Shown here: in pieces, positions 1 to 64,000 of the stretch
Layout of the letters: every line of letters starts with the position of its first letter
Position numbering within the stretch: the stretch's first letter is position 1
Assembly: GCA_023663945.1 (NCBI GenBank)
Contig: JAMPGL010000009.1
Coordinates: 1 to 64,000, forward strand
Reading direction: 5' to 3'
DNA: 64,000 bases
DNA from: Lachnospiraceae bacterium
Lineage (GTDB): Bacteria; Bacillota; Clostridia; Lachnospirales; Lachnospiraceae
Translations under genes and position numbers: made by a program
The notes under the pieces: model-generated
Seen by the model: the letters and a program-made list of their open reading frames with translations, nothing else
What the model was told of the DNA's origin: nothing
The model's database searches: none

Positions 1-69
1 GGCAGGATTGGGGAACACATAAGAAAGACTAGCCTGATAGTTGTGGGAATGTGGCAGTTTGAACAATAG

Positions 70-143
70 GGAATCTGCCCTCGCCATAGGCGGTCTGGAA
101 TGGGCAGATTCCGTAACGGTGAAGCCGGAGGCTGAACCGTTAC
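70..143 (+). promoter_or_regulatory. Two stem-loops in the recombinase leader
   Basis: Positions 70-80 pair with 102-112 as a perfect 11-bp stem. Positions 113-120 pair with 136-143 as an 8-bp stem. The second hairpin ends just before the ribosome binding site (aggaggg, 145-151). They could be terminators of an upstream gene, a translational control of the recombinase, or recombination-associated structure. The right arm (131-143) also matches a 13-mer found elsewhere in the window. The function is inferred only. Confidence 0.5.
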
Positions 144-156
144 AGGAGGGAATGAT

Positions 157-1719
157 ATGGATAAAATAACAGTTGCTTTATATATGCGGCTTTCAAGGGA
201 AGATGATGATGTAAAGGACGAAAGCAACAGCATCAGCAACCAGAGGAAGCTCCTGCTGGGATTCCTGAAAAAGAAACAGGAGCTTGCAGAAATGTTTACT
301 GTCCAGTACGTGGATGACGGTTACTCAGGCACCGGGTTTGACAGACCGGGGTTTGTGGAGATGATGGACGGGGTAAAGAAAGGGAAGGTACAGTGTGTCA
401 TTGTCAAGGATTTTTCCCGGTTCGGTAGGGACTACATAGAGCTTGGCGATTATATTGAGCATATCTTTCCTTTTATGCAGGTGCGTTTTATTGCGGTCAA
501 TGATGGCTATGACAGCGAAAAGTACAGGGGAAAAACGCCGGATATTGACGTGCCTTTCCGCAACCTTGCCTATTCCCTCTACAGCCAGGATATTTCGGAC
601 AAGATAAAATCATCCCTTACGGTGCGGAGGAAAAAGGGGCTGTATATCGGTTCTATCCCGCTTTATGGCTACCAGAGGGATGAAGAGGGTTTCCTCACGC
701 CGGATGGGGAGACGGAAGGAACCGTGCAGAGGATATACAGGGAATACCTTTCCGGGACAGGGCTTGCGGAACTGGCAAGGAAGCTGAATGCGGAAGGAGT
801 ACCGTCCCCGAAACAGCACAAGATTAACAAAGGGATTTTGCATGGGAGAAAGGATAGCTCTTTTGAAGAAAAATCCATTGAAGGGAAGGAGTGTGTCTGG
901 CTTCCCACCACACTGCAGCAGATCCTGCGGAATGAAACCTATACGGGCGTGTTATTATCCGGTGCATATAAAAACGGTCCACTTGGAAGCGGAAAGCGCG
1001 TCTTTGTGCCGGAGGATGAGCGTGTCCGGGTGGAGAATGCCCATCCGCCCATCATAGATAAAGATACTTTCAGGGAAGTACAGGAGAGGATGGGAACAAA
1101 AAAGTATGGTGAAGAGAAGCAGTTTTTATTGAAAGGACTTGTGCGGTGTGGTGAGTGCGGGCGGCTCATGGTAAGGGATAAAAAGCGGTTCCGGTGCGGG
1201 TATCAGAAATTTGCTGACCACAGGAACGTAGAAAGCATTCCAGAAGCAGAACTGGAAGGGATTGTTTGGAAAGCGGTAGAGATTCAGCTGCGGTTATTGG
1301 AAGAAAAGGAAGCGGTGTTCCAGAGGGAAAAGGAACTGTGTGAAGAGAAACGCAAGAAGCTCCTTCCAGAGATAAAAAGGAAGAGGATGCAGGCGGAGAA
1401 GAAAAGGGAGGAGATCAAGCAGCTTTATCACCAGTACAGGCAGGGGAAATTGGGAAAAGCGGAGTATCTCGCAAGGAAGAGGTGGGAAGGGAATCTTGCG
1501 GAAGAGATGGAGACGGAACTGGCTGGAATGGAAGCGGAGGAAGAAGGGCTACTAAAGAGGGTAGAAGAGATTGAGACGGATAGTGTTTCTATAGTGGAAT
1601 GGCTGGGGTGCAGGGGAGATAGGAGGAAGTTGTTGCAATGCCTAATTGAGAGTGTTAATGTGTATGTAGGAAAAGAAATAGAAATGCAGTGGAGGTTTAT
1701 AGAAAAATATCATTTTTGA
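157..1719 (+). CDS. Large serine recombinase (site-specific integrase/resolvase)
   Basis: A 520-aa large serine recombinase that would catalyse integration or excision of a mobile element by a phosphoserine intermediate. The N-terminal resolvase domain (about 1-150) begins VALYMRLSRED, with S13 as the expected nucleophile. A recombinase domain follows (about 165-310). A zinc-ribbon (about 335-352) shows CGECG and a later RCGY. A charged coiled coil occupies about 370-475. The length is typical of the TnpX/TndX class. The start follows aggaggg at good spacing. Such genes usually lie at one end of their element, so the sequence right after the stop codon may be an attachment end. The neighbour downstream is much more AT-rich, which fits a junction between different DNA segments. 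The family call is firm; the element it moves is not defined here. Confidence 0.95.
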   Translation: MDKITVALYMRLSREDDDVKDESNSISNQRKLLLGFLKKKQELAEMFTVQYVDDGYSGTGFDRPGFVEMMDGVKKGKVQCVIVKDFSRFGRDYIELGDYIEHIFPFMQVRFIAVNDGYDSEKYRGKTPDIDVPFRNLAYSLYSQDISDKIKSSLTVRRKKGLYIGSIPLYGYQRDEEGFLTPDGETEGTVQRIYREYLSGTGLAELARKLNAEGVPSPKQHKINKGILHGRKDSSFEEKSIEGKECVWLPTTLQQILRNETYTGVLLSGAYKNGPLGSGKRVFVPEDERVRVENAHPPIIDKDTFREVQERMGTKKYGEEKQFLLKGLVRCGECGRLMVRDKKRFRCGYQKFADHRNVESIPEAELEGIVWKAVEIQLRLLEEKEAVFQREKELCEEKRKKLLPEIKRKRMQAEKKREEIKQLYHQYRQGKLGKAEYLARKRWEGNLAEEMETELAGMEAEEEGLLKRVEEIETDSVSIVEWLGCRGDRRKLLQCLIESVNVYVGKEIEMQWRFIEKYHF

Positions 1720-2166
1720 CACAATCTTGTAGTTCTTTTGAAAATGTGCTATTATAAAACAAAATTGATTGGTGTATAAGGGGTATAAGTAGTTTGTTAT
1801 TCGTATAATGTGTTATAAGGATGATTGTTATAAAATAGAAAAAGTTTTATGTGTATAATACCCCGCAAGAGTGTAGAGTTTGGATGGGGTATTATTTTAT
1901 TACAGCATTTAATCCAAGGTGGATTTAATTTACTTAAAATGTAATATAGTTTTAAACATAGTAACCAAATGGAGTATAACAAGATCGATAATTACTGGAT
2001 GAGTAATTTAAAATTAAAGCGTTATGATTAAGAAAGATAGTTTTCAAGGTTAATTAATTATGCATTGCCTTGTATAGCTATTAAATGCGATGGTGAGAAT
2101 TAAATCAATATTTTTATTTATAAGAAATTCTGAAAGTTAAAATGCATAAGATAGAGGAGCAGAGAT
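1716..2166. other. AT-rich intergenic region between recombinase and giant gene
   Basis: About 450 bases without a gene. It begins with TTGACACAA (1716-1724), which overlaps the recombinase stop and recurs at 10295 and 12059. It contains the 10-bp-stem hairpin at 1855-1895 and several AT-rich stretches able to act as promoters. I could not single out a convincing -35/-10 pair for the downstream operon. A short Shine-Dalgarno (gaggag) precedes the ATG at 2167. Confidence 0.5.
1855..1898 (+). terminator. Probable terminator after the recombinase
   Basis: ataatacccc (1855-1864) pairs perfectly with ggggtattat (1886-1895), followed by tttat. The lower arms resemble the aataccccg/cggggtatt hairpin at 53861-53920. 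Confidence 0.6.
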
Positions 2167-5100
2167 ATGAAGAATACAAATATTTATTTAAATTGGTATT
2201 ATGATGTTATAAACCTCGGAGTAGATACTTTGAATATTGATTTGAAGAACAAAAAAGAAATATTAGAATTACAAAATTTTTTTCTGATTTGTCAGCGGAT
2301 TAATCAAGAAGGAAATAAGCATAAACTTAATTTGAATATAACGTGCGATGAAGAAAATGTATATAGGATAAAGAGTTATTTATATATTGTAGCTAAAGAT
2401 AAAAAATTTGGTCATGTATATATTAACGGCAAGCTGTATAACAATTGGAATGATATTGGGTTTTATAGAAGAATGCCTTTATTTGTGATTGATAATGATA
2501 ATTATTTTTTCCTTAAGACAAGGGTAGGTGAACTGAAACAGAGATATGGTGCGAGATATTTTATAGAAATAGATTTATATCCAGAGGGAATCAAGGAACT
2601 TTCACCACAAGAATTATTAATCAGCATTTGTATTAATAATTTAATAGGAGAAGTTTGTCGTGGAAGTAAGAATTTTTCTAAGTTGCGAAGAGAGTATTTT
2701 AATAAAGAGCAATTTGACAAACAGATTGAAGATATGCCTTTTTTAGCACTTTTAATATTTTCCATAAGCAATAGAACAAAAAATATTGATGCTATAGAAA
2801 GTAAAAAGAAAGAAATAAAAAAACAAACAGATAATAAGAGAATTTATTTGACTCCATCCGTATGTCGAGAATTGTTTCCGACAAATGAAGATATCGAAGC
2901 AGATATTTTTAATGCATGGGATATTTCTGATGGTATATTAGAACTTTTAGAAAACATTGTTTTACATGCAAACAGGAAGTTATGCAGTGATAGGAAGAAT
3001 ATTATTAATAGTGGAGAAGGTGTTTTTGCTATGTACCTCCATAAAAATGATGTGGTTTCTGACAAAATTGATCAAGAGTTTAATTTGAATTCGGAATTGT
3101 TTCAGAGGTTTCCGCAGTACTTTCGCGGCTATATAAATGAATATAGTGATGGATTAGTTGATGAACAAAGCGAACTAAAAAAATACCAAGCTGAATTGCT
3201 TAAAAAATTAAAGAAGGGGCAATATGTAGAACGAGAGGTCTTAGAACATTACGAATTCATTAGAGGAAAAGTTGAGAAAAGAAGGAAAGAACGCCAAAAG
3301 TTTCACTATTTCTGGGAAATACAGATTGCAGATTTTTCTGGAAAGTATATGTGTGATGTTTTTAGAGAAAATTTAGTAAAGCGCAAAGATGAATTTAGTG
3401 ACCGTTTTAACGAAATGACGGTACGTTCCTTTTTTGACCCAACGAAGAAAGCTGAGTTTAGTGGAAAAACGATAGATGAAGTGAAAAGATGGGAAGAGTA
3501 TTATACAGGGACTAAAATAATAAAACATTATGGTTTGCAGATTTTTATGTCTATCATTTCGGGCAATACGGGAAGTTTTACAGTAAAAAGTTATAGCGAA
3601 GGTTCTAATGTTGAAGGTTTTTATTCTAATACAGGAGAACAGGACAAATATGTAAGCATGCTTCCAGGTACGGCATATAATATATTGCTTCCTATGAAAG
3701 CATACGGTGAAGTTGAAATAGCGCAAAATACTTTTTTGAATGCAGATATTAATTATCATTTTAGTGAACTTGATAAGTTGGAACCTCAAAAGCAAACAAA
3801 TAAGGTAATTAATGAGTTTTATTGTAAATTAAATGAGATAGTTCAAATTGAGGAAGAAAAGGAAAAAATTATTGAGAACTTAGCTGACATACTAAATCCC
3901 ATCCTTTTACAAAAGGAAATAGTTGTTTTTGACTGTTGCAACATTAAGAATGCAGTACAATTTGAACTTTTTGTAAAAACGTTAATTTTCTTAATAGCAA
4001 GCAAAGGACAAAAACAAGGATTCAATAATATTGCAGTAATTAATTGTGAAACTAATGACTTTGTGAATTTTATAAGATATTTTTCCATTTGTTATGATAA
4101 AATGGGATATTGTAAATGGATGGAAATGGAGCAGATTTATTTATGTGGAAAAAATAGCACCGAAGAATTTATTGTGTCTGGTAAAAATATTCAGGAGATG
4201 ATAGGTAGAGTGGAAAAATTGGCTTTTAGTAGACGTCTTTATCCGAAATGTATTCCTATGCTTACTCGGATGCTTAAGCGTCGAATATTACCGGATGTGA
4301 AATCTGAGAAAAATAATTTTTCATATACTCCCTTTGATTTAGTAATAAAAAATAGGAATGGAGAAACAGTATTTGAGCAAAATGTTTTAAAAGTATTAAA
4401 TCAAAATATTCAACTATTAGAAAGCGGATGTAAGATTGAACCAACACATATGAGATTGGGTTCCAAGGTTCATATTAATGCATTTTATGAAGCTGAATTA
4501 TTACTTTTTAATAATTATTATGTAAATAGATTTTCATATCTATTAGCAGAAAAAATACAAAATAAAATTAAGAATAAGAATTGCCCTATATGGTTGATTG
4601 GTTATGAAAATTATTCTGAGATGTTGATAAGTCGTTTAAAACAATATATACAGGATATAGAATTAAATAAGAAAATTCACTATTCTATTTATGAAAACTC
4701 AAGAGGAAATGGTAATAACTGGGAAGAAAATTTTAGGTATTTTCAAATCGAAACAATAAGTATGCTTGTTAGAGAAAATGCGCAAGTGTTTTTCATTGTA
4801 CCTATTAATTCAACACTGACAACATTTAATAAATTGGAATACGCAATTAAACGAAAAATGCAAGATATGGATCTGGATAATAATTTGAACATTAGCGGAT
4901 ATTTTGGTATCGTACAGATTAGGGATATAGGAAAATTAAAAGATAAAGCGTTAACTGAAATGGAAGAAAAATATTGGGAAAGCATCAATTTAGGGGATAA
5001 TTGTATTAGGAGTCCTAAATTGCTTCCGGAAGCTAATAATTGTGCCTATTATATTGTGTTGGCGAAAGCAAAGTGGGAGAATCCATTGGAATGTGAGGAA

Positions 5101-8100
5101 TGTTATCCTCAAGAATGTTTGGCTGAATTACCTTTAATAGAAACTGATAAAGCATCAGTTGTTCCAACCCAATTGATAGGATTGACAGAAAGTGTGGATA
5201 TTAACGAAACAGAGAAAATGAAATATGATTCTTATGAAAAAATTGATTCTATTAAGAAATATTTTTATTATGATCATATAGAAAGAGGTGCAAATCATTA
5301 TCACATATATGTTAGAACGGCAAATTATTATATTGAGCATGAAAATAGAATTCGCAACTGGTTAAAAGATAAGGTAAAACCACGTATAGTTTCCCAGAAA
5401 AGTGCTTCGGTTTTGACATTTGAAGTGCTTGTAAATCCATTGCACTTTAGTAATTCAGCGTTTGTGGATACAGTGAATGAAATGGTATTCAATGGAACAT
5501 CTTATTCTATGAGAATAGAAGTCGGGAAAGAATTTCGTGATAATGTTGAGACAAAATTTAGTGATCTAAAATTATTATATCAGAAGCTGATTAATATGAA
5601 AATACCAGCTGCTATTAATTTCCATTTTGTAGATGATAGCATTAATCTTGGCAATACATATATTAGAATGAAACATATGGTATCTTCGTTATTTCCGCAA
5701 GATGCAATAGCGGGACATGGAGATGTTAAAGTGACGATATTTAAAAGTGTTATTGTATTAATAAATCGTTTGTCATATGCATCAATTAGAGATTATGTTT
5801 CAGATATTCAAGATTATTTTTACTTTATAGATTTGAGAATTTCATCAATGCGTACTCATGAAGATGCTTGCTATTTATGCAAAGAAGAAAAAAATGCTGA
5901 AAAATTGATTAATTCGGCATCAACGAACCAAATGGCAAAATACTGGGAACAGCATAAAAAGAATTATCGAAAAAAATCTTTAAATGAGGCTAAAATACAT
6001 AAATTGGAAGTGGAAGTAGATAAAAAATATTACGAAAGATATTATAGAAGAATTTATTGTGCACACTACTTTAATACAGAAGTGACTGCATTGGGGATAC
6101 GGATTAATAATCCAAAAGCAGTTATGACTAAAGTAATAGAATTGATCATGAAAAAACAGAAAAGAAAAGATTTCTTGGAGTATTTGATGTCATATCTTTA
6201 TGTCTACTGTACTCCGTTTATGTCGTACCGAAAATCTATTCGCGAAAGTGCCCTTTTATTAATAATTATTTTAATGGAGGTTATAATTCAGAATGAAACA
6301 TATATGAGCCTAAAAAAAAGAGTGGAAAAAATGAAAGAGAAAGAGGAAAGAAAGGAATTAAAGGGAGATATAATTCAAGGATTAGAGATATCTAAACCAC
6401 TTATTGATAAAATTTGGAGCGATTTTCAAAATAATAGTTTTAAAAAATATGATTTGTGTAAGTTACTTATGAAATTGTCTGCTGAGTTAAAATCTAATTA
6501 CATTCTTAGAGAAGATAAAATTGAAAATATTATAAAACTTGGAGACGGAAATGAGGAAGAATTTTATATTTATTATACGGCGCTAATGAAGAAAATTCTA
6601 ACTTTAAATCCAGATGAGTCTAAAAGTGCACGATTTGACAGAATGTTGATGAGGCAGAAAATGGTCGATTTAAGACAAAATAAAAAAATATTAAAGTATA
6701 TGTATATGGAAAATACTATAGGTCTTCAAACAATAATAAAGAAAGTTCGTGATGCGGATTGGTTTGAAAGTTTTTATAATGACGAAATTTTCAAACAAAT
6801 TCTTGCGACAAGTGGTATAGAGGAGCACACGGAAGAGGAATTTATACAGAACTTGAAAGAAATGGATTTTGCTTTTACGAAAGGGATATTAGAAGATTAT
6901 TCTAATGATACAAAAAACATTCCATTTTATCAAGGACTTTGTATGAAAATTGGGAAATTGCTTATGGCGGATATTGCTTGTTGCGCTGTTAAAATGTCAG
7001 AAAAAGTATTAGTTATTGATGCTGATGATAAAGTGGTATATGATAATGAAACGACTTATAAGTTCTTTGGAGAGTATATGCGAGATTCGGGAAGTAAAGT
7101 ACCAGATAAAGCGATAATGCGGGATATGAAAGAACCACTTTTAATGGATACTTTTTATATTGATGAAAAAGAGGGAATTGCAATTGTAAAATATACAATT
7201 TTATTTGAAGAGGGTATAGAAAACAAACAGGAAGTTTATTTTGCTCTTCAGTGGTATAAATTGAACGAAGATCAAATACTCCAAAAATTGCGACTTTTGC
7301 TGATGTTTAGGGAAGAAATTTTAGGAAAGCTTTATCATGATTTTGATAATAACATAATTCAGGAATGGATAGAAAAAAATAGGACAATGGCTCAGCTGAG
7401 AAAAGCAAGATCTAGCGCACATACGAAAACAGCAGATGAGTTTGATTTATTGGATGTATGGACCTTGTCGGAAAGATTTTTGTTTGGAGATGAATCAGAG
7501 AGGAAAAAGCATTATGAAGAATACGAAAAAAAAATGATTGGCTGTCTGCTAGGGCTAATGATGAATATTCGTATCGGTAGGGCGAATGTTCTCCTGCTTT
7601 CGCAAGGAGAGTTTATTACAGAGCCTTATGAATTTGAACTTAGTTTGCGATATTTAAAAGAAGATATTTTAGTGCTTAAAAAGATATATTTTTATGACAA
7701 GCTTTTAATAATTGATTCTGATGGAAACTCGCAAGAAGAAAGTATATTTCCAGATGGAATTTATGAATGTATATTGGCGAAGGGAAAGGAAAAATTGTAC
7801 TATAATTTTAAAAATTATTTGTTATATTTTATTTTTGAGCTATTTCATAGTGCAGTCATGAATGGGAAAGAGGAAGATGGAAAAGTTAAAGTGAAAGTAT
7901 ATAATAATGAAGAATATCTTTTCTTTGAAAATCTATTAAAAGATGATTCTCAAAGAGATAATGTTATTGCTGGGTTAAGGCGTGACAGGGAAGGCATATC
8001 TTTGGCAACAATTTGTGAGTTTTTTATTTATAATTATGAAAACCGAAATGTAAAAATTGTAATAGAGCAGGAAAAGATAGCAATAGGTATCCCGATATTT

Positions 8101-8112
8101 AAAAAGCAATAA
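2167..8112 (+). CDS. Giant multidomain protein with two GHKL ATPase-like modules
   Basis: A 1981-aa protein I do not recognise as a named family. Seen: an N-terminal region (1-250) without clear motifs, then a GHKL/HATPase-like module (about 255-512). That module has an N-box ELLEN (259-263), a G1-like DFSG (389-392), YGLQI around G456, GNTG at 466 and a closing PGTAYNILLP (500-509). A segment at about 580-650 reads like a STAS-type fold (inference). At about 760-900 HINAFYEAELLLF, WLIGY and VPINSTLTTF recall phosphoribosyltransferase-like folds (weak). CYLC at 1235-1238 may bind metal. The C-terminus resembles a degenerate histidine kinase: HDFDNN at H1724, a changed N-box ELFHSA (1891-1896), GISLA (1943-1947) and a last strand IAIGIPIF. 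There are no membrane segments. A receiver-like gene and a DUF2971 gene follow in one operon. The DNA is far more AT-rich than the core genes here, which suggests transfer. A role in signalling or phage defence is inference. Confidence 0.75.
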   Translation: MKNTNIYLNWYYDVINLGVDTLNIDLKNKKEILELQNFFLICQRINQEGNKHKLNLNITCDEENVYRIKSYLYIVAKDKKFGHVYINGKLYNNWNDIGFYRRMPLFVIDNDNYFFLKTRVGELKQRYGARYFIEIDLYPEGIKELSPQELLISICINNLIGEVCRGSKNFSKLRREYFNKEQFDKQIEDMPFLALLIFSISNRTKNIDAIESKKKEIKKQTDNKRIYLTPSVCRELFPTNEDIEADIFNAWDISDGILELLENIVLHANRKLCSDRKNIINSGEGVFAMYLHKNDVVSDKIDQEFNLNSELFQRFPQYFRGYINEYSDGLVDEQSELKKYQAELLKKLKKGQYVEREVLEHYEFIRGKVEKRRKERQKFHYFWEIQIADFSGKYMCDVFRENLVKRKDEFSDRFNEMTVRSFFDPTKKAEFSGKTIDEVKRWEEYYTGTKIIKHYGLQIFMSIISGNTGSFTVKSYSEGSNVEGFYSNTGEQDKYVSMLPGTAYNILLPMKAYGEVEIAQNTFLNADINYHFSELDKLEPQKQTNKVINEFYCKLNEIVQIEEEKEKIIENLADILNPILLQKEIVVFDCCNIKNAVQFELFVKTLIFLIASKGQKQGFNNIAVINCETNDFVNFIRYFSICYDKMGYCKWMEMEQIYLCGKNSTEEFIVSGKNIQEMIGRVEKLAFSRRLYPKCIPMLTRMLKRRILPDVKSEKNNFSYTPFDLVIKNRNGETVFEQNVLKVLNQNIQLLESGCKIEPTHMRLGSKVHINAFYEAELLLFNNYYVNRFSYLLAEKIQNKIKNKNCPIWLIGYENYSEMLISRLKQYIQDIELNKKIHYSIYENSRGNGNNWEENFRYFQIETISMLVRENAQVFFIVPINSTLTTFNKLEYAIKRKMQDMDLDNNLNISGYFGIVQIRDIGKLKDKALTEMEEKYWESINLGDNCIRSPKLLPEANNCAYYIVLAKAKWENPLECEECYPQECLAELPLIETDKASVVPTQLIGLTESVDINETEKMKYDSYEKIDSIKKYFYYDHIERGANHYHIYVRTANYYIEHENRIRNWLKDKVKPRIVSQKSASVLTFEVLVNPLHFSNSAFVDTVNEMVFNGTSYSMRIEVGKEFRDNVETKFSDLKLLYQKLINMKIPAAINFHFVDDSINLGNTYIRMKHMVSSLFPQDAIAGHGDVKVTIFKSVIVLINRLSYASIRDYVSDIQDYFYFIDLRISSMRTHEDACYLCKEEKNAEKLINSASTNQMAKYWEQHKKNYRKKSLNEAKIHKLEVEVDKKYYERYYRRIYCAHYFNTEVTALGIRINNPKAVMTKVIELIMKKQKRKDFLEYLMSYLYVYCTPFMSYRKSIRESALLLIIILMEVIIQNETYMSLKKRVEKMKEKEERKELKGDIIQGLEISKPLIDKIWSDFQNNSFKKYDLCKLLMKLSAELKSNYILREDKIENIIKLGDGNEEEFYIYYTALMKKILTLNPDESKSARFDRMLMRQKMVDLRQNKKILKYMYMENTIGLQTIIKKVRDADWFESFYNDEIFKQILATSGIEEHTEEEFIQNLKEMDFAFTKGILEDYSNDTKNIPFYQGLCMKIGKLLMADIACCAVKMSEKVLVIDADDKVVYDNETTYKFFGEYMRDSGSKVPDKAIMRDMKEPLLMDTFYIDEKEGIAIVKYTILFEEGIENKQEVYFALQWYKLNEDQILQKLRLLLMFREEILGKLYHDFDNNIIQEWIEKNRTMAQLRKARSSAHTKTADEFDLLDVWTLSERFLFGDESERKKHYEEYEKKMIGCLLGLMMNIRIGRANVLLLSQGEFITEPYEFELSLRYLKEDILVLKKIYFYDKLLIIDSDGNSQEESIFPDGIYECILAKGKEKLYYNFKNYLLYFIFELFHSAVMNGKEEDGKVKVKVYNNEEYLFFENLLKDDSQRDNVIAGLRRDREGISLATICEFFIYNYENRNVKIVIEQEKIAIGIPIFKKQ

Positions 8113-8178
8113 GAGAATAGCGAAAAAGAATATTTTTATGGCATTTTATGCTGTGGGCGAAAGGAATGGATTATAAAA

Positions 8179-8787
8179 ATGAAAGTACTAAAGATTTATA
8201 TAGTTGAAGATGATATGCGAAGATATAGGACAATGGAAGCATATTTCGAGGCAGTAAAGGGAGAAGTCACATTGGGAAAAGGTGTTGGAGAGTTTTCCGA
8301 TCTTTTGAAGCGAGTAGACATTGGAGAGATTGAGATAAATCACATAAAAATTAATTCTACTCCCAGTGAAGAGCCGGATTTTATAGATTATTCTTATGAT
8401 GAGAACTTTGAGGATTATATAAAAAAAATACTGGATGACAGATCACCACGTTTTTTCTTCCTTGATTTGGCTTTGAATAAACAAGAACGTGAGATATTCA
8501 GTAGAAATGAAAATATGTTGGTTCCATATGTAGCTAGACAAATTATAAATTCAATTGGACAGAAGCAGAGCCTAAGGAAAGAACTTGTTGTTGTCAATAC
8601 AAGATGCACAAATATTTCAAGAAGTTTAGAAATGGTTTTAGATATAAAAAAATCAGTAAAGGAAAACTTAATTTTAAAAATAATTCCTGCAAATATATTT
8701 GCACCAACATATGTGCGTAAACAGAAAGATCATGTGCTTAGTGAGATTGTAAAAGATTTTTTGGAGGAGAAAAAAGAAAATGGATGA
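8179..8787 (+). CDS. Receiver-like (response regulator-type) protein
   Basis: A 202-aa protein with a CheY-like layout. IYIVEDD places the acidic pocket at E10-D11-D12. FFFLDLAL puts a candidate phospho-acceptor at D96. Later strands LVVVNTR and LKIIPA may stand for the conserved Thr/Lys positions. In ordinary receivers the acceptor lies near residue 54, so about 40 extra residues are inserted between strand 1 and strand 3. No DNA-binding output domain is present. The gene starts 66 nt after the giant GHKL gene and overlaps the DUF2971 gene by 8 nt, so the three are almost certainly co-transcribed. A plausible role is relaying a signal from the kinase-like giant protein to the DUF2971 protein; this is inference. 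The start follows aaggaatgg. Confidence 0.7.
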   Translation: MKVLKIYIVEDDMRRYRTMEAYFEAVKGEVTLGKGVGEFSDLLKRVDIGEIEINHIKINSTPSEEPDFIDYSYDENFEDYIKKILDDRSPRFFFLDLALNKQEREIFSRNENMLVPYVARQIINSIGQKQSLRKELVVVNTRCTNISRSLEMVLDIKKSVKENLILKIIPANIFAPTYVRKQKDHVLSEIVKDFLEEKKENG

Positions 8788-9967
8788 TATTCTGAAAATG
8801 TATTGGGAGCAACAGCATTATATGGATTTCTTAAGAAGAAAAATTTACAAAACGATAAAGCATGACGGGAGTCAACTTTGTGACTGTTATCATTACACAA
8901 CGTTACTTACTTTTTGGAGTTTATGTGAATCTGATTTGATGTATGCAAGACATGTGCGCTTTTCAAATGATAGTGAGGAGTATGAGTTAGGTGAAAAAAT
9001 CGTTAATAAAATTTTGGGATACAAAAATGAAGAAGAACAAGATTTTTATATGATATGTTTTTGTGAGAAGAAAAATTTATTGAGTCAATGGAGAGAATAT
9101 GCAAAGGAGGGGGTGTGTCTAGGGTTTAATCTTGATGATGAAGATTATTATACAATTCGTTGCAATGAAGAAACTCAAATAATCAATGAAAAGAGAGAAG
9201 AGTATAAGGAATATAAAGAGTACGCTATACCAGACGAGGGATGGTGTGGAGGTGAACGATGTTCTTATGCATATGCGAAGCTATTAAAGGTTTTTTATAC
9301 TGGAAAACATGATAAAACAATAAAGAAATTGTATGAAGAAATAGAGAAAATGCTGGATAATGAAGGAGAGATCCCTAAAGATAGATACATGCATTGTATG
9401 ATTCCATATATTAAAAATAAGAGTTTTAAGGAAGAAGCAGAAGCAAGACTTATTTTTCAAATAAAAAAAGACAATCAACCATATCAAGTTCATTATTTGA
9501 AAGAAGACGGGTTGCGAAAACCATATATAAAAGTGGAATTTGGGAAAATAGAGGAAAAGAAAGCCTGTAAATGTAAAATAATTTTGGATCATACAGAAGA
9601 TTTATATATTGAGTTAGAAAAACGCAAAGATGAAATGCAAAAGAAATTAAATATAGAAATTGAATATGAATCAAGAAATAAACATAATCAGCCGCAAGTT
9701 ATTATTGGATGCTGTAATAGACAGAAAGAAATTTTTGGTTATATTGATTATTGGGTGGAACGATGGAACTTTGAGCATAAAGGGAAAAAAATAAAGGTGT
9801 GGTGTAAAGGTCATTTACCTATTCGTGAAATTATGGTAGGTCCTTGTGTAAACAGGAAAGAAGTAGAAGAGGGGATTGTGCATTATATTCGTAATATATA
9901 TTGGCTTAAGTATGCTGAAGTTAAGTGTAGCAATATACCATATCGTCAAAAAAGAATAGATCGATAA
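8780..9967 (+). CDS. DUF2971 domain protein
   Basis: A 395-aa protein of the DUF2971 type. The N-terminal part shows the family pattern: CYHYTTLLTFWSL, then VRFSNDSEEYELGE, MICFCEKKNLLSQWREYA and VCLGFNLDD (about residues 33-120). The C-terminal part closes with REIMVGP and SNIPYRQ, also usual for the family. Between them is a charged helical region. No enzymatic activity is established to my knowledge for this domain. It is often found in accessory regions of bacterial genomes. Here it is the last gene of the operon with the giant GHKL protein and the receiver-like protein, which makes it the likely effector (inference). The start follows ggaggag and overlaps the upstream gene by 8 nt, suggesting translational coupling. 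Confidence 0.8.
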   Translation: MDDILKMYWEQQHYMDFLRRKIYKTIKHDGSQLCDCYHYTTLLTFWSLCESDLMYARHVRFSNDSEEYELGEKIVNKILGYKNEEEQDFYMICFCEKKNLLSQWREYAKEGVCLGFNLDDEDYYTIRCNEETQIINEKREEYKEYKEYAIPDEGWCGGERCSYAYAKLLKVFYTGKHDKTIKKLYEEIEKMLDNEGEIPKDRYMHCMIPYIKNKSFKEEAEARLIFQIKKDNQPYQVHYLKEDGLRKPYIKVEFGKIEEKKACKCKIILDHTEDLYIELEKRKDEMQKKLNIEIEYESRNKHNQPQVIIGCCNRQKEIFGYIDYWVERWNFEHKGKKIKVWCKGHLPIREIMVGPCVNRKEVEEGIVHYIRNIYWLKYAEVKCSNIPYRQKRIDR

Positions 9968-10303
9968 AAATATTAAAAAATAATATTCTTAAAAGCATAA
10001 TTCAATAAATTTATTTTATTTTTTGGAGAGGCGAACAAAGGTAAAGTATAAAGGATATCAAAAAATATATAGAATCAATAATCTTAGCTAAATGTTTTTA
10101 AAATAAACATAGGAGAGAGGGACTGATTATGTAAAAGAAAAAATGTAGGGATCTCAAATTTCAGCAAAGAAGAATTGGAACAGTTCCTTGCATGGAAAAA
10201 ATAACGAATAATATAGTTTGTAAGTTATTCTTTATAGATAAGGAATTGTTTGACGTACAGAGATATACGACAAATAATTTTTTGTGTCATTACCTTGACA
10301 CAA
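9968..10303. other. Junction region with gene debris
   Basis: A non-coding AT-rich stretch between the DUF2971 gene and the deacetylase fragment. At 10148-10204 one frame reads SNFSKEELEQFLAWKK followed by a stop, which looks like the C-terminal tail of a lost gene. The stretch ends with CTTGACACAAGCA (10294-10306), immediately where deacetylase homology begins. The same 13-mer occurs at 12058-12070 at the edge of another deacetylase fragment, so this is a probable recombination junction. Confidence 0.5.
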
Positions 10304-10759
10304 GCAGGACACGACTTGGGAAATCACAGTGAAAACCACAAAAATATGAGCCAGTTGTCGGATGATGAAAAGAAAGACGAACTGATGCAGGTACATGAGA
10401 AAGTGAGAGAACTGACCGGTTATGAGATGTTCTTGTTCCGGCCGCCTTATGGGGATTATGATAATGCGGTGGTGAATGTGGCGAAAGACTGCGGATATTA
10501 TACAATTCAATGGGATGTGGATTCTTTGGACTGGAAAGATTACGGAGTGGACTCCATCATTAAGACTGTGACGGAGCATCAGCACCTAGGAAACGGTTCC
10601 ATTATTCTTTGCCACAATGGCGCCAAATATACGGCGCAGGCGCTGGATATGCTGATTGCCAAGCTGAAAAACGAGGGCTACACCTTTGTGCCGATTTCCG
10701 AGCTGATTTATAAGGATAAATATCATATGAACCACGAGGGACGGCAGATTAAAAATTAA
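10304..10759 (+). pseudogene. Polysaccharide deacetylase, 5'-truncated
   Basis: The C-terminal part of a NodB-type polysaccharide deacetylase, a family that removes acetyl groups from peptidoglycan or other sugars outside the cell. GHDLGNHSENHKN carries motif 2 (HSxxH), FRPPYGDYD is motif 3, and ILCHNG near the end is motif 5. The N-terminal half, with motif 1 (TFDDGP) and the signal peptide, is missing. Homology begins abruptly at 10304, after DNA that encodes an unrelated peptide in the same frame. The open frame could technically start at 10250, but that product would lack a catalytic aspartate. Its last 30 codons and terminator are duplicated at 12070, and an internal part is found in diverged form at 13378. 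It looks like a host gene broken by integration of the upstream AT-rich segment. Confidence 0.8.
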
Positions 10760-10878
10760 ATCTGGACAATGTAAAACATTGAAAATCCGCAGCTTCTGAT
10801 AAAATGAAGGCGCGGATTTTTCATTGAGGCGTATTGCTATCCGTCTTTTTACAAACAATTCTGTAACAGGCGTAATCA
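10669..10878 (+). repeat. 210-bp direct repeat, copy 1 (deacetylase tail plus terminator)
   Basis: It covers the last about 30 codons of the deacetylase, its terminator hairpin and about 60 bp beyond. Copy 2 lies at 12070-12278 and is about 96% identical by eye, with one single-base indel. Weaker similarity continues to a TATAAT at 10917 (12318 in copy 2), just upstream of each cassette. Confidence 0.9.
10782..10821 (+). terminator. Terminator after the deacetylase fragment
   Basis: aaaatccgc (10782-10790) pairs with gcggatttt (10812-10820), ending in a T run. It is duplicated at 12183-12220. Confidence 0.75.
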
Positions 10879-10944
10879 TAGGGAAATAAAAGATGGATGA
10901 TAAGTCAGGAACATGATATAATATCAAAAAAGGTGGTGAACAAA

Positions 10945-11061
10945 ATGCCGGATAATCTTTCTGTTTTATTGGCAGAGTACCGAAAAGCCATTGTGAAGCT
11001 ATTGGGAAATTGTTTAAGTAAGATGATTATGTATGGAATGGAAATAAGTCATTTGAGGTAA
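10945..11061 (+). pseudogene. Remnant of a MNT-type nucleotidyltransferase
   Basis: A 38-codon ORF with a good ribosome binding site (aggtgg) and a TATAAT at 10917-10922. The peptide runs MPDNLSVLLAEYRKAI, then LGNCLSKMIMYG. This matches the N-terminus of small MNT/NTP-transferase proteins of toxin-antitoxin type, where the expected continuation is YGSYARGD. Here the sequence breaks after YG and ends early, so the GS..D catalytic motif is lost. It is probably a decayed toxin-antitoxin gene. The call rests on a short match. Confidence 0.5.
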
Positions 11062-11116
11062 TTTTAGTAACAAATTTGCCTATTTATAGAAAAAACAAAA
11101 AGGGGATCATATAAGA

Positions 11117-11404
11117 ATGAATGATACTAGATATTTCAAAGAACTACATGATAATGAAGAAATAGACTTCATGGAGGCGGAGAATAGATATAGAAATGCA
11201 AATTATTTAATGACAAATACCAGGTCAAAAGATGGAACTATTTATGGAATAGTTCGCGCAATTTCTACAGATCCAACCACTTTAAGTATGCTAATAGCAT
11301 TAGAAGATGAATTTCAGGCAAAGAATATACCAACATTAATTGGCGGTGAATATTCCAATTCACAGTTCGATGATCTTGAGATGTTAAAGTTTGAAAGGAT
11401 TTAG
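11117..11404 (+). CDS. Small hypothetical protein paired with a retropepsin-like gene
   Basis: A 95-aa acidic protein with no signal peptide or membrane segment and no motif I can name. It begins MNDTRYFKELHDNEEIDF and contains IYGIVRAISTDPTTLSMLIALEDEF. It is immediately followed by a retropepsin-like protease gene whose ribosome binding site lies inside this gene's last codons, so the two are translationally linked. A second pair of small ORF plus protease lies at 12541-13265, which suggests that the arrangement is a functional unit. The function is unknown. It could be a partner, a substrate or an inhibitor of the protease. Confidence 0.7.
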   Translation: MNDTRYFKELHDNEEIDFMEAENRYRNANYLMTNTRSKDGTIYGIVRAISTDPTTLSMLIALEDEFQAKNIPTLIGGEYSNSQFDDLEMLKFERI

Positions 11405-11405
11405 C

Positions 11406-11978
11406 ATGGATAAAGCAACAGTCAGGATACCAGATGGCAGAAAATTCAAATTAGCATGCGAAATTCAAGCCCAAATACCTAAAAAGTTAAAATATGGGTT
11501 TGAAAGGACAGATGTAAAAAGACACAAAATATTTAAGTATGATACGGGAGCACAATTTACTTGTTTACCAGCAAAAGACCTTGGCATAGACATTAGCGAA
11601 GAAGATTTTATTTCTTATAATAAGGGTGGCTTAGCCGTAAAGGGAACAGGTATAGATAAGAGCACCCAAATAACGTATTATCTTATACAGGTAGATAATT
11701 TTATTGTTGCAGACATTGAACTTGGAAGCGTTCCAATATATATAACATTTGATTTGAGAGCAACAAAAAGATTATTAGGCATGGATATAATAAGGCTCTT
11801 AAACGTGGAAATTAATTTTGATAAAAATGAAGCAATATTTCATACAACAGAAAAATTCCGAAATTTTAAAAAGAGAAAACTCAGGCTTGAAATTAGAGAT
11901 ATGTTTGAAATAGGAATTTACAGTAAAAATGATTTTGAAAATGATATTGACTGGCAAAGCATGTTAGAAGAAAAATAA
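11406..11978 (+). CDS. Retropepsin-like aspartic protease
   Basis: A 190-aa protein with the aspartyl protease signature YDTGAQFTCLP (D46 as catalytic residue) and the closing pattern RLLGMDIIRLLNVEINFD found near the end of retropepsin folds. Only one DTG motif is present, so an active enzyme would need to dimerise, as retroviral proteases do. There is no signal peptide, so it is probably cytoplasmic. The ATG at 11406 was chosen over an upstream TTG because gaaagga sits 6 nt before it. It forms a two-gene unit with the 95-aa ORF just upstream. Its C-terminal 35 residues are basic, then acidic, and are not part of the protease core. The substrate is unknown. Confidence 0.7.
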   Translation: MDKATVRIPDGRKFKLACEIQAQIPKKLKYGFERTDVKRHKIFKYDTGAQFTCLPAKDLGIDISEEDFISYNKGGLAVKGTGIDKSTQITYYLIQVDNFIVADIELGSVPIYITFDLRATKRLLGMDIIRLLNVEINFDKNEAIFHTTEKFRNFKKRKLRLEIRDMFEIGIYSKNDFENDIDWQSMLEEK

Positions 11979-12057
11979 AAAATATAGTTGAGAATACCCC
12001 TGTCAGGTGTCCTTTTTAGTTTTAAAATCCAATAAAATACTAAATTTTTATGCAGGA

Positions 12058-12160
12058 CTTGACACAAGCAAACGAGGGCTACACCTTTGTGCCGATTTCC
12101 GAGCTGATTCATAAGGATAAATATCATATGAACCACGAGGGACGGCAGATTAAAAATTAA
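12058..12160 (+). pseudogene. Polysaccharide deacetylase 3' tail, second copy
   Basis: Only the last about 30 codons (GYTFVPISEL to the stop at 12158-12160) are present. They are preceded directly by CTTGACACAAGCA (12058-12070), the same 13-mer that precedes the truncated copy at 10304. It is clearly a scar and not a gene. Confidence 0.85.
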
Positions 12161-12278
12161 ATCCGGGAAATGTAAAACATTGAAAATCCGCAGCTTCTGA
12201 TAAAACGAAGGGCGGATTTTTCATTGAGGCGTATTGTTATCCGTCTTTTTACAAACAATTCTGTAACAGGCGTAATCA
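12070..12278 (+). repeat. Direct repeat copy 2 (deacetylase tail plus terminator)
   Basis: About 96% identical to 10669-10878. It separates the first retropepsin cassette from the second. The region 11979-12361 holds this repeat and a TATAAT (12318-12323), and no other gene. Confidence 0.9.
12183..12221 (+). terminator. Terminator, second copy
   Basis: aaaatccgc (12183-12191) pairs with gcggatttt (12212-12220), followed by t. It is a copy of the hairpin at 10782. Confidence 0.7.
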
Positions 12279-12361
12279 GCAATAAAAACGATGGATATTA
12301 AGTAGAATTAGTGGTATTATAATATTGCAAGCATCATTTTGATAGTGAAAAGAGCAGTCTT

Positions 12362-12523
12362 ATGAAGTTAGAGGAAAGAAGTAGACCAGATATGATGGAA
12401 TCTGACAGCAGACTTTTTGAAGAGCTGGATAAAGGAATAAATTCCATGGAGAATGGCTGCACGATGTCATGTGATAAAGCTATGCAGATGATACGGGAGA
12501 AATTAAAGGAGTATGCAATATAG
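12362..12523 (+). CDS. Small antitoxin-like protein
   Basis: A 53-aa ORF too short for most gene callers. The peptide begins MKLEERSRPDMM and continues ELDKGINSMENG, then SCDKAMQMIREKL. The second half resembles the common tail of small type II antitoxins, where a variable linker precedes a hinge and a short helix ending in IREKL/IRERL. No toxin gene follows; the next gene, 17 nt downstream, is the small partner of a retropepsin-like protease. It could be an orphan antitoxin left after cassette decay. Confidence is modest because of its length. Confidence 0.45.
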   Translation: MKLEERSRPDMMESDSRLFEELDKGINSMENGCTMSCDKAMQMIREKLKEYAI

Positions 12524-12540
12524 TACAAAGAGGTGAAACT

Positions 12541-12777
12541 ATGGCAGAGCGGTTGACCAGAAAACAAATGGCAGAAAAATATCCAAATACTTGGCTGGGA
12601 ATAAACAACGTTGAATATAAAAATAACGATGGTATTTCTATGTTATCAGCTGATGTAGTTTACACTGATAAAACAGATTATGAATTACTTAAAATGCAAA
12701 TAGCTGGTACAGATGGAATAATTGCATGGTACACGAATGAAAATGCTTTGCCATTAGGTGTAGCGGGGGTATTATAA
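12541..12777 (+). CDS. Small hypothetical protein paired with a second retropepsin-like gene
   Basis: A 78-aa protein starting MAERLTRKQMAEKYPNTWLG, with a later VVYTDKTDYELLKMQIAG. The KYPNTWLGI segment resembles small proteins that often sit directly upstream of clostridial aspartyl protease-like genes (recollection, unverified). Its stop codon overlaps the protease ATG by one base, so the two are translationally coupled. It does not look similar in sequence to the 95-aa partner at 11117, although the position is equivalent. The start follows agaggtg. Confidence 0.7.
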   Translation: MAERLTRKQMAEKYPNTWLGINNVEYKNNDGISMLSADVVYTDKTDYELLKMQIAGTDGIIAWYTNENALPLGVAGVL

Positions 12778-13265
12778 TGCAAATAACAATACAATTAGAT
12801 GATGAAGCAAGACGCCCAATAGCAAAAATAGATTGGTTTCATGGCTGTCGCGCTTTGATAGATACTGGCGCACTTTTTCCAATCTGGAGTATAAATGAAG
12901 ATATACTTATAGAAGAGCTGGGCGCTGTACTCATCAAAAAGAATGTAACATTTGGCGGCTTTGGCGGTGAAGCACAAGGTAATTTGTATAAAGTCAATTT
13001 TGAATTAAATGGTATGCGCTACATAGATATGCCGATCGTGGCAAGTAAACTGATCAATGCAGGCTGGCATATGATTTTGTCAGCGACAATGTTTGATGGT
13101 ATGATATACGAAATTGACACAGTAAATAAAAAGTTAAACATAGATACAAAAGATAACCAATCTGTGCGGATATTAAGACTGTCAGATGACAATAATAACA
13201 TGTCAGTATATTTGGCAGGCACATTTAAAACGCAAGAAGAATATTACAATAACAAAAATTTATAG
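12777..13265 (+). CDS. Retropepsin-like aspartic protease, second module
   Basis: A 162-aa protein with the signature ALIDTGALFPIW (D29 catalytic) and a flap-like glycine-rich FGGFGGEAQG. The C-terminal half contains MILSATMFDGMIYEIDTVN, corresponding to the L-G-x-D-x-L region of retropepsins but with S/T in place of the usual Gly. One DTG motif per chain implies dimerisation if active. There is no secretion signal. It overlaps the 78-aa gene by one base. It is a diverged counterpart of the protease at 11406, and the two modules are separated by a deacetylase-tail repeat. Confidence 0.65.
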   Translation: MQITIQLDDEARRPIAKIDWFHGCRALIDTGALFPIWSINEDILIEELGAVLIKKNVTFGGFGGEAQGNLYKVNFELNGMRYIDMPIVASKLINAGWHMILSATMFDGMIYEIDTVNKKLNIDTKDNQSVRILRLSDDNNNMSVYLAGTFKTQEEYYNNKNL

Positions 13266-13377
13266 AAAAACGAAATAATGCAATATAAATTACCGTTGCA
13301 CTTCACTTTTTTCTGATACATCTCCATAACAAAAATTAAAGAAAGAAATCCGTTCACTATTTATCTTTACAAATGTA

Positions 13378-13510
13378 TCTGGTGATGATTCTCTGGATTG
13401 GAAGGGCGGCGGAGTGGATTCCATTATCAAGACGGTGACGGAACATAAGCACCTTGGAAATGGTTCCATCATTCTTTGCCGCAATGGTGCCAAATATATG
13501 GCGCAGGCGC
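13378..13510 (+). pseudogene. Internal fragment of a polysaccharide deacetylase
   Basis: It reads DSLDWKGGGVDSIIKTVTEH and LGNGSIILCRNGAKYMAQAL, matching an inner part of the fragment at 10304 but diverged. The catalytic motif-5 His is replaced by Arg (LCRNG for LCHNG). It is truncated at both ends. This third piece shows that the locus has been hit repeatedly. The rest of 13266-13543 shows no gene. Confidence 0.75.
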
Positions 13511-13543
13511 TGGCAGAAGGAACAATGTAAGGTTGTTCCTTCC

Positions 13544-13921
13544 TTATCTGCGTACCCCTTCCTCTGTAAAGGTTCTTTTCAAGGCTCTTTCCGTTGGGAA
13601 AATAGCTGACACCAGAATCAAGCATTGTATCGTGCAGAGAACTGCTGCAAGGATTCCAATCGTGTTCTTTGTACCATGGTAAAAAGGAATGTGAATAGCA
13701 AATGACGGTATCAACATAATCCAGCCAAGCTTCCACCATAAACGCCCGCAATAATCCTGCGCAAACTTCCAAGTGTCTATATTTTTCATGGAACGTGTCG
13801 TTCGATAGCCAATTACTCCATTAATTTTTTTGGGAGCATGTTTCCACATCATATTGCCAGCGGCAATCATAAGTATTGGAATAAGTAAATCACAAACAAA
13901 TAAGAACCACCAAAACCACAT
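13544..13921 (-). CDS. SdpI-like membrane protein
   Basis: A 125-aa membrane protein. The pattern APKKINGVIGYRTTRSMKN and DTWKFAQDYCGRLWWKLGW is the signature of the SdpI family, whose founding member protects Bacillus subtilis from the SdpC toxin. Three hydrophobic segments are visible (about 3-22, 60-80, 90-108). I chose the ATG at 13921 (MWFWWFLF), which has ggagagg just upstream, over a TTG further out. No sdpABC toxin genes or sdpR repressor lie nearby, so the partner and role are open. It is read opposite to its neighbours. Confidence 0.7.
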   Translation of the reverse strand: MWFWWFLFVCDLLIPILMIAAGNMMWKHAPKKINGVIGYRTTRSMKNIDTWKFAQDYCGRLWWKLGWIMLIPSFAIHIPFYHGTKNTIGILAAVLCTIQCLILVSAIFPTERALKRTFTEEGVRR

Positions 13922-14168
13922 ATTTTCCTCTCCATTCAAAAGGCAATATAAATTCTATAAATCATTATAGTCCGCATTGGGAAAAGACGCAATATCAGAA
14001 TGATAAGGTTAAGGCTCCGGCAAAAGCTTTGACAATTACTTGACACAGATGCAAAAGGGGATAAAAATTAGGCCAATATTGCTTTGCGAAAAGAGAGATA
14101 TATGTTATCTTTAATGAGGAGAACATAAAAACCAAAGAAGAATTTATAAGGTAATTGTAGGAGGAAGA

Positions 14169-15563
14169 ATGGTCAAAACAGGAATAAAAGAGGTTATCAG
14201 CAGGCATCCGGCAAACATCGTCAAAGCGTTTTTGGGAAAGATTATAGGCGTCATTTACAAAAATGTGGATCTTGAACTTGCTCTAGGCGATTGGGAGCTG
14301 CGTCAAATGATAGAGGAGGAGGCTGGAAAAAAGCTGAATTTTGATGTTCAAGAAATGTTTGACGCTGATACGCTGAGCTTATACCAGAGAATGAAAGTTT
14401 ATGTGGAGGAAGACAGGAAGCTCCCCAAGAAAAAGGAAGCAATTGAACTGATAGAGGAAGTGTTTGAAAATGATGTGATGTTTGAAATCATTGCGTTCAT
14501 TGATATGGAACCGGATGGGGAGGCTTTTATGGATAATCTGGGGTGCGTGGAGAAGTATCGTGAATTATGTTCGGATCGAGCGTTTTGCGCAAGAAGGGAT
14601 TATCTGCTGGGGATCAGGGAATACTATGAGGCGGCGGCAAATCTTTATGGCGTGATTCATATGCAGGAATTTGCAGAGCTTGTTGAGGAGTATGAAAAGA
14701 AAGAGTGGGGAAAAAAGCAGTTTCAAAAGGAAAGTGGAACGTATGCTAAAAGCGTGCTGTTTACGCCGGATTACTTTTCCAGTTTTGTATTGGGTATGAC
14801 AGTGGAAAGCTGCCTGACAGATGTCCCGATTTCGGTGGATGGGTTTCTGCTTCATTACAGCTTTACAAATCAGTGCGAAAAAGAAGGCCGACTGTTAGCA
14901 GAATACCTTGAAAAGCGGAACATCGAAGAGAAGATGGATTTGGAAAAAGCACTGGACGACTTTGCAAGGAAGGAAGGCGATACCGAGTTTAGAAAGCTGT
15001 ACCGGCTGACGGAAGAGAAACCCAGGTATCTGCCCGGCAGGGAGCAGTTCCTTAAATATGCCGATGAGGATTACATGGAACCCTTACCGGCAGTGAGAAA
15101 TTTTAAGATATTCTTGAAAAAAACATATAAAGAAGATTTGGATAGATTGAGCCTGGAAATGGAAGAAGATGAGGATGCCGATAGTTTCCTTGAAGATATT
15201 ATTACAGATATTCGGCTTATGATGAATGGAAATACGGCAGGAAATTGTCTGAGTACGAATACCGATTTTGTGCAGGATGTGTTTGAGGAGCTTGGTTGTT
15301 TTTCTATAGATAGTGAAAATCTGGATGAATTGAACGAGATTCTTTCTTACATAATGGAAATCAAAAACTCTGAGAGAATTTGGAGCAATAAAGGATATTC
15401 CCCGAACGAAATGAGGAGGATTTTGTCATGGGAGAGAGGAACGGCTCCTGTGTATGAAAGCAGTGTGCAGATGCAGCGAAAGGTATATCCCAATGACCCT
15501 TGCCCCTGTGGTTCCGGGCGAAAATTTAAAAAGTGCTGCGGGAAAAATAAACAGTCATTTTAG
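14169..15563 (+). CDS. SEC-C motif protein of unknown function
   Basis: A 464-aa soluble protein ending in a SEC-C zinc-binding motif, DPCPCGSGRKFKKCCG, as found at the end of SecA and in many unrelated proteins. The rest (1-440) is acidic and helical with no motif I recognise. Residues 1-60 begin MVKTGIKEVISRHPANIVKA. There is no signal peptide or membrane segment. The start is supported by aggagg 5 nt before the ATG. A possible promoter is TTGACA at 14040-14045. It stands alone between an SdpI-like gene on the other strand and a secreted-protein gene with its own promoter. SEC-C proteins of this size are common in Clostridia and uncharacterised as far as I know. Confidence 0.7.
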   Translation: MVKTGIKEVISRHPANIVKAFLGKIIGVIYKNVDLELALGDWELRQMIEEEAGKKLNFDVQEMFDADTLSLYQRMKVYVEEDRKLPKKKEAIELIEEVFENDVMFEIIAFIDMEPDGEAFMDNLGCVEKYRELCSDRAFCARRDYLLGIREYYEAAANLYGVIHMQEFAELVEEYEKKEWGKKQFQKESGTYAKSVLFTPDYFSSFVLGMTVESCLTDVPISVDGFLLHYSFTNQCEKEGRLLAEYLEKRNIEEKMDLEKALDDFARKEGDTEFRKLYRLTEEKPRYLPGREQFLKYADEDYMEPLPAVRNFKIFLKKTYKEDLDRLSLEMEEDEDADSFLEDIITDIRLMMNGNTAGNCLSTNTDFVQDVFEELGCFSIDSENLDELNEILSYIMEIKNSERIWSNKGYSPNEMRRILSWERGTAPVYESSVQMQRKVYPNDPCPCGSGRKFKKCCGKNKQSF

Positions 15564-15586
15564 GCTGAAAACTCTGCCGGTAACAG

Positions 15587-15616
15587 TTGACAGGGCAAGC
15601 CGGGACTGGGTATAAT
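15587..15616 (+). promoter_or_regulatory. Consensus sigma-A promoter
   Basis: TTGACA (15587-15592) and TATAAT (15611-15616) with an 18-bp spacer. It lies 43 bases before the ATG of the secreted repeat protein at 15659. Confidence 0.85.
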
Positions 15617-15658
15617 TTAAAAAGGTAAATGAAAAGCAAGTGAATGAAAGGAGAAGCT

Positions 15659-16642
15659 ATGAAACTCAAAAAAGTAATTGCAATGGGAGCTGCGGTAGCT
15701 GTATTTACAGGTTCCGCCCTCAGCGTATCCGCCGCGGAAAAGCTTTCCGGTGATGAGATAAATGCACTGAAGGAGAGCGGAAAGGTGGAGCTTATTCTGG
15801 ATGTGGAGGCTTACAAAGCAGCCTACAGTGATTTGGAAAAGGCTTTTGGAGATAATGTGGATGCCTATATTCAGCATTACCTCACAATCGGTGTTTATGA
15901 GGGCAGAAACAAAGGAGTCTTATTTGATCCTTTGGCGTATGCGGAAACCTATGGAGATATCATGAACGCCTTTGGGACGGATATTTCTGCAATCGTTAAC
16001 CATTATGTGACATACGGCGTGAATGAAAACCGCACGGCGGGAACAGCCAATGGTTATGCAGATCTTGCCACCGCAGAGAAACATGGTGCAGCCGTTTCCA
16101 GAAGCAGTATTGCAAACAGTTATGCAAGCAATGTTGTAAACAATATTATAAGCGCCGGCAGTGGAAATGCGGCTGAGACTTATGCATACGGCGCTTCGGA
16201 AGCCGCTGCGGAAAGCAGTTATTCCAATGCATTGACCAGCGGCGGAAGCACCAGCGCAAACAGCAGTAACGCGGGAAGCGCGGCAGGCAGCGCACCGGTA
16301 AGCAATGCATCGGCAGGCAGCGCACCGGTAAGCAATGCGCCGACTGGCAGTGCACCGGTAAGCAATGCGCCAGCTGGCAGTACACCGGTAAGCAGCAACA
16401 GCGCGGTGACCCCGCCAAGCTATCATCATACAACATCTATTTATGACGATGATGAGAAAACATTAATCCGTGTTGAATATTATGATGATAATAACAAGCT
16501 GTTCCAATATTCAGAGGTAACTGATTATGACAGCGATACCAATTCCTATAAGGAGACCATATACAACGCATCAGATAATGAACTGGATCGTACAGATACT
16601 TATAATAATGGTTCTCTTTCCTCTTCTGAAAAGCCGGAATGA
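15659..16642 (+). CDS. Secreted repeat-rich protein
   Basis: A 327-aa exported protein. The signal peptide is MKLKKVIAMGAAVAVFTG, with likely cleavage after VSAA. The ATG at 15659 has ggaga directly upstream and is preferred over the one at 15644. Two tandem about 40-residue units follow (about 45-125): VEAYKAAYSDLEKAFG...HYLTIGVYEGR, then LAYAETYGDIMNAFG...HYVTYGVNENR. This HY..xG..E.R pattern is common in clostridial surface proteins. A Ser/Ala/Asn-rich linker contains four 10-residue repeats of the GSAPVSNAPA type, encoded by 30-bp repeats. The C-terminal 65 residues are Asp/Tyr-rich. No LPXTG or membrane anchor was seen. It is probably a wall-associated or released protein; the ligand is unknown. 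Confidence 0.75.
   Translation: MKLKKVIAMGAAVAVFTGSALSVSAAEKLSGDEINALKESGKVELILDVEAYKAAYSDLEKAFGDNVDAYIQHYLTIGVYEGRNKGVLFDPLAYAETYGDIMNAFGTDISAIVNHYVTYGVNENRTAGTANGYADLATAEKHGAAVSRSSIANSYASNVVNNIISAGSGNAAETYAYGASEAAAESSYSNALTSGGSTSANSSNAGSAAGSAPVSNASAGSAPVSNAPTGSAPVSNAPAGSTPVSSNSAVTPPSYHHTTSIYDDDEKTLIRVEYYDDNNKLFQYSEVTDYDSDTNSYKETIYNASDNELDRTDTYNNGSLSSSEKPE
16286..16396 (+). repeat. 30-bp tandem repeats inside the secreted protein gene
   Basis: Units start at 16286, 16316, 16346 and 16376 and encode GSAPVSNAxx. They are in frame, so copy number changes would only alter linker length. Confidence 0.85.
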
Positions 16643-16654
16643 TTCTTTTATGAG

Positions 16655-16691
16655 CAGGTTTTCCAAGACTAAATTAGTCATGGAAAACCTG
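16655..16691 (+). terminator. Terminator-like hairpin
   Basis: caggttttcca (16655-16665) pairs exactly with tggaaaacctg (16681-16691). Only a weak T-rich tail follows. Confidence 0.6.
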
Positions 16692-16714
16692 TTACATTTT
16701 ATATTACTAAGAAA

Positions 16715-16744
16715 TTGACACCTCCATATATCCGATGATAAAAT
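16715..16744 (+). promoter_or_regulatory. Probable carB promoter
   Basis: TTGACA (16715-16720) and TAAAAT (16739-16744) with an 18-bp spacer. They stand about 95 bases before the carB ATG and directly before the 9-bp repeat array. Confidence 0.55.
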
Positions 16745-16757
16745 GTTGAACAGTGAA

Positions 16758-16802
16758 GTTAACGCAGTTAACTCTGTTGACTCTGTTAACGCTGTTGGCG
16801 CA
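16758..16802 (+). repeat. Five 9-bp tandem repeats in the carB leader
   Basis: The units are GTTAACGCA, GTTAACTCT, GTTGACTCT, GTTAACGCT and GTTGGCGCA, back to back between the promoter and the carB start. They could be a regulator site or simply slippage-generated; no known operator was recognised. Confidence 0.7.
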
Positions 16803-16838
16803 GAGGCAGTAAGTTTTAGGTAAGAATGGAGGAAGTTT

Positions 16839-19800
16839 ATGCCACGTAGAACAGATATACATAAGGTACTGATCATTGGCTCCGGTCCGATTATCATCGG
16901 GCAGGCATGTGAGTTTGACTATTCGGGGACGCAGGCGTGCAAGGCGCTCAGGAAGCTGGGATATGAGATTGTTCTGGTTAATTCCAACCCGGCAACTATC
17001 ATGACGGATCCGGAGACGGCGGATGTGACTTATATTGAACCGCTTAACGTAGAACGTTTAGAGCAGATTATCGCCAAGGAACGCCCTGACGCGCTGCTCC
17101 CGAATCTGGGAGGGCAGTCCGGGCTGAATTTGTGTGCGGAATTAAATAAAGCGGGCATTTTGGATAAATATAACGTGAAGGTTATCGGCGTGCAGGTGGA
17201 TGCCATTGAGCGGGGAGAGGACCGCATTGAGTTCAAAAAGACTATGAACAAGCTGGGCATCGAGATGGCGCGCAGCGAGGTGGCGTATTCCGTGGATGAG
17301 GCGCTTGCCATTGCGGAGGAGCTGGGCTATCCGGTGGTTCTGCGTCCCGCTTACACCATGGGCGGAGCCGGAGGCGGTCTTGTTTATAACAGGGAAGAGC
17401 TTCAGGTTGTCTGTGCAAGAGGCCTTCAGGCAAGTCTGGTGGGGCAGGTTCTGGTGGAGGAATCCATTCTGGGCTGGGAAGAGCTGGAGCTTGAAGTGGT
17501 TCGTGATGCGGACAACAATATCATCACGGTATGTTTTATTGAAAATATTGACCCTATGGGGGTACACACGGGAGATTCCTTCTGTTCCGCGCCTATGCTC
17601 ACCATATCGGAGGAGTGCCAGAAAAGGCTGCAGGAGCAGGCATATAAGATTGTAGAATCGGTGCAGGTGATTGGCGGTACAAATGTGCAGTTTGCCCACG
17701 ACCCGGTGACGGACAGGATTATCGTCATTGAGATTAATCCCCGTACTTCCCGGTCATCGGCGCTTGCCTCGAAAGCGACGGGATTTCCGATTGCGCTGGT
17801 ATCTTCCATGCTGGCGGCAGGGCTTACCTTAAAGGACATTCCCTGCGGAAAGTATGGCACGCTGGATAAATATGTGCCGGACGGAGATTATGTGGTAATC
17901 AAGTTTGCCCGCTGGGCGTTTGAAAAGTTTAAGGGCGTGGAGGATAAACTGGGAACTCAGATGCGCGCGGTAGGCGAGGTCATGAGTATCGGAAAGACTT
18001 ACAAGGAGGCTTTTCAAAAGGCAATCCGCTCTCTGGAAACAGGGCGCTGCGGATTAGGACACGCCAGGGATTTTGATACATTATCCAAAGAGGAACTGCT
18101 AAGGCGGCTGATTACGCCATCCAGCGAACGCCACTTTTTGATGTACGAGGCGCTCCGCAAGGGTGCGTCCGTGGAGGAAATTTATGAGATTACCAAGGTA
18201 AAAGCTTATTTTATCCAGCAGATGAAGGAGCTGGTGGAAGAGGAAGAGGAGATTCTGAAATATAGGGAAAGCTGTCTGCCGGATGAAATGCTGATTACCG
18301 CCAAAAAGGATGGATTTTCGGATAAATATTTAAGCCAGCTTTTGGAAATCTCGGAGGACAGTGTGCGCAGCCGCCGGGTGGAGCTGGGGGTAGAAGAGGC
18401 ATGGGAAGGGGTTCATGTAAGCGGAACCGAGAATAGTGCATATTATTATTCCACCTACAATGCGCCGGATAAAAATCCGGTTAATGAGGATAAGCCAAAG
18501 ATTATGATTTTAGGCGGCGGCCCCAACCGCATCGGTCAGGGGATTGAGTTTGACTATTGCTGCGTGCATGCGGCAATGGCGCTGAAAAAGCTTGGTTTTG
18601 AGACGATTATCGTCAATTGCAATCCGGAGACGGTATCCACGGATTATGATACCTCCGACAAGCTTTATTTTGAGCCGTTGACTTTAGAGGATGTGCTGAG
18701 TATTTATAAAAAGGAAAAACCTCTTGGCGTGATTGCGCAGTTCGGCGGCCAGACGCCTTTAAATCTTGCCTCCGAGCTGGAAAAGAATGGAGTGAAGATT
18801 TTGGGGACTTCCCCCGCGGTTATTGATCTGGCGGAGGATCGGGATCAGTTCCGCGCGGTGATGGAAAAGCTGGAAATCCCCATGCCGGAGTCGGGAATGG
18901 CGGCCACGGTGGAAGAGGCGCTTGCCATTGCCGGGAAGATTGGCTATCCGGTTATGGTGCGTCCTTCTTATGTGCTGGGCGGAAGAGGAATGGAAGTTGT
19001 CTACGATGACGAGAGCATGACGGAGTATATGAATGCGGCAGCGGGCGTGACGCCTGACCGTCCGATTTTGATTGACCGCTTTTTAAATCATGCGCTGGAA
19101 TGCGAAGCGGATGCCATCAGCGACGGCACTCATGCGTTTGTGCCTGCGGTGATGGAGCACATTGAGCTTGCGGGGATTCATTCCGGAGACTCTGCCTGCA
19201 TTATCCCTTCGGTGCATATTCAGCCTGAAAATGTGGAGACCATCAAAGAATATACCAGAAAAATTGCAGAGGAGATGCATGTGAAGGGGCTTATGAACAT
19301 GCAGTATGCCATTGAGAACGGCAGAGTTTTTGTGCTGGAAGCAAATCCGAGAGCATCCCGGACGGTGCCTTTGGTATCCAAGGTATGCAACATCCGCATG
19401 GTGCCCCTTGCCACGGAGATTATCACAGCTGAGCTTACGGGGAGACCCTCCCCGATTCCAAATCTGAAGGAAAAGGTAATTCCCAATTACGGGGTAAAAG
19501 AAGCTGTATTTCCTTTTAATATGTTCCCGGAGGTTGATCCAGTCCTTGGACCGGAAATGCGGTCCACCGGAGAGGTGCTGGGGTTATCCCGCTCTTACGG
19601 GGAGGCGTTCTTTAAGGCGCAGGAGGCGGTTCAGTTAAAGCTTCCCTTGGAGGGAACCGTATTGATTTCCGTGAACCGGAAGGATAAGGACGAGGTGGCA
19701 GAGGTCGCCAGAAGTCTTGCAGAGGATGGATTCCGGATTGTCGCAACCGGGGGAACTTATGATCTGATCACCGCGGCAGGGATTCCGGCAAAGAAGGCAA

Positions 19801-20063
19801 AGAAGCTTTACGAGGGGCGTCCTAATGTGGGAGACATGATCACCAACGGCGATTTTGATCTGATTATCAATTCTCCGGTTGGAAAGGACAGCATCCATGA
19901 TGACAGTTACCTCCGCAAGGCGGCGATTAAGGCAAAGATTCCTTATATTACCACGGTGGCGGCGGCAAAGGTGACCGCGGAAGGGATTCATTATTTGAAA
20001 ACCCACGAGGGTAGTAAAGTGAAATCCCTGCAGGAGCTTCACAGTGAGATTCATGATAAATAA
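16839..20063 (+). CDS. carB: Carbamoyl-phosphate synthase large subunit
   Basis: A 1074-aa enzyme that makes carbamoyl phosphate from bicarbonate, ammonia (passed from the small subunit) and two ATP, for pyrimidine and arginine synthesis. The length and order are standard. The first ATP-grasp half starts KVLIIGSGPIIIGQACEFDY. The oligomerisation region is about 400-550. The second half starts PKIMILGGGPNRIGQGIEFD. The C-terminal MGS-like allosteric domain (about 936-1074) contains IVATGGTYDLI. The start follows ggagg at good spacing. No carA is adjacent, so the small subunit must be encoded elsewhere. The gene has its own promoter, an unusual repeat array in the leader and a terminator after it, so it is a single-gene unit. 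Confidence 0.97.
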   Translation: MPRRTDIHKVLIIGSGPIIIGQACEFDYSGTQACKALRKLGYEIVLVNSNPATIMTDPETADVTYIEPLNVERLEQIIAKERPDALLPNLGGQSGLNLCAELNKAGILDKYNVKVIGVQVDAIERGEDRIEFKKTMNKLGIEMARSEVAYSVDEALAIAEELGYPVVLRPAYTMGGAGGGLVYNREELQVVCARGLQASLVGQVLVEESILGWEELELEVVRDADNNIITVCFIENIDPMGVHTGDSFCSAPMLTISEECQKRLQEQAYKIVESVQVIGGTNVQFAHDPVTDRIIVIEINPRTSRSSALASKATGFPIALVSSMLAAGLTLKDIPCGKYGTLDKYVPDGDYVVIKFARWAFEKFKGVEDKLGTQMRAVGEVMSIGKTYKEAFQKAIRSLETGRCGLGHARDFDTLSKEELLRRLITPSSERHFLMYEALRKGASVEEIYEITKVKAYFIQQMKELVEEEEEILKYRESCLPDEMLITAKKDGFSDKYLSQLLEISEDSVRSRRVELGVEEAWEGVHVSGTENSAYYYSTYNAPDKNPVNEDKPKIMILGGGPNRIGQGIEFDYCCVHAAMALKKLGFETIIVNCNPETVSTDYDTSDKLYFEPLTLEDVLSIYKKEKPLGVIAQFGGQTPLNLASELEKNGVKILGTSPAVIDLAEDRDQFRAVMEKLEIPMPESGMAATVEEALAIAGKIGYPVMVRPSYVLGGRGMEVVYDDESMTEYMNAAAGVTPDRPILIDRFLNHALECEADAISDGTHAFVPAVMEHIELAGIHSGDSACIIPSVHIQPENVETIKEYTRKIAEEMHVKGLMNMQYAIENGRVFVLEANPRASRTVPLVSKVCNIRMVPLATEIITAELTGRPSPIPNLKEKVIPNYGVKEAVFPFNMFPEVDPVLGPEMRSTGEVLGLSRSYGEAFFKAQEAVQLKLPLEGTVLISVNRKDKDEVAEVARSLAEDGFRIVATGGTYDLITAAGIPAKKAKKLYEGRPNVGDMITNGDFDLIINSPVGKDSIHDDSYLRKAAIKAKIPYITTVAAAKVTAEGIHYLKTHEGSKVKSLQELHSEIHDK

Positions 20064-20067
20064 GAGG

Positions 20068-20107
20068 GCATTTCCTGTCGGCATACAGCCTGCAGGAAAT
20101 GCTTTTC
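20068..20107 (+). terminator. carB terminator
   Basis: gcatttcctg (20068-20077) pairs perfectly with caggaaatgc (20093-20102), followed by tttt. Confidence 0.85.
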
Positions 20108-20218
20108 CATGTGCGGAGAATATAATTTGACAATTTATAGAGCGGTTTCTTATAGTTCCCGTAATAACGGTGTGCTATAACGTACATAAATAGTAATATT
20201 TTTTGAGGAGAGAATATT

Positions 20219-21652
20219 ATGAAAAAATCTTATGTAAAGGATATGACAGTGGGGAATCCCACCGGGCTGCTTTTAACATTTATGCTTCCGATGGTAGTGG
20301 GAAATGTGTTCCAGCAGCTTTACAATATGGTGGACTCTATGATTGTAGGGCAGGTAGTGGGGGCGGACGCACTGGCGGCGGTAGGCGCCACCAGCTCTCT
20401 TAATTTCCTTTTCTTTTCCCTTTGCGGCGGGATGGCAAACGGAACCGGAGTGGTAATTTCCCAGCACTTTGGCGCGGGAAATCATGATCAGGTACGGAAG
20501 GCGATTGCCAATGCGGCTTACATTATGCTTGCAGTGGGAACGGTTATGGGAGGGCTTGGAATTTTGTTATCCCGTTCCGTGCTTGTCTTTTTGAACACGC
20601 CCGACAATATTTTGGACAGTGCCGTGCTTTATATGCGTATTATGTGCGCCGGCGTGCTGGCGGTGGCTCTGTACAACTGTATCTCCGCCATCCTGCGTGC
20701 GGTGGGGGATTCCAAGACTCCGCTGTATTTTTTGATTGTGGCAAGTATTTTGAATATCTTTTTGGACTTATTGTTTGTAAAGACCTTCCGAATGGGCGTG
20801 GCGGGAGCCGGAATTGCAACCATTATTTCTCAGTTCCTTTCCGGTACGGGAAGCCTGATGTTTGCGCTTAAGAAGAATCCTTTCTTCCGGATTCCCAAAG
20901 AGCTCCGGAAGCCGGATACCGGAATTATCTGGCAGTGTACCCGGATGGGCGTGCCGCTGGCGTTCCAGACTTCTTTGATCGCGGTGTCCTGTGTGGCGCT
21001 GCAGAGTGTTGTCAATACCTTCGGTTCGGTTGTGATTGCGGCGTTTACGGCAACCAGCCGGATTGAGCAGCTGGTGCAGCAGCCGTATAATTCTCTGGGA
21101 ATGGCAGTGTCCACTTATACGGGGCAGAATATCGGCGCCGGCAAGATTCAAAGAGTCCGTCAGGGATACCGCAAGGGTCTTATGATTATGGCTGTTTTCT
21201 CGCTGGTCATGATACCACTTGCACAGTTTGGAGGAGAATTTATCATGCGGCTCTTTGTGAAAGAGAGCGATGTGATTTCTTTTGGCGCAAGGGCGCTTAA
21301 GATTACCAGCTGGTTTTATCTGTTTTTGGGAACTATTTATGTAACCAGAGGACTGTTAAACGGCGCGGGAGACGCGGTGTTTGCGTTTGCCAATGGAGTG
21401 GTTGAAATGCTTGGACGAATCTGTCTTGCAAGACCGCTTACTTTAATTCCGGCAGTGGGTGTTTGGGGAGTATGGCTGGCAACGGCACTTACTTGGATGA
21501 TTGCCGGAACCTTCAACGCATCCCGGTACTTACAGGGCAAATGGAAGAAAAATGCCGGAAAAGCGTTGCGTCAGGCGGAAAATGCAGACAGCACAGAAAA
21601 TACAGACAGTATGGAAAATACGGTAGTGGTTCAGGAGGCAATTGCAAAATAA
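20219..21652 (+). CDS. MATE family efflux transporter
   Basis: A 477-aa membrane protein of the MATE/DinF type, expected to export drugs or metabolites using a Na+ or H+ gradient. It has about 12 hydrophobic segments in two halves. The N-terminal pattern MLPMVVGNVFQQLYNMVDSM, with later GADALAAVGATSSL, is typical. RAVGDSKTPLY and RGLLNGAGDAVFAF are the matching loops of each half. The C-terminal tail after residue 450 is soluble and repetitive (STENTDSMENT). The start has a gaggag site 7 nt upstream. A possible overlap or coupling with the next membrane gene is not clear. The substrate cannot be told from sequence. Confidence 0.93.
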   Translation: MKKSYVKDMTVGNPTGLLLTFMLPMVVGNVFQQLYNMVDSMIVGQVVGADALAAVGATSSLNFLFFSLCGGMANGTGVVISQHFGAGNHDQVRKAIANAAYIMLAVGTVMGGLGILLSRSVLVFLNTPDNILDSAVLYMRIMCAGVLAVALYNCISAILRAVGDSKTPLYFLIVASILNIFLDLLFVKTFRMGVAGAGIATIISQFLSGTGSLMFALKKNPFFRIPKELRKPDTGIIWQCTRMGVPLAFQTSLIAVSCVALQSVVNTFGSVVIAAFTATSRIEQLVQQPYNSLGMAVSTYTGQNIGAGKIQRVRQGYRKGLMIMAVFSLVMIPLAQFGGEFIMRLFVKESDVISFGARALKITSWFYLFLGTIYVTRGLLNGAGDAVFAFANGVVEMLGRICLARPLTLIPAVGVWGVWLATALTWMIAGTFNASRYLQGKWKKNAGKALRQAENADSTENTDSMENTVVVQEAIAK

Positions 21653-21681
21653 TTTTTGTATGGATGGGGAAACCTGTTTGT

Positions 21682-22233
21682 ATGAGAAGAAAAAATGCAG
21701 CCTTTCAATTTGATTACTATGCACTGTTGTTTTTTGCCCTTTCCTTTTTGGGATGGCTCTGGGAAGTATTGCTTTATTTTTTGACGGAGCACCGATTTGT
21801 CAATCGTGGCGTGTACGAAGGCCCTTACCTGCCGGTATATGGCGTGGGAGGGCTTTTGCTGTGTTTTCTCCTGCATTCCTGGCAGAGGAGACCCTTTCGG
21901 GTTTTTCTTTCCTCGGCGTTTATCTGCGGAGTTTTGGAGTATCTCACAAGCTTTTTTCTGGAACGAAAATGGGGAATCAGGTGGTGGGATTACAGCGGAC
22001 ACTTTTTAAATATCAGCGGCAGGGTCTGCCTGCTTGGAATCAGCGCATTCGGGCTGGGCGGCGTGCTGCTTATCTGCCTTTTTCTGCCCTTTTATAAAAA
22101 GTGGTATCAGCGGATTCCGGTCAGGCTCAGAACGGCTCTCTGCATCCTGCTGGTGCTGGTCTTTGCGGCGGATGCGGCGCGGTGTGCAATGTATCCAAAT
22201 ATGGGGTATGGAATTACTCAGGATTTGTGGTAA
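21682..22233 (+). CDS. Putative ABC transporter permease-like membrane protein (CmpB/DUF1113 type)
   Basis: A 183-aa membrane protein. The segment FFALSFLGWLWEVLLYFL with NRGVYEGPYLPVYGVGG matches the family annotated as putative ABC transporter permease (PF06541-like), widespread in Clostridia. Five hydrophobic helices are visible. No ATPase partner is present, so the transporter label is doubtful. The frame is open further upstream into the MATE gene, but the family begins near FDYYALLFF. I chose the ATG at 21682; 21664 is possible. The function is unknown. Confidence 0.7.
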   Translation: MRRKNAAFQFDYYALLFFALSFLGWLWEVLLYFLTEHRFVNRGVYEGPYLPVYGVGGLLLCFLLHSWQRRPFRVFLSSAFICGVLEYLTSFFLERKWGIRWWDYSGHFLNISGRVCLLGISAFGLGGVLLICLFLPFYKKWYQRIPVRLRTALCILLVLVFAADAARCAMYPNMGYGITQDLW

Positions 22234-22335
22234 AATAGAGGTGTTCAGACAGGAAGAGAAGAGTGTGAAAATAATTTTCATACACAAATTTGCGCCTGCG
22301 GTTCAAAGCCTGCAGGCTGTGGAAAGGGCATGGTT

Positions 22336-22647
22336 ATGATTATGGAAGATTATAAGGTTAAATTGGGAGAACAGGAATTAAGCTATCGAAGAGGATTTAA
22401 GTGGTATGCACTGCCCTATGAGGACATTACACATGCTTACCTTCGGATTGAAGAGGTAAGAAGTAAGCTCTGCTGTGCGATGGCAAACCTTGATATGCAT
22501 TTTCTGGTGCTAAAGACAAAAAAAGGTGAATTATTGAAATTAGAAGCATCATCGAAGGAGTCTGTAAAGCGGATGCTGGACGAACTGAAACAAAAAAATC
22601 CGGACGTCAGCATCGGCTTTAAGAAGGAATCCCCGTCAGAGGACTGA
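22336..22647 (+). CDS. Small hypothetical protein
   Basis: A 103-aa soluble protein of beta-strand character (KVKLGEQELSYRRGFKWYAL, then HFLVLKTKKGELLKLEASSK) with a C-terminal helix. It resembles a PH-like or bPH fold only in general layout; I do not recognise a family. The start at 22336 is preferred because ggaaaggg lies 7 nt upstream; 22330 and 22342 are alternatives. Its end overlaps the convergent carD gene by 12 nt. Confidence 0.6.
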   Translation: MIMEDYKVKLGEQELSYRRGFKWYALPYEDITHAYLRIEEVRSKLCCAMANLDMHFLVLKTKKGELLKLEASSKESVKRMLDELKQKNPDVSIGFKKESPSED

Positions 22648-23151
22648 GGAATGCTCGTCAATGGATTTGGCAATATAATCCCGAACCTCATCCCTCGGCA
22701 TATCCAAGGCAACGGAAAGCTCACCGTAGAGAAAGTCCTCCGCCAGCTTGAAATACCGGCTGTCTACAGCGGTGACTTTACAGCCCTTTAGGATTCGTTT
22801 TTCCTTTCGGAGATAAATGGTCTTAATCAGCTTAATCCATGCAACGCAGCTTCCTTCGTGCATGTACTCTTTGTAAGTGCGTTCTAAGGTCTTCTCGTCT
22901 GCAAGCGGGATAAGCGGAATGTCGGGGATGGATTGTATCAGTTCATCCGCTTCCTTGCGGGAAGCAGCCCTGCGGATAGACTTTTCGGCGGCGTCTAAGG
23001 GAACGTACACGGTGCTTGTGGACTGAAAAACGGGTTTAAGCAGGTAATACTTTCTCGTTTTGTCAACACCGCTGATGTTCAGCGTGGTGACATCCTGCAC
23101 ACAGCAGATGCCGTTATTGCCGCAAATCACATAATCACCTTTTTGAAACAT
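22636..23151 (-). CDS. CarD family transcriptional regulator
   Basis: A 171-aa protein of the CarD/CdnL family, which binds the RNA polymerase beta subunit and stabilises open promoter complexes. The N-terminal Tudor-like RNA polymerase-interaction domain begins MFQKGDYVICGNNGICCVQD and continues to YYLLKPVFQSTSTVYVPLD. The C-terminal half is helical (RTYKEYMHEGSCVAWIKLIK), as in CarD DNA-binding domains. An aggagg site lies just upstream of the ATG (plus-strand 23159-23165). It is transcribed on its own, opposite to both neighbours. CarD proteins usually act globally. Confidence 0.9.
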   Translation of the reverse strand: MFQKGDYVICGNNGICCVQDVTTLNISGVDKTRKYYLLKPVFQSTSTVYVPLDAAEKSIRRAASRKEADELIQSIPDIPLIPLADEKTLERTYKEYMHEGSCVAWIKLIKTIYLRKEKRILKGCKVTAVDSRYFKLAEDFLYGELSVALDMPRDEVRDYIAKSIDEHSSVL

Positions 23152-23500
23152 AAAAAGCCTCCTGAAAAATAGTGCTAAGGATAAAAATACTATAATATCA
23201 GTTTACCCCAAATTTTAAAAAAATGTCAGTGGAGATTGAAAAAATCACCCAAATTCAGCACTTTTGCTAATAGCGGAGCAGGTGTTTATTGTCTACTTTT
23301 CACAGTAGGGGCAGTGCAAAAACGGAATATGGCACGGAAACTTTCCCGCATCCGGAACTGCAAGGCGGAACTGCCGTAAATTTTTCTGCCGGGCACACTT
23401 CCTTCTGGCATTAGCAGGGGGCGGGTGTTATAATAAAACCGGACAGCCCATTATGTGCAGAATAGCCGAAACAGCCCGGAGAATCAGTGAGAGGATTGAA
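23152..23500. other. Divergent intergenic region carD / histidine phosphatase
   Basis: About 350 bases without a gene. It holds the carD ribosome binding site and AT-rich promoter sequence at its left end. A TATAAT (23429-23434) upstream of the phosphatase gene lies at the right end, but no clear -35 element was seen. No RNA gene was recognised. Confidence 0.5.
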
Positions 23501-24082
23501 ATGAAATTTTATCTTATAAGACATGGCGAAACTGACTGGAATATTCAAAACAGAATACAGGGACAGACGGACACCCTGCTGAATGAAAGGGGCAGGGAGC
23601 AGGCGCATGAACTGGCGGAACGTTTGAAGGATGGATATGAGATTAACACCATCTATACCAGCAGGCAGAAGCGCGCCCGGGAAACCGCGGAAGTTATCGG
23701 AGAGGCAATTCAGGTAACCCCTATTGTCAGAGAGGGACTTGAGGAGATTTCGCTTGGAATCTGGGAGGGCTATACTTGGAAGCAGGTGCGGGAACAGTTT
23801 CGGGATGAATATCAGGCGTGGTATGTAAACCGGCGTTATGAGGTGCCGCCCGGCGGAGAGTCTTATCAACAGCTTCTTGACCGGCTTCTTCCTGTGCTGG
23901 CGGATATTTTTGCACAGAATCCGGAAAACGTGCTGATTGTGACTCACAGCGCAGTGATTATGACGCTGCTGACGTATCTTTATGATACCCCCTTTGAGGA
24001 TATGGCTAAAAATTACAAAACCGGCAATACCGGAATCGTGGAAATAGACCAAAATCTATTTCATAGAAGGTATATTAAATGA
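23501..24082 (+). CDS. Histidine phosphatase family protein
   Basis: A 193-aa cytoplasmic enzyme of the phosphoglycerate mutase-like histidine phosphatase superfamily. The catalytic motif is LIRHGETDWN at residues 5-14 (H8 expected to be phosphorylated). The partner motif VLIVTHSAVI lies near residue 150, and SRQKRARETAEV is the family's conserved Arg region. The reading frame is open 16 codons further upstream, but the family starts at MKFYLIRHGE and gagga sits 6 nt before this ATG. The substrate is unknown: such proteins include cobalamin, sugar and nucleotide phosphatases. It lies just upstream of a sugar kinase gene with a 26-nt gap, so the two may be co-transcribed. Confidence 0.9.
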   Translation: MKFYLIRHGETDWNIQNRIQGQTDTLLNERGREQAHELAERLKDGYEINTIYTSRQKRARETAEVIGEAIQVTPIVREGLEEISLGIWEGYTWKQVREQFRDEYQAWYVNRRYEVPPGGESYQQLLDRLLPVLADIFAQNPENVLIVTHSAVIMTLLTYLYDTPFEDMAKNYKTGNTGIVEIDQNLFHRRYIK

Positions 24083-24108
24083 AATAACTAACAGAAGGAG
24101 AAGCAAAA

Positions 24109-24987
24109 ATGAGACTTGGAGCATTGGAAGCAGGCGGGACAAAGATGGTGTGTGCAATTGGAGACGATGCGGGGAAGATTTTTGAACAGATTTCCATCCC
24201 CACCAGAACTCCGGCGGATACGATTCCGGAGATAATCGCTTATTTTCAGCAGGCGCGGATTGAGGCGCTGGGAATCGGCTGCTTTGGACCGATTGACCCG
24301 GACAAGCGTTCGGCGACTTATGGATATATCACCAGCACGCCCAAGCTGGCGTGGGCGGATTACCCGATTGTGGGAGAGTTTGAAAAGGCGTTAAATTGTC
24401 CGGTGGGCTTTGACACGGATGTAAACGGCTCCGTGCTGGGAGAGGTCACCTTCGGGCAGGCAAAAGGAAAGACTTGTGTGGTTTACGTGACCATCGGAAC
24501 CGGCGTGGGTGCGGGAATCTATGTGGAAGGGAAGCTTCTTCACGGGATGCTTCATCCGGAAGCCGGACATGTGATGGTCAGGAGGCGTGAGGGCGATGAT
24601 TATCCCGGGAAATGCCCTTACCACAAGAGCTGTCTGGAAGGGATGGCGGCAGGTCCGGCAGTGGAGGAGCGCTGGGGCAGAAAAGCCGTTGATTTAAAAG
24701 ACCGGAGGGAAGTTTGGGATTTGGAAGCGTATTATATTGCACAGGCACTGACAGGATATGTGTTGACGCTTTCGCCGGAGATGATTATTTTGGGCGGAGG
24801 AATCATGCATCAGGAACAGCTCTTCCCTATGATACGCGGCTATGTGAAGGAGATGCTCAACGGCTACATTCAGACGGAAGAGTTGAATCACATGGAGCAA
24901 TATATTGTGCCTGCAAGTCTAAATGACGATCAGGGAATCATGGGAGCATTGGAATTGGGAAGAAGGGCATTAGCGGAAAGCAGATAA
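24109..24987 (+). CDS. ROK family fructokinase-type sugar kinase
   Basis: A 292-aa ROK kinase that phosphorylates a free hexose, most likely fructose, using ATP. The N-terminal phosphate loop is ALEAGGTKMVCAIG. The catalytic region contains FDTDVNGSVLGE. The ATP site is VTIGTGVGAGIYV. The ROK zinc site is H-x(n)-CPYHKSC (about residues 154-176). MRLGALEAGGTK at the start is characteristic of the ScrK/GmuE fructokinases. An aggag site is 8 nt upstream. It is next to a histidine phosphatase gene and upstream of the translational GTPase fusion. No sugar transporter is adjacent. Confidence 0.9.
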   Translation: MRLGALEAGGTKMVCAIGDDAGKIFEQISIPTRTPADTIPEIIAYFQQARIEALGIGCFGPIDPDKRSATYGYITSTPKLAWADYPIVGEFEKALNCPVGFDTDVNGSVLGEVTFGQAKGKTCVVYVTIGTGVGAGIYVEGKLLHGMLHPEAGHVMVRRREGDDYPGKCPYHKSCLEGMAAGPAVEERWGRKAVDLKDRREVWDLEAYYIAQALTGYVLTLSPEMIILGGGIMHQEQLFPMIRGYVKEMLNGYIQTEELNHMEQYIVPASLNDDQGIMGALELGRRALAESR

Positions 24988-25032
24988 GAGTTTTTGGGGA
25001 GAACCGCATGAGAATGCCGGATGGGGATTAGG

Positions 25033-27735
25033 ATGAAGAGACTTGCAGTAGGGATTTTGGCGCATGTGGACGCAGGAAAAACCACATTATCGGAGGCAAT
25101 GCTCTATGCCTGCGGCAGTATCCGCAGGCTGGGCAGGGTGGATAAAAAAGATGCTTTTTTGGATCATGACGCGCAGGAGCGGGAAAGAGGAATCACCATT
25201 TTTTCCAAACAGGCAAGGATGACCGTAAAGGATCTTCAGATTACGCTGTTAGATACTCCGGGACATGTTGACTTCAGCGCGGAAATGGAACGCACGCTGC
25301 AGATTTTAGATTATGCAATTCTGGTAGTCAGTGGATGTGACGGCGTACAGGGGCATACTTACACTCTTTGGAAGCTGCTTGGGCGTTATCGGATACCGGT
25401 ATTTGTCTTTGTGAATAAAATGGACCGTGTGCAGACTGAGCGGAGGGAACTGCTTTCACAGCTCCGCACAAAGTTAGGAGAGGGTTTTGTGGATTTTTCG
25501 GGGGAGGATGAGCAGGAATTTTATGAGGAGACTGCGGTCTGTAAGGAAGAGCTTCTGGATGAATTTTTGCAGAAAGGAACAATAGCACCGGAGAATATCA
25601 GAAAGGGTATCAGGGAAAGAAAAATCTTTCCCTGCTTTTTTGGCTCTGCCTTAAAGCTTACCGGAGTGCAGGAATTTTTGAATGGGATGTTCCGGTACAC
25701 GGAGGAACCGTCTTATCCGCCCGAATTTGGAGCAAGGGTGTTTAAGATCACAAGAGACGCTCAGGGGAACAGGCTTACGCACTTAAAGATAACCGGCGGA
25801 GCTTTAAGAGCAAGAGATGTGGTCAGCGGCATGACCAGAGACGAAAAGGAAAAGGATGGTCAGGAAAAGCGGCAGGAAAAGGTGAATCAAATTCGCCTTT
25901 ATTCCGGAGAAAAGTATGAGACGGCGGAGGAAGCTCAGGCGGGCGAAGTCTGTGCAGTGACCGGCTTATCCTGCACCTGGTCCGGAGAAGGGCTGGGAGC
26001 GGAGGAAAGGATTTATTATCCGCTGTTAGAGCCGGTGCTTGGCTACCGGATTCTTTTGCCGGAGGGTTGTGATCCGGCGCAGATGCTTCCCAAACTGCGG
26101 ATGCTGGAGGAAGAGGAGCCTCAGCTTCATATTTTGTGGGATGAGCGGAATAAGGAAATCAAAGCAAAGGTTATGGGGCCGGTTCAGACAGAGATTCTGC
26201 GAACCATGATCAAAGAACGTTTTGAGACCTGCGTGGAGTTCGGAGAAGGGTCGATTATTTATAAAGAAACCATCGGAGACCGGGTGGAGGGTGTGGGGCA
26301 TTTCGAGCCTCTCCGCCACTATGCGGAGGTTCACCTTTTGCTGGAACCGGGAGAGCCGGGGAGCGGAGTGCGCATTGGCTCGTCATGCAGTCTGGATCTT
26401 TTGGATCGGAACTGGCAGCGCCTGGTCCTTACCCATCTGGAAGAGCGGGAGCATGTAGGAGTGCTGACCGGTTCAGCGATTACGGATATTAAGATTACGC
26501 TGACGGCAGGGCGGGCGCACCAAAAGCATACGGAGGGCGGGGATTTCCGGCAGGCGGTCTACCGGGCGCTGCGGCAGGGATTGATGCAGGCGCACAGCGT
26601 TCTTTTGGAGCCTTGGTACGAATTTCGGCTGGAAGTGCCGGTCAGTCTGGTGGGACGGGCGATGAATGATCTGGAAAAATACGGAGCGCGGTTTGAGCTG
26701 GAAGGGCAGAGTGAAGAACTGGCGGTTTTAACCGGGGAAGCGCCGGTCTCCAAGATGCAGGAATATCCCAAGGAGGTGGCGGCATATACAGGGGGAACCG
26801 GAAGGCTGTCCTGTACCATGAAAGGTTATTTTCCCTGCCACAATACCGACGAAGTGATAGAACAGATTTCTTATGACCCGCTGCGTGATTTGGAAAATCC
26901 GGCGTCGTCGGTGTTTTGTGCCCACGGGGCAGGATTTGTGGTGGAATGGGATCAGGTGCCTGCTTACATGCATCTGGAAAGCACACTGAAGACGGATGAT
27001 ATAGAGCCGGAGGAGCAATGGGAGGCAGAGCGCGGAGAGGGACGGGATTTGGGAATCCGTCCTCAAGGAATCCGTCCGCAGGGAGTCCAGGCCGAAAGGG
27101 AAAGAGATGCCGGAGAGAAGGAGCCCCGGCTGGGGCTTGATGAAATCGATGAGATTTTATTACGGACCTCTCACGCAAACCGGAAGGAGAGCAGGACTGC
27201 CGGAAGAGAGGGATGGAAGCGTACAAGACCCCGGCAGGGAGCCGCAGCGCAGGCGGAGAGCAGGGTTTACAAGCCTCAGCCGGTAAAAGAAAGGTATCTT
27301 CTGGTAGACGGCTATAATATTATATTTGCATGGCAGGAGCTGAAGGAGCTTGCGCAGATTAATTTGGACGGGGCAAGAGGAAAGCTTTTGGATATTCTGT
27401 GCAATTATCAGGCAATCCGCAAGTGCAATTTAATTGTGGTGTTCGATGCCTACCGGCTTGCAGGACATCCCACGGAGGTTCTGGAATATCACAATATTCA
27501 TGTGGTTTACACCAAGGAGGCGGAGACTGCGGACCGTTATATTGAGCGGTTTGCCCATGAGAACGGAAAGAAGTATAATGTGACGGTGGCAACCTCTGAC
27601 GGGCTGGAACAGATTATTATCCGGGGAGAAGGATGCGCGCTTTTGTCCGCCAAGGATCTCTGGGAAGAAATCAAGCTGGCAGAGCAGAATCTTAGGGAAG
27701 ATTATGAGAATTACCAGCGGTCCCAGAAAAGATAA
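25033..27735 (+). CDS. Tet(M)-like translational GTPase fused to a Rae1/YacP-type NYN nuclease
   Basis: A 900-aa fusion. Residues 1-about 650 form a translational GTPase of the EF-G/Tet(M) ribosomal-protection type. G1 is AHVDAGKTT (residues 10-18), G3 is DTPGHVD, G4 is NKMD, and the EF-G-like domains II-V follow (ESILG-type loops absent). A variable, charged linker (about 665-750) contains repeats of GIRPQG. The last about 150 residues are a NYN/PIN-type nuclease domain matching YacP/Rae1: LLVDGYNII (D759), VVFDAYR (D805), ETADRYIE (D834) and VATSDGLEQ (D856) supply the acidic residues. Rae1 of B. subtilis cuts mRNA in the ribosomal A site. The fusion suggests a GTPase that delivers a nuclease to stalled ribosomes, which is inference. 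The start at 25033 (MKRLAVGILAHVD) fits the family better than 25021. The 3' end overlaps a convergent gene by 25 nt. Confidence 0.85.
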   Translation: MKRLAVGILAHVDAGKTTLSEAMLYACGSIRRLGRVDKKDAFLDHDAQERERGITIFSKQARMTVKDLQITLLDTPGHVDFSAEMERTLQILDYAILVVSGCDGVQGHTYTLWKLLGRYRIPVFVFVNKMDRVQTERRELLSQLRTKLGEGFVDFSGEDEQEFYEETAVCKEELLDEFLQKGTIAPENIRKGIRERKIFPCFFGSALKLTGVQEFLNGMFRYTEEPSYPPEFGARVFKITRDAQGNRLTHLKITGGALRARDVVSGMTRDEKEKDGQEKRQEKVNQIRLYSGEKYETAEEAQAGEVCAVTGLSCTWSGEGLGAEERIYYPLLEPVLGYRILLPEGCDPAQMLPKLRMLEEEEPQLHILWDERNKEIKAKVMGPVQTEILRTMIKERFETCVEFGEGSIIYKETIGDRVEGVGHFEPLRHYAEVHLLLEPGEPGSGVRIGSSCSLDLLDRNWQRLVLTHLEEREHVGVLTGSAITDIKITLTAGRAHQKHTEGGDFRQAVYRALRQGLMQAHSVLLEPWYEFRLEVPVSLVGRAMNDLEKYGARFELEGQSEELAVLTGEAPVSKMQEYPKEVAAYTGGTGRLSCTMKGYFPCHNTDEVIEQISYDPLRDLENPASSVFCAHGAGFVVEWDQVPAYMHLESTLKTDDIEPEEQWEAERGEGRDLGIRPQGIRPQGVQAERERDAGEKEPRLGLDEIDEILLRTSHANRKESRTAGREGWKRTRPRQGAAAQAESRVYKPQPVKERYLLVDGYNIIFAWQELKELAQINLDGARGKLLDILCNYQAIRKCNLIVVFDAYRLAGHPTEVLEYHNIHVVYTKEAETADRYIERFAHENGKKYNVTVATSDGLEQIIIRGEGCALLSAKDLWEEIKLAEQNLREDYENYQRSQKR

Positions 27736-29309
27736 ATAATTTGGACTGCACCCAGAATAAAGAGGATTCCCCAGTTGATGATGTGCATGATGTGGGAAGC
27801 CGCTTTGGCAGGAAAACGACCGGGAGAGGTTTGGGGAAGCTGGATAAAATAACGATTGCCTAACCCAAGGGCAATGGAGATATAGACCAGACATACAGCT
27901 ACATAGCGGAAATCACTGCTGCAAGTGTAGGGATAAATGATTACAAAAGCGGCAAAGGAAATCAGCATGATTACATAGCCTGCCAGTAAGAAAACCCGTG
28001 TCTCTATATCTGTGCGTTTATGCAGAAGCACAACCGCCAGCAGAACGGCAGTTGCAATGCCGAGAATCACAGCCAGTACAAAGGTAATCTGACAGAGAAT
28101 CAGAAGGATGTCGGACAGGTCGGCGGGATATTCCTCCGCAAATAGGGAAGTGTGAAACATAATTGCCCAGGTATTGCAGCAAGCCTTCGCACTGATCGGA
28201 TGAAAAGGAAAATCAAAATGCCACTGAGAAAGGGCAGGAATCCCCAGCCGCTCCCACAGGGAAAAGTCAGCGGTGTACATGGGAGAGGTTTCTCCGGGCA
28301 CCGGAACGCCGGGCTTTTCCCCAAAGCGAATCAGATTTCTCACGATCCAGGACAGACCGATTGGGCAGACAATCACAGCAAAAATACAGTAATTTTTAAT
28401 CCATGTTAAGATGGAACGCTTTTCTTTGGTGCGGATGACAGAAATAAAATGCATCAGAAAAATCACTGCCAGAGGAATAGCCAGAACAGCCGAATTTAGC
28501 TTGGTAATCATGCCAAGACCAATAGAAAAAGCCAGAGGAACAAGGCGCTTTAAATCCTTGTGCCTGATCCATGTTAAGGCGCCAAGAATAGTCAGGCACA
28601 TAAACAAAATGGTAAGCATATCGTTATTCACACTGCCTGCCATAATGATGGTGGCAGGATGCAGGGCAATAAAAGCAAGCCCGATGAAAAGACCATTTCC
28701 TTCTACTTCCAGAACCTTCAAAATCTTCCAGGTGACTGTCATGCACAGGCAGGAATAGAACAGCGGAAGTATCTGTAGATTTTCAAATGCCAGTTCTTCG
28801 CTTACGCCCAGCCAGATATTCAGTTGAAGCCAAAGATAGGAGATGATGTGATGCAGGGGCGGATGATAGTAGGCAAAAAGCTCATAAGGATTCAAATCCG
28901 GGAGCTTATGAAACTTGTAAATGTATTCAATATAACCGATGTGTCCGGGATTGACAAAGGGCGTTCCCATTCCGGTATACGCTCCCGCGTCATGCTGGCG
29001 GTCATAAAGTCCGGACCAGAGTACATAGCTGCACCGGAGCAGGATCCCCAGAAGAATAAGCATAAACACTATGGTGTTTTCATTAAGCGACCTGATGGAT
29101 TTCAGGTATCCCCAAAGACCCATGTAAAGCAGAAAAAAGCACACGATAACAAAAGTCCTGACATAGTGGCTGCCGAAAAGGAAGCTGTCTGCCTGCATGA
29201 CGGCAGTTAAAATACAGGAGCCTATGATAGTAAGGAGTATGCTCAAATTTAATTTGGGCTGGGATGAAAAGGAGCCAAATTCTTTTTTGTGTAAATGTAT
29301 GGTCTTCAT
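27711..29309 (-). CDS. GT-C type membrane glycosyltransferase
   Basis: A 532-aa integral membrane protein with about 11-12 hydrophobic segments, of the lipid carrier-dependent GT-C glycosyltransferase type (PMT/GT39-like). The first periplasmic-side loop, with YDRQHDAGAYTGMG and later YYHPPLHHIISYLW, is the typical acidic/His-rich catalytic loop. HPATIIMAGSVNNDML is also characteristic of this clostridial group. It would transfer a sugar from a polyprenyl-phosphate donor to an outside acceptor. The lipoprotein gene 40 nt upstream on the same strand probably belongs to the same operon. The acceptor and sugar are unknown. Confidence 0.8.
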   Translation of the reverse strand: MKTIHLHKKEFGSFSSQPKLNLSILLTIIGSCILTAVMQADSFLFGSHYVRTFVIVCFFLLYMGLWGYLKSIRSLNENTIVFMLILLGILLRCSYVLWSGLYDRQHDAGAYTGMGTPFVNPGHIGYIEYIYKFHKLPDLNPYELFAYYHPPLHHIISYLWLQLNIWLGVSEELAFENLQILPLFYSCLCMTVTWKILKVLEVEGNGLFIGLAFIALHPATIIMAGSVNNDMLTILFMCLTILGALTWIRHKDLKRLVPLAFSIGLGMITKLNSAVLAIPLAVIFLMHFISVIRTKEKRSILTWIKNYCIFAVIVCPIGLSWIVRNLIRFGEKPGVPVPGETSPMYTADFSLWERLGIPALSQWHFDFPFHPISAKACCNTWAIMFHTSLFAEEYPADLSDILLILCQITFVLAVILGIATAVLLAVVLLHKRTDIETRVFLLAGYVIMLISFAAFVIIYPYTCSSDFRYVAVCLVYISIALGLGNRYFIQLPQTSPGRFPAKAASHIMHIINWGILFILGAVQIIYLFWDRW

Positions 29310-29349
29310 TTGTGAAATCCTTTCGCTTTATGCCTTTGCCGTAAGTGCC

Positions 29350-30453
29350 TCAATATAAGGCAGTAATATCGGTCAGTAAGTTATCCTGCACCCGGAACTG
29401 CCAGATGGAATGTCCGGGAATCCGGTGTTCCGTCAGATACCAGAAATCATCAATCCGGGTCATGTAGTAGGGGGTTCCGCCGCCGATGAAAGAGTCATAG
29501 ATGTCCTCGTAATTTCCATCAGCAAGACCGTCTAAATCCTTGGTGCGGATGATAGTGGCGTAATCCTGATTGCCGGATGCATCCGTGGAGACGGTGATAT
29601 AATAGTAATCGTCAATGGGAGTAAGCTGTATCATGCCGGAAAGCTGGGCGGGAACGGGATACTCCTTTTTGATTTCAAAGGTATACAGGTCAGCCTCAAG
29701 AATGCTGGAATTGCCGGAGACAAAGTAAATCCGATCCCCTGCAATGGTGAAAGAGCGCACATAAACGCCGTCCAAGGAAGGAATTGACAAAACTTGCGTC
29801 AAATACATCCGGGAATCATCCTCTGCGTGACGGAACAGATACATTTCTCCGCTCATGGAGCTCCATGCATAAAAAGTATCGGTATATTCATCGTATAGAA
29901 TATAGTGCGGACGGTTTCCAATGTGGGTAAATTCCTGAGTAGGAATAAAAACCGGCTGTCCGTTTTCGTTAACAGATTCTTCCATAACCAGAATACGGTT
30001 GTTCTCCGTGTCGTCAATCAGATAAACGGTTCCGTCGCTTGCGAGAGTATGTCCCATGTTGATGTCGTCAGTCATAATCTGCCATTGATATAAGGGATCC
30101 GTCAGATTGTCATGGTAGATGACTTGATTGTTATAACAATCCACAATAAAATAAGTGTCTTTAACCTTGGTAAGATAAGTAGGCACGCTGAGGGTGGGAA
30201 ATGGATTGTTCGGAATCTGGTTAAGCTGCGCAGGGTCATAAGAAATAAGCTCTGAGACGGCAAGATAGTCCGTGGGAATATAGACGGATGCCGGTTCAGG
30301 GTGTTTGTGGGCGCAGGAGACCAGAAGCCACGCCAAAAGGCAAATGCATATGCACATACATATACATTTGCAATTGCAGCTGCAGTTGTAAATGCTAAGA
30401 GATGGAATTATTTTTTTATGTAAAGTAGATAATAGTTTTTCTTTTGTTCTCAT
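29350..30453 (-). CDS. Lipoprotein with a beta-propeller-like body and an alternating-Cys leader
   Basis: A 367-aa protein. A hydrophobic segment ends with the lipobox-like LLVSC (C47). After it comes a body of repeated strands (VKDTYFIVDCYNNQVIYHD, TLASDGTVYLIDDTENNRIL and similar) that reads like a six- or seven-bladed propeller. The leader is odd: residues 24-38 alternate Cys with another residue (NCSCNCKCICMCICIC), eight Cys in 15 positions. It is encoded by a hexamer-like microsatellite near 30340-30390. The ATG at 30453 has a TATAAT only about 10 nt upstream and no clear ribosome binding site, so the true start is uncertain. It lies upstream of, and probably in operon with, the GT-C glycosyltransferase. 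Confidence 0.65.
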   Translation of the reverse strand: MRTKEKLLSTLHKKIIPSLSIYNCSCNCKCICMCICICLLAWLLVSCAHKHPEPASVYIPTDYLAVSELISYDPAQLNQIPNNPFPTLSVPTYLTKVKDTYFIVDCYNNQVIYHDNLTDPLYQWQIMTDDINMGHTLASDGTVYLIDDTENNRILVMEESVNENGQPVFIPTQEFTHIGNRPHYILYDEYTDTFYAWSSMSGEMYLFRHAEDDSRMYLTQVLSIPSLDGVYVRSFTIAGDRIYFVSGNSSILEADLYTFEIKKEYPVPAQLSGMIQLTPIDDYYYITVSTDASGNQDYATIIRTKDLDGLADGNYEDIYDSFIGGGTPYYMTRIDDFWYLTEHRIPGHSIWQFRVQDNLLTDITALY

Positions 30454-30534
30454 AAAGCTATTATAATTTTTTTGCTTTTATTGTACAATGTTTTTTTGTA
30501 TACTAAAGATAGAATTTTTGTAAGGAGCGTACTT

Positions 30535-31629
30535 ATGACGGAGGTTAAGGAGAATCGGGAGTTCCGGGTTTTGTCTGCAATTGGCATGATACTGGTTGTT
30601 TCCGGACATTTGGGATATGATTTGTTTGATATTGGCGGTTTGTTTCCCTATTATTCATTTCATGTATTTTTATTTTTGTTTGTATCCGGTTACTTTTATA
30701 AACGGGAAGAGGAGGAGCAGATCCTCAGTTACATATTAAAAAAGTGCCGGACACTGCTTTTGCCGTATTTTTTGTGGAATTTATTTTATGGGCTTGCGGC
30801 GTCGCTGCTGCATCAGGCGGGATTTTCCATAGGCGGAGAGCTTTCGCTGAAAACGCTTTTTTGGTCTCCGTTTCTGGACGGGCATCAATTTATGTATAAT
30901 TTTCCGGCATGGTTTGTGCCAGCCCTCTTTTTGATTGAGGTGGTCAATGTGCTGATGCGGAAAGCGTTGTCGCTGATTCGCTCGGATAATGAGTGGCTGA
31001 TTTTTGGCTTATGCCTGCTGGCGGGGGTGCTCACCGTATGGCTTGCCATCGGCGGTCATATTTGGGGCTGGCATAAGTTCCCGGGACGGATTCTGTTTAT
31101 GCTTCCGGGATTTCAGATGGGAAGGATTTATAAAGAAAAGCTGGAGGCTTTTGACCGGGCGGAGGATGGCCCGTATTTTCTGGCTGTGATGGGCGTGCAG
31201 GTGCTGATTACCATATTTTGCGCCGGCCTTGCATTCAGTGCCGTATGGGTGACAAGCTTTGCCAACGGACCGCTGATCCCTTACGTTACAATCATTACCG
31301 GAATTGCATTTTGGCTTCGGATCGCAAAGATCATCAGCAGGATTCCTTATTTATGCAATAAAATGGTTTCCATAGGACGGAATACTTATGGAATCATGAT
31401 GCATCATGCGGCATGCTTTATGCTTGTGAAAGGATTTTTTTACCTGCTCAGCAAAGGAACGCCGTTTTGCGCAGAGTTTGATGCGGAACTCTTTTTCAGT
31501 GAAATTAATTTTGTATACCTGCCCGGAGGTTCGGAGGCAGGAAAGTGGATTTACCTGTTTGCAGGTATCGGCATTCCGATGATCTTGTCGGGAGCGTGGG
31601 CGTGGCTTAGAAGACAGATTAGGCGTTAG
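30535..31629 (+). CDS. Acyltransferase 3 family membrane protein
   Basis: A 364-aa membrane protein of the acyltransferase-3 type, which O-acylates cell-surface sugars or related molecules. It opens with REFRVLSAIGMILVVSGHLG, where the His in the first helix region is the usual catalytic residue. About 10 hydrophobic segments follow, with FPAWFVPALFLIEV and SIGRNTYGIMMHHAACF late in the protein as in this family. The ATG at 30535 is preceded by aaggag at 8 nt; the open frame from 30472 is not needed. It is divergent from the lipoprotein gene, and the two promoters share the 80-bp gap. Confidence 0.85.
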   Translation: MTEVKENREFRVLSAIGMILVVSGHLGYDLFDIGGLFPYYSFHVFLFLFVSGYFYKREEEEQILSYILKKCRTLLLPYFLWNLFYGLAASLLHQAGFSIGGELSLKTLFWSPFLDGHQFMYNFPAWFVPALFLIEVVNVLMRKALSLIRSDNEWLIFGLCLLAGVLTVWLAIGGHIWGWHKFPGRILFMLPGFQMGRIYKEKLEAFDRAEDGPYFLAVMGVQVLITIFCAGLAFSAVWVTSFANGPLIPYVTIITGIAFWLRIAKIISRIPYLCNKMVSIGRNTYGIMMHHAACFMLVKGFFYLLSKGTPFCAEFDAELFFSEINFVYLPGGSEAGKWIYLFAGIGIPMILSGAWAWLRRQIRR

Positions 31630-31993
31630 CTACAGTTAACATTATGTCGTTTACTATAATCATCGATTCCCCAAAGATATTCCAGTCGGTCTTCCGCATT
31701 GTCCAGGCTGTCTTGCCGGGAACGGCTGAACTGTTACGCGGCAGTTGGTGAATGCTGGATTTTGACTTGACATTTTTCATTACGGAGGGTATACTCACTT
31801 TATTGCTATCAAATCTATGTGAAAATCTATCCATAAATAACATGGAATCATTGGTATATCGCCGATATTTTCACATATTGCAAACTAACTATCAAGGTCA
31901 AAACGGAGAAAAGATGTATAAAACGTCTGGTGATTAACTGTTTTATGAACATATGTTTCGCATTGACCGTAAAAAGAAAGAGAGGTAAACTGA
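31630..31993. other. Intergenic region with promoter and repeat element
   Basis: About 360 bases. On the minus strand 31640-31720 reads LDNAEDRLEYLWGIDDYS, which may be a gene remnant but is too short to name. A dispersed 13-mer GCTGAACTGTTAC lies at 31725-31737. A good promoter follows at 31767-31795, leaving an unusually long leader (about 190 nt) before the coiled-coil gene. No known riboswitch was recognised. Confidence 0.5.
31767..31795 (+). promoter_or_regulatory. Sigma-A type promoter
   Basis: TTGACA (31767-31772) and TATACT (31790-31795) with a 17-bp spacer. It is the likely promoter of the coiled-coil gene at 31994. Confidence 0.7.
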
Positions 31994-32452
31994 ATGTACA
32001 AGGAGATGGAAGGTATGACGAATGAAGAAATGTTTTCAGCTATTATAAGCCATATGGATTCTATGGAATCAAGGCTGAATGAACGGATGGATAATCTGGA
32101 ATTGGAGCTGACGGAAAGAATGGACAACCTGGAGTCGAGATTGAATGCTCGGCTGGATAGTCTGGAATCAAGAATGGACAATCTGGAATCAAGAATGGAC
32201 AGTCTGGAGTCAAGAATGGACAGTCTGGAATCAAGGCTGGATGCTTTGGAATCAGACATGGATATGGAATTTAAAGCAGTGCGGACAGAAATGGATATGG
32301 TATATAAAACTTTAAAGAAAGATATTTCCATTTTGGATGAGAAGGTTAACCGGCTCATGTATACAAAAGACGTTGACGGCTATGAAAAAATGAAAACACA
32401 GGTAGAATTACTGACAAAGGGGTATCAGGAGCTGAAGGCAAAGATTGGTTAA
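31994..32452 (+). CDS. Coiled-coil protein with heptad repeats
   Basis: A 152-aa acidic protein that is almost entirely coiled coil. Residues about 15-95 are repeats of the form MDSLESR, with Met/Leu at heptad a/d positions, encoded by near-identical 21-bp units. A C-terminal part (KTLKKDISILDEKVNRLMY) is less regular. There is no signal peptide or membrane segment. Similar short proteins of MDxLExR type occur widely in Lachnospiraceae (recollection); their function is not known to me. The start follows agaggt. A second ATG nine codons in is also possible. Confidence 0.65.
   Translation: MYKEMEGMTNEEMFSAIISHMDSMESRLNERMDNLELELTERMDNLESRLNARLDSLESRMDNLESRMDSLESRMDSLESRLDALESDMDMEFKAVRTEMDMVYKTLKKDISILDEKVNRLMYTKDVDGYEKMKTQVELLTKGYQELKAKIG
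32157..32256 (+). repeat. 21-bp tandem repeats in the coiled-coil gene
   Basis: Successive units of ctggaatcaagaatggaca (plus two bases) encode seven-residue heptads LESRMDS/N. High DNA identity between units suggests recent expansion. Confidence 0.8.
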
Positions 32453-32491
32453 CTGCGGTTACACTATTTTACAAAAACTTAAAAGAAATAT

Positions 32492-32521
32492 TTGACAATT
32501 GTTTCCGAAGTGTGCTATCCT
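32492..32521 (+). promoter_or_regulatory. Promoter upstream of the Cys/His surface protein
   Basis: TTGACA (32492-32497) and TATCCT (32516-32521) with an 18-bp spacer. Confidence 0.6.
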
Positions 32522-32583
32522 AGATTCACTATCCGCTTAGAAATTCAATTCAAATGAATACAGATGATTATGCAAACGACCTG

Positions 32584-32609
32584 TCCGTGAAATTTTCACG
32601 GATGGGTTT
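32584..32609 (+). terminator. Attenuator-like hairpin in the leader
   Basis: tccgtgaa (32584-32591) pairs with ttcacgga (32595-32602), followed by tgggttttta. It lies between the promoter and the ATG at 32672, so it may attenuate transcription. No ligand-binding fold was recognised. Confidence 0.5.
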
Positions 32610-32671
32610 TTATGTTTAAAAACAAAACTGCCGGATTAAAATCTGCCGGCAAGGAAATCAATGGAGGAATC

Positions 32672-34621
32672 ATGAGGAAAAGAATTTCTAAGCTTAAGAG
32701 GGCTTTATTAAAAAGGGAAACAGGGAAAAGATTTGTCGGGCTGATGCTGTTGATTGCTTTATTATCTGCATCAGCAGGAACAATTATGCCGGTGCATGGA
32801 GAAGAGCTGCACCCGAGAACCGTTGTCACTGAAATTTATCACAAACATATAGGAAATCCAAATGAGAAGGGGGGATGTTACCAACAGGAAATTCCCCATA
32901 TCCATCAGGGAAGCGAGCAGGAAGGCGGAAGCTGTTATCAGAATCAAATCGAGCATGTACATCAGGGGGACGAGGCTTCTGGTACAGGCTGTTATTCCAA
33001 GGTCATTTATCACACGCATGCAGGTGACGGACAAAGTGAAGAAGGATGTTATAAGGCAGTTTACCACATTCACGAGGAAAGCTGTTACAAGAATAAGATT
33101 TGCACCATCCGCTACACCAAAGGAGAAGTGATCGGGACGGAAATGAAGGAGTGCATAGCTCACGGGCAGGCGCTTCATGAGAAGGCGGAAGGAGTCGGAA
33201 CCCATGTGAATTGTAGCATTGGGGAGGAAGACGTTCATCTGGAATACTGTAAGGAATGCGGCATCATGACATACAGTTACCATGATTATCAAGAGCTGGC
33301 ATGCGGTAAAAGCACGGAAGCGGCGGAAGAGTATGTGCCTGCCTGCGGAAAGGATGAGACTACAGCAGAGGGCTACGAGACCGGATGCGGGCTGGAACAG
33401 GGGAGCGTGGAACGTTATGAGCTTTCCTGCAGTCAGAAAGTGGAAGGTTATGCGCGAAACTGTGAATTGGACGAAAAAACGCCTTTGGGAAAAATGATTG
33501 TCACCAATGAAACAGAGGGAAACAGCGAAAAGGTTACGCTCAGCGTGCGGATAGAAGACTTGTCAGGAGGAAAGCTTTTGCCGGAGGAACCGCCTTTTAT
33601 CTGGCGCGATGAGACTGGAAAGCAAATCGGAAGCGGCGAGCAGATTGAGGTGGATAAAAATGGGAATTATACGGTAGAGGTGCGTCTGCGGAACCGGGAT
33701 GTGGATGAGGACAGCTTAAAAAGCGGCATTACCATTGATAATGTACTTTTAAAGGAAAATGCATCTCCCTCCCCGGAAGATCAAAAATCACCATCGCCTG
33801 CAGTTTCCGAAACTCCGGATTCCGGGAAACCATCGCCTGAGGCCTCCCCAACTCCGGATTCCGGAGATCCAACGCCTACAGCAAATCCAAGCTCTACGGA
33901 GGAACCAAGTTCCACGAAGGAACCAAGTTCTACAGAGGAACCAAGTCCTGCGGAAGAACCAAGCTCTGCGGAAGACCCGGAACCGACGCAGGAACCGTCC
34001 GAAGGAGAAATCCTTCCGCAAAAGACTCCGTCGCCACAGCCTGTTTTGCCTGCGGATAATGGGGAAGCAGGCAGTGTTGGAGGCGGAGAACACAGGGCTT
34101 TAGAAGTAAAGAAAGCAGACGGCTCCGGCGGACAGGCTCCATCCGCAGCCCCTCAATCGAAGGGACAAAAACAAAATCCGGAAATAAAGAAGGAGACGGA
34201 AAAGAAGGAGATAGAGAAAAATATGACACAACCGTCAGAAACAGTGGAAGTAAAAAACCTTAGCTTTTGGCAAAGAGTATTTGCAAATCCCAAAGTGAAA
34301 ATTTTTTCCATTGCGGCAGGCGTGCTGATACTTTTATCGGGGCTCTTCTTCCTATTGCTTTATCTTCTGAAAAGTGTGCGGGTTTATAATGATGACGGGC
34401 AAGGCAGGTTTGTAAGATTAGGACGCGCCCGCGTCTGCCGGGAGGAGGAAGGATACACGGTGACCATATCCGAGCAGATGGAGGAAAAGGCGTATACAAA
34501 CCGCTATTGCATAAAGCCGGGATTGTTCCGGTTAGGAAAGAATCAGCAGGAGATTTTGGTGTATAAAGATACCAAGAGGGTTTCGGTGGAATTAAACAGG
34601 GAAATGATATTTATTATCTAA
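32672..34621 (+). CDS. Cys/His-repeat surface protein with C-terminal membrane anchor
   Basis: A 649-aa exported protein. The signal peptide is a basic N-terminus plus FVGLMLLIALLSASAGTIMP. Residues about 45-150 carry repeats of the form HxHxGxxxxxGxCY: IPHIHQGSEQEGGSCY, IEHVHQGDEASGTGCY and IYHTHAGDGQSEEGCY, suggesting metal binding. A second Cys-rich part (about 150-270) has YEL-type strands each with one Cys. Next come a beta domain (about 275-360), a long Pro/Ser/Thr/Glu linker with TEEPSS repeats (about 365-460), one membrane helix (VLILLSGLFFLLLYLL) and a cytoplasmic about 80-residue tail. The ATG at 32672 has tggagg before it. There is no sortase motif. It is upstream of an amino acid ABC transporter but separately regulated. 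The role is unknown. Confidence 0.7.
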   Translation: MRKRISKLKRALLKRETGKRFVGLMLLIALLSASAGTIMPVHGEELHPRTVVTEIYHKHIGNPNEKGGCYQQEIPHIHQGSEQEGGSCYQNQIEHVHQGDEASGTGCYSKVIYHTHAGDGQSEEGCYKAVYHIHEESCYKNKICTIRYTKGEVIGTEMKECIAHGQALHEKAEGVGTHVNCSIGEEDVHLEYCKECGIMTYSYHDYQELACGKSTEAAEEYVPACGKDETTAEGYETGCGLEQGSVERYELSCSQKVEGYARNCELDEKTPLGKMIVTNETEGNSEKVTLSVRIEDLSGGKLLPEEPPFIWRDETGKQIGSGEQIEVDKNGNYTVEVRLRNRDVDEDSLKSGITIDNVLLKENASPSPEDQKSPSPAVSETPDSGKPSPEASPTPDSGDPTPTANPSSTEEPSSTKEPSSTEEPSPAEEPSSAEDPEPTQEPSEGEILPQKTPSPQPVLPADNGEAGSVGGGEHRALEVKKADGSGGQAPSAAPQSKGQKQNPEIKKETEKKEIEKNMTQPSETVEVKNLSFWQRVFANPKVKIFSIAAGVLILLSGLFFLLLYLLKSVRVYNDDGQGRFVRLGRARVCREEEGYTVTISEQMEEKAYTNRYCIKPGLFRLGKNQQEILVYKDTKRVSVELNREMIFII

Positions 34622-34704
34622 AAAATCCTTGCTTTTGGCGGATGAACGTGATAGACTCATAATGTTTATAAGTAAATGCATAATTATGCATAAGGAGGAT
34701 GATT

Positions 34705-35619
34705 ATGAAAAAGTTTTTAGCGGTTTTATCAGCAACAGTGATGACCATGAGCCTTTTAACCGCCTGTGGCGGCAGTGGCGCGGCTCCGGCAGAGGCAGAG
34801 ACACAGGAGGCGGCAGCGCCCGAAGCGGAGGCAGAGACACAGGAGGCGGCAGCGCCCGAAGCGGAGGCAGAGACACAGGAGGCGGCAGCGCCCGAAGCAG
34901 AAGCAGAGACAGCGCCTGAGACAGACGCAGCGGGTTCAGCGGCGCTTGCAGACGGAGTTCTTACTGTAGGAACTAATGCAGAATTTCCGCCTTTTGAGTA
35001 TGTGGGCGACGATGGGGAGCCGGACGGATTTGATGTGGCTCTTATCAAAGCAATCGGCGAAAAGCTGGGGGTAACCGTGGAGGTTGAAAACATGGAGTTT
35101 GACTCTCTGGTAGCTTCCATCGGAAACAAAATTGATGTGGCAATTGCAGGCATGACGGTGACTGATGAGCGGAAAAATTCCGTAGACTTTTCCAATTCTT
35201 ATTATGATGCGGTTCAGTATGTGATTGTTCCGGAAGGGTCAGAGATTGCTGCTTTTGACGATCTTGCAGGAAAGGCAATCGGCGTTCAGCTTGGAACCAC
35301 CGGCGACTTCATTGCAAGTGATGATGTGGAAGGAGCTTCTGTTTCTCAGTATAACAAGGCGGTTGACGCTGTGAACGATTTGATCAATGGAAGAGTAGAT
35401 TGTGTTATTATTGATAAGAATCCGGCATTGGTGTTTGAATCTAAATTTTCCGGTCAGGTAAAAGCAATTGACGGTGCGCAGTTTGATTTTGGTGTGGAGA
35501 ATTACGCAATTGCACTTCCTAAGGGAGACGCAGTGCTGGCTGACCAGATTAATCAGGCGCTGGAAGAGCTGAAAGCAGACGGAACCTTCGATAAGCTTGT
35601 TGAAGAGTATATCGGTTAG
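34705..35619 (+). CDS. Amino acid ABC transporter substrate-binding lipoprotein
   Basis: A 304-aa lipoprotein. The signal ends SLLTACGG, with the lipobox Cys near residue 23. A linker of three 12-residue repeats (EAETQEAAAPEA) follows, then a type 3 solute-binding domain. That domain shows VGTNAEFPPFEYVGDDGEPD, GFDVALIKAIGEKLG and the DxVIxxxPAL-type VDCVIIDKNPAL. It binds a polar amino acid outside the membrane and hands it to the permease encoded downstream. A taaggagg site lies 6 nt before the ATG. A strong terminator after this gene would keep the binding protein in excess over the permease and ATPase. The amino acid cannot be told from sequence. Confidence 0.92.
   Translation: MKKFLAVLSATVMTMSLLTACGGSGAAPAEAETQEAAAPEAEAETQEAAAPEAEAETQEAAAPEAEAETAPETDAAGSAALADGVLTVGTNAEFPPFEYVGDDGEPDGFDVALIKAIGEKLGVTVEVENMEFDSLVASIGNKIDVAIAGMTVTDERKNSVDFSNSYYDAVQYVIVPEGSEIAAFDDLAGKAIGVQLGTTGDFIASDDVEGASVSQYNKAVDAVNDLINGRVDCVIIDKNPALVFESKFSGQVKAIDGAQFDFGVENYAIALPKGDAVLADQINQALEELKADGTFDKLVEEYIG
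34792..34899 (+). repeat. Three 36-bp tandem repeats in the lipoprotein linker
   Basis: Identical or nearly identical units start at 34792, 34828 and 34864, each encoding a 12-residue Glu/Ala-rich spacer. They set the length of the tether between the lipid anchor and the binding domain. Confidence 0.9.
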
Positions 35620-35669
35620 TAAAGAAAGCATTAAAACAGCAAAGCAGGCTATACAGAAAGAAAAGTCAA

Positions 35670-35707
35670 AGAGGATAGCAGCATTACAGGTCTGCTATCC
35701 TCTTTTA
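35670..35707 (+). terminator. Terminator between binding protein and permease
   Basis: agaggatagcag (35670-35681) pairs perfectly with ctgctatcctct (35692-35703), followed by tttt. It is probably leaky, allowing lower expression of the two downstream genes. Confidence 0.85.
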
Positions 35708-35726
35708 AAAGAAAGGATTTGGGGCT

Positions 35727-36428
35727 ATGCAGGCATGGTTTGAAAGAGTATCAGAGTTGTTTCAGATTGCTTTTATTTCCGGCGACCGGTGGAAGCTTTA
35801 TATAAGCGGTCTTGGAACCACATTGGAGATCGCTTTTCTGGCGGCGATACTGGGATTGATTATCGGTACGATTGTAGCTCTTATGAAGTTGTCTACGAAT
35901 CGGCAGGGAAAGAAAACGATATGGGCAAGAATTGCTACGGTGTATATTGACATAATCCGGGGAACGCCCTCCGTGCTTCAGCTTCTCATCATGTGGTTTA
36001 TCATTATGAAGAGCTGTAAAAACGGCGTTCTTGTGGCGGTATTGTCCTTCGGTATCAACAGCGGTGCTTATGTGGCGGAAATTGTGAGAGCCGGTATTCT
36101 TGCCGTGGACAGGGGACAGACGGAAGCGGGAAGGTCGCTGGGGCTTTCTAAGACGCAGACCATGCTCTACATTATCCTGCCTCAGGCAGTCAAAAATGCA
36201 CTTCCGCCCATCGGCAATGAATTTATTGTTTTGCTGAAGGAGACGGCAATCGTGGGGTATGTAAGCCTTACGGATTTAACCAGAACGGCAAGCCAGATAT
36301 CCTCAAGAACTTATGAAGCGTTTATGCCGTTAATCGGAGCCGCGGTTATTTATTTTGTGATTATTAAGATACTGACAATCCTGTTGGACAAGCTGGAGAG
36401 GAGGCTGCGTAAGAGTGATAATCGTTAA
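35727..36428 (+). CDS. Amino acid ABC transporter permease
   Basis: A 233-aa inner membrane permease of the HisM/GlnP type. It opens with [20 protein letters not shown] and contains [19 protein letters not shown]. The EAA loop is [20 protein letters not shown], which docks on the ATPase, and [19 protein letters not shown] is typical for polar amino acid importers. About five membrane segments are present, and it is likely to work as a homodimer. Its 3' end overlaps the ATPase gene by 14 nt, so the two are translationally coupled. It is separated from the binding-protein gene by a terminator. Confidence 0.95.
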
Positions 36429-37137
36429 GGACTTACATAAAAAATTCGAGGACAACCATGTGCTCCGGGGCATCAATTACCATGTGCATCCGGGGGAAAA
36501 GATTGTTGTGATTGGACCATCCGGATCCGGAAAGAGCACATTTCTTCGCTGCTTGAATCTTCTGGAGACACCCACCAGCGGTGAAATTTGGTTTGACGGC
36601 AAGCTGATTACAGACCATAAGGTGAATATCGATAAGGTCAGAGAGCATATGGGCATGGTATTTCAGAACTTTAACCTGTTCAATAATCTTTCCATTATGG
36701 ATAATATCACTCTTGCCCCGGTGAAGCTGAGGCTTATGGGAAAAGAGGAAGCGAAGGAAAAGGCGCTTTCCCTTTTGGAGAGAGTAGGGCTTAAAGAAAA
36801 GGCGGATTCCTATCCAAGCCAGTTATCCGGCGGGCAGAAACAGAGAATCGCCATTGTCCGGTCTCTTGCCATGAATCCCAAGGTGATGCTTTTTGATGAG
36901 CCCACTTCGGCGCTTGACCCGGAGATGGTAGGCGAAGTGTTAGATGTTATGAAAGAGCTTGCGGAAAGCGGCATGACCATGGTAGTTGTCACCCATGAAA
37001 TGGGGTTTGCCAGAGAGGTAGGAACCAAAGTTCTGTTTATGGACGAGGGGAATATTATGGAGGAGAACACTCCTGCGGAGTTTTTCAATAACCCCCAGAG
37101 CCAGAGATTACAGGATTTTTTGTCAAAGGTTTTATAA
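36415..37137 (+). CDS. Amino acid ABC transporter ATP-binding protein
   Basis: A 240-aa ATPase of the GlnQ/HisP type that powers import. Walker A is GPSGSGKST, the Q-loop is [11 protein letters not shown], the signature is [17 protein letters not shown], Walker B is [16 protein letters not shown], and the switch is [11 protein letters not shown]. It starts with GTG (36415) inside the end of the permease gene. A rho-independent terminator follows directly, so it ends the operon. Confidence 0.96.
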
Positions 37138-37144
37138 AAGAGAA

Positions 37145-37175
37145 AGAGCTGGGGCGCATATCCAGCTCTTTTTTT
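37145..37175 (+). terminator. Terminator of the amino acid transporter operon
   Basis: agagctgg (37145-37152) pairs with ccagctct (37162-37169), followed by a run of T. Confidence 0.9.
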
Positions 37176-37232
37176 GTCATCTATTTTGTGAACAGGGCTG
37201 CGGGGCAGGGACTTTGCCGTTTGTAAAGAAAA

Positions 37233-39059
37233 TTAATCCGTGTCGGGCAGGCGGATTGACGCGCACACCAAGTAAAAGGGCAGTCCGAATACAAGGAAAT
37301 ATACATAGCGAAATTCCGTGGCAACCGGCGTTGCAATCAGTACCGTGAGCAGCAGCGCGGCGCCTGGAAGGTAAAGAATTAGTTTCTTTTTCTCATTCCG
37401 GACAAAGGCGTTTCCGATGCAGAAAAGGAAAATCCAGCAGATTACGCCCATGCTCCAAAGGGTGCCGTAGATGGGAACCGTGCTTCCCAATTTAATGGCT
37501 ATTTCTTTGGCTTTGACCACCAGTGGACCGCGAATCAGCGGAGTGTGGGATACGCCCAGGTCAGTAGCGCTGACCCCTTCCGCTTCCGCTACCAGATAAA
37601 AAGAATCCGGATACCAGTAACCGTAGGTCTCGTTGATATAGGCGGTGAGATAATCGCCCGGATAGGCAAGCCCCAAATCCAACCAAAGATGTAAAAATTC
37701 CTTTTTATGGTCGGTAAGATATTCCGGATGACCGGCGCGGATCAGCTCCTTGATATTATCAGCATAGTAAGGATTATAGAGCTCTTTTATGTAAGTGAGG
37801 TCGATGACGTTTTCAATCAGCTCCCTTTGGTTTTCCGTTAAAGGACGGTCGCTGCAAAGCACAGCAGCAACCTGCTGGACAGGAATCGCAAGGGATTCCA
37901 CGGAATCCGGCTGAGTGACTTGAAAAGCGTTCATGACCGGATATTTAATCAAAAGCGCAGCGGCGAAAATGCCAAGAAGCACCGGAATAAATGTTTTGGA
38001 CTTTTTGCCAAAAGTAAACAAAAGAAACGGCAGGCACAGGCAGAAGGCATACCAGCCGTTGGAACGGAACAGGCATATCACCAGACCGGAAAGCGCAAAC
38101 ACCGCAAAAGATATTGAAGAGCACTTTTGAATCAGCCGGAGCATGGAACAGTTAAAGAGCATAACCCCGGCGGCAAAAGGAATATCCTTCCATACGGTTA
38201 CAGAAAATACTCCGTGGTATGGAACCAGAGCAAAAAACAGCGTGACAATCAGGCAGACCAAGGGACGGAAGCGATACTGTCTCATGGTGGCAATCAGGTA
38301 TGAGGCGGCAAAAGCCAATAAGCACAGTTGAAAAAAGGTGTAAAAGGACATGGCTGTGACCATGTTTCCGGTGAGTTTATAGCCAAGATTATAAAATACG
38401 CCAATCAGGAGTGTATGCATCCAAGGGTGATGGTTGCTGTAGGGGATTACATGTAGAACCTGCTCCAACTGGTTAATGCTGTCGGGAGTCATAATGCCGG
38501 GATACTGATACAAAAAGTAAGGAAGCCAGCACAGGAGGTACAGGAAAAAGGAGCAAACTCCGGCGTGATTTTGATACAGCACCGTGAATCGGTTTAACAG
38601 AGAGCTTAACCGACCGGAAGAGCGGAACCAAACGCCGGAATGGGAATTCGCTGTTTCAAAAAGAAGATCATCCAGCTTTTCTTTATCTCCGGTATAAGAA
38701 AAAAGGAGAAGGAGCAGGTTGTAAAATAAAATGAGAAAACCAATCAAAACAAAAGAGATAATCCCGATGCGGAACAGGGGACTTGTCAATTCTTCAATAT
38801 AATAGCGGTAGTCAACTGCCATATATAACGCTGAAAACAGGAACGAAAGAAAACCGGCGGTAAGCCGGGTGCGCCTGCCTTTCTCGAAACCGGAGAGAGG
38901 CAGTCTGTCGTCAATGTGGCAGAAAAAGAAAAAGCATAAAAGAAAAAAAACAAAGGTGAGAATATTGCCCGGCTGCATTCGGCAGGCTTTCATCAGCGCC
39001 CACACGGAAAAAAAGCTTTGGATAGATTTGATCATAATGCTTTTTCCATTCATCTTCAT
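37233..39059 (-). CDS. Large polytopic membrane protein (DUF6020-like)
   Basis: A 608-aa membrane protein with about 12 hydrophobic segments. YLLCWLPYFLYQYPGIMTPD, SNHHPWMHTLLIGVFY and FSVTVWKDIPFAAGVML are features of a clostridial family annotated as DUF6020, distantly like GT-C glycosyltransferases. SINQLEQ after the Pro-Asp may be part of the active loop. The frame is open to 39164, but the ATG at 39059 has an aggag site 8 nt upstream and starts MKMNGKSIM. It stands divergent to a GT2-type gene, and both may act on surface polysaccharide. The function is inferred only. Confidence 0.7.
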   Translation of the reverse strand: MKMNGKSIMIKSIQSFFSVWALMKACRMQPGNILTFVFFLLCFFFFCHIDDRLPLSGFEKGRRTRLTAGFLSFLFSALYMAVDYRYYIEELTSPLFRIGIISFVLIGFLILFYNLLLLLFSYTGDKEKLDDLLFETANSHSGVWFRSSGRLSSLLNRFTVLYQNHAGVCSFFLYLLCWLPYFLYQYPGIMTPDSINQLEQVLHVIPYSNHHPWMHTLLIGVFYNLGYKLTGNMVTAMSFYTFFQLCLLAFAASYLIATMRQYRFRPLVCLIVTLFFALVPYHGVFSVTVWKDIPFAAGVMLFNCSMLRLIQKCSSISFAVFALSGLVICLFRSNGWYAFCLCLPFLLFTFGKKSKTFIPVLLGIFAAALLIKYPVMNAFQVTQPDSVESLAIPVQQVAAVLCSDRPLTENQRELIENVIDLTYIKELYNPYYADNIKELIRAGHPEYLTDHKKEFLHLWLDLGLAYPGDYLTAYINETYGYWYPDSFYLVAEAEGVSATDLGVSHTPLIRGPLVVKAKEIAIKLGSTVPIYGTLWSMGVICWIFLFCIGNAFVRNEKKKLILYLPGAALLLTVLIATPVATEFRYVYFLVFGLPFYLVCASIRLPDTD

Positions 39060-39260
39060 GCCGATAACTCCTGTTCCGAACCGATATTTTGTGTTATAAT
39101 TGATAGCGTCTTGTACCAATATCACTACTATAATATAATTTATAGAAATTATATTGTCAATCAATACCGCTGTGAAACGGACGGCGTAAATATTGACAGG
39201 AAGCGGACAGCGTTAATACTGCCGTGGGTTATGCGGCGTTTACCGGCAAGGAGAACAGGG

Positions 39261-40280
39261 ATGACAACGATCAGTTTGTGTATGATTGTAAAAAATGAAG
39301 AAAAGGTGCTTGCGAGATGTCTCGACAGCCTCCGGGGGCTGATGGACGAGATTATCATTGTAGATACGGGCTCGGAAGACTGGACGAAGAAGATTGCGCG
39401 GAATTATACGGACAAGGTATATGATTTTCAGTGGATTGATGACTTTTCCGCCGCCCGGAATTTTGCATTTTCCAAAGCTTCCTGCGCGTATATCTATTCG
39501 GCGGATGCGGATGAGGTTTTGGATGACGAGAACCGGGAAAAATTCCGGCTTTTGAAGGAAACGCTAGTCCCTGATGTGGAGATTGTGCAGATGTATTATG
39601 GAAATCAGCTCTCTTACGGAACCGTCTACAATTATGACAGGGAGCTTCGCCCCAAGCTGTTTAAGCGGGTGCGCAGTTTTCAGTGGATTGAACCGGTTCA
39701 CGAGACGGTGCGCCTTTTGCCGGTGGTGTTTGACAGTGACATTGAGATTACGCACCGCCCCCATGCCAGTCATGCCGGAAGGGATATTCAGATTTTTGAA
39801 AAGATGATTCAAAGGGGAGAGAGGCTTTCACAGCGTCTGTTCACGATGTATGCCAAGGAGCTTTTGATTTCCGGCGATGAGGAGCAGATGAGAAGAGCGG
39901 AGGACTATGTGACGCAGACCGCAGATGGGGGAGAGACCGCACCGGAGCAGATGAAGGAGGCGCTCTGCGTCACTGTGCGCGCCGCAAGACTGCGGGGCGA
40001 TTACCTGAAAATGTACCGGTACGCTATGAAGGGAGTAACGGATGAGGGCATCAGTGAGGTCTGCTTTGAAATGGGAGAGTACTATTTGGAGCAAAAAGAT
40101 TATGAGGAGGCTTCTATCTGGTATTATAATGCGGCGTATGAGACTTCCAGCATTTTAAATATTCACATGGGAGGAGACCTGCCCTTAGAGCGCCTTGCCG
40201 ATTGTTATGAGGCGCTGGGGATTTTGGAGCAGGCAGAGGAGTACCGCAAAGCGGCTAAAGAGTGGAAGGCGGAGCAGTAA
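39261..40280 (+). CDS. Family 2 glycosyltransferase with TPR-like C-terminus
   Basis: A 339-aa cytoplasmic glycosyltransferase of the GT2 (SunS/WaaE-like) type. It begins TISLCMIVKNEEKVLARCLD and has DEIIIVDTGSEDWTKKIA. The metal-binding motif is YSADADEVLDD, and PKLFKRVRSFQWIEPVHE lies in the acceptor region. The C-terminal third (about 190-339) is helical with repeated YY/AA patterns like TPRs (YYLEQKDYEEASIWYYNAA). The frame is open upstream, but the ATG at 39261 with aaggaga in front fits the family start. The acceptor could be protein or lipid. Confidence 0.85.
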   Translation: MTTISLCMIVKNEEKVLARCLDSLRGLMDEIIIVDTGSEDWTKKIARNYTDKVYDFQWIDDFSAARNFAFSKASCAYIYSADADEVLDDENREKFRLLKETLVPDVEIVQMYYGNQLSYGTVYNYDRELRPKLFKRVRSFQWIEPVHETVRLLPVVFDSDIEITHRPHASHAGRDIQIFEKMIQRGERLSQRLFTMYAKELLISGDEEQMRRAEDYVTQTADGGETAPEQMKEALCVTVRAARLRGDYLKMYRYAMKGVTDEGISEVCFEMGEYYLEQKDYEEASIWYYNAAYETSSILNIHMGGDLPLERLADCYEALGILEQAEEYRKAAKEWKAEQ

Positions 40281-40370
40281 AAGCAGAATAGTGCTTGCAG
40301 TCATTTCAGGATAATGTTACCATTAGTAAGCGTGGTTGGAAATATAGGGATTAAGGATGGATGAGCGGAT

Positions 40371-41444
40371 ATGGAGAGACGCTGGGAAGAGAATATCAGG
40401 AGAGTGACGCCTTATGTTGCAGGCGAACAGCCCAAAGAAGAGAATATTATCAAGCTGAATACCAATGAGTGCCCTTATCCTCCGGCACCGGGGGTGAGAG
40501 AGGCACTGCAAAATCTGGACAGTGAGAAGCTTCGTCTTTACCCGGATATGGATGCGGGAAAGCTGGTGGATGCACTGGCGGAGCATTATGGGGTAAAGCC
40601 GGAGCAGATTTTTGTAGGAGTGGGTTCGGATGATGTGCTGGCGTTGGCGTTTATGACTTTTTTTCATGGGGAAAAGCCGATTTTATTCCCGGATATTACT
40701 TATTCCTTTTATGATGTGTGGGCGGAAGTATTCCAGATTCCTTGGGAACTCTGCCCTTTAGATGAGCAATTCCGGATCTGTAAGGAAGATTACCTAAAGC
40801 CAAACGGCGGAATCGTGATTCCCAATCCCAACGCGCCTACCGGAGTGTTTGCGGAGCTTTCCGTGCTGGAAGAAATAATAGCTTCCAATCAGGACTCTGT
40901 GGTAATCATTGACGAGGCTTATATAGACTTTGGCGGTGAGAGTATCCTGCCCTTGATTGACAAGTATGAAAATTTGCTGGTGGTGCAGACCTTTTCCAAA
41001 TCCCGCGCAATGGCGGGGATGAGAATTGGATTTGCCATGGCGGACGAGAGGCTGATACGCTATTTAAAGGATGTAAAATTTTCCTTTAATTCTTATACCA
41101 TGAATCTGCCCTCCATTGAGGCGGGGACGGCTGCCGTTAAGGATGATGCGTATTTTAAGGAAATTGTGGGTAAAATTATCGCAACAAGAGAGTGGACCAA
41201 GGAGCACCTTGCGTCTTTGGGATTCCGGTTTACAGATACAAAGAGCAACTTCTTGTTTGTGACTCATGAGAGCATCTCCGCCGAAGAAATTTTTCAGGCG
41301 TTAAAGGACGCCGGTATTTATGTAAGATATTGGAAGAAACCCCGGATCAGCAACTATCTTCGCATCACTGTGGGAACCGATGCCCAGATGGAAAAGCTGG
41401 TGGAGTTTCTGACCAATTATATAAAGGAGAGAAAAGATGATTAA
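40371..41444 (+). CDS. hisC: Histidinol-phosphate aminotransferase
   Basis: A 357-aa PLP enzyme of fold type I that converts imidazole acetol phosphate to histidinol phosphate with glutamate. The HisC pattern is clear: IIKLNTNECPYPPAPGV near the start, FVGVGSDDVLALAF, PNPNAPTGV, VVIIDEAYIDFGG, and the lysine motif QTFSKSRAMAGMRIGFA. No other his genes are nearby, so it is an isolated copy. It overlaps the DUF368 gene by 8 nt, which suggests co-transcription with a functionally unrelated gene. A role on other aromatic substrates is possible. Confidence 0.92.
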   Translation: MERRWEENIRRVTPYVAGEQPKEENIIKLNTNECPYPPAPGVREALQNLDSEKLRLYPDMDAGKLVDALAEHYGVKPEQIFVGVGSDDVLALAFMTFFHGEKPILFPDITYSFYDVWAEVFQIPWELCPLDEQFRICKEDYLKPNGGIVIPNPNAPTGVFAELSVLEEIIASNQDSVVIIDEAYIDFGGESILPLIDKYENLLVVQTFSKSRAMAGMRIGFAMADERLIRYLKDVKFSFNSYTMNLPSIEAGTAAVKDDAYFKEIVGKIIATREWTKEHLASLGFRFTDTKSNFLFVTHESISAEEIFQALKDAGIYVRYWKKPRISNYLRITVGTDAQMEKLVEFLTNYIKERKDD

Positions 41445-42282
41445 GAACATACTAAAAGGCATGGTAGTGGGTGTCGCCAATATTATACCCGGTGTCAGCG
41501 GAGGAACCATGATGGTGTCCATGGGAATTTATGATAAGCTCATTCACTGTCTGACACATTTATTTAAGGAATTTAAGGAAAGCATGAAGTTTTTGATTCC
41601 CATTTTTGTGGGAGTGGGCATCGCGCTGGTTGGCTTATCCTTTATTATTCAGCCGGCATTCGAGCATTTTCCGCTTCAGACAAGCTGTTTGTTTATCGGT
41701 CTGATTGTGGGCGGACTTCCGGCGGTATGGAAAAAGGTAAAGGGAAAAGGAGTCAAAGTCAGTTATATCATTCCCTTTTTGGTATTTTTTGTGCTGGTGG
41801 TTGGGCTTGCGCTGATTGGAGAAAAGGAAGGAAACGCCGCAGACCTGACCTTTGGACTCTGGTCCTGCGTGAAATTATTTTTGGTTGGAATTATTGCATC
41901 GGCAACCATGGTGATACCCGGGGTGAGCGGTTCCATGATGCTTTTATTGCTTGGATATTACAATCCCATAGTGAGCGCAATCAAAGATTTTGTGACGGCG
42001 CTTGCCTCCCTTGACATGCAGGGGATTTTACAGGGATGCGGAGTCTTGGTGCCCGCAGGGCTGGGAATTGTGGTAGGTATTTTCGCAATTGCCAAGTTAA
42101 TTGAAATTATTTTTGAGAGATTTCCGATGCAGGCTTATTGGGCGATCATTGGATTGATTGTTGCATCTCCCTTTGCAGTTCTCTTAATGGCGCAGCTGGG
42201 GACGGTCACGGCGCTCAGCATTGCAGTCAGTGTTGTTACCTTTGCAGTGGGATTTGTGATTGCCATGAAGCTGGGAGATTAA
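41437..42282 (+). CDS. DUF368 family protein (PopT-type undecaprenyl-phosphate translocase)
   Basis: A 281-aa membrane protein with about 8-9 hydrophobic segments. The twin signature is clear: GVANIIPGVSGGTMMVSMGIYD at the start and ATMVIPGVSGSMMLLLLGYY in the middle, the inverted-repeat hallmark of DUF368. Members of this family (PopT) have been shown to recycle undecaprenyl phosphate across the membrane for wall synthesis. A DedA protein, the other known family with this role, is encoded at 56640 in this window. The gene overlaps hisC by 8 nt. Confidence 0.9.
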   Translation: MIKNILKGMVVGVANIIPGVSGGTMMVSMGIYDKLIHCLTHLFKEFKESMKFLIPIFVGVGIALVGLSFIIQPAFEHFPLQTSCLFIGLIVGGLPAVWKKVKGKGVKVSYIIPFLVFFVLVVGLALIGEKEGNAADLTFGLWSCVKLFLVGIIASATMVIPGVSGSMMLLLLGYYNPIVSAIKDFVTALASLDMQGILQGCGVLVPAGLGIVVGIFAIAKLIEIIFERFPMQAYWAIIGLIVASPFAVLLMAQLGTVTALSIAVSVVTFAVGFVIAMKLGD

Positions 42283-42286
42283 GAAA

Positions 42287-43120
42287 TTGGAAGCATATAC
42301 GGATTTTGCCGATGTTTATGATATTTTTATGGACGAGACCCCTTATGAGCAGTGGGCGGACTTTCTTGCAGGACTGATACGGCAGTACGGCGTGTCCAGA
42401 ACAACCGCGGAGATGGAGAAAGCTGCAGGGACGGAAAGTGAAACTGCCGGAAGAGAGGAAGCTCTTCTTGCGGAGCGAAATCTGGTTCTTGACCTAGGAT
42501 GCGGTACGGGAACTTTGGCGGAGCTTCTTGCAGGCAAAGGCTACGATATGATCGGTGTGGACATTTCTCAGGAGATGCTGAATATTGCGCTGGACAAAAA
42601 AGAAAAATCCGGCAGCGGTATTTTATATCTCTGTCAGGATATGCGGGAGCTGGATTTGTACAGTACGGTGGGGACGGTTTTAAGCGTCTGCGATTCCGTG
42701 AATTATCTGCTTGACGACGAGGAGGTTGTCACAGTTTTTTCGTTAGTGAATAATTATCTTTACCCCGGCGGGATTTTTATCTTTGATTTTAACACAGTAT
42801 ATAAGTATGAGCAGGTGATTGGCGACGCCACCATTGCGGAGAATCGGGAGACCTGCAGTTTTATCTGGGAAAATTATTATCATCAGGAACAGCATGTCAA
42901 TGAGTATGATTTGACGATTTTTACCAGAACAGGGACGGAAGGGCTGTACCGGCGTTTTACGGAAACGCATTTTCAGAGAGGATACACTAAGGAAGAAATG
43001 ATTCGGTTTGTGGAGCTGGCGGGGATGAAGGCAGTGCTTTTGCTGGATGCAGATACGCATAAAGCGCCAACCGAAACCAGTGAGCGGATTTATGTGATAG
43101 CGAGAGAGGATGGAAAATGA
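42287..43120 (+). CDS. SAM-dependent methyltransferase
   Basis: A 277-aa class I methyltransferase. Motif I is LVLDLGCGTGTLAELL (about residues 66-80), motif II is YDMIGVDISQEML, and then LCQDMRELDL and FIFDFNTVYKYE follow. The N-terminus (YTDFADVYDIFMDETPYEQW) is typical for a clostridial family of unknown substrate. The start is TTG at 42287, only 4 nt after the previous gene. The stop codon overlaps the Hsp33 start (ATGA). The substrate is unknown. Confidence 0.88.
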   Translation: MEAYTDFADVYDIFMDETPYEQWADFLAGLIRQYGVSRTTAEMEKAAGTESETAGREEALLAERNLVLDLGCGTGTLAELLAGKGYDMIGVDISQEMLNIALDKKEKSGSGILYLCQDMRELDLYSTVGTVLSVCDSVNYLLDDEEVVTVFSLVNNYLYPGGIFIFDFNTVYKYEQVIGDATIAENRETCSFIWENYYHQEQHVNEYDLTIFTRTGTEGLYRRFTETHFQRGYTKEEMIRFVELAGMKAVLLLDADTHKAPTETSERIYVIAREDGK

Positions 43121-43995
43121 CGGACTATATCGTGAGAGCAACGGCGGCAAATGCGGGAATCAGGGCATTTGCCGCTACTACAAAGAATCTTGTGGAACGG
43201 GCAAGGCAGGCGCATGACACCAGCCCGGTGGTGACGGCGGCGCTGGGAAGACTGCTCACCGGCGGTGTGATGATGGGAGCGATGTTGAAAGGTGAGAAAG
43301 ACCTGCTCACGCTTCAAATCAGCGGGGACGGACCCATCGGAGGAATGACAGTGACCGCTGATTCCAAGGGAAATGTAAAGGGATATGCCAATAATCCTCA
43401 GGTGATGCTTCCCCCCAGCAAGGCGGGAAAGCTGGATGTAGGCGGCGGTGTGGGAAATGGAATCCTTCGTGTGATTAAGGATATGGGATTAAAGGAGCCT
43501 TATGCAGGGCAGACTGTATTACAGACCGGAGAGATTGCGGAGGATCTCACCTATTACTTTGCCACATCGGAACAGGTTCCTTCCAGCGTCGGGCTTGGCG
43601 TACTGATGGAAAAGACCAATACAGTCAAGCAGGCAGGCGGGTTCATTGTTCAGCTTATGCCCTTTACGGAGGAGGCTGTGATCGCCCGGCTGGAAGAAAA
43701 TCTTTCAAGGTTTTCTACGGTCACCAGTGTGTTGGAAGAGGGAAAGACGCCGGAGGAGATGCTGGGGCTTTTACTTTCCGGACTGGATATGGAGGTTGTG
43801 GATACCATACCGGCACAGTTCTTTTGCAGCTGTGATAAGAAACGAGTGGAAAAGGCAGTAATCAGCATCGGTTCCAGAGAAATTAAAGAGATGATAGCGG
43901 AAAACAAAGATATTGAAGTGAAGTGTCATTTTTGCAACAGCGCGTATACATTTACCATTGAAGATTTGAAAGAATTATTAAAGAAAAGCAGATAG
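43117..43995 (+). CDS. hslO: Redox-regulated chaperone Hsp33
   Basis: A 292-aa holdase chaperone that is activated by oxidative stress. The body has GRLLTGGVMMGAMLKGEKD, ISGDGPIGGMTVTAD, YGN/YANNPQV and GILRVIKDMGLKEPY. The C-terminal zinc switch is FFCSCDKKRVEKA and VKCHFCNSAY, giving the CxC and CxxC pairs that release zinc on oxidation. It overlaps the methyltransferase gene by 4 nt and lies 8 nt before nadE, so it is in an operon. Confidence 0.96.
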   Translation: MTDYIVRATAANAGIRAFAATTKNLVERARQAHDTSPVVTAALGRLLTGGVMMGAMLKGEKDLLTLQISGDGPIGGMTVTADSKGNVKGYANNPQVMLPPSKAGKLDVGGGVGNGILRVIKDMGLKEPYAGQTVLQTGEIAEDLTYYFATSEQVPSSVGLGVLMEKTNTVKQAGGFIVQLMPFTEEAVIARLEENLSRFSTVTSVLEEGKTPEEMLGLLLSGLDMEVVDTIPAQFFCSCDKKRVEKAVISIGSREIKEMIAENKDIEVKCHFCNSAYTFTIEDLKELLKKSR

Positions 43996-44003
43996 GGGCG
44001 GAT

Positions 44004-45914
44004 ATGAAACAGGGATTTATCAAAGCGGCGGCGGTCACGCCCAATATAAAAGTGGCAGATACCATTTATAATTCGGAACAGATTTGTGCAGGGGTCGATG
44101 AGGCTTTCCGGAAAGGAGCAAAAATCATTGTATTTCCGGAGCTGTGCATCTGCGGTTACACCTGTGAAGACCTTTTTTTGCAGGAAAGACTGCTTGCCTC
44201 CTGCAGGCAGCAGCTTAAGCAGATTGCAGAGCATACCAGAGGAAAGGATGGGCTGGTATTTGTAGGGCTTCCTCTTGAAAAGAAAGGAAAGCTTTATAAT
44301 GTGGCGGCAGTTATCAGCGGTGGAGAAGTACTGGCTTTTATTCCGAAACTGAACATTCCTTCTTACGGAGAGTTTTATGAGAACCGGCATTTTCAGCCGG
44401 GAAATCATCAGCCGGAGATGTTTTCCTTTGACGGGAGAGAGGTTCCTTTTGGAGCGGATATTCTTTTTCAGGCAGAGGGGATGGAAGGGCTTCTGGTGGG
44501 CTGTGAGATTTGCGAGGACATCTGGGTTCCGGATTCTCCGGGAATCTCCCACGCTATGGCAGGCGCAGCCGTGCTGGTGAATTTGTCGGCATCCAGTGAG
44601 ACCATCGGAAAGGATTCTTACCGTCAGATGCTTGTTAAATCGGCAAGTGCAAAATTAATCTGCGGATATGTGTATTGCAGCAGCGGAGAGGGGGAGTCCA
44701 CTCAGGATTTGGTATTTGGCGGACACAATATCATCGCGGAGGATGGAACGATTTTAAAGGAAGCAGTGAGGTTTGAAAACCAGATTACCTATGGGGATTT
44801 GGATTTGGGACGAATCCGCATGGAGCGGAGAAGAATGAATACCTTCGGCTGTGAAAAGAGCCAGAGTTATGAAGTTATTCCTTTTAAGCTGAACACAGTG
44901 GAAACTCCCTTAGAAAGAAGCTTTTCCTGCACGCCCTTTGTGCCGGAAGATTTTGGGGAGCGGAGCAGACGGTGTGAGGAGATTTTGTCTATCCAATCTA
45001 TGGGATTAAAGAAGAGGCTGGAGCATACCGGATGCCGGAAGGCTGTGATTGGAGTGTCGGGAGGTCTTGATTCCACCCTTGCCCTGCTTGTGGCTGCCAG
45101 AAGCTTTGATTTGCTTGGGCTTGAAAGGGACAATATCCGGGCGGTGACAATGCCTTGTTTTGGGACTACGGACCGGACTTACGAGAATGCCTGCAAGCTT
45201 GCCAAAATCCTGGGAGCATCATTGGAAGAGGTGGACATCCGGGAAGCGGTGGAAGTTCATTTCCGGGACATTAAGCAGAGCACAGATAATCATAATGTGA
45301 CCTACGAAAACGGACAGGCGCGGGAGAGAACTCAGGTTTTGATGGATATTGCAAACCGGGAAAACGGTCTTGTAATCGGCACGGGAGATATGTCGGAGCT
45401 TGCCCTTGGCTGGGCGACCTATAACGGGGACCATATGTCCATGTACGGCGTCAATGCCGGCGTGCCTAAGACACTGGTGCGCCATCTGGTAAGGTATTAT
45501 GCGGATACCTGTGAAAGCGGGGAGTTAAAGAATGTGCTTTTGGATGTTCTGGATACTCCGGTAAGTCCGGAACTGCTTCCGCCCTCTGGTGAAACAATTA
45601 CTCAAAAGACAGAGGATCTGGTGGGTCCTTATGAACTGCACGACTTCTTTTTATACTATCTGCTCCGCTGGGGGTATGAACCGGCTAAGATTTACCGGAT
45701 TGCACGGATGTCCTTTGCCGGACAGTACGAGGAGCGGACGATTTTGAAATGGCTGAAAACCTTTTACCGCCGTTTCTTTTCCCAGCAGTTTAAGCGTTCC
45801 TGCCTGCCGGATGGACCGAAGGTGGGAAGCGTGGCGCTGTCTCCCAGAGGGGATTTGCGGATGCCGTCGGATGCCTGCGTGAGGATATGGATGGAACAAA
45901 TCGAGGAGATGTGA
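44004..45914 (+). CDS. nadE: Glutamine-dependent NAD(+) synthase
   Basis: A 636-aa two-domain enzyme that makes NAD from nicotinic acid adenine dinucleotide, ATP and glutamine. The N-terminal nitrilase-type glutaminase (1-about 290) has the Glu in IIVFPELCICGYTCEDLF, the Lys in PKLNIPSYGEFYENR and the Cys in GCEICEDIWVP. The C-terminal synthetase has the P-loop AVIGVSGGLDSTLALLV and GTGDMSELALGW. It ends the operon with hslO. A bidirectional terminator follows. Confidence 0.96.
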   Translation: MKQGFIKAAAVTPNIKVADTIYNSEQICAGVDEAFRKGAKIIVFPELCICGYTCEDLFLQERLLASCRQQLKQIAEHTRGKDGLVFVGLPLEKKGKLYNVAAVISGGEVLAFIPKLNIPSYGEFYENRHFQPGNHQPEMFSFDGREVPFGADILFQAEGMEGLLVGCEICEDIWVPDSPGISHAMAGAAVLVNLSASSETIGKDSYRQMLVKSASAKLICGYVYCSSGEGESTQDLVFGGHNIIAEDGTILKEAVRFENQITYGDLDLGRIRMERRRMNTFGCEKSQSYEVIPFKLNTVETPLERSFSCTPFVPEDFGERSRRCEEILSIQSMGLKKRLEHTGCRKAVIGVSGGLDSTLALLVAARSFDLLGLERDNIRAVTMPCFGTTDRTYENACKLAKILGASLEEVDIREAVEVHFRDIKQSTDNHNVTYENGQARERTQVLMDIANRENGLVIGTGDMSELALGWATYNGDHMSMYGVNAGVPKTLVRHLVRYYADTCESGELKNVLLDVLDTPVSPELLPPSGETITQKTEDLVGPYELHDFFLYYLLRWGYEPAKIYRIARMSFAGQYEERTILKWLKTFYRRFFSQQFKRSCLPDGPKVGSVALSPRGDLRMPSDACVRIWMEQIEEM

Positions 45915-45923
45915 TGATATAGG

Positions 45924-45953
45924 AAACGGAGCGGTCTGAGGATCGCTCCGTTT
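45924..45953. terminator. Bidirectional terminator, copy 1 of a 30-bp direct repeat
   Basis: aaacggagcg pairs with cgctccgttt around gtctgaggat. The same 30 bases occur exactly at 47182-47211, on the other side of the GHKL-DUF4325 gene. Confidence 0.9.
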
Positions 45954-45957
45954 ATTT

Positions 45958-45983
45958 CCGCGAGCAACGAGTCAAAGTCATGC
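45958..45983 (+). repeat. 26-bp inverted repeat, left copy
   Basis: This 26-mer is the exact reverse complement of 53953-53978. Each copy is one arm of a larger imperfect hairpin (here to about 46020, with ttgactc as part of the return arm). Core: gcaacgagtcaaagtcatgc. Confidence 0.9.
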
Positions 45984-46035
45984 TTAGAACCAGCTGAGGC
46001 TGGTTTTGACCTTTGACTCCTGTAAAGAGTTTGGA

Positions 46036-47073
46036 CTATCTGATTGTGACACGATGAATCATTCGCTCAATGGCATCACTTGTATTGATACAACGGAGTT
46101 CAATATCTGGATGATTTGTCTGATAAACACGAAATAGCTCATCGGCAAAACCCTGTCCAATTTCTTCAACATCTTTAAAATCGAGAATAATAGTTTTAAA
46201 TTTATCAAATCCAAAATATAGACGTTTGGCTTGAGATCTGGATACAGGATAGCCGCTGTCGCAAATATGTTTAATAGGAATTTGCGTTATAGTAAATCCG
46301 CCGTCATCATCAGAATACATATCAAAAATCTCCTTTATTGATCTGGTAGTGTCGTTGGCTAAAGCCATGATAATCAGGGTTCCTTTCCAATCCTGCATCT
46401 TTTGGAATGCTGGCGTTGCATTGGCTAAATCTGCAACGACCTCTTTCGTGTTGTCTTGAGAAAAGATTTTGTGATCGGAAATTGCCCCAAAATGATCCAT
46501 AACCTTTGAGGTAAAAAAGATTCCTTCCCCGGAATGGTTGTCATGGTCAGTAGTAAGTTTTCCCTTAAACAGACTGAAAATGGCGTCATCAAGACTGTCA
46601 TAATGGTAAAAATCAGCAATTTTACGGAAGATACCAATTCCGTTGTCCCAAATATTCACCCAAGTGTATAAAGCATTTTGGTTAATGCTTACAATAACTT
46701 TTTCTGCATTGGAATGGTCAATTACGTTATTAAACATCTCCATGAAAGCATATTCCCAAATGCGGACAACATTTGATGAAAAATGTTGGACGTAAGGACA
46801 TAGTGTTTGACGATATATTATGTCTTCTTCCAAGGCTTTTTCTCTTAGCTGAAAAGTAAAAGACTGGCCTGCCGTTTTTACAAGATAATAATTGTCGGAG
46901 TTGTCTCGCGCGATGAATCCATCTTGTTCCATTTCATTTATATATTTGTAAACAGTGGTAGAAGAAATAGAAAATGTATCGGCAGTTCTTTTAACAAAAT
47001 CAGGCTGTTTCTTAAAAATTTTTTCCATTATGTAATTTTTTATTCGATTACGTTTTTCTCTGGTAAATGACAT
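46036..47073 (-). CDS. HTH - GHKL ATPase - DUF4325 (STAS-like) regulator
   Basis: A 345-aa protein in three parts. An N-terminal winged helix (about 1-65) reads FVKRTADTFSISSTTVYKYI. A GHKL ATPase (about 95-235) has an N-box MEMFNNVIDHS, a G1 box NIWDNGIGIF and SGEGIFFTSKVMDHFGA. A C-terminal STAS-like DUF4325 domain (about 275-340) reads FKTIILDFKDVEEIGQGFADELFRV. Similar proteins resemble anti-sigma/anti-anti-sigma pairs fused in one chain, so it may be an ATP-dependent switch for DNA binding (inference). It lies alone on the minus strand between two exact 30-bp repeats. It shares the GHKL plus STAS-like idea with the giant protein at 2167. Confidence 0.8.
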   Translation of the reverse strand: MSFTREKRNRIKNYIMEKIFKKQPDFVKRTADTFSISSTTVYKYINEMEQDGFIARDNSDNYYLVKTAGQSFTFQLREKALEEDIIYRQTLCPYVQHFSSNVVRIWEYAFMEMFNNVIDHSNAEKVIVSINQNALYTWVNIWDNGIGIFRKIADFYHYDSLDDAIFSLFKGKLTTDHDNHSGEGIFFTSKVMDHFGAISDHKIFSQDNTKEVVADLANATPAFQKMQDWKGTLIIMALANDTTRSIKEIFDMYSDDDGGFTITQIPIKHICDSGYPVSRSQAKRLYFGFDKFKTIILDFKDVEEIGQGFADELFRVYQTNHPDIELRCINTSDAIERMIHRVTIR

Positions 47074-47181
47074 TTAAATACCCTCCAAGCTTATTCTAAT
47101 ACATTAATAAACATAAATCAATATATTTTAAACTTATTGATGGAGATATTTAATTTAACTTATCTGTTTGTATAATATACT

Positions 47182-47211
47182 AAACGGAGCGGTCTGAGGA
47201 TCGCTCCGTTT
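47182..47211. terminator. Bidirectional terminator, copy 2 of the 30-bp direct repeat
   Basis: Identical to 45924-45953, same orientation, 1258 bp away. It also ends the convergent minus-strand gene at 47261. Confidence 0.9.
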
Positions 47212-47260
47212 TGGCAGAAATATAATATAGGAAAAGGCAGTTTTAATGTCGTTGACTATA

Positions 47261-47743
47261 TCATGTAGCTGCCGGTGAAACAGACGGACTGGCAGAAGGT
47301 GAAGGTGCAGCCGCCTTTTCCAGTGAAGTTTTAATCGCATTGAGCAGTACCATGGAAGTATATTTGTTGTCATCCGAATACGTAATGCCGTCCAGGGACT
47401 GATTCTGTAAAATCTGATTGGCAAGAGAGTCAAAGGATGGCTCAATAAGCGGAAACATGGTAGCAACTGCCTCATCCAGATTTACGATGCGGATATCGTT
47501 GATATTATTTTCGTCCACAGTAACCTCCACATCCACGGCATTGTCATTTAAAATCAGGGAAGTGGTGTAGATACCGGGAACATAGGAATCCGCAGGAGTT
47601 TCCACAGCGTTAGTTTCTTTTTTCTCTTTGGGAACGAACATGATGATCAGGAGGATGATAAATAATATTCCCAGCAGTGCGAAAATGCCGGTATATATCA
47701 ATTCTTTCAGATGAAGTACAACAATTTTGGTTTTGGAGCTCAT
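47261..47743 (-). CDS. Membrane-anchored protein with degenerate FMN-binding-like domain
   Basis: A 160-aa protein with one N-terminal membrane helix (IYTGIFALLGILFIILLIIMF), then an exported domain of about 85 residues and a Ser/Pro/Ala tail. YVPGIYTTSLILNDNAVDVEV and VTVDENNINDIRIVN fit the start of the FMN-bind family. DGITYSDDNKYTSMVLLNAI stands where the flavinylation motif GAT(T)S is usual. The GA is missing, so covalent FMN attachment is unlikely. The role is unknown. It could have lost flavin or serve as a binding scaffold. Confidence 0.6.
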   Translation of the reverse strand: MSSKTKIVVLHLKELIYTGIFALLGILFIILLIIMFVPKEKKETNAVETPADSYVPGIYTTSLILNDNAVDVEVTVDENNINDIRIVNLDEAVATMFPLIEPSFDSLANQILQNQSLDGITYSDDNKYTSMVLLNAIKTSLEKAAAPSPSASPSVSPAAT

Positions 47744-47952
47744 GGAATATCTCCGTTACGTTCTTTTTATTATCATATTAAGGAGGGTGGGGTTTTATGC
47801 AAAGAATTGGGAGAAACAGGAAGGGAAATATGCTGCAAATATAAAAAGAAAATTTGAAATATAAATTGGAAGATATGTTGTCTTATGATAAAATAATAGT
47901 AAATTTGGATTTGGATTCTAACTATACTATGCTGTGATATGGAGTGAATCGT

Positions 47953-48387
47953 GTGGACAATCTTACAAAGGAACAACGACACAAAAATATGCGTAATATC
48001 AAATCCAGCGATACCAGCATTGAGCTGATGCTTAGAAAAGAACTGTGGGCAAGGGGCATGCATTATAGAAAGAATTATGCTTCTCTGCCGGGAAAGCCGG
48101 ACATTGCGTTGACAAAGTATAAAATAGCAATTTTTTGCGACAGCGAATTTTTCCATGGGAAGGATTGGGAGGTTTTGAAACCGCGTCTGGAAGCAGGCAG
48201 TAATCCTGAGTATTGGAAGAAAAAGATTTTGAGAAACATTGAGCGGGATGACGAGGTGAATAAGGCACTTATGTTTATGGGGTGGACCGTAATCCGGTTT
48301 TGGGGAAAAGACATTATGAAGAATCGTGAGGAATGCATTCAAGTGATTGAGGAGTGCATCTTTGAACAAAAAATACAGAAGGTTTGA
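47953..48387 (+). CDS. vsr: Very short patch repair endonuclease (Vsr family)
   Basis: A 144-aa endonuclease that nicks next to T:G mismatches arising from deamination of 5-methylcytosine. It begins DNLTKEQRHKNMRNIKSSDT, the usual Vsr start, and has YASLPGKPDIALTKYKIAIF with the catalytic Asp, FFHGKDW with the catalytic His, and WTVIRFWGKDI. The start is GTG at 47953 with ggag 8 nt upstream; 47944 is possible. It heads a restriction-modification locus with a cytosine-5 methyltransferase, exactly the context in which Vsr is useful. DCSEFF-type positions differ from E. coli Vsr (FCDSEFFHG). Confidence 0.93.
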   Translation: MDNLTKEQRHKNMRNIKSSDTSIELMLRKELWARGMHYRKNYASLPGKPDIALTKYKIAIFCDSEFFHGKDWEVLKPRLEAGSNPEYWKKKILRNIERDDEVNKALMFMGWTVIRFWGKDIMKNREECIQVIEECIFEQKIQKV

Positions 48388-48400
48388 TTGGAGATTTAAA

Positions 48401-49618
48401 ATGTTTTATGACAAACAGCCCAGAGAAAAGCAGGAAGAATACAAGAGAATGTTGACAATAATAGGGGAGTTATCCAGACTATTTTCAGAAAGCGAATGCC
48501 CGTATTTGGCGTATCGTGCGCATGAAAATGTATTTTGTAAGTATCTGGAAGCAGAAAATCTTGCCCGTTTCGACTGTTCTGCCGATGCCAAAAAGGAAAC
48601 GACAGGGGTTGGACTGAAAACATGGATGGGAAATGATGACCAAAAGGTAGCTGAGTTTGGAAAGCTGAAAAAGAACTATACAAATCTTTCGGGAATAGAC
48701 TTGGTAAAGACAATTGCCGAGTATAGAAATGAGCGGATAAGAGTCACGATGAGGCTGCATGGCATAGACAAAATGATATATCATGTTGTCAGACGCATTC
48801 CAAACGCAATGGAGATTTTGGAATGCGCGTTTGACCCGATTGATATAGAAAATGTGTCATTGATCGAAGACCGGGGGAATGACAATAATACATATTTCAC
48901 GGATGGAAAACATACTTATCATTTCAGTGTGTCGAAGAATACATTGTATATGCTGTTTGACGATTTGGAATTATTGGATACGTTTAAGGTTGATATTAAA
49001 GAAGACCCTTATATTCTTTTAATGCGCTTATTAGGCAGGGCACAGCAGAAGGAGTACGATGATTCAACGCAGTATGATGAAGCAAAGCTGGCAGTTGAAG
49101 TTGTTAAAGCAAGCACGGCAGTTAAAAAGGAGAAGCTGTGTTTACCACTATATTCAAAATCTGCAAAGCAGGGTAAATTTGTTGCTGAAAAAAGCGGGTT
49201 GAATCAGTGGAACGCAGGCGGCAGGGCAAGACATGAGGATGAATTGTATATACCTTATCAGGCTGTCGACAGAGAGCGGAATATGACATTTTTTCCGCCA
49301 AGGGATACTTCGTTTATACTGCATCTTCCGGACGGCTCCGAAGTGTCAGCTAAAGTGTGTCAGGAGGCAGATAAAAGTAATCCGCTTATCGGAAAGGCAA
49401 TTATGAGCAACCCTAACAAAGTTTTAGGGAAATGGCTGCTTCGTGATGTTTTTGAAATTAAGCCGGGAACAGTAGTGACCTATGAAATGTTGGAAAAATT
49501 CGGCATTGACAGTGTAATCTTCACGAAAAATTCTGAACTGGATTATTCAGTGGATTTTTCTGAGATAGGGACTTACGAAGAATTTTATGATTGCGGGGGG
49601 CAGGAGTCGGATGAGTGA
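48401..49618 (+). CDS. Restriction endonuclease-type protein with C-terminal B3-like DNA-binding domain
   Basis: A 405-aa protein. The C-terminal part (about 245-385) carries LCLPLYSK, KSGLNQWNAGGRARHEDELY, IPYQAV, FFPPRDTSFILHLPDG and LGKWLLRDVFEIKPG. This is the pattern of the B3-like recognition domain found in NgoFVII-type restriction enzymes (recollection). The N-terminal part (about 30-110) has YLAYRAHENVFCKYLEAENL, DCSADA and GVGLKTWMG, where D62 and K73 could form a variant PD-(D/E)XK site; no PLD HxK motif was seen. It overlaps the next gene by 8 nt. It is probably the specificity and perhaps cleavage subunit of a type II enzyme. Confidence 0.7.
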   Translation: MFYDKQPREKQEEYKRMLTIIGELSRLFSESECPYLAYRAHENVFCKYLEAENLARFDCSADAKKETTGVGLKTWMGNDDQKVAEFGKLKKNYTNLSGIDLVKTIAEYRNERIRVTMRLHGIDKMIYHVVRRIPNAMEILECAFDPIDIENVSLIEDRGNDNNTYFTDGKHTYHFSVSKNTLYMLFDDLELLDTFKVDIKEDPYILLMRLLGRAQQKEYDDSTQYDEAKLAVEVVKASTAVKKEKLCLPLYSKSAKQGKFVAEKSGLNQWNAGGRARHEDELYIPYQAVDRERNMTFFPPRDTSFILHLPDGSEVSAKVCQEADKSNPLIGKAIMSNPNKVLGKWLLRDVFEIKPGTVVTYEMLEKFGIDSVIFTKNSELDYSVDFSEIGTYEEFYDCGGQESDE

Positions 49619-50396
49619 CAAACGATTTTACCATTTGAAAAAAATGCGTGATGATGAATATGCTTTTGTTATAAGCAAAAATTTTCGTTGTGATGGGGAA
49701 TTGGCAGAATCACAGGTCAGGAATTGTTTTTATTTTGCATATGATATGTCCTTTGGAGCGGGAGAGCACAGAGCATCCAGAAGTGGGGGAACCCATGAGA
49801 GGACTCCTTCAGAAATATTTATGAACACATTTCAGGGAAAAATATCAGAATGTGCTTTGTGTGATTACTTAAAAAAGGAAGATATTGAGACTTCACAGGT
49901 GGATTTTCATGTGGAAGGGCTTGGAAAATGGGATTCTTATGATATTGAGTGTGGTGGAAAGCACATTGCCGTAAAATCAACAAAACATTATGGACAGCTT
50001 TTACTGTTAGAGACTCAGGACTGGAATAAGGAAGGAAAGTATATTACGAATTTAGAGACAGGAAATGAAGTATATGATTCGTTTGTTTTGGTTCGTATAA
50101 AACCGCCCATAGAGAAGAAGATAAAGGATTCCTTTTGGAGGCTTGACAAATCAGCGAAACTTAAGTATTTAATTGGCTGTGAATGGAAGTATAATATAGC
50201 CGGATATATAACGAATGACGATTTAAAATACATTATTGAAAATAATTATATTATCAAAAAGGATCAAAAGATTGGAAAATATAAAGAACCGTATAAAGGA
50301 ACTAAGATGGATGCGGATAATTATTATGTTCAGGCTTCCAGTATGCGGAACAGCATCGACTTTATAAAGCGGATGAAAGAGTATGCAAAAAGATAA
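49611..50396 (+). CDS. Putative restriction nuclease subunit, PD-(D/E)XK-like
   Basis: A 261-aa protein, probably a nuclease. The segment GKWDSYDIECGGKHIAVKST (105-124) resembles a PD-(D/E)XK core with D108/D111 and K122. The usual acidic residue before x-K is Ala120, so E113 would have to substitute. LLLLETQDWNKEGKYI follows, as in some restriction enzymes. There is no membrane or signal segment. The ATG at 49611 lies inside the end of the previous gene, so the two are translationally coupled, and a C5 methyltransferase gene follows 71 nt later. The name as endonuclease is supported mainly by context. Confidence 0.65.
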   Translation: MSDKRFYHLKKMRDDEYAFVISKNFRCDGELAESQVRNCFYFAYDMSFGAGEHRASRSGGTHERTPSEIFMNTFQGKISECALCDYLKKEDIETSQVDFHVEGLGKWDSYDIECGGKHIAVKSTKHYGQLLLLETQDWNKEGKYITNLETGNEVYDSFVLVRIKPPIEKKIKDSFWRLDKSAKLKYLIGCEWKYNIAGYITNDDLKYIIENNYIIKKDQKIGKYKEPYKGTKMDADNYYVQASSMRNSIDFIKRMKEYAKR

Positions 50397-50467
50397 AGGA
50401 AAGAAATATTTGCGGTATGCCGCAGTATGTGATATGTTTTTAAAGGATAAAGCGAGGGAAAATTACT

Positions 50468-51475
50468 ATGTTACGATGTGCATCCTTTTTTGCCGGTGTC
50501 GGCGGAATTGACAAAGGATTTGAAAATAATGAGCTGTTTAAGGTTGTATATGCAAATGAATTTGATCCTTATCCGGTCAGGACTTATGAATTAAATTCCC
50601 GGCTGAAGGTAGACTGCCGGGATATTCGTGAAATTAAGGCGGATGAGATACCTGATTTTGATGTGCTTCTTGCGGGGTTTCCCTGTCAGGCTTTCAGCGT
50701 CGCCGGATACAGAAAGGGATTTGAGGACGAAAAAGGAAGAGGGACTTTATTTTTTGAGTTAATCAGAATCATAGAAGTCAAAAATCCGCAGATAGTTTTT
50801 CTTGAAAATGTTAAGAACTTAGTGGGACATGACGGAGGAAACACATTTAAAGTTATCAGTGAAGCTCTCAAAAAACACGGATATTTCGTGGAGCCGAAGG
50901 TTCTAAATGCGATGGAATATGGGAACACGCCTCAGAATCGGGAAAGAATCTATATTGTCTGCTTTAAAGATGAGAATGCGCGCAAGAACTTTCAATTTCC
51001 CCAGCCCATGCAGCTAAAGAAGAAGCTGGACGAGATTATTGATTTTAACGGGGGTGTGGATGAAAAATACTATTATCGGGAAGGAAAATATAAGGGAGAC
51101 ATTTATGAGAAGCTTGTAGAGGCGATGGATGACGACAGGGCAGTCTATCAATGGAGAAGAACGTATGTGAGAAAAAACAAAAGCGGTGTTGTTCCGACGC
51201 TGACGGCAAATCAGGGAGAAGGCGGGCATAATGTATGTTTGATAAAAACGCTTGGCGGCATAAGGAAAATGACGCCGCATGAATGTTTTAATGCACAGGG
51301 ATTTCCTGAGGATTTTAAGCTGCCGGATGATATGAGTGATGCAAGGCTTTATAAGCAGGCGGGAAATTCCGTATGCGTCTCTGTAATAGAGCGGATAGCT
51401 GATGAAATCGCCAATGCATATAACAAAAGTAAGGCGTCAGAATCTGCAAAAGGAAGTGCTTTGAGTGATCATTAA
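50468..51475 (+). CDS. DNA (cytosine-5-)-methyltransferase
   Basis: A 335-aa C5 methyltransferase that would protect host DNA in the type II system. The motifs in order are: I FFAGVGGIDKGFEN; IV LLAGFPCQAFSVAG with catalytic C73; VI VFLENVKNL; VIII TPQNRERIYIV; IX PTLTANQGEG; X LYKQAGNSVCVSVIERIA. The region between VIII and IX is short, giving a small target recognition domain. The recognition sequence cannot be read from motifs. It is upstream of, and overlaps by 11 nt, a lipoprotein gene that is probably unrelated to restriction. Confidence 0.96.
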   Translation: MLRCASFFAGVGGIDKGFENNELFKVVYANEFDPYPVRTYELNSRLKVDCRDIREIKADEIPDFDVLLAGFPCQAFSVAGYRKGFEDEKGRGTLFFELIRIIEVKNPQIVFLENVKNLVGHDGGNTFKVISEALKKHGYFVEPKVLNAMEYGNTPQNRERIYIVCFKDENARKNFQFPQPMQLKKKLDEIIDFNGGVDEKYYYREGKYKGDIYEKLVEAMDDDRAVYQWRRTYVRKNKSGVVPTLTANQGEGGHNVCLIKTLGGIRKMTPHECFNAQGFPEDFKLPDDMSDARLYKQAGNSVCVSVIERIADEIANAYNKSKASESAKGSALSDH

Positions 51476-52571
51476 TAGATGGAAAAATAAAAGTGCTGCG
51501 ATCTTATTCATGCTGACCGCAGCACTGATTTTGACCAGCTCCTGCGGATATAAAGAAGCAGAGGGTGTGGTTGAAAATCACAAACAAGCCGGAACAGAAA
51601 ATGCTTCTGAACCTGAAAAATCAAAAGAGGAAGCCGTTCAGGAAAAAACGCCGGAAGAAATACTGGAAACGGCTCCTGAAGCTGGTTTAAATCAGACAGT
51701 TGCTGTTCACTATGGGGAGGCGTTCTCCGACTGTGGATTAAGTGTGAGCGGGGATATGCTGTACATGGATAGAAGCGCTCCTGATGAGAACAGCTTTTAC
51801 ATTGCAGAAATACCGGAAGCAGGACAGCAGATACCATGGATTTCCATAGGGCTGCCGGATCATATGGCAGTAAGGATGTTAACAACCGACTATCAGGACA
51901 AATATCATGTATTATTGATGAAGATGGGTATGACGGTGATAGAGGATAGAGAATTTTATGTTCCAACCTATGAGGTCAGTTATATTTGGACAATTAACCG
52001 AGAGGGAGAGGTAGAAAGAAAGCTGGATATTTCGGATTTATTTGCGGAAGAACAGAGAACCCCGACATGTTTTATCACGGACTTAGAAGGAAATTATTAC
52101 TTTGATATTGAAAACAAGATTTATAGGTTCAATCCGGATAGCGGCATTACAATGAAGTGGTCTTGCGAGGGGTATGAAATCGAAGCCCTTGCCTGCGGAA
52201 AATCAGGAAAGATTTACTGTATTTATGAAGATTATCAAGGGGTAGATGTTTTCGAACGATTAGAGGAAGATGGGATAAAAGATATATGCATTTCATTGCC
52301 GAATTATGGCTGTAAATATGACTGTATGGCTGCAGGACTGGATACGGAGTTACTTATCTTTAATATGGAAGGAGGCATGTATGCGTATGCAGACGGGGCT
52401 GACACTGTAAAGCAGCGTATATCGAAGAAAGACATGCCGGTGTCCGGCGAAAATGCGGCTATTCATGAAATTCTCTGCGATGGAAGATTATGGATAAGAG
52501 TCTATGATAAAGAGACTAAAGGGTGTACATTTTATTATATTCCGACAGCGGTTGAAGGAGGAAACGAATGA
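51465..52571 (+). CDS. Lipoprotein of unknown function
   Basis: A 368-aa lipoprotein. A hydrophobic leader ends with LTSSCGYKE (the lipid Cys near residue 27), then a charged linker rich in Glu and Lys (KSKEEAVQEKTPEEILE). A body of repeated strands follows (GNYYFDIENKIYRFNPDSG, SGKIYCIYEDYQGVDVFERL) of beta-propeller type. It starts with GTG inside the end of the methyltransferase gene. Its stop overlaps the next gene by 4 nt, a substrate-binding lipoprotein, so the pair is co-translated and probably works together at the surface. The partner for transport was not found. Confidence 0.7.
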   Translation: MIINRWKNKSAAILFMLTAALILTSSCGYKEAEGVVENHKQAGTENASEPEKSKEEAVQEKTPEEILETAPEAGLNQTVAVHYGEAFSDCGLSVSGDMLYMDRSAPDENSFYIAEIPEAGQQIPWISIGLPDHMAVRMLTTDYQDKYHVLLMKMGMTVIEDREFYVPTYEVSYIWTINREGEVERKLDISDLFAEEQRTPTCFITDLEGNYYFDIENKIYRFNPDSGITMKWSCEGYEIEALACGKSGKIYCIYEDYQGVDVFERLEEDGIKDICISLPNYGCKYDCMAAGLDTELLIFNMEGGMYAYADGADTVKQRISKKDMPVSGENAAIHEILCDGRLWIRVYDKETKGCTFYYIPTAVEGGNE

Positions 52572-53857
52572 AAAAGAGGATTATGTTACTATTCGCTTTG
52601 GCTTTCTGCTTATCCTCCTGTGGAAGAAAGGAATCTCAGGAACCGGTTGTGCTGGTGCTTGCCGCCTTTCAGGAGCATTCGGAACTGCACAGGCAGGTGG
52701 ACATATTTAACCAAAATCACCCGGATTATCAGATTGAAATAAAAAACTATCAAAGAGCAGACAGATCTGAGGAGGATGGGATTGCCCAGATTCAGAGGGA
52801 AATTATATCCGGCGGAGGACCGGATTTGATTGATTTTGGAGATTCCTATTCTAATACGGATGTTATGGGAGGTTATACGGAGGATTTATTGCCATATCTT
52901 GAAGGAGAACGGGAGGAATATTTTACCAATATACTGGATTCTTTCTGCTATAAGGGCTGTTTATACGCCATTCCTACGCAATTTTCCTTAGATACCTTTG
53001 CAGGCAGCAAGGAAGCGTTAGGCGGGCTGGAGCAGTGGAATGTTCAGGAAATGATCGCCTGTTATCAGGAACAGACGGAAGGCGTTATGCTGTACCCCGG
53101 TGAGACCAGATATGATGTTTTGAGCCGCATTCTTACAGGGAGCATGGAATATTATATTGACTGGGAAAGCGGCACATGCAGTTTCAATCAGGAGGAATTT
53201 AAGCAGGTGCTCTCTTTTGCCGCTTCTTTTCCAGAGGGATTGGAGCTGGATAATGATTTTTCCGTCAAGCAGGCATTCCTAGACGGAAAAGCTTTGATTA
53301 TTCCCACCCGTATCATGGGGATTTATGATATTGCCAGAGCAGAATATATTTTTGCCAGTACAGATATATCCTATATTGGTTATCCGGTGGAGGGCACAAG
53401 CGGAACGGTGATTTCTCCAAAATCACCAGTGCTTGCAATCAGCGGGAAAAGCGAATATAAGGAAATCTGCTGGGAATTTATTAGTCAGTATCTTGGCGAA
53501 GAGTATCAAAAGAAGCTGAGCTTTCCGATTAACCGTGCGGCTATGGAGGAGAAGCTTGCGCAAAGTCTGGAAACGGAATATGACATGGTAGATGGAGAGA
53601 AACAGCCGATGGTGAAGAGTCAGGTGAACTTTGAGGGAGACGACCAGCCTCAGGACATTTACTGCCTGACCAAGGAGCAGACACAGAGGCTTATGCAGTT
53701 GATAGAGTCCGCCAGTATCAATGACGCCTATGATCATCACTTATATCGGATTATTATGGATGAGGCAGACGGTTATTTCAGCGGTGATAAGACGCTGGAT
53801 GAGACGGCGGACATTATACAGAATAAGGCGTCAATTTATGTCAGTGAAAATTCATAG
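52568..53857 (+). CDS. Extracellular solute-binding lipoprotein (family 1)
   Basis: A 429-aa lipoprotein of the sugar-binding type. The signal ends FCLSSCGRK. The early domain has VVLVLAAFQEHSELHRQVDI and FNQNHPDYQIEIKNY, the family start, and GGGPDLIDFGDSYSNTDVM corresponds to the usual GxxPDI site. SPKSPVLAISGKSEYKEICWEFISQYL is the helper helix region near the C-terminus. No permease or ATPase gene follows, so it is an orphan or works with a transporter encoded elsewhere. It overlaps the upstream lipoprotein gene by 4 nt. Confidence 0.85.
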   Translation: MKKRIMLLFALAFCLSSCGRKESQEPVVLVLAAFQEHSELHRQVDIFNQNHPDYQIEIKNYQRADRSEEDGIAQIQREIISGGGPDLIDFGDSYSNTDVMGGYTEDLLPYLEGEREEYFTNILDSFCYKGCLYAIPTQFSLDTFAGSKEALGGLEQWNVQEMIACYQEQTEGVMLYPGETRYDVLSRILTGSMEYYIDWESGTCSFNQEEFKQVLSFAASFPEGLELDNDFSVKQAFLDGKALIIPTRIMGIYDIARAEYIFASTDISYIGYPVEGTSGTVISPKSPVLAISGKSEYKEICWEFISQYLGEEYQKKLSFPINRAAMEEKLAQSLETEYDMVDGEKQPMVKSQVNFEGDDQPQDIYCLTKEQTQRLMQLIESASINDAYDHHLYRIIMDEADGYFSGDKTLDETADIIQNKASIYVSENS

Positions 53858-53860
53858 TCA

Positions 53861-53920
53861 AATACCCCGTAGCAAGCTGACGGGGCATCAAACTTGTAAC
53901 GCAGCAAGCTGCGGGGTATT
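53861..53920 (+). repeat. Hairpin element after the solute-binding gene
   Basis: aataccccg (53861-53869) pairs with cggggtatt (53912-53920). Inside are two similar blocks, gtagcaagctgacgggg and gcagcaagctgcgggg. It may act as a terminator. The arms match the hairpin at 1855. Confidence 0.7.
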
Positions 53921-53925
53921 AGACC

Positions 53926-53979
53926 CTCGCGGCAGTCGTCAAGGTCATGCAAGCATGACTTTGACTCGTTGCTCGCGGG
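53926..53979 (+). repeat. Long imperfect hairpin carrying the right 26-bp inverted repeat
   Basis: The right arm (53953-53978) is the exact reverse complement of 45958-45983. The left arm (53927-53950) is an imperfect match to it, so the whole folds into a hairpin centred on gtcatgcaagcatgac. It is probably a dispersed non-coding element. Confidence 0.85.
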
Positions 53980-54080
53980 AATAAAGGATTATGAAAAGAG
54001 ACAGTTAGTTGATAATATGGATAAAAGTTGATATAATAAATGTAAGGAAAGTAAGGAATCCTTAGAGAGGAGGTTAATAT

Positions 54081-54338
54081 ATGGAACTTGCAAAAGTTAC
54101 GTCAAAAGGACAAATTACAATTCCGATAGAGATTAGAAAAAAACTAGGTATCAAAGAAGGGAGTAAGGTACTGTTTTTGGAGGAAGCGGGGCGAATATAT
54201 TTAGCAAATTCTTCTATGGAAGCATTGTTGGAGGCTCAGGCTGCATTTGCAGGAGAGGCAGAACGTGTTGGTCTGAAAACAGAAGAGGATGTTGTGGCGA
54301 TGATTAAAGAACTGAGAAAGGATAGAACGGTGGTATAA
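54081..54338 (+). CDS. AbrB/MazE-type DNA-binding protein
   Basis: An 85-aa protein with the SpoVT/AbrB swapped-hairpin domain at its start: AKVTSKGQITIPIEIRKKLGIKEGSKVLFLEE. The C-terminal half is helical (EALLEAQAAFAGEAERVGLK) and ends EDVVAMIKELRKD, a layout typical of antitoxins that pair with PIN toxins. No toxin ORF follows in the 110 bp before glnA. It may be an orphan antitoxin or a free-standing regulator. An aggagg site lies 6-7 nt before the ATG. Confidence 0.85.
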   Translation: MELAKVTSKGQITIPIEIRKKLGIKEGSKVLFLEEAGRIYLANSSMEALLEAQAAFAGEAERVGLKTEEDVVAMIKELRKDRTVV

Positions 54339-54447
54339 GCGTTGAAAAGCCGGAAATTCTGACGCCGATAGAATTTGCGGAGAGGTACTGTTGATGGAAG
54401 CACCCTTTTAAACAAGGGATTATAATAAAGAAAGGAACGAAGCGGAA

Positions 54448-55782
54448 ATGAGAAAGAATTACTCCAAAGAAGATATTGTGAATCTGGTGAAGGATGAGGA
54501 CGTGGAATTTATCCGGTTACAGTTTACGGATATGTTCGGGAGCCTTAAGAACGTGGCAATTACTGCAAGCCAGCTTGAAAAGGCGTTGGATAACGAGTGC
54601 ATGTTTGACGGCTCTTCCATAGAGGGATTTGTCCGGATTGAGGAGTCGGACATGTACCTGCATCCGGATCTTGATACCATGGCGATTTTTCCATGGAGGC
54701 CACAGCAGGGAAAGGTGGCAAGACTTATCTGTGATGTTTACCGGCCCGGCGGGGAGCCTTTTGAGGGGGATCCAAGGTATATTTTGAAGCGTGCGCTGAA
54801 GGAAGCGGCTGACATGGGATATGTTTTCGAGGTGGGACCGGAGTGCGAATTTTTCCTTTTTCACACGGATGAAAATGGGCTGCCTACAACGCTGACTCAC
54901 GAGAAGGCGGGATATTTCGATTTGGGACCGCTGGATTTGGGGGAAAATGCCAGGAGAGACATGGTGCTGACTCTTGAAGATATGGGATTTGTGATTGAAA
55001 CCTCTCATCATGAGGTGGCTCCGGCGCAGCACGAAATTGATTTTAAGTATGACGAGGCGCTCGCCACGGCGGATAATATTATGACCTTCAAGCTGGCGGT
55101 CAAGACCATTGCAAAGCGGCATGGTCTGCATGCAACCTTCATGCCTAAGCCCAAGTTCGGCGTAAACGGCTCCGGTATGCATATTAACATGTCGATGTCA
55201 AAGGATGGCAGGAATGTGTTCCATGACCCGAATGATAAGCAGGGATTGAGTCAGGAAGCATACTATTTTATAGGGGGAATCATGAAGCACATGAAGGGGA
55301 TGACAGCCATCACGAATCCGCTGGTCAATTCCTACAAACGGCTGGTGCCCGGATATGAAGCACCGGTTTACCTTGCATGGAGCGCAACCAACCGCAGCCC
55401 GTTAATCCGGATACCGGCGACCAAGGGAGATAGAACGAGGATTGAGCTCCGCTGTCCGGATCCTTCCGCCAATCCTTATCTTGCATTGGCGGTATGTCTG
55501 CGGGCGGGACTTGACGGGATTGCAAACCAAATTCAGCCGCCGGCAAGCGTGGACTGTAATATTTTTGCTTTGTCCAAGGAGGAAAAGAAGGCTCTTGGCA
55601 TTGAAGCTATCCCGGGGACATTGATTGAGGCGGTCAATGAGCTGGAGAAGGACGAGTTCATTCAGGAAGTTTTGGGAAAGCATGTATCTTCCAAGTATAT
55701 AGAGGCAAAGAAAGAGGAGTGGGCCGCTTACCGCGCTCAGGTCACAGACTGGGAGATTGCACAGTACTTGTATCAGTTTTAA
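54448..55782 (+). CDS. glnA: Glutamine synthetase, type I
   Basis: A 444-aa GSI enzyme that makes glutamine from glutamate, ammonia and ATP. The motifs are: [13 protein letters not shown] (latch), [57 protein letters not shown] and [26 protein letters not shown]. At 444 residues it is the short GSI-alpha form of Gram-positives, which lacks the adenylylation loop of GSI-beta, so control by feedback and regulators is expected. The ANTAR protein gene 65 nt downstream probably belongs to the same nitrogen regulation. Confidence 0.97.
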
Positions 55783-55846
55783 TCCAAAACATCAGTTTTA
55801 GAAACAAAACTATAACGATACAATGAGGAGATGAGGTGGTGTACAC

Positions 55847-56398
55847 ATGACGGGTGTAATCGTTGTCCTCCCCAAAATAGATGATGCCAGAAACATTAAA
55901 AATCTGCTGGTGCGGAACGGAATTTCGGTTCCCGGCATCTGCACAACGGGGGCGCAGGCAATTGCGCTGGCGGATGGGCTCAGCGACGGCGTCGTGCTGT
56001 GCGGGTATAAGCTTGCCGACATGTTGTACTCACAGCTTAGGGAGGATCTTCCGCCGGGATTTGAGATGGTGCTTATGGCATCCCAGCAGGTGATAGGCAG
56101 CGGAACCGTAGCAGATGACATGATGTGTCTTGTAATGCCGCTTAAGGTTCATGACTTGATCAACACCATCGACATGGTGGTGCAGGGGATTGAGAGGCGG
56201 AAGCGGAAAAGGCGTGCCGCGCCAAAGGAGAGAAGCCAGGGAGACCGGCAGTTGATTGAGGAGGCTAAGAGCGTGCTGATGAGCCGGAACCACATGTCGG
56301 AGGAGGAAGCACACAGATATATTCAAAAATGCAGTATGGACAGCGGAACGAACATGGTGGAGACAGCGCAGATGGTGCTTGCCATGATGAGAGGCTGA
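55847..56398 (+). CDS. ANTAR domain regulator with degenerate receiver
   Basis: A 183-aa protein of the NasT/AmiR type, which binds nascent RNA hairpins to prevent termination. The N-terminal receiver-like domain (1-about 115) lacks the phospho-acceptor: the strand DGVVLCGYKL carries Cys-Gly where Asp is normal, and the acidic pocket (VVLPKIDDAR) is partly kept. The C-terminal ANTAR helices (about 130-183) read DRQLIEEAKSVLMSRNHMSE and EEAHRYIQKCSMDSGTNMVE. It lies directly after glnA. No dual-hexaloop ANTAR target was found upstream of glnA by eye. Control may be by an RNA elsewhere. Confidence 0.88.
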   Translation: MTGVIVVLPKIDDARNIKNLLVRNGISVPGICTTGAQAIALADGLSDGVVLCGYKLADMLYSQLREDLPPGFEMVLMASQQVIGSGTVADDMMCLVMPLKVHDLINTIDMVVQGIERRKRKRRAAPKERSQGDRQLIEEAKSVLMSRNHMSEEEAHRYIQKCSMDSGTNMVETAQMVLAMMRG

Positions 56399-56421
56399 CC
56401 GATATATAAGTCGAAAACGGG

Positions 56422-56459
56422 TACCGTTTGAGTCAAAATGATTCAGACGGTATTTTTTT
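56422..56459 (+). terminator. Terminator of the glnA-ANTAR operon
   Basis: taccgtttgagtca pairs with tgattcagacggta (one mismatch each side of the stem), followed by a run of seven T. Confidence 0.8.
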
Positions 56460-56639
56460 ATAAATTTTTCTTTAGAAATATTTAAGAACTGGATACAGTT
56501 CTTGTTTAGATTTTCATTTTATGATGTCATTAATGATTAAAATCAAAAAAGGAAAATAATTGAAACATTTTTGATAGAATCCTCGTTATAAAAAATAGAG
56601 AACTGAGTAAGTCAATCAAAAGGGAAGCAGGAGGAGCAT

Positions 56640-57149
56640 ATGGAAATTGAAGCAATTATGGAATATTTTGTAAAATACGGAGGCGTTGCGATTTTTGTGA
56701 TCGTGTTATTGGAATATTTAAATCTGCCCGGATTTCCGGCAGGGGTAATCATGCCTCTTGCAGGCGTATGGGCGGCAAGAGGAAATATTAGGTTTATCCC
56801 GGCAATTTTGATTACCGTAGCGGCGGGGTTAACGGGAAGCCTTATTTTGTACTTTGTTGGGTATGCCGGCGGTGATTTTGTCCTAAAAAAGTATTTGAAC
56901 AAGTTCCCGAAGCAGCGTCCCGCGATTGAACAAAAACTGGAATGGGTGAGGGAGCGGGGATGCGCAGGGATTTTTTTCAGTAAGCTGATTCCCATGATCC
57001 GCACGCTGATTTCCATACCGGCAGGCGTATCAAAGATGAATCTGTTAAAATACACCATCAGCTCCGCCTTGGGAATTTTGGTCTGGAATTTGTTTTTTGT
57101 GGGAGCCGGGTATTTTCTCGGCGATGCAGTTTTTAAATATCTGGTATAG
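56640..57149 (+). CDS. DedA family membrane protein (UptA type)
   Basis: A 169-aa membrane protein of the DedA family, members of which flip undecaprenyl phosphate back for wall synthesis or help envelope stress. Pattern: LEYLNLPGFPAGVIMPLAGVW (re-entrant loop 1), LILYFVGYAGGDFVLKKYL, FFSKLIPMIRTLISIPAGVSKM (the F-x-R-x-x-P-x-G signature) and WNLFFVGAGYFLGD. The ATG at 56640 has gcaggagg before it. It is 13 nt upstream of a GT4 glycosyltransferase gene, so the pair may work on the same lipid-linked envelope pathway. Confidence 0.92.
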   Translation: MEIEAIMEYFVKYGGVAIFVIVLLEYLNLPGFPAGVIMPLAGVWAARGNIRFIPAILITVAAGLTGSLILYFVGYAGGDFVLKKYLNKFPKQRPAIEQKLEWVRERGCAGIFFSKLIPMIRTLISIPAGVSKMNLLKYTISSALGILVWNLFFVGAGYFLGDAVFKYLV

Positions 57150-57162
57150 GGAGGCACTGTGA

Positions 57163-58380
57163 ATGAAGATTGCAATGATGACAAACAGTTATAAGCCTTT
57201 TGTGGCGGGCGTGCCGATTTCCGTGGAAAGGCTGACAAAGGGGCTTCGGGCGCTGGGGCATCAGGTAGTAGTTTTTGCGCCAAGCTATGACAATCAGCAG
57301 CAGGAAGAGGATGTAGTGCGGTACGGTTCGCTCCTGCGCGGCATCGTGGGTGGGTTTTCCGTTCCAAATCATTTAGACCCCAAAATTGAGCGGGAATTTC
57401 GGAAGGGAAAGTTTGACGTGATTCATGTGCATCATCCCATGATGATTGGCAGTACGGCACGCTATCTGTCATGGAAATATCAAGTGCCGTTAGTCTATAC
57501 CTATCATACAAGGTATGAGCAGTATTTGCACTATGTGGGGCTCAGTGGTTTAAAAGGGCTGATGCCGTTATACCTTCACACGGTTCTCCGCGGATGCGAC
57601 ATGGTGATTGCGCCTACTCCTGCCATTTCAAACTATCTTGAACAGATTCCGCTTCATGCGCAGGTGGAAGTGCTCCCCACAGGGCTGTCGGATGACAGTT
57701 TTTGGCCGGATGAAGACAGGGCGCAGAGGCTTCGGGAGGAGCTGGCAGGGTCAAAAACGCATCTATTCTGCACGGTGGCAAGGCTGGCAAAAGAAAAGAA
57801 TCTGGAATTTCTATTGGAAAGCCTTTGGCATTATAAACAAAAAGCGGGTGCAGACTTTAAGCTGGCGCTCGTAGGCGATGGACCGGAGCGGTCAAAACTG
57901 ATGAAGCGTGCAAAGGCGCTTGAGATGGAGGAAGAGATTGTTTTTGCCGGACAGGTTCCCAATGAGGAGATTAAAAACTACTGCCGTGCCTCGGACTTGT
58001 TTTTGTTCACTTCCTGCTCGGAGACTCAGGGAATTGTTCTTTTGGAAGCTATGGCGGCAGGAACGCCGGTGCTTGCACTTAGGGCGACCGGAACAGACGA
58101 TATTGTCATAAACGGGGAAAACGGATATATGACAGATGTGTCAGGTGAAAGAAGGAGGGATGAACAGCTTTTTGCACAAAAACTGATGGATATTCTGGAA
58201 AAGAAGGAGCTGGATTTTCTGCGTCAGGGAGCGCTCCGCACGGCAGGCGGTTATAAGGGACTGCGGATTGCCGGATGTGCAGAAAAGTATTACAGCAAGG
58301 TTCTCTTTGCATATCAGGAAAAGAAGAGCAGATTTAGTGGGAACCCTTTGGCAGATATGCTATACTGGACAGGGCATTAA
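57163..58380 (+). CDS. Family 4 glycosyltransferase (diacylglycerol glucosyltransferase-like)
   Basis: A 405-aa GT-B retaining glycosyltransferase. The start MKIAMMTNSYKPFVAGVPIS, then HVHHPMMIGSTARYL and YTYHTRYEQYLHYV, resembles enzymes that glucosylate diacylglycerol in Gram-positives. The C-terminal donor domain shows FCTVARLAKEKNLEFLLES, ALVGDGPERSKL and LFTSCSETQGIVLLEAMAAG, where the E-x7-E site is visible. Membrane association would be peripheral. It probably makes glycolipid anchors for lipoteichoic acid. It follows a DedA gene in operon. The sugar donor and the acceptor are inferred. Confidence 0.88.
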   Translation: MKIAMMTNSYKPFVAGVPISVERLTKGLRALGHQVVVFAPSYDNQQQEEDVVRYGSLLRGIVGGFSVPNHLDPKIEREFRKGKFDVIHVHHPMMIGSTARYLSWKYQVPLVYTYHTRYEQYLHYVGLSGLKGLMPLYLHTVLRGCDMVIAPTPAISNYLEQIPLHAQVEVLPTGLSDDSFWPDEDRAQRLREELAGSKTHLFCTVARLAKEKNLEFLLESLWHYKQKAGADFKLALVGDGPERSKLMKRAKALEMEEEIVFAGQVPNEEIKNYCRASDLFLFTSCSETQGIVLLEAMAAGTPVLALRATGTDDIVINGENGYMTDVSGERRRDEQLFAQKLMDILEKKELDFLRQGALRTAGGYKGLRIAGCAEKYYSKVLFAYQEKKSRFSGNPLADMLYWTGH

Positions 58381-58461
58381 GGACAGCTCTGGAAAGCCGC
58401 GGGGATTATTGGCTTTGCGGACTGCTTATGAGAATCAGAGAAATTAGGAGGACGGGGAGAA

Positions 58462-59169
58462 ATGGAAGCGTATCATATCTTGATTGTTGAAGATGACAAG
58501 GAAATCCGGGAGGGAATAGAAATCTATCTGAAAAATCAGGGATATGTGGTTTATCAGGCGGCGGACGGAGAGGAAGGGCTTTTGCAGATTGAAAAGCAGG
58601 AGATCCACCTTGCCATTGTGGATGTGATGATGCCGAAGATGGACGGAATTACCATGATGATGGCGGTGCGGGAGCGGGGATATGAATTTCCGGTGATCAT
58701 GCTTTCCGCCAAATCGGAGGAAGTGGACAAGATCATGGGGCTCAATATGGGAGCCGATGATTATGTGACCAAGCCTTTTACCACCATGGAGCTTTTGGCA
58801 AGGGTCAATTCCCATCTGCGCAGATACGGAAGATTTTTGGAGATGGCAAACGAGCGGAAGGAAAATGACAAGGTCTACGTGATTGGAGGCTTGGAGCTGA
58901 ACGAGGAGACGGTGGAGGTGTTTGTGGATGGAAATCCGGTCAAGATGACGCCGTTAGAATTTAAGATTTTATTACTTCTCATGAAAAATCCGGGAAGAGT
59001 GTTTTCCGCAGAGGAGATTTATGAGAGGGTCTGGAATGAACAGGCAATCAATACAGATACGATTATGGTGCATATCAGGAAAATCCGGGAGAAGATTGAG
59101 ATCAATCCCAGGGAGCCCAAATATTTAAAGGTGGTGTGGGGAATTGGATACAAAATTGAAAAACAATAA
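58462..59169 (+). CDS. OmpR/PhoB family response regulator
   Basis: A 235-aa two-component regulator. The receiver has ILIVEDDKEIREGIE and phospho-acceptor D54 in LAIVDVMMPKMDG, plus the Thr/Ser and Lys sites in VIMLSAKSEE and DDYVTKPFT. The C-terminal winged helix reads MTPLEFKILLLLMKNPGRVF and NTDTIMVHIRKIREKIE. It overlaps its histidine kinase gene by 26 nt. Targets are unknown. Neighbours hint at envelope functions. Confidence 0.95.
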   Translation: MEAYHILIVEDDKEIREGIEIYLKNQGYVVYQAADGEEGLLQIEKQEIHLAIVDVMMPKMDGITMMMAVRERGYEFPVIMLSAKSEEVDKIMGLNMGADDYVTKPFTTMELLARVNSHLRRYGRFLEMANERKENDKVYVIGGLELNEETVEVFVDGNPVKMTPLEFKILLLLMKNPGRVFSAEEIYERVWNEQAINTDTIMVHIRKIREKIEINPREPKYLKVVWGIGYKIEKQ

Positions 59170-61441
59170 AAGAATCAGTTTCTTATTGGCATTTTTGCTT
59201 GTCACTGTGGCAGTGGTCATCTTTTGTTCGCAGTATCCTGTGTTTGAAAAAAATGTGCAAAAACACAAGGTCAATGTCTTACAGTCAGAGGAATTTCTGA
59301 CTGAGGTCTACAGGGGAAATCTTGTCTTGTACCGGGAGCTGGCAGAAAAGGCGGCGGGAGAGCTTGTGCAGTACAAGGATCTTTTTTTACAGGTGGAAGA
59401 AAAAGAGGCTGACATTGTCTACGATGGTTCCTACTACTCCGTTGGTGCCCTTTGGAGCGAAACGGCAGGCGAGATTTTAAACGATCTTTTGAAACAATGG
59501 GAAGATATGGTGCTTGACCGGGAGCATGGAATTGTCTGGGAAGCGGACTATTGCATGGTGGATCGTGTTACTGGAACAAGAATCAGCAATACGGGAAACG
59601 CGATTGATAAGCTGGGCACAACAGAGGCGGATGAGGAGCTTAAGGCTTATTATCCTTACTATATTAAAATGTCCTTTAACGATACCGGATATTTGGAGCA
59701 GGTATCCGTGAAAGGGGAAAATCCCGATGAACTGCTGAGAGCGGTGCAGAACCTTATGGGAAGAAGCAAGTTCCTATCGAACAGCTTTTGGAGCCGCTCA
59801 CCATTTGGAGGGGAAGGAGAAGATATTTACTTTTATTATGATAATACGGAGATGAAAGCGTCCACCACGATTTACAATGCCCCGAGAAACTGCACCGTCT
59901 GCTATGCGTTCAGCAGGCAGCAGATAAATAATCTGAATGCCGCGAATGATCGGGACTGGTATAATTACTATGCTTATTCGGGAGTTTCCGGAAGCCTGCT
60001 GGAGCTGTTCCTCTTGCTTGCCGCCACAGCCTTCCTCCTGCCGTTGTGGAAACGATATACCCTGCATAAGGGAAAGGCAGTGCAGATTCCCGTTGAGCTT
60101 ACGGCGGTGGTTATGCTTTTGGAGCTGGGGATTGGGGTTGACTGGATAAGAAGTCTGGTCAGCGGAATGAATGGCGGAAGCCTTGCAGGGATGATCAGCG
60201 GAAACATCGGCTTTGTCAGAGAATACCTCAGTGACCGGACGGCGTGGGTGATTGCGGAGACAATCAATGTGGTGGTTCTCTATCTGGCGTTCGGCGGCTG
60301 GTATTATCTGGTGACTGCGCTGGGAGGAGTGTGGGAGCTTGGAATTGCAGGGTTTATCAGGGAAAGGAGCCTGATTTACCGCTATGCAGGAAAAATATGG
60401 AGATTCTTAAAGAGAACAGTTCAAAGATTTGCGGATGAGCTTCTTCATGTAGACCTCGGGGAAAAGGCAAATAAAACCGTTTTCCGGCTGGTGGCTGTAA
60501 ACTTTATTATTTTGGGGCTTATCTGTGCTATGTGGCTGTTCGGCTGGCTGGCATTGATTCTGTACTCGGTGGTTCTCTATATTGTTCTGAAAAAATATGT
60601 GCAGAGGATTCAGGAACAGTACCGCCGCCTGCTGGAGGCGACAGAGTCCATTGCAGGAGGAAATCTGCATACAGAGTTTGATAAAGACTGGGGAATATTT
60701 GAATCCTATAAAGAAGAGCTGGCTGAAATCCAGAGCGGATTTTCCAAGGCGGTGGAAGAGGAGGTAAAGAGCCAGAAGATGAAGACCGAGCTGATTACCA
60801 ATGTATCCCACGACCTGAAAACACCCCTTACGGCAATCACGACTTATATTGAACTGCTGAAAGAGGAAAATCTTACAGAGGGGCAGAGAGAGGAGTATCT
60901 CGCTGTTTTGGAGAACAAGGCGCTCCGGTTAAAGACACTTATCGAGGATTTGTTTGAGGTGAGCAAGGCAGGCAGCGGAAATGTGACGCTGAATCTTCAG
61001 GATGTGGATATTGGAAATCTGATGCGTCAGGTTTATCTGGAATACGAAGATAAAGTGGAAGAAGCCGACTTAATTTTCCGGTTCCGCCTGCCGGAGGAGA
61101 AGGTGATTCTGAAACTTGACAGTCAAAAGACCTATCGCATTTTTGAGAACCTGTATACCAATATCATCAAATACGCCATGCCCCACACCAGAGTGTATGT
61201 AAATCTGGAGCGGATAGGGGACGAGATTGTGATTGAGCTGAAAAACATGTCCAGCGTGGAGCTGAATATTCCGGCGGAGAGCCTGACGGAGCGGTTTGTC
61301 CGCGGGGATAGTTCCCGAAATACGGAGGGAAGCGGGCTTGGGCTTGCCATTGCAAGGAATTTTGCGGAGCTGCAAAAAGGACAGATGAAGGTGGATATTG
61401 ACGGAGATTTGTTTAAGGTGACGCTGCGGTGGCGTATGTAA
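59144..61441 (+). CDS. Sensor histidine kinase
   Basis: A 765-aa membrane kinase. One hydrophobic helix is at the start (ISFLLAFLLVTVAVVIF). A large outside domain follows (about 35-285). Then comes a block of four to six membrane segments (about 288-480) with no known sensor name. A HAMP-like YRRLLEATESIAGGNL precedes the dimerisation helix with H556 in NVSHDLKTPLTAITTY. The ATPase has ENLYTNIIKYAMP (N-box) and GSGLGLAIARNFAE. The start is TTG at 59144 inside the regulator gene; another TTG at 59156 is possible. The mixed outside domain plus multi-pass block suggests an envelope or peptide signal. Confidence 0.92.
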   Translation: MDTKLKNNKRISFLLAFLLVTVAVVIFCSQYPVFEKNVQKHKVNVLQSEEFLTEVYRGNLVLYRELAEKAAGELVQYKDLFLQVEEKEADIVYDGSYYSVGALWSETAGEILNDLLKQWEDMVLDREHGIVWEADYCMVDRVTGTRISNTGNAIDKLGTTEADEELKAYYPYYIKMSFNDTGYLEQVSVKGENPDELLRAVQNLMGRSKFLSNSFWSRSPFGGEGEDIYFYYDNTEMKASTTIYNAPRNCTVCYAFSRQQINNLNAANDRDWYNYYAYSGVSGSLLELFLLLAATAFLLPLWKRYTLHKGKAVQIPVELTAVVMLLELGIGVDWIRSLVSGMNGGSLAGMISGNIGFVREYLSDRTAWVIAETINVVVLYLAFGGWYYLVTALGGVWELGIAGFIRERSLIYRYAGKIWRFLKRTVQRFADELLHVDLGEKANKTVFRLVAVNFIILGLICAMWLFGWLALILYSVVLYIVLKKYVQRIQEQYRRLLEATESIAGGNLHTEFDKDWGIFESYKEELAEIQSGFSKAVEEEVKSQKMKTELITNVSHDLKTPLTAITTYIELLKEENLTEGQREEYLAVLENKALRLKTLIEDLFEVSKAGSGNVTLNLQDVDIGNLMRQVYLEYEDKVEEADLIFRFRLPEEKVILKLDSQKTYRIFENLYTNIIKYAMPHTRVYVNLERIGDEIVIELKNMSSVELNIPAESLTERFVRGDSSRNTEGSGLGLAIARNFAELQKGQMKVDIDGDLFKVTLRWRM

Positions 61442-61502
61442 CCGTTCAGCTTTGCGGTTCCGGATGCAGGAAAGCCCCGTGTTCGCAAGGCTGAACGGTT
61501 AC
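61438..61502. repeat. 13-bp inverted repeat around the kinase stop codon
   Basis: gtaaccgttcagc (61438-61450) is the exact reverse complement of 61490-61502, with a loop of about 39 bases. It includes the histidine kinase stop codon. The 13-mer with one variable base recurs at 131-143 and 31725-31737. Confidence 0.8.
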
Positions 61503-61649
61503 GATACAAATTATTTGCAGATACAAATACATTGCGCATATCTCCCAATTTGGATATAATAGCATTGCAGGGAAAGAAGCAGTTTATGCCGTTTGTATGG
61601 CGGAATTGGATTTCCGCGGCAGCGAGCCGGACGGCAGGGAGGTATGGGC

Positions 61650-62489
61650 ATGAAATTTACAAAGATGCATGGATGCGGAAATGATTATATCTATGTGGAT
61701 GGCAGTAAAGAGCATATTTTGCCGGAAGATAAGCCGGAGATTGTAAGGCGGTTAAGCGACAGGCATTTTGGAATCGGCGGGGACGGCGTGATTTTTATCA
61801 ATCCGTCCGAGGAAGCTGATTTTGAGATGGAGATGTACAATATGGATGGAACCAGGGCGGAAATGTGCGGAAACGGGATTCGGTGCGTTGCAAAGTTTGT
61901 CTATGACAAAGGGCTTACCGATCGGACGTCAATCAGCATCGTCAGCTGTGGAAAGGTGAAATACTTAGAACTGAACATAGAGGATGAAAAGGTATCGACC
62001 GTAAAGGTCAATATGGGCTCGCCGGTGTTAAAAGCAAGTGATATTCCTGTCATTGCCGATGGAGAGGAAGTCATATCGGAACGGATAGAAGTTGACGGGC
62101 AGGTTTATCAAATGACATGCGTGTCAATGGGAAATCCCCACGCGGTCGTGTTCGTGGATGATGTGAAGTCCCTGCCAATAGAAAAGATTGGACCTCAGTT
62201 TGAAAATCATGTGAGATTTCCCAAGCGGGTCAATACGGAATTTGTCAAGGTCTTGGATTCCGGAACGATTGAAATGCGGGTATGGGAGAGAGGCACCGGG
62301 GAAACTTTGGCGTGTGGAACCGGAGCCTGTGCCAGCGTAGTGGCATGTATATTAAATGGTTTGACTGGGGAGCAGGTAACTGTTAAACTATTAGGTGGAA
62401 ATTTACAGATTTGGTGGGACAGAAAGGAAAATCGGGTTATGATGACCGGTCCGGCATCCACCGTATTTGAAGGAGAAGTAGAACTGTAA
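61650..62489 (+). CDS. dapF: Diaminopimelate epimerase
   Basis: A 279-aa PLP-independent racemase that turns LL-diaminopimelate into the meso form for lysine and peptidoglycan. The start is MKFTKMHGCGNDYIYVDG at 61650, where cagggaggt gives good spacing; earlier in-frame starts lack the family match. The first catalytic Cys is in AEMCGNGIRCVAKFV and the second in GTGETLACGTGACASV. NPHAVVFVD and ERGTGETLAC are the usual PbsP-like sites. It lies 33 nt before dapL, so the two steps are made together. Confidence 0.96.
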   Translation: MKFTKMHGCGNDYIYVDGSKEHILPEDKPEIVRRLSDRHFGIGGDGVIFINPSEEADFEMEMYNMDGTRAEMCGNGIRCVAKFVYDKGLTDRTSISIVSCGKVKYLELNIEDEKVSTVKVNMGSPVLKASDIPVIADGEEVISERIEVDGQVYQMTCVSMGNPHAVVFVDDVKSLPIEKIGPQFENHVRFPKRVNTEFVKVLDSGTIEMRVWERGTGETLACGTGACASVVACILNGLTGEQVTVKLLGGNLQIWWDRKENRVMMTGPASTVFEGEVEL

Positions 62490-62522
62490 AGGAAAACCGA
62501 AGTTTAATAAAGGAGAAAGCAG

Positions 62523-63737
62523 ATGTTTAAAATCAATGATAATTACTTAAAACTTCCCGGAAGTTATCTTTTTTCCACCATTGGCAAAAAGGTGAACGCT
62601 TACGCCGCAGCCCATCCCGATAAAAGGATCATTCGTCTTGGAATCGGTGATGTGACCCAGCCGTTAGCGCCGGCAATCATTACGGCGCTGCATGGAGCGG
62701 TGGATGAGATGGCGGAGGCGGAGACTTTCCGCGGATATGCGCCGGATCTGGGCTATGAGTTTTTGAGAAATGCCATAGCGGAGAATGACTATAAAGCAAG
62801 GGGATGCAAGATTGAGGCGGATGAGATTTTTGTGTCCGACGGGGCAAAATGTGATTCCGGAAATATTCAGGAGATTTTCAGCACGGATAATAAGATTGCC
62901 GTGTGCGACCCGGTATATCCCGTTTATGTGGATACCAATGTTATGGCGGGAAGAACGGGAACTTACGACAGTAAGACGGAGACTTGGAGCGACGTGATTT
63001 ATATGCCCTGTACGGCTGAAAATGATTTTGCGCCTCAGCTTCCAAAGGAGACGCCGGACTTGATTTATTTATGTTTTCCCAATAATCCGACCGGCTCCAC
63101 CATCAAGAAGACTCAGCTTCAGGAGTGGGTGGATTATGCCAACAAAGCGGGGGCAGTGATCATTTATGATGCGGCGTACGAGGCGTACATTTCGCAGGAG
63201 GATGTACCCCATTCCATTTATGAGTGTGAGGGGGCAAGGACTTGTGCCATTGAGCTTCATTCCTTTTCCAAAAATGCAGGATTTACCGGCGTGCGTTTGG
63301 GCTATACCGTGATTCCCAAGGATTTAAAGTGCGGTGAGGTACAGTTACACTCACTTTGGGCGAGAAGGCATGGAACCAAGTACAACGGCGCGCCTTACAT
63401 TGTGCAGCGCGCGGGGGAGGCAGTGTATTCCCCGGAAGGGAAGCGGCAGCTTAAGGAGCAGGTTGCTTATTATATGAAGAATGCCAAATACATTTTAGAA
63501 GGGCTTAAGAGCGCCGGATATACGGTATCCGGAGGCGTTGACGCACCGTATATCTGGTTAAAAGCACCAAAGGGCATGACCAGCTGGGAGTTTTTTGACT
63601 ATCTTCTTGAAAAGGCAAATGTGGTAGGAACGCCGGGGTCGGGATTCGGTCCAAGCGGGGAAACATACTTTAGACTGACTGCTTTTGGAAGTTATGAAAA
63701 TACCGTGGAAGCAATCGACAGAATCAAAGCATTGTAA
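62523..63737 (+). CDS. dapL: LL-diaminopimelate aminotransferase
   Basis: A 404-aa PLP enzyme that makes LL-diaminopimelate directly from tetrahydrodipicolinate and glutamate, bypassing the acyl routes. Typical DapL features are KLPGSYLFSTIGKKVNAY, RLGIGDVTQPLAPAII, FVSDGAKCDSGNIQEIF, CFPNNPTGSTIKKTQLQEWV and the PLP lysine in ELHSFSKNAGFTGVRLGYT. The DapL pathway is used by Clostridia, which fits the organism call. It ends the operon with dapF, and a strong terminator follows. Confidence 0.97.
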   Translation: MFKINDNYLKLPGSYLFSTIGKKVNAYAAAHPDKRIIRLGIGDVTQPLAPAIITALHGAVDEMAEAETFRGYAPDLGYEFLRNAIAENDYKARGCKIEADEIFVSDGAKCDSGNIQEIFSTDNKIAVCDPVYPVYVDTNVMAGRTGTYDSKTETWSDVIYMPCTAENDFAPQLPKETPDLIYLCFPNNPTGSTIKKTQLQEWVDYANKAGAVIIYDAAYEAYISQEDVPHSIYECEGARTCAIELHSFSKNAGFTGVRLGYTVIPKDLKCGEVQLHSLWARRHGTKYNGAPYIVQRAGEAVYSPEGKRQLKEQVAYYMKNAKYILEGLKSAGYTVSGGVDAPYIWLKAPKGMTSWEFFDYLLEKANVVGTPGSGFGPSGETYFRLTAFGSYENTVEAIDRIKAL

Positions 63738-63744
63738 GAGGCAT

Positions 63745-63769
63745 AACGCCGCCGAAAGGCGGCGTTTCC
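63745..63769 (+). terminator. dapF-dapL operon terminator
   Basis: aacgccgcc (63745-63753) and ggcggcgtt (63758-63766) pair around a gaaa tetraloop, followed by t and cct. Confidence 0.85.
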
Positions 63770-63922
63770 TATATACATATATATAGAAGATTCTTCCCAA
63801 GGAAATTCCTTCAAAGAGTGGAAGAACCAAAGGTTCTTATAAGAAAAGAACATTTTTAATAAAAAGGAAACCATAAATCAAAGCAGGCTAAATCGTATCT
63901 AAAACCAGAGAGGGAGAAAACC

Positions 63923-64000
63923 GTGACAGAGCATCAATTTGAACAGGCAGTTGAACGGATGGTGCGCGGGGATAAGACGGGGCTTAAAGAAATTTATGAA
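63923..64000 (+). CDS. ECF-type RNA polymerase sigma factor, partial (5' end)
   Basis: The first 26 codons of a gene cut by the window end. The peptide begins MTEHQFEQAVERMVRGDKTG (GTG start) and goes on LKEIYE, the usual beginning of region 2 in small sigma-70 family factors. agaggga lies 9 nt upstream. Too little is present to assign a subgroup. Confidence 0.65.
   Translation, partial: MTEHQFEQAVERMVRGDKTGLKEIYE

Follow-up and report, generated by a model that had tools for sequence, protein, structure and literature searches.

A conserved operon of a giant histidine kinase, a receiver-like protein and a DUF2971 protein in Lachnospiraceae: a possible alarm circuit

In the current study we describe a real and conserved three-gene system, mobile in the DNA under analysis, in which a giant protein, a receiver-like protein and a DUF2971 protein follow the logic of kinase, relay and output, and which may constitute an undescribed alarm circuit that shuts the cell down, perhaps upon phage infection. 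The window, i.e. the whole stretch of 64,000 nucleotides from a Lachnospiraceae bacterium, represents the first 64 kb of a contig of 86.8 kb in a genome of 3.7 Mb. An initial annotation of this DNA had proposed a sensor, relay and effector layout, which can now be sharpened to a histidine kinase, a receiver-like relay and a probable ADP-ribosyltransferase (Table 1).

Table 1. Features of the operon and of the element that carries it (window positions).
Feature	Position	Strand	Basis or remarks
Large serine recombinase, 520 aa	157..1719	+	Pfam Recombinase 2.2e-23, Resolvase 4e-16
TGACACAA at recombinase stop	1717..1724	+	Same 8-mer again at 10296-10303, element right end
Giant sensor kinase, 1981 aa	2167..8112	+	ORF; homologues at 29 further separate loci
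N-terminal GHKL ATPase-like domain, residues about 245-515	2899..3711	+	hhalign, conservation; N263, D389, G456, T502
Predicted PRTase-fold domain A, residues about 755-970	4429..5076	+	Predicted fold; model starts at 782
Putative PRTase-like domain B, residues about 1016-1222	5212..5832	+	Motif conservation, weak Pfam, strand/helix order
Putative GAF-like domain, residues about 1585-1695	6919..7251	+	Inferred from secondary-structure order only
Predicted histidine-kinase module (DHp + ATPase), residues 1747-1981	7405..8109	+	His1752 at 7420-7422; N1922
Stand-alone receiver-like protein, 202 aa	8179..8787	+	ORF; D11 at 8209-8211, D96 at 8464-8466
DUF2971 protein, probable effector, 395 aa	8780..9967	+	ORF; DarT-like ADP-ribosyltransferase fold (suggestive)
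MIF/tautomerase-like stretch in DUF2971 protein, residues 263-345	9566..9814	+	
Element right end, inverted repeat TTGTGTCA-6-TGACACAA	10282..10303	.	Identical in G985 and G991 elements
3' part of interrupted host polysaccharide deacetylase gene	10304..10759	+	Pfam Polysacc_deac_1 2e-17

Results

The gene trio and its relatives

Re-reading of the open reading frames reproduced the tight packing described for the trio, with a 66-nt gap between the giant and receiver-like genes and an 8-nt overlap between the latter and the DUF2971 gene, as well as its AT-rich character, the region from 2 to 10 kb having a GC content of 27-32%, against 44-55% in most one-kb blocks past 16 kb (39 of 48). The third gene was correctly assigned to DUF2971 (PF11185), its sole Pfam domain above the cut-off (26.6 bits against a gathering cut-off of 22), while the giant and receiver-like proteins gave no Pfam or NCBIfam match above cut-off and none of the three proteins matched a PADLOC model at E values up to 5.

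With the window's own genome included in every count, homologues of the giant protein were found in seven of 299 genomes from its family, in two of 391 of the class and, by profile search, in four of 344 of the order (one being a 32-residue match). Scanning GTDB genomes yielded 26 named loci, 22 of which bear Bacillota names, chiefly Lachnospiraceae, one being unassigned and one each belonging to Gastranaerophilales, Cloacimonadota and Arcobacter. No relatives of the giant were found in IMG/VR or in plasmid or phage collections. Following removal of same-contig repeats (L009-L011, L013, L015 and L048), of a 32-residue match without an ORF (G899) and of two contig fragments (L049 and L050), and with the near-copies L042 and L043 each counted, 30 separate loci including the window were retained.

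The initial annotation had suggested collecting such homologues and examining whether the genes remain adjacent, and the order giant, receiver-like, DUF2971, directly consecutive, was found at 25 of the 28 loci with downstream sequence (L026 and L051 stop at a contig edge and are outside this number), with median gaps of -4 nt between giant and receiver (24 loci) and +3 nt between receiver and DUF2971 (25 loci); the association is more than chance. For L024, L029 and L039 the receiver was identified from its motif and location. Pairwise distances of the giant core, receiver and DUF2971 protein correlate (Mantel r 0.87, 0.83 and 0.83, p 1e-4) across the 21 loci where every gene of the trio could be used, with L028, L029, L032 and L044 left out of the 25. 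In the core tree the Gastranaerophilales and Cloacimonadota rows are nested among Bacillota (supports 100/99 and 97/95), a placement which suggests horizontal transfer, though bins can be contaminated. Several copies are irregular: the DUF2971 gene of L028 and L032 is divided into two ORFs, as is the giant gene of L041 and L044, L036 encodes the giant in two adjoining genes, in L039 and L040 the giant ORF begins near the core, and in L029 a broken giant is followed by a transposase-like gene and then by the receiver and DUF2971 genes.

The operon as cargo of a mobile element

The trio had been placed between a serine recombinase and a broken host gene, and its neighbours are indeed a 520-aa serine recombinase upstream and a 5'-truncated polysaccharide deacetylase gene downstream. 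The deacetylase is uninterrupted (286 aa) in G986, and the deacetylase match begins at window position 10303-10304 in 12 of the 14 other genomes of the genus that were searched, some of these matches being paralogues. Two relatives, G985 and G991, carry an insertion at the same point of the gene (L148, position 17857; L149, reverse strand, position 17454), with the same end, TTGTGTCATTACCTTGACACAA, and with three serine recombinase genes, the third of which is the counterpart of that in the window. Both deacetylase halves were found in G991, where the third recombinase extends right up to the element end, the operon being absent, and further genes occupy the left side. In G985 the operon's place is taken by alternative cargo, namely genes for proteins of 183 aa (L148 14390-14941) and 889 aa (L148 15151-17820), neither of which had a Pfam match at 0.01 or a PADLOC match at 1e-5. 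The left element end was not located in G985 and lies beyond the contig in the window. The cargo slot is situated between the end of the third recombinase and the inverted repeat, and in the window it is flanked by the repeated TGACACAA. Since the element lacks the operon in G991 and holds other genes in G985, the operon is therefore optional cargo at a hot spot, and this comparison with relatives bears out, for the window copy, the proposed location on mobile DNA. Downstream of the element (window 11391-13265), small genes with weak similarity to aspartyl proteases are present in two copies.

The giant sensor

The giant had been regarded as a GHKL- or kinase-type sensor, a view now backed for both GHKL domains by profile-profile comparison (hhalign) with 30 ATPase domains taken from histidine kinases of the window's own genome, which gave a probability of 85.7 (E 5e-6) for the N-terminal and 55 (E 1e-4) for the C-terminal domain, against 0.3 or less with control receiver and PRTase profiles. 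Neither domain was found by Pfam in the nine giant-family members scanned. The predicted structure of the C-terminal module has a BceS-like DHp and ATPase fold, and His1752 is kept in all 26 kinase-type proteins examined, while it is lost in two loci that lack a receiver; as modelled, the C-terminus is a histidine kinase with a DHp domain, an ATPase domain and a conserved candidate phospho-histidine.

Of the two central domains, domain A is matched to a PRTase fold by its predicted structure and possesses a conserved IVPI-x-STL-x-T stretch in place of the PRPP-loop-like motif. That motif (VDD-x4-G-x-T) occurs in domain B only, which is judged PRTase-like from its sequence and in which D1156 and G1162 are present in all 27 rows. 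Of the 20 weak Pfam matches to this region, two were to PRTases (PRTase-CE 0.21, PRTase_2 0.25). Comparison by hhalign with seven PRTases of the same genome gave no signal for either domain, domain A being matched later by predicted fold, and searches of PDB sequences returned nothing at E <= 10 for the PRTase region profile and nothing at E <= 1 for the giant profile. A housekeeping or phage structural role, which the annotation had named, beside a lack of co-occurrence, as a ground for refutation, was dropped, the giant having no match of either kind; on neither ground was the proposed layout refuted.

The receiver-like protein

The interpretation of the second gene as a receiver was sustained in part. 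The acid-pair position (E/D/N-D near the start; D11) and the acceptor aspartate (D96) are each present in 26 of 27 rows, while the fold match of the profile to true receivers is no better than that to a PRTase control (hhalign probability 2.5 against 2.7). The best Response_reg match among the 27 proteins was weak (E 0.058), and a search of PDB sequences returned NF4 at 0.008, followed by response regulators at E 0.12-0.51 (six of ten rows). With a receiver HMM the 27 rows scored above 540 shuffles (p 5e-5), the rows being related to each other and the best shuffle about equalling the best row. Taken together, the sequence comparisons indicate that the protein probably has a receiver fold. In L033 both the acidic and the acceptor aspartates of the receiver (14123-14617) are gone, with the rest of the operon in place. 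Residues 79-198 of the window protein (window 8413-8772) show a sub-threshold NCBIfam match to the anti-phage protein GapS4a (E 0.0015; 17.8 against 270 bits).

The output protein and its replacement

DarT was the best match to the predicted fold of the DUF2971 protein, at 8-11% identity, and on the strength of this model the protein is probably an ADP-ribosyltransferase effector. Its profile matched only two unrelated chains among PDB sequences (E 0.58 and 1.4), Foldseek comparison of the predicted fold with viral models gave nothing at E <= 0.001, and no such protein was found in IMG/VR. In the alignment, shorter relatives have gaps across part of the MIF/tautomerase-like stretch. Neither the receiver-like nor the output protein has a DNA-binding domain among its domain matches.

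L012 and L045 form one clade (100/99) that lacks both receiver and DUF2971 and possesses a metallophosphoesterase instead, fused to the giant in L012 (one row of the nine giants scanned matched Pfam Metallophos, at 3.9e-11, and was assigned to L012 by its motif) and encoded by the next gene in L045 (4.6e-7). The Arcobacter locus, L047, comprises a shorter, distant and partly masked giant, a separate kinase-like gene, a receiver-like gene (Response_reg 0.058) and, in the output position, a 150-aa protein that resembles a membrane protein by sequence. Judged from these sequences, outputs are exchangeable behind one sensor, being swapped in three loci with the sensor kept. The PRTase as a PRPP-depleting effector, though possible, was dropped, the domain being part of the shared sensor that stays while outputs change.

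Genomic neighbourhood

Strong PADLOC neighbours occur at no fewer than five of 25 loci (HEC-02A at L026, AbiH and PDC-M38 at L031, HEC-01 at L032, PDC-S20 at L033 and BREX at L036), a count resting on ten proteins picked by eye from the flanks of these loci and on a scan of 145 of the 153 flank ORFs (five window ORFs, two of L045 and one of L046 being left out), in which the best 25 of 184 families were considered. As a control, 13 stretches from seven of these genomes were scanned, and their 103 ORFs likewise included BrxL, AbiEi/AbiEii, LmuA and others among the best 25 of 103 families. As enrichment was not significant and this small control also held defence genes, the label of a defence-island gene was dropped as a statistical claim.

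Discussion

Our main reading, to which we assign a probability of roughly 0.55, is that the trio acts in the cytoplasm as sensor, relay and effector, in the manner of two-component immune signalling, the immune function being inferred. In such a system the GHKL and PRTase domains would sense either a disturbance in the pools of nucleotides or PRPP or a product of an invader, and thereby release autophosphorylation of His1752, whose phosphate would move to Asp96 of the receiver; the receiver would then activate, or let go of, the DUF2971 enzyme, which might ADP-ribosylate nucleic acid or protein and so stop growth, resulting in abortive infection or phage restriction. The defence role put forward initially may hold, being favoured indirectly by the patchy occurrence, the cargo status, the output swapping and the presence of DUF2971 elsewhere beside a Tmn-like gene and behind type I methylase and specificity genes; the defence neighbours seen at some loci have counterparts in the control. 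A broader proposal, which we hold more tentatively and would place somewhat below even odds, is that of a new phosphorelay immune family in which a giant cytoplasmic kinase would monitor the state of nucleotides or PRPP by means of twin PRTase-like domains and a GHKL gate and pass phosphate via a bare receiver to exchangeable toxic outputs (a DarT-like ADP-ribosyltransferase, a metallophosphoesterase or a membrane protein). If true, bacterial immune signalling would gain a two-component phosphorelay with a sensor resembling a metabolic enzyme, DUF2971, a domain of unknown function, would gain an enzymatic hypothesis, and outputs would be seen to be swapped behind one sensor.

It is conceivable, if unlikely, that no phosphate is transferred, the giant being a conformational machine powered by ATP, with the receiver-like protein serving as a phosphate-free adaptor. 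The failure of Pfam to detect either GHKL domain in nine members, the receiver profile, whose scores against receivers do not exceed those against PRTases, and the L033 receiver devoid of both aspartates would suit such a machine, whereas the retention of His1752 in every kinase-type protein, its loss in the two receiver-less loci and the BceS-like predicted fold of the kinase module speak for phosphorylation. We consider it slightly less likely again that the operon is an addiction module of the toxin-antitoxin kind, in which the receiver and giant restrain a DUF2971 toxin and cells losing the element are penalised. In its favour, a recombinase element carries the operon in the window, and DarT, the best fold match of the DUF2971 protein, is the toxin of a toxin-antitoxin pair; however, a 1981-aa kinase with PRTase domains far exceeds the needs of an antidote, few of the flanks listed for other loci show a recombinase when judged by eye, and the output is swapped in three loci with the sensor unchanged.

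Least probable among the alternatives is a metabolic two-component system that balances nucleotides or PRPP and has no part in conflict. The PRTase fold and the second PRTase-like domain would be at home in such a system, and the lack of significant defence-island enrichment is in keeping with it, but the patchy occurrence within family, class and order, the mobility of the operon in the window, the lack of a DNA-binding domain among receiver or output matches and the location of DUF2971 elsewhere beside Tmn-like and restriction-modification genes argue against it.

With regard to known systems, the two-component anti-phage system Detocs combines a sensor histidine kinase, a stand-alone receiver and a toxic output in one operon, and the window operon resembles it with a predicted histidine kinase, a receiver-like protein and a probable effector. 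The Detocs output protein possesses its own receiver domain and a nucleosidase, whereas the outputs described here, i.e. DUF2971, metallophosphoesterase or membrane-like proteins, lack a recognisable receiver domain, and the sensor in the window differs by its GHKL and PRTase domains; by this make-up the system is not a member of Detocs. DarT belongs to the toxin-antitoxin pair DarTG, and the likeness of its fold to that predicted for the DUF2971 protein is accompanied by the low identity, the MIF-like stretch and a putative regulation through the receiver. No macrodomain (DarG) partner was present among the Pfam matches of the window trio, of nine giant rows or, among the best 25 of 26 families, of 27 receivers. 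BceS-type histidine kinases share the modelled DHp and ATPase fold, with a histidine near the equivalent place, but the window kinase is fused to PRTase and GHKL domains and its receiver-like partner has no DNA-binding output.

Among published work, the legend to Fig. 6F of the DefensePredictor study names HATPase and REC among the domains of predicted, untested systems (PMC13092281), and these predictions may or may not include the present system. According to the parts of these reports consulted, metallophosphatase domains occur in the anti-phage proteins DS-8 and DS-9 (PMC13092281) and a GHKL domain in the anti-phage protein VcSduA (PMC12137116). In the open-access literature DUF2971 was not found linked to phage, the domain itself appearing only in a genome reannotation; neither PRTase-CE nor Detocs with receiver and histidine kinase was found, and the titles and abstract openings contained nothing that matches this system.

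Within the Lachnospiraceae, 37 of 200 genomes contain DUF2971, and the domain is also used without the sensor, because all 20 DUF2971 regions examined elsewhere lack the giant core and a window-type receiver at E <= 1. PADLOC designations of the PDC-S series denote single-gene phage-defence candidates, and PDC-S31 was matched by all four other DUF2971 proteins scanned, whereas the window protein passes the Pfam cut-off yet matches no PADLOC model. In L192 (797-4733) a DUF2971 gene lies directly downstream of type I methylase and specificity genes, and the domain is also located near the C-terminus of longer proteins, such as one of 722 aa near an AAA ATPase gene (L181 3579-5747) and one of 825 aa with TPR repeats (L182 1889-4366). 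In L194 (205-4687) a DUF2971 gene follows 19 nt behind a gene for a Tmn-like (YobI-ATPase) NTPase, and it is possible that this pair is a two-gene defence system.
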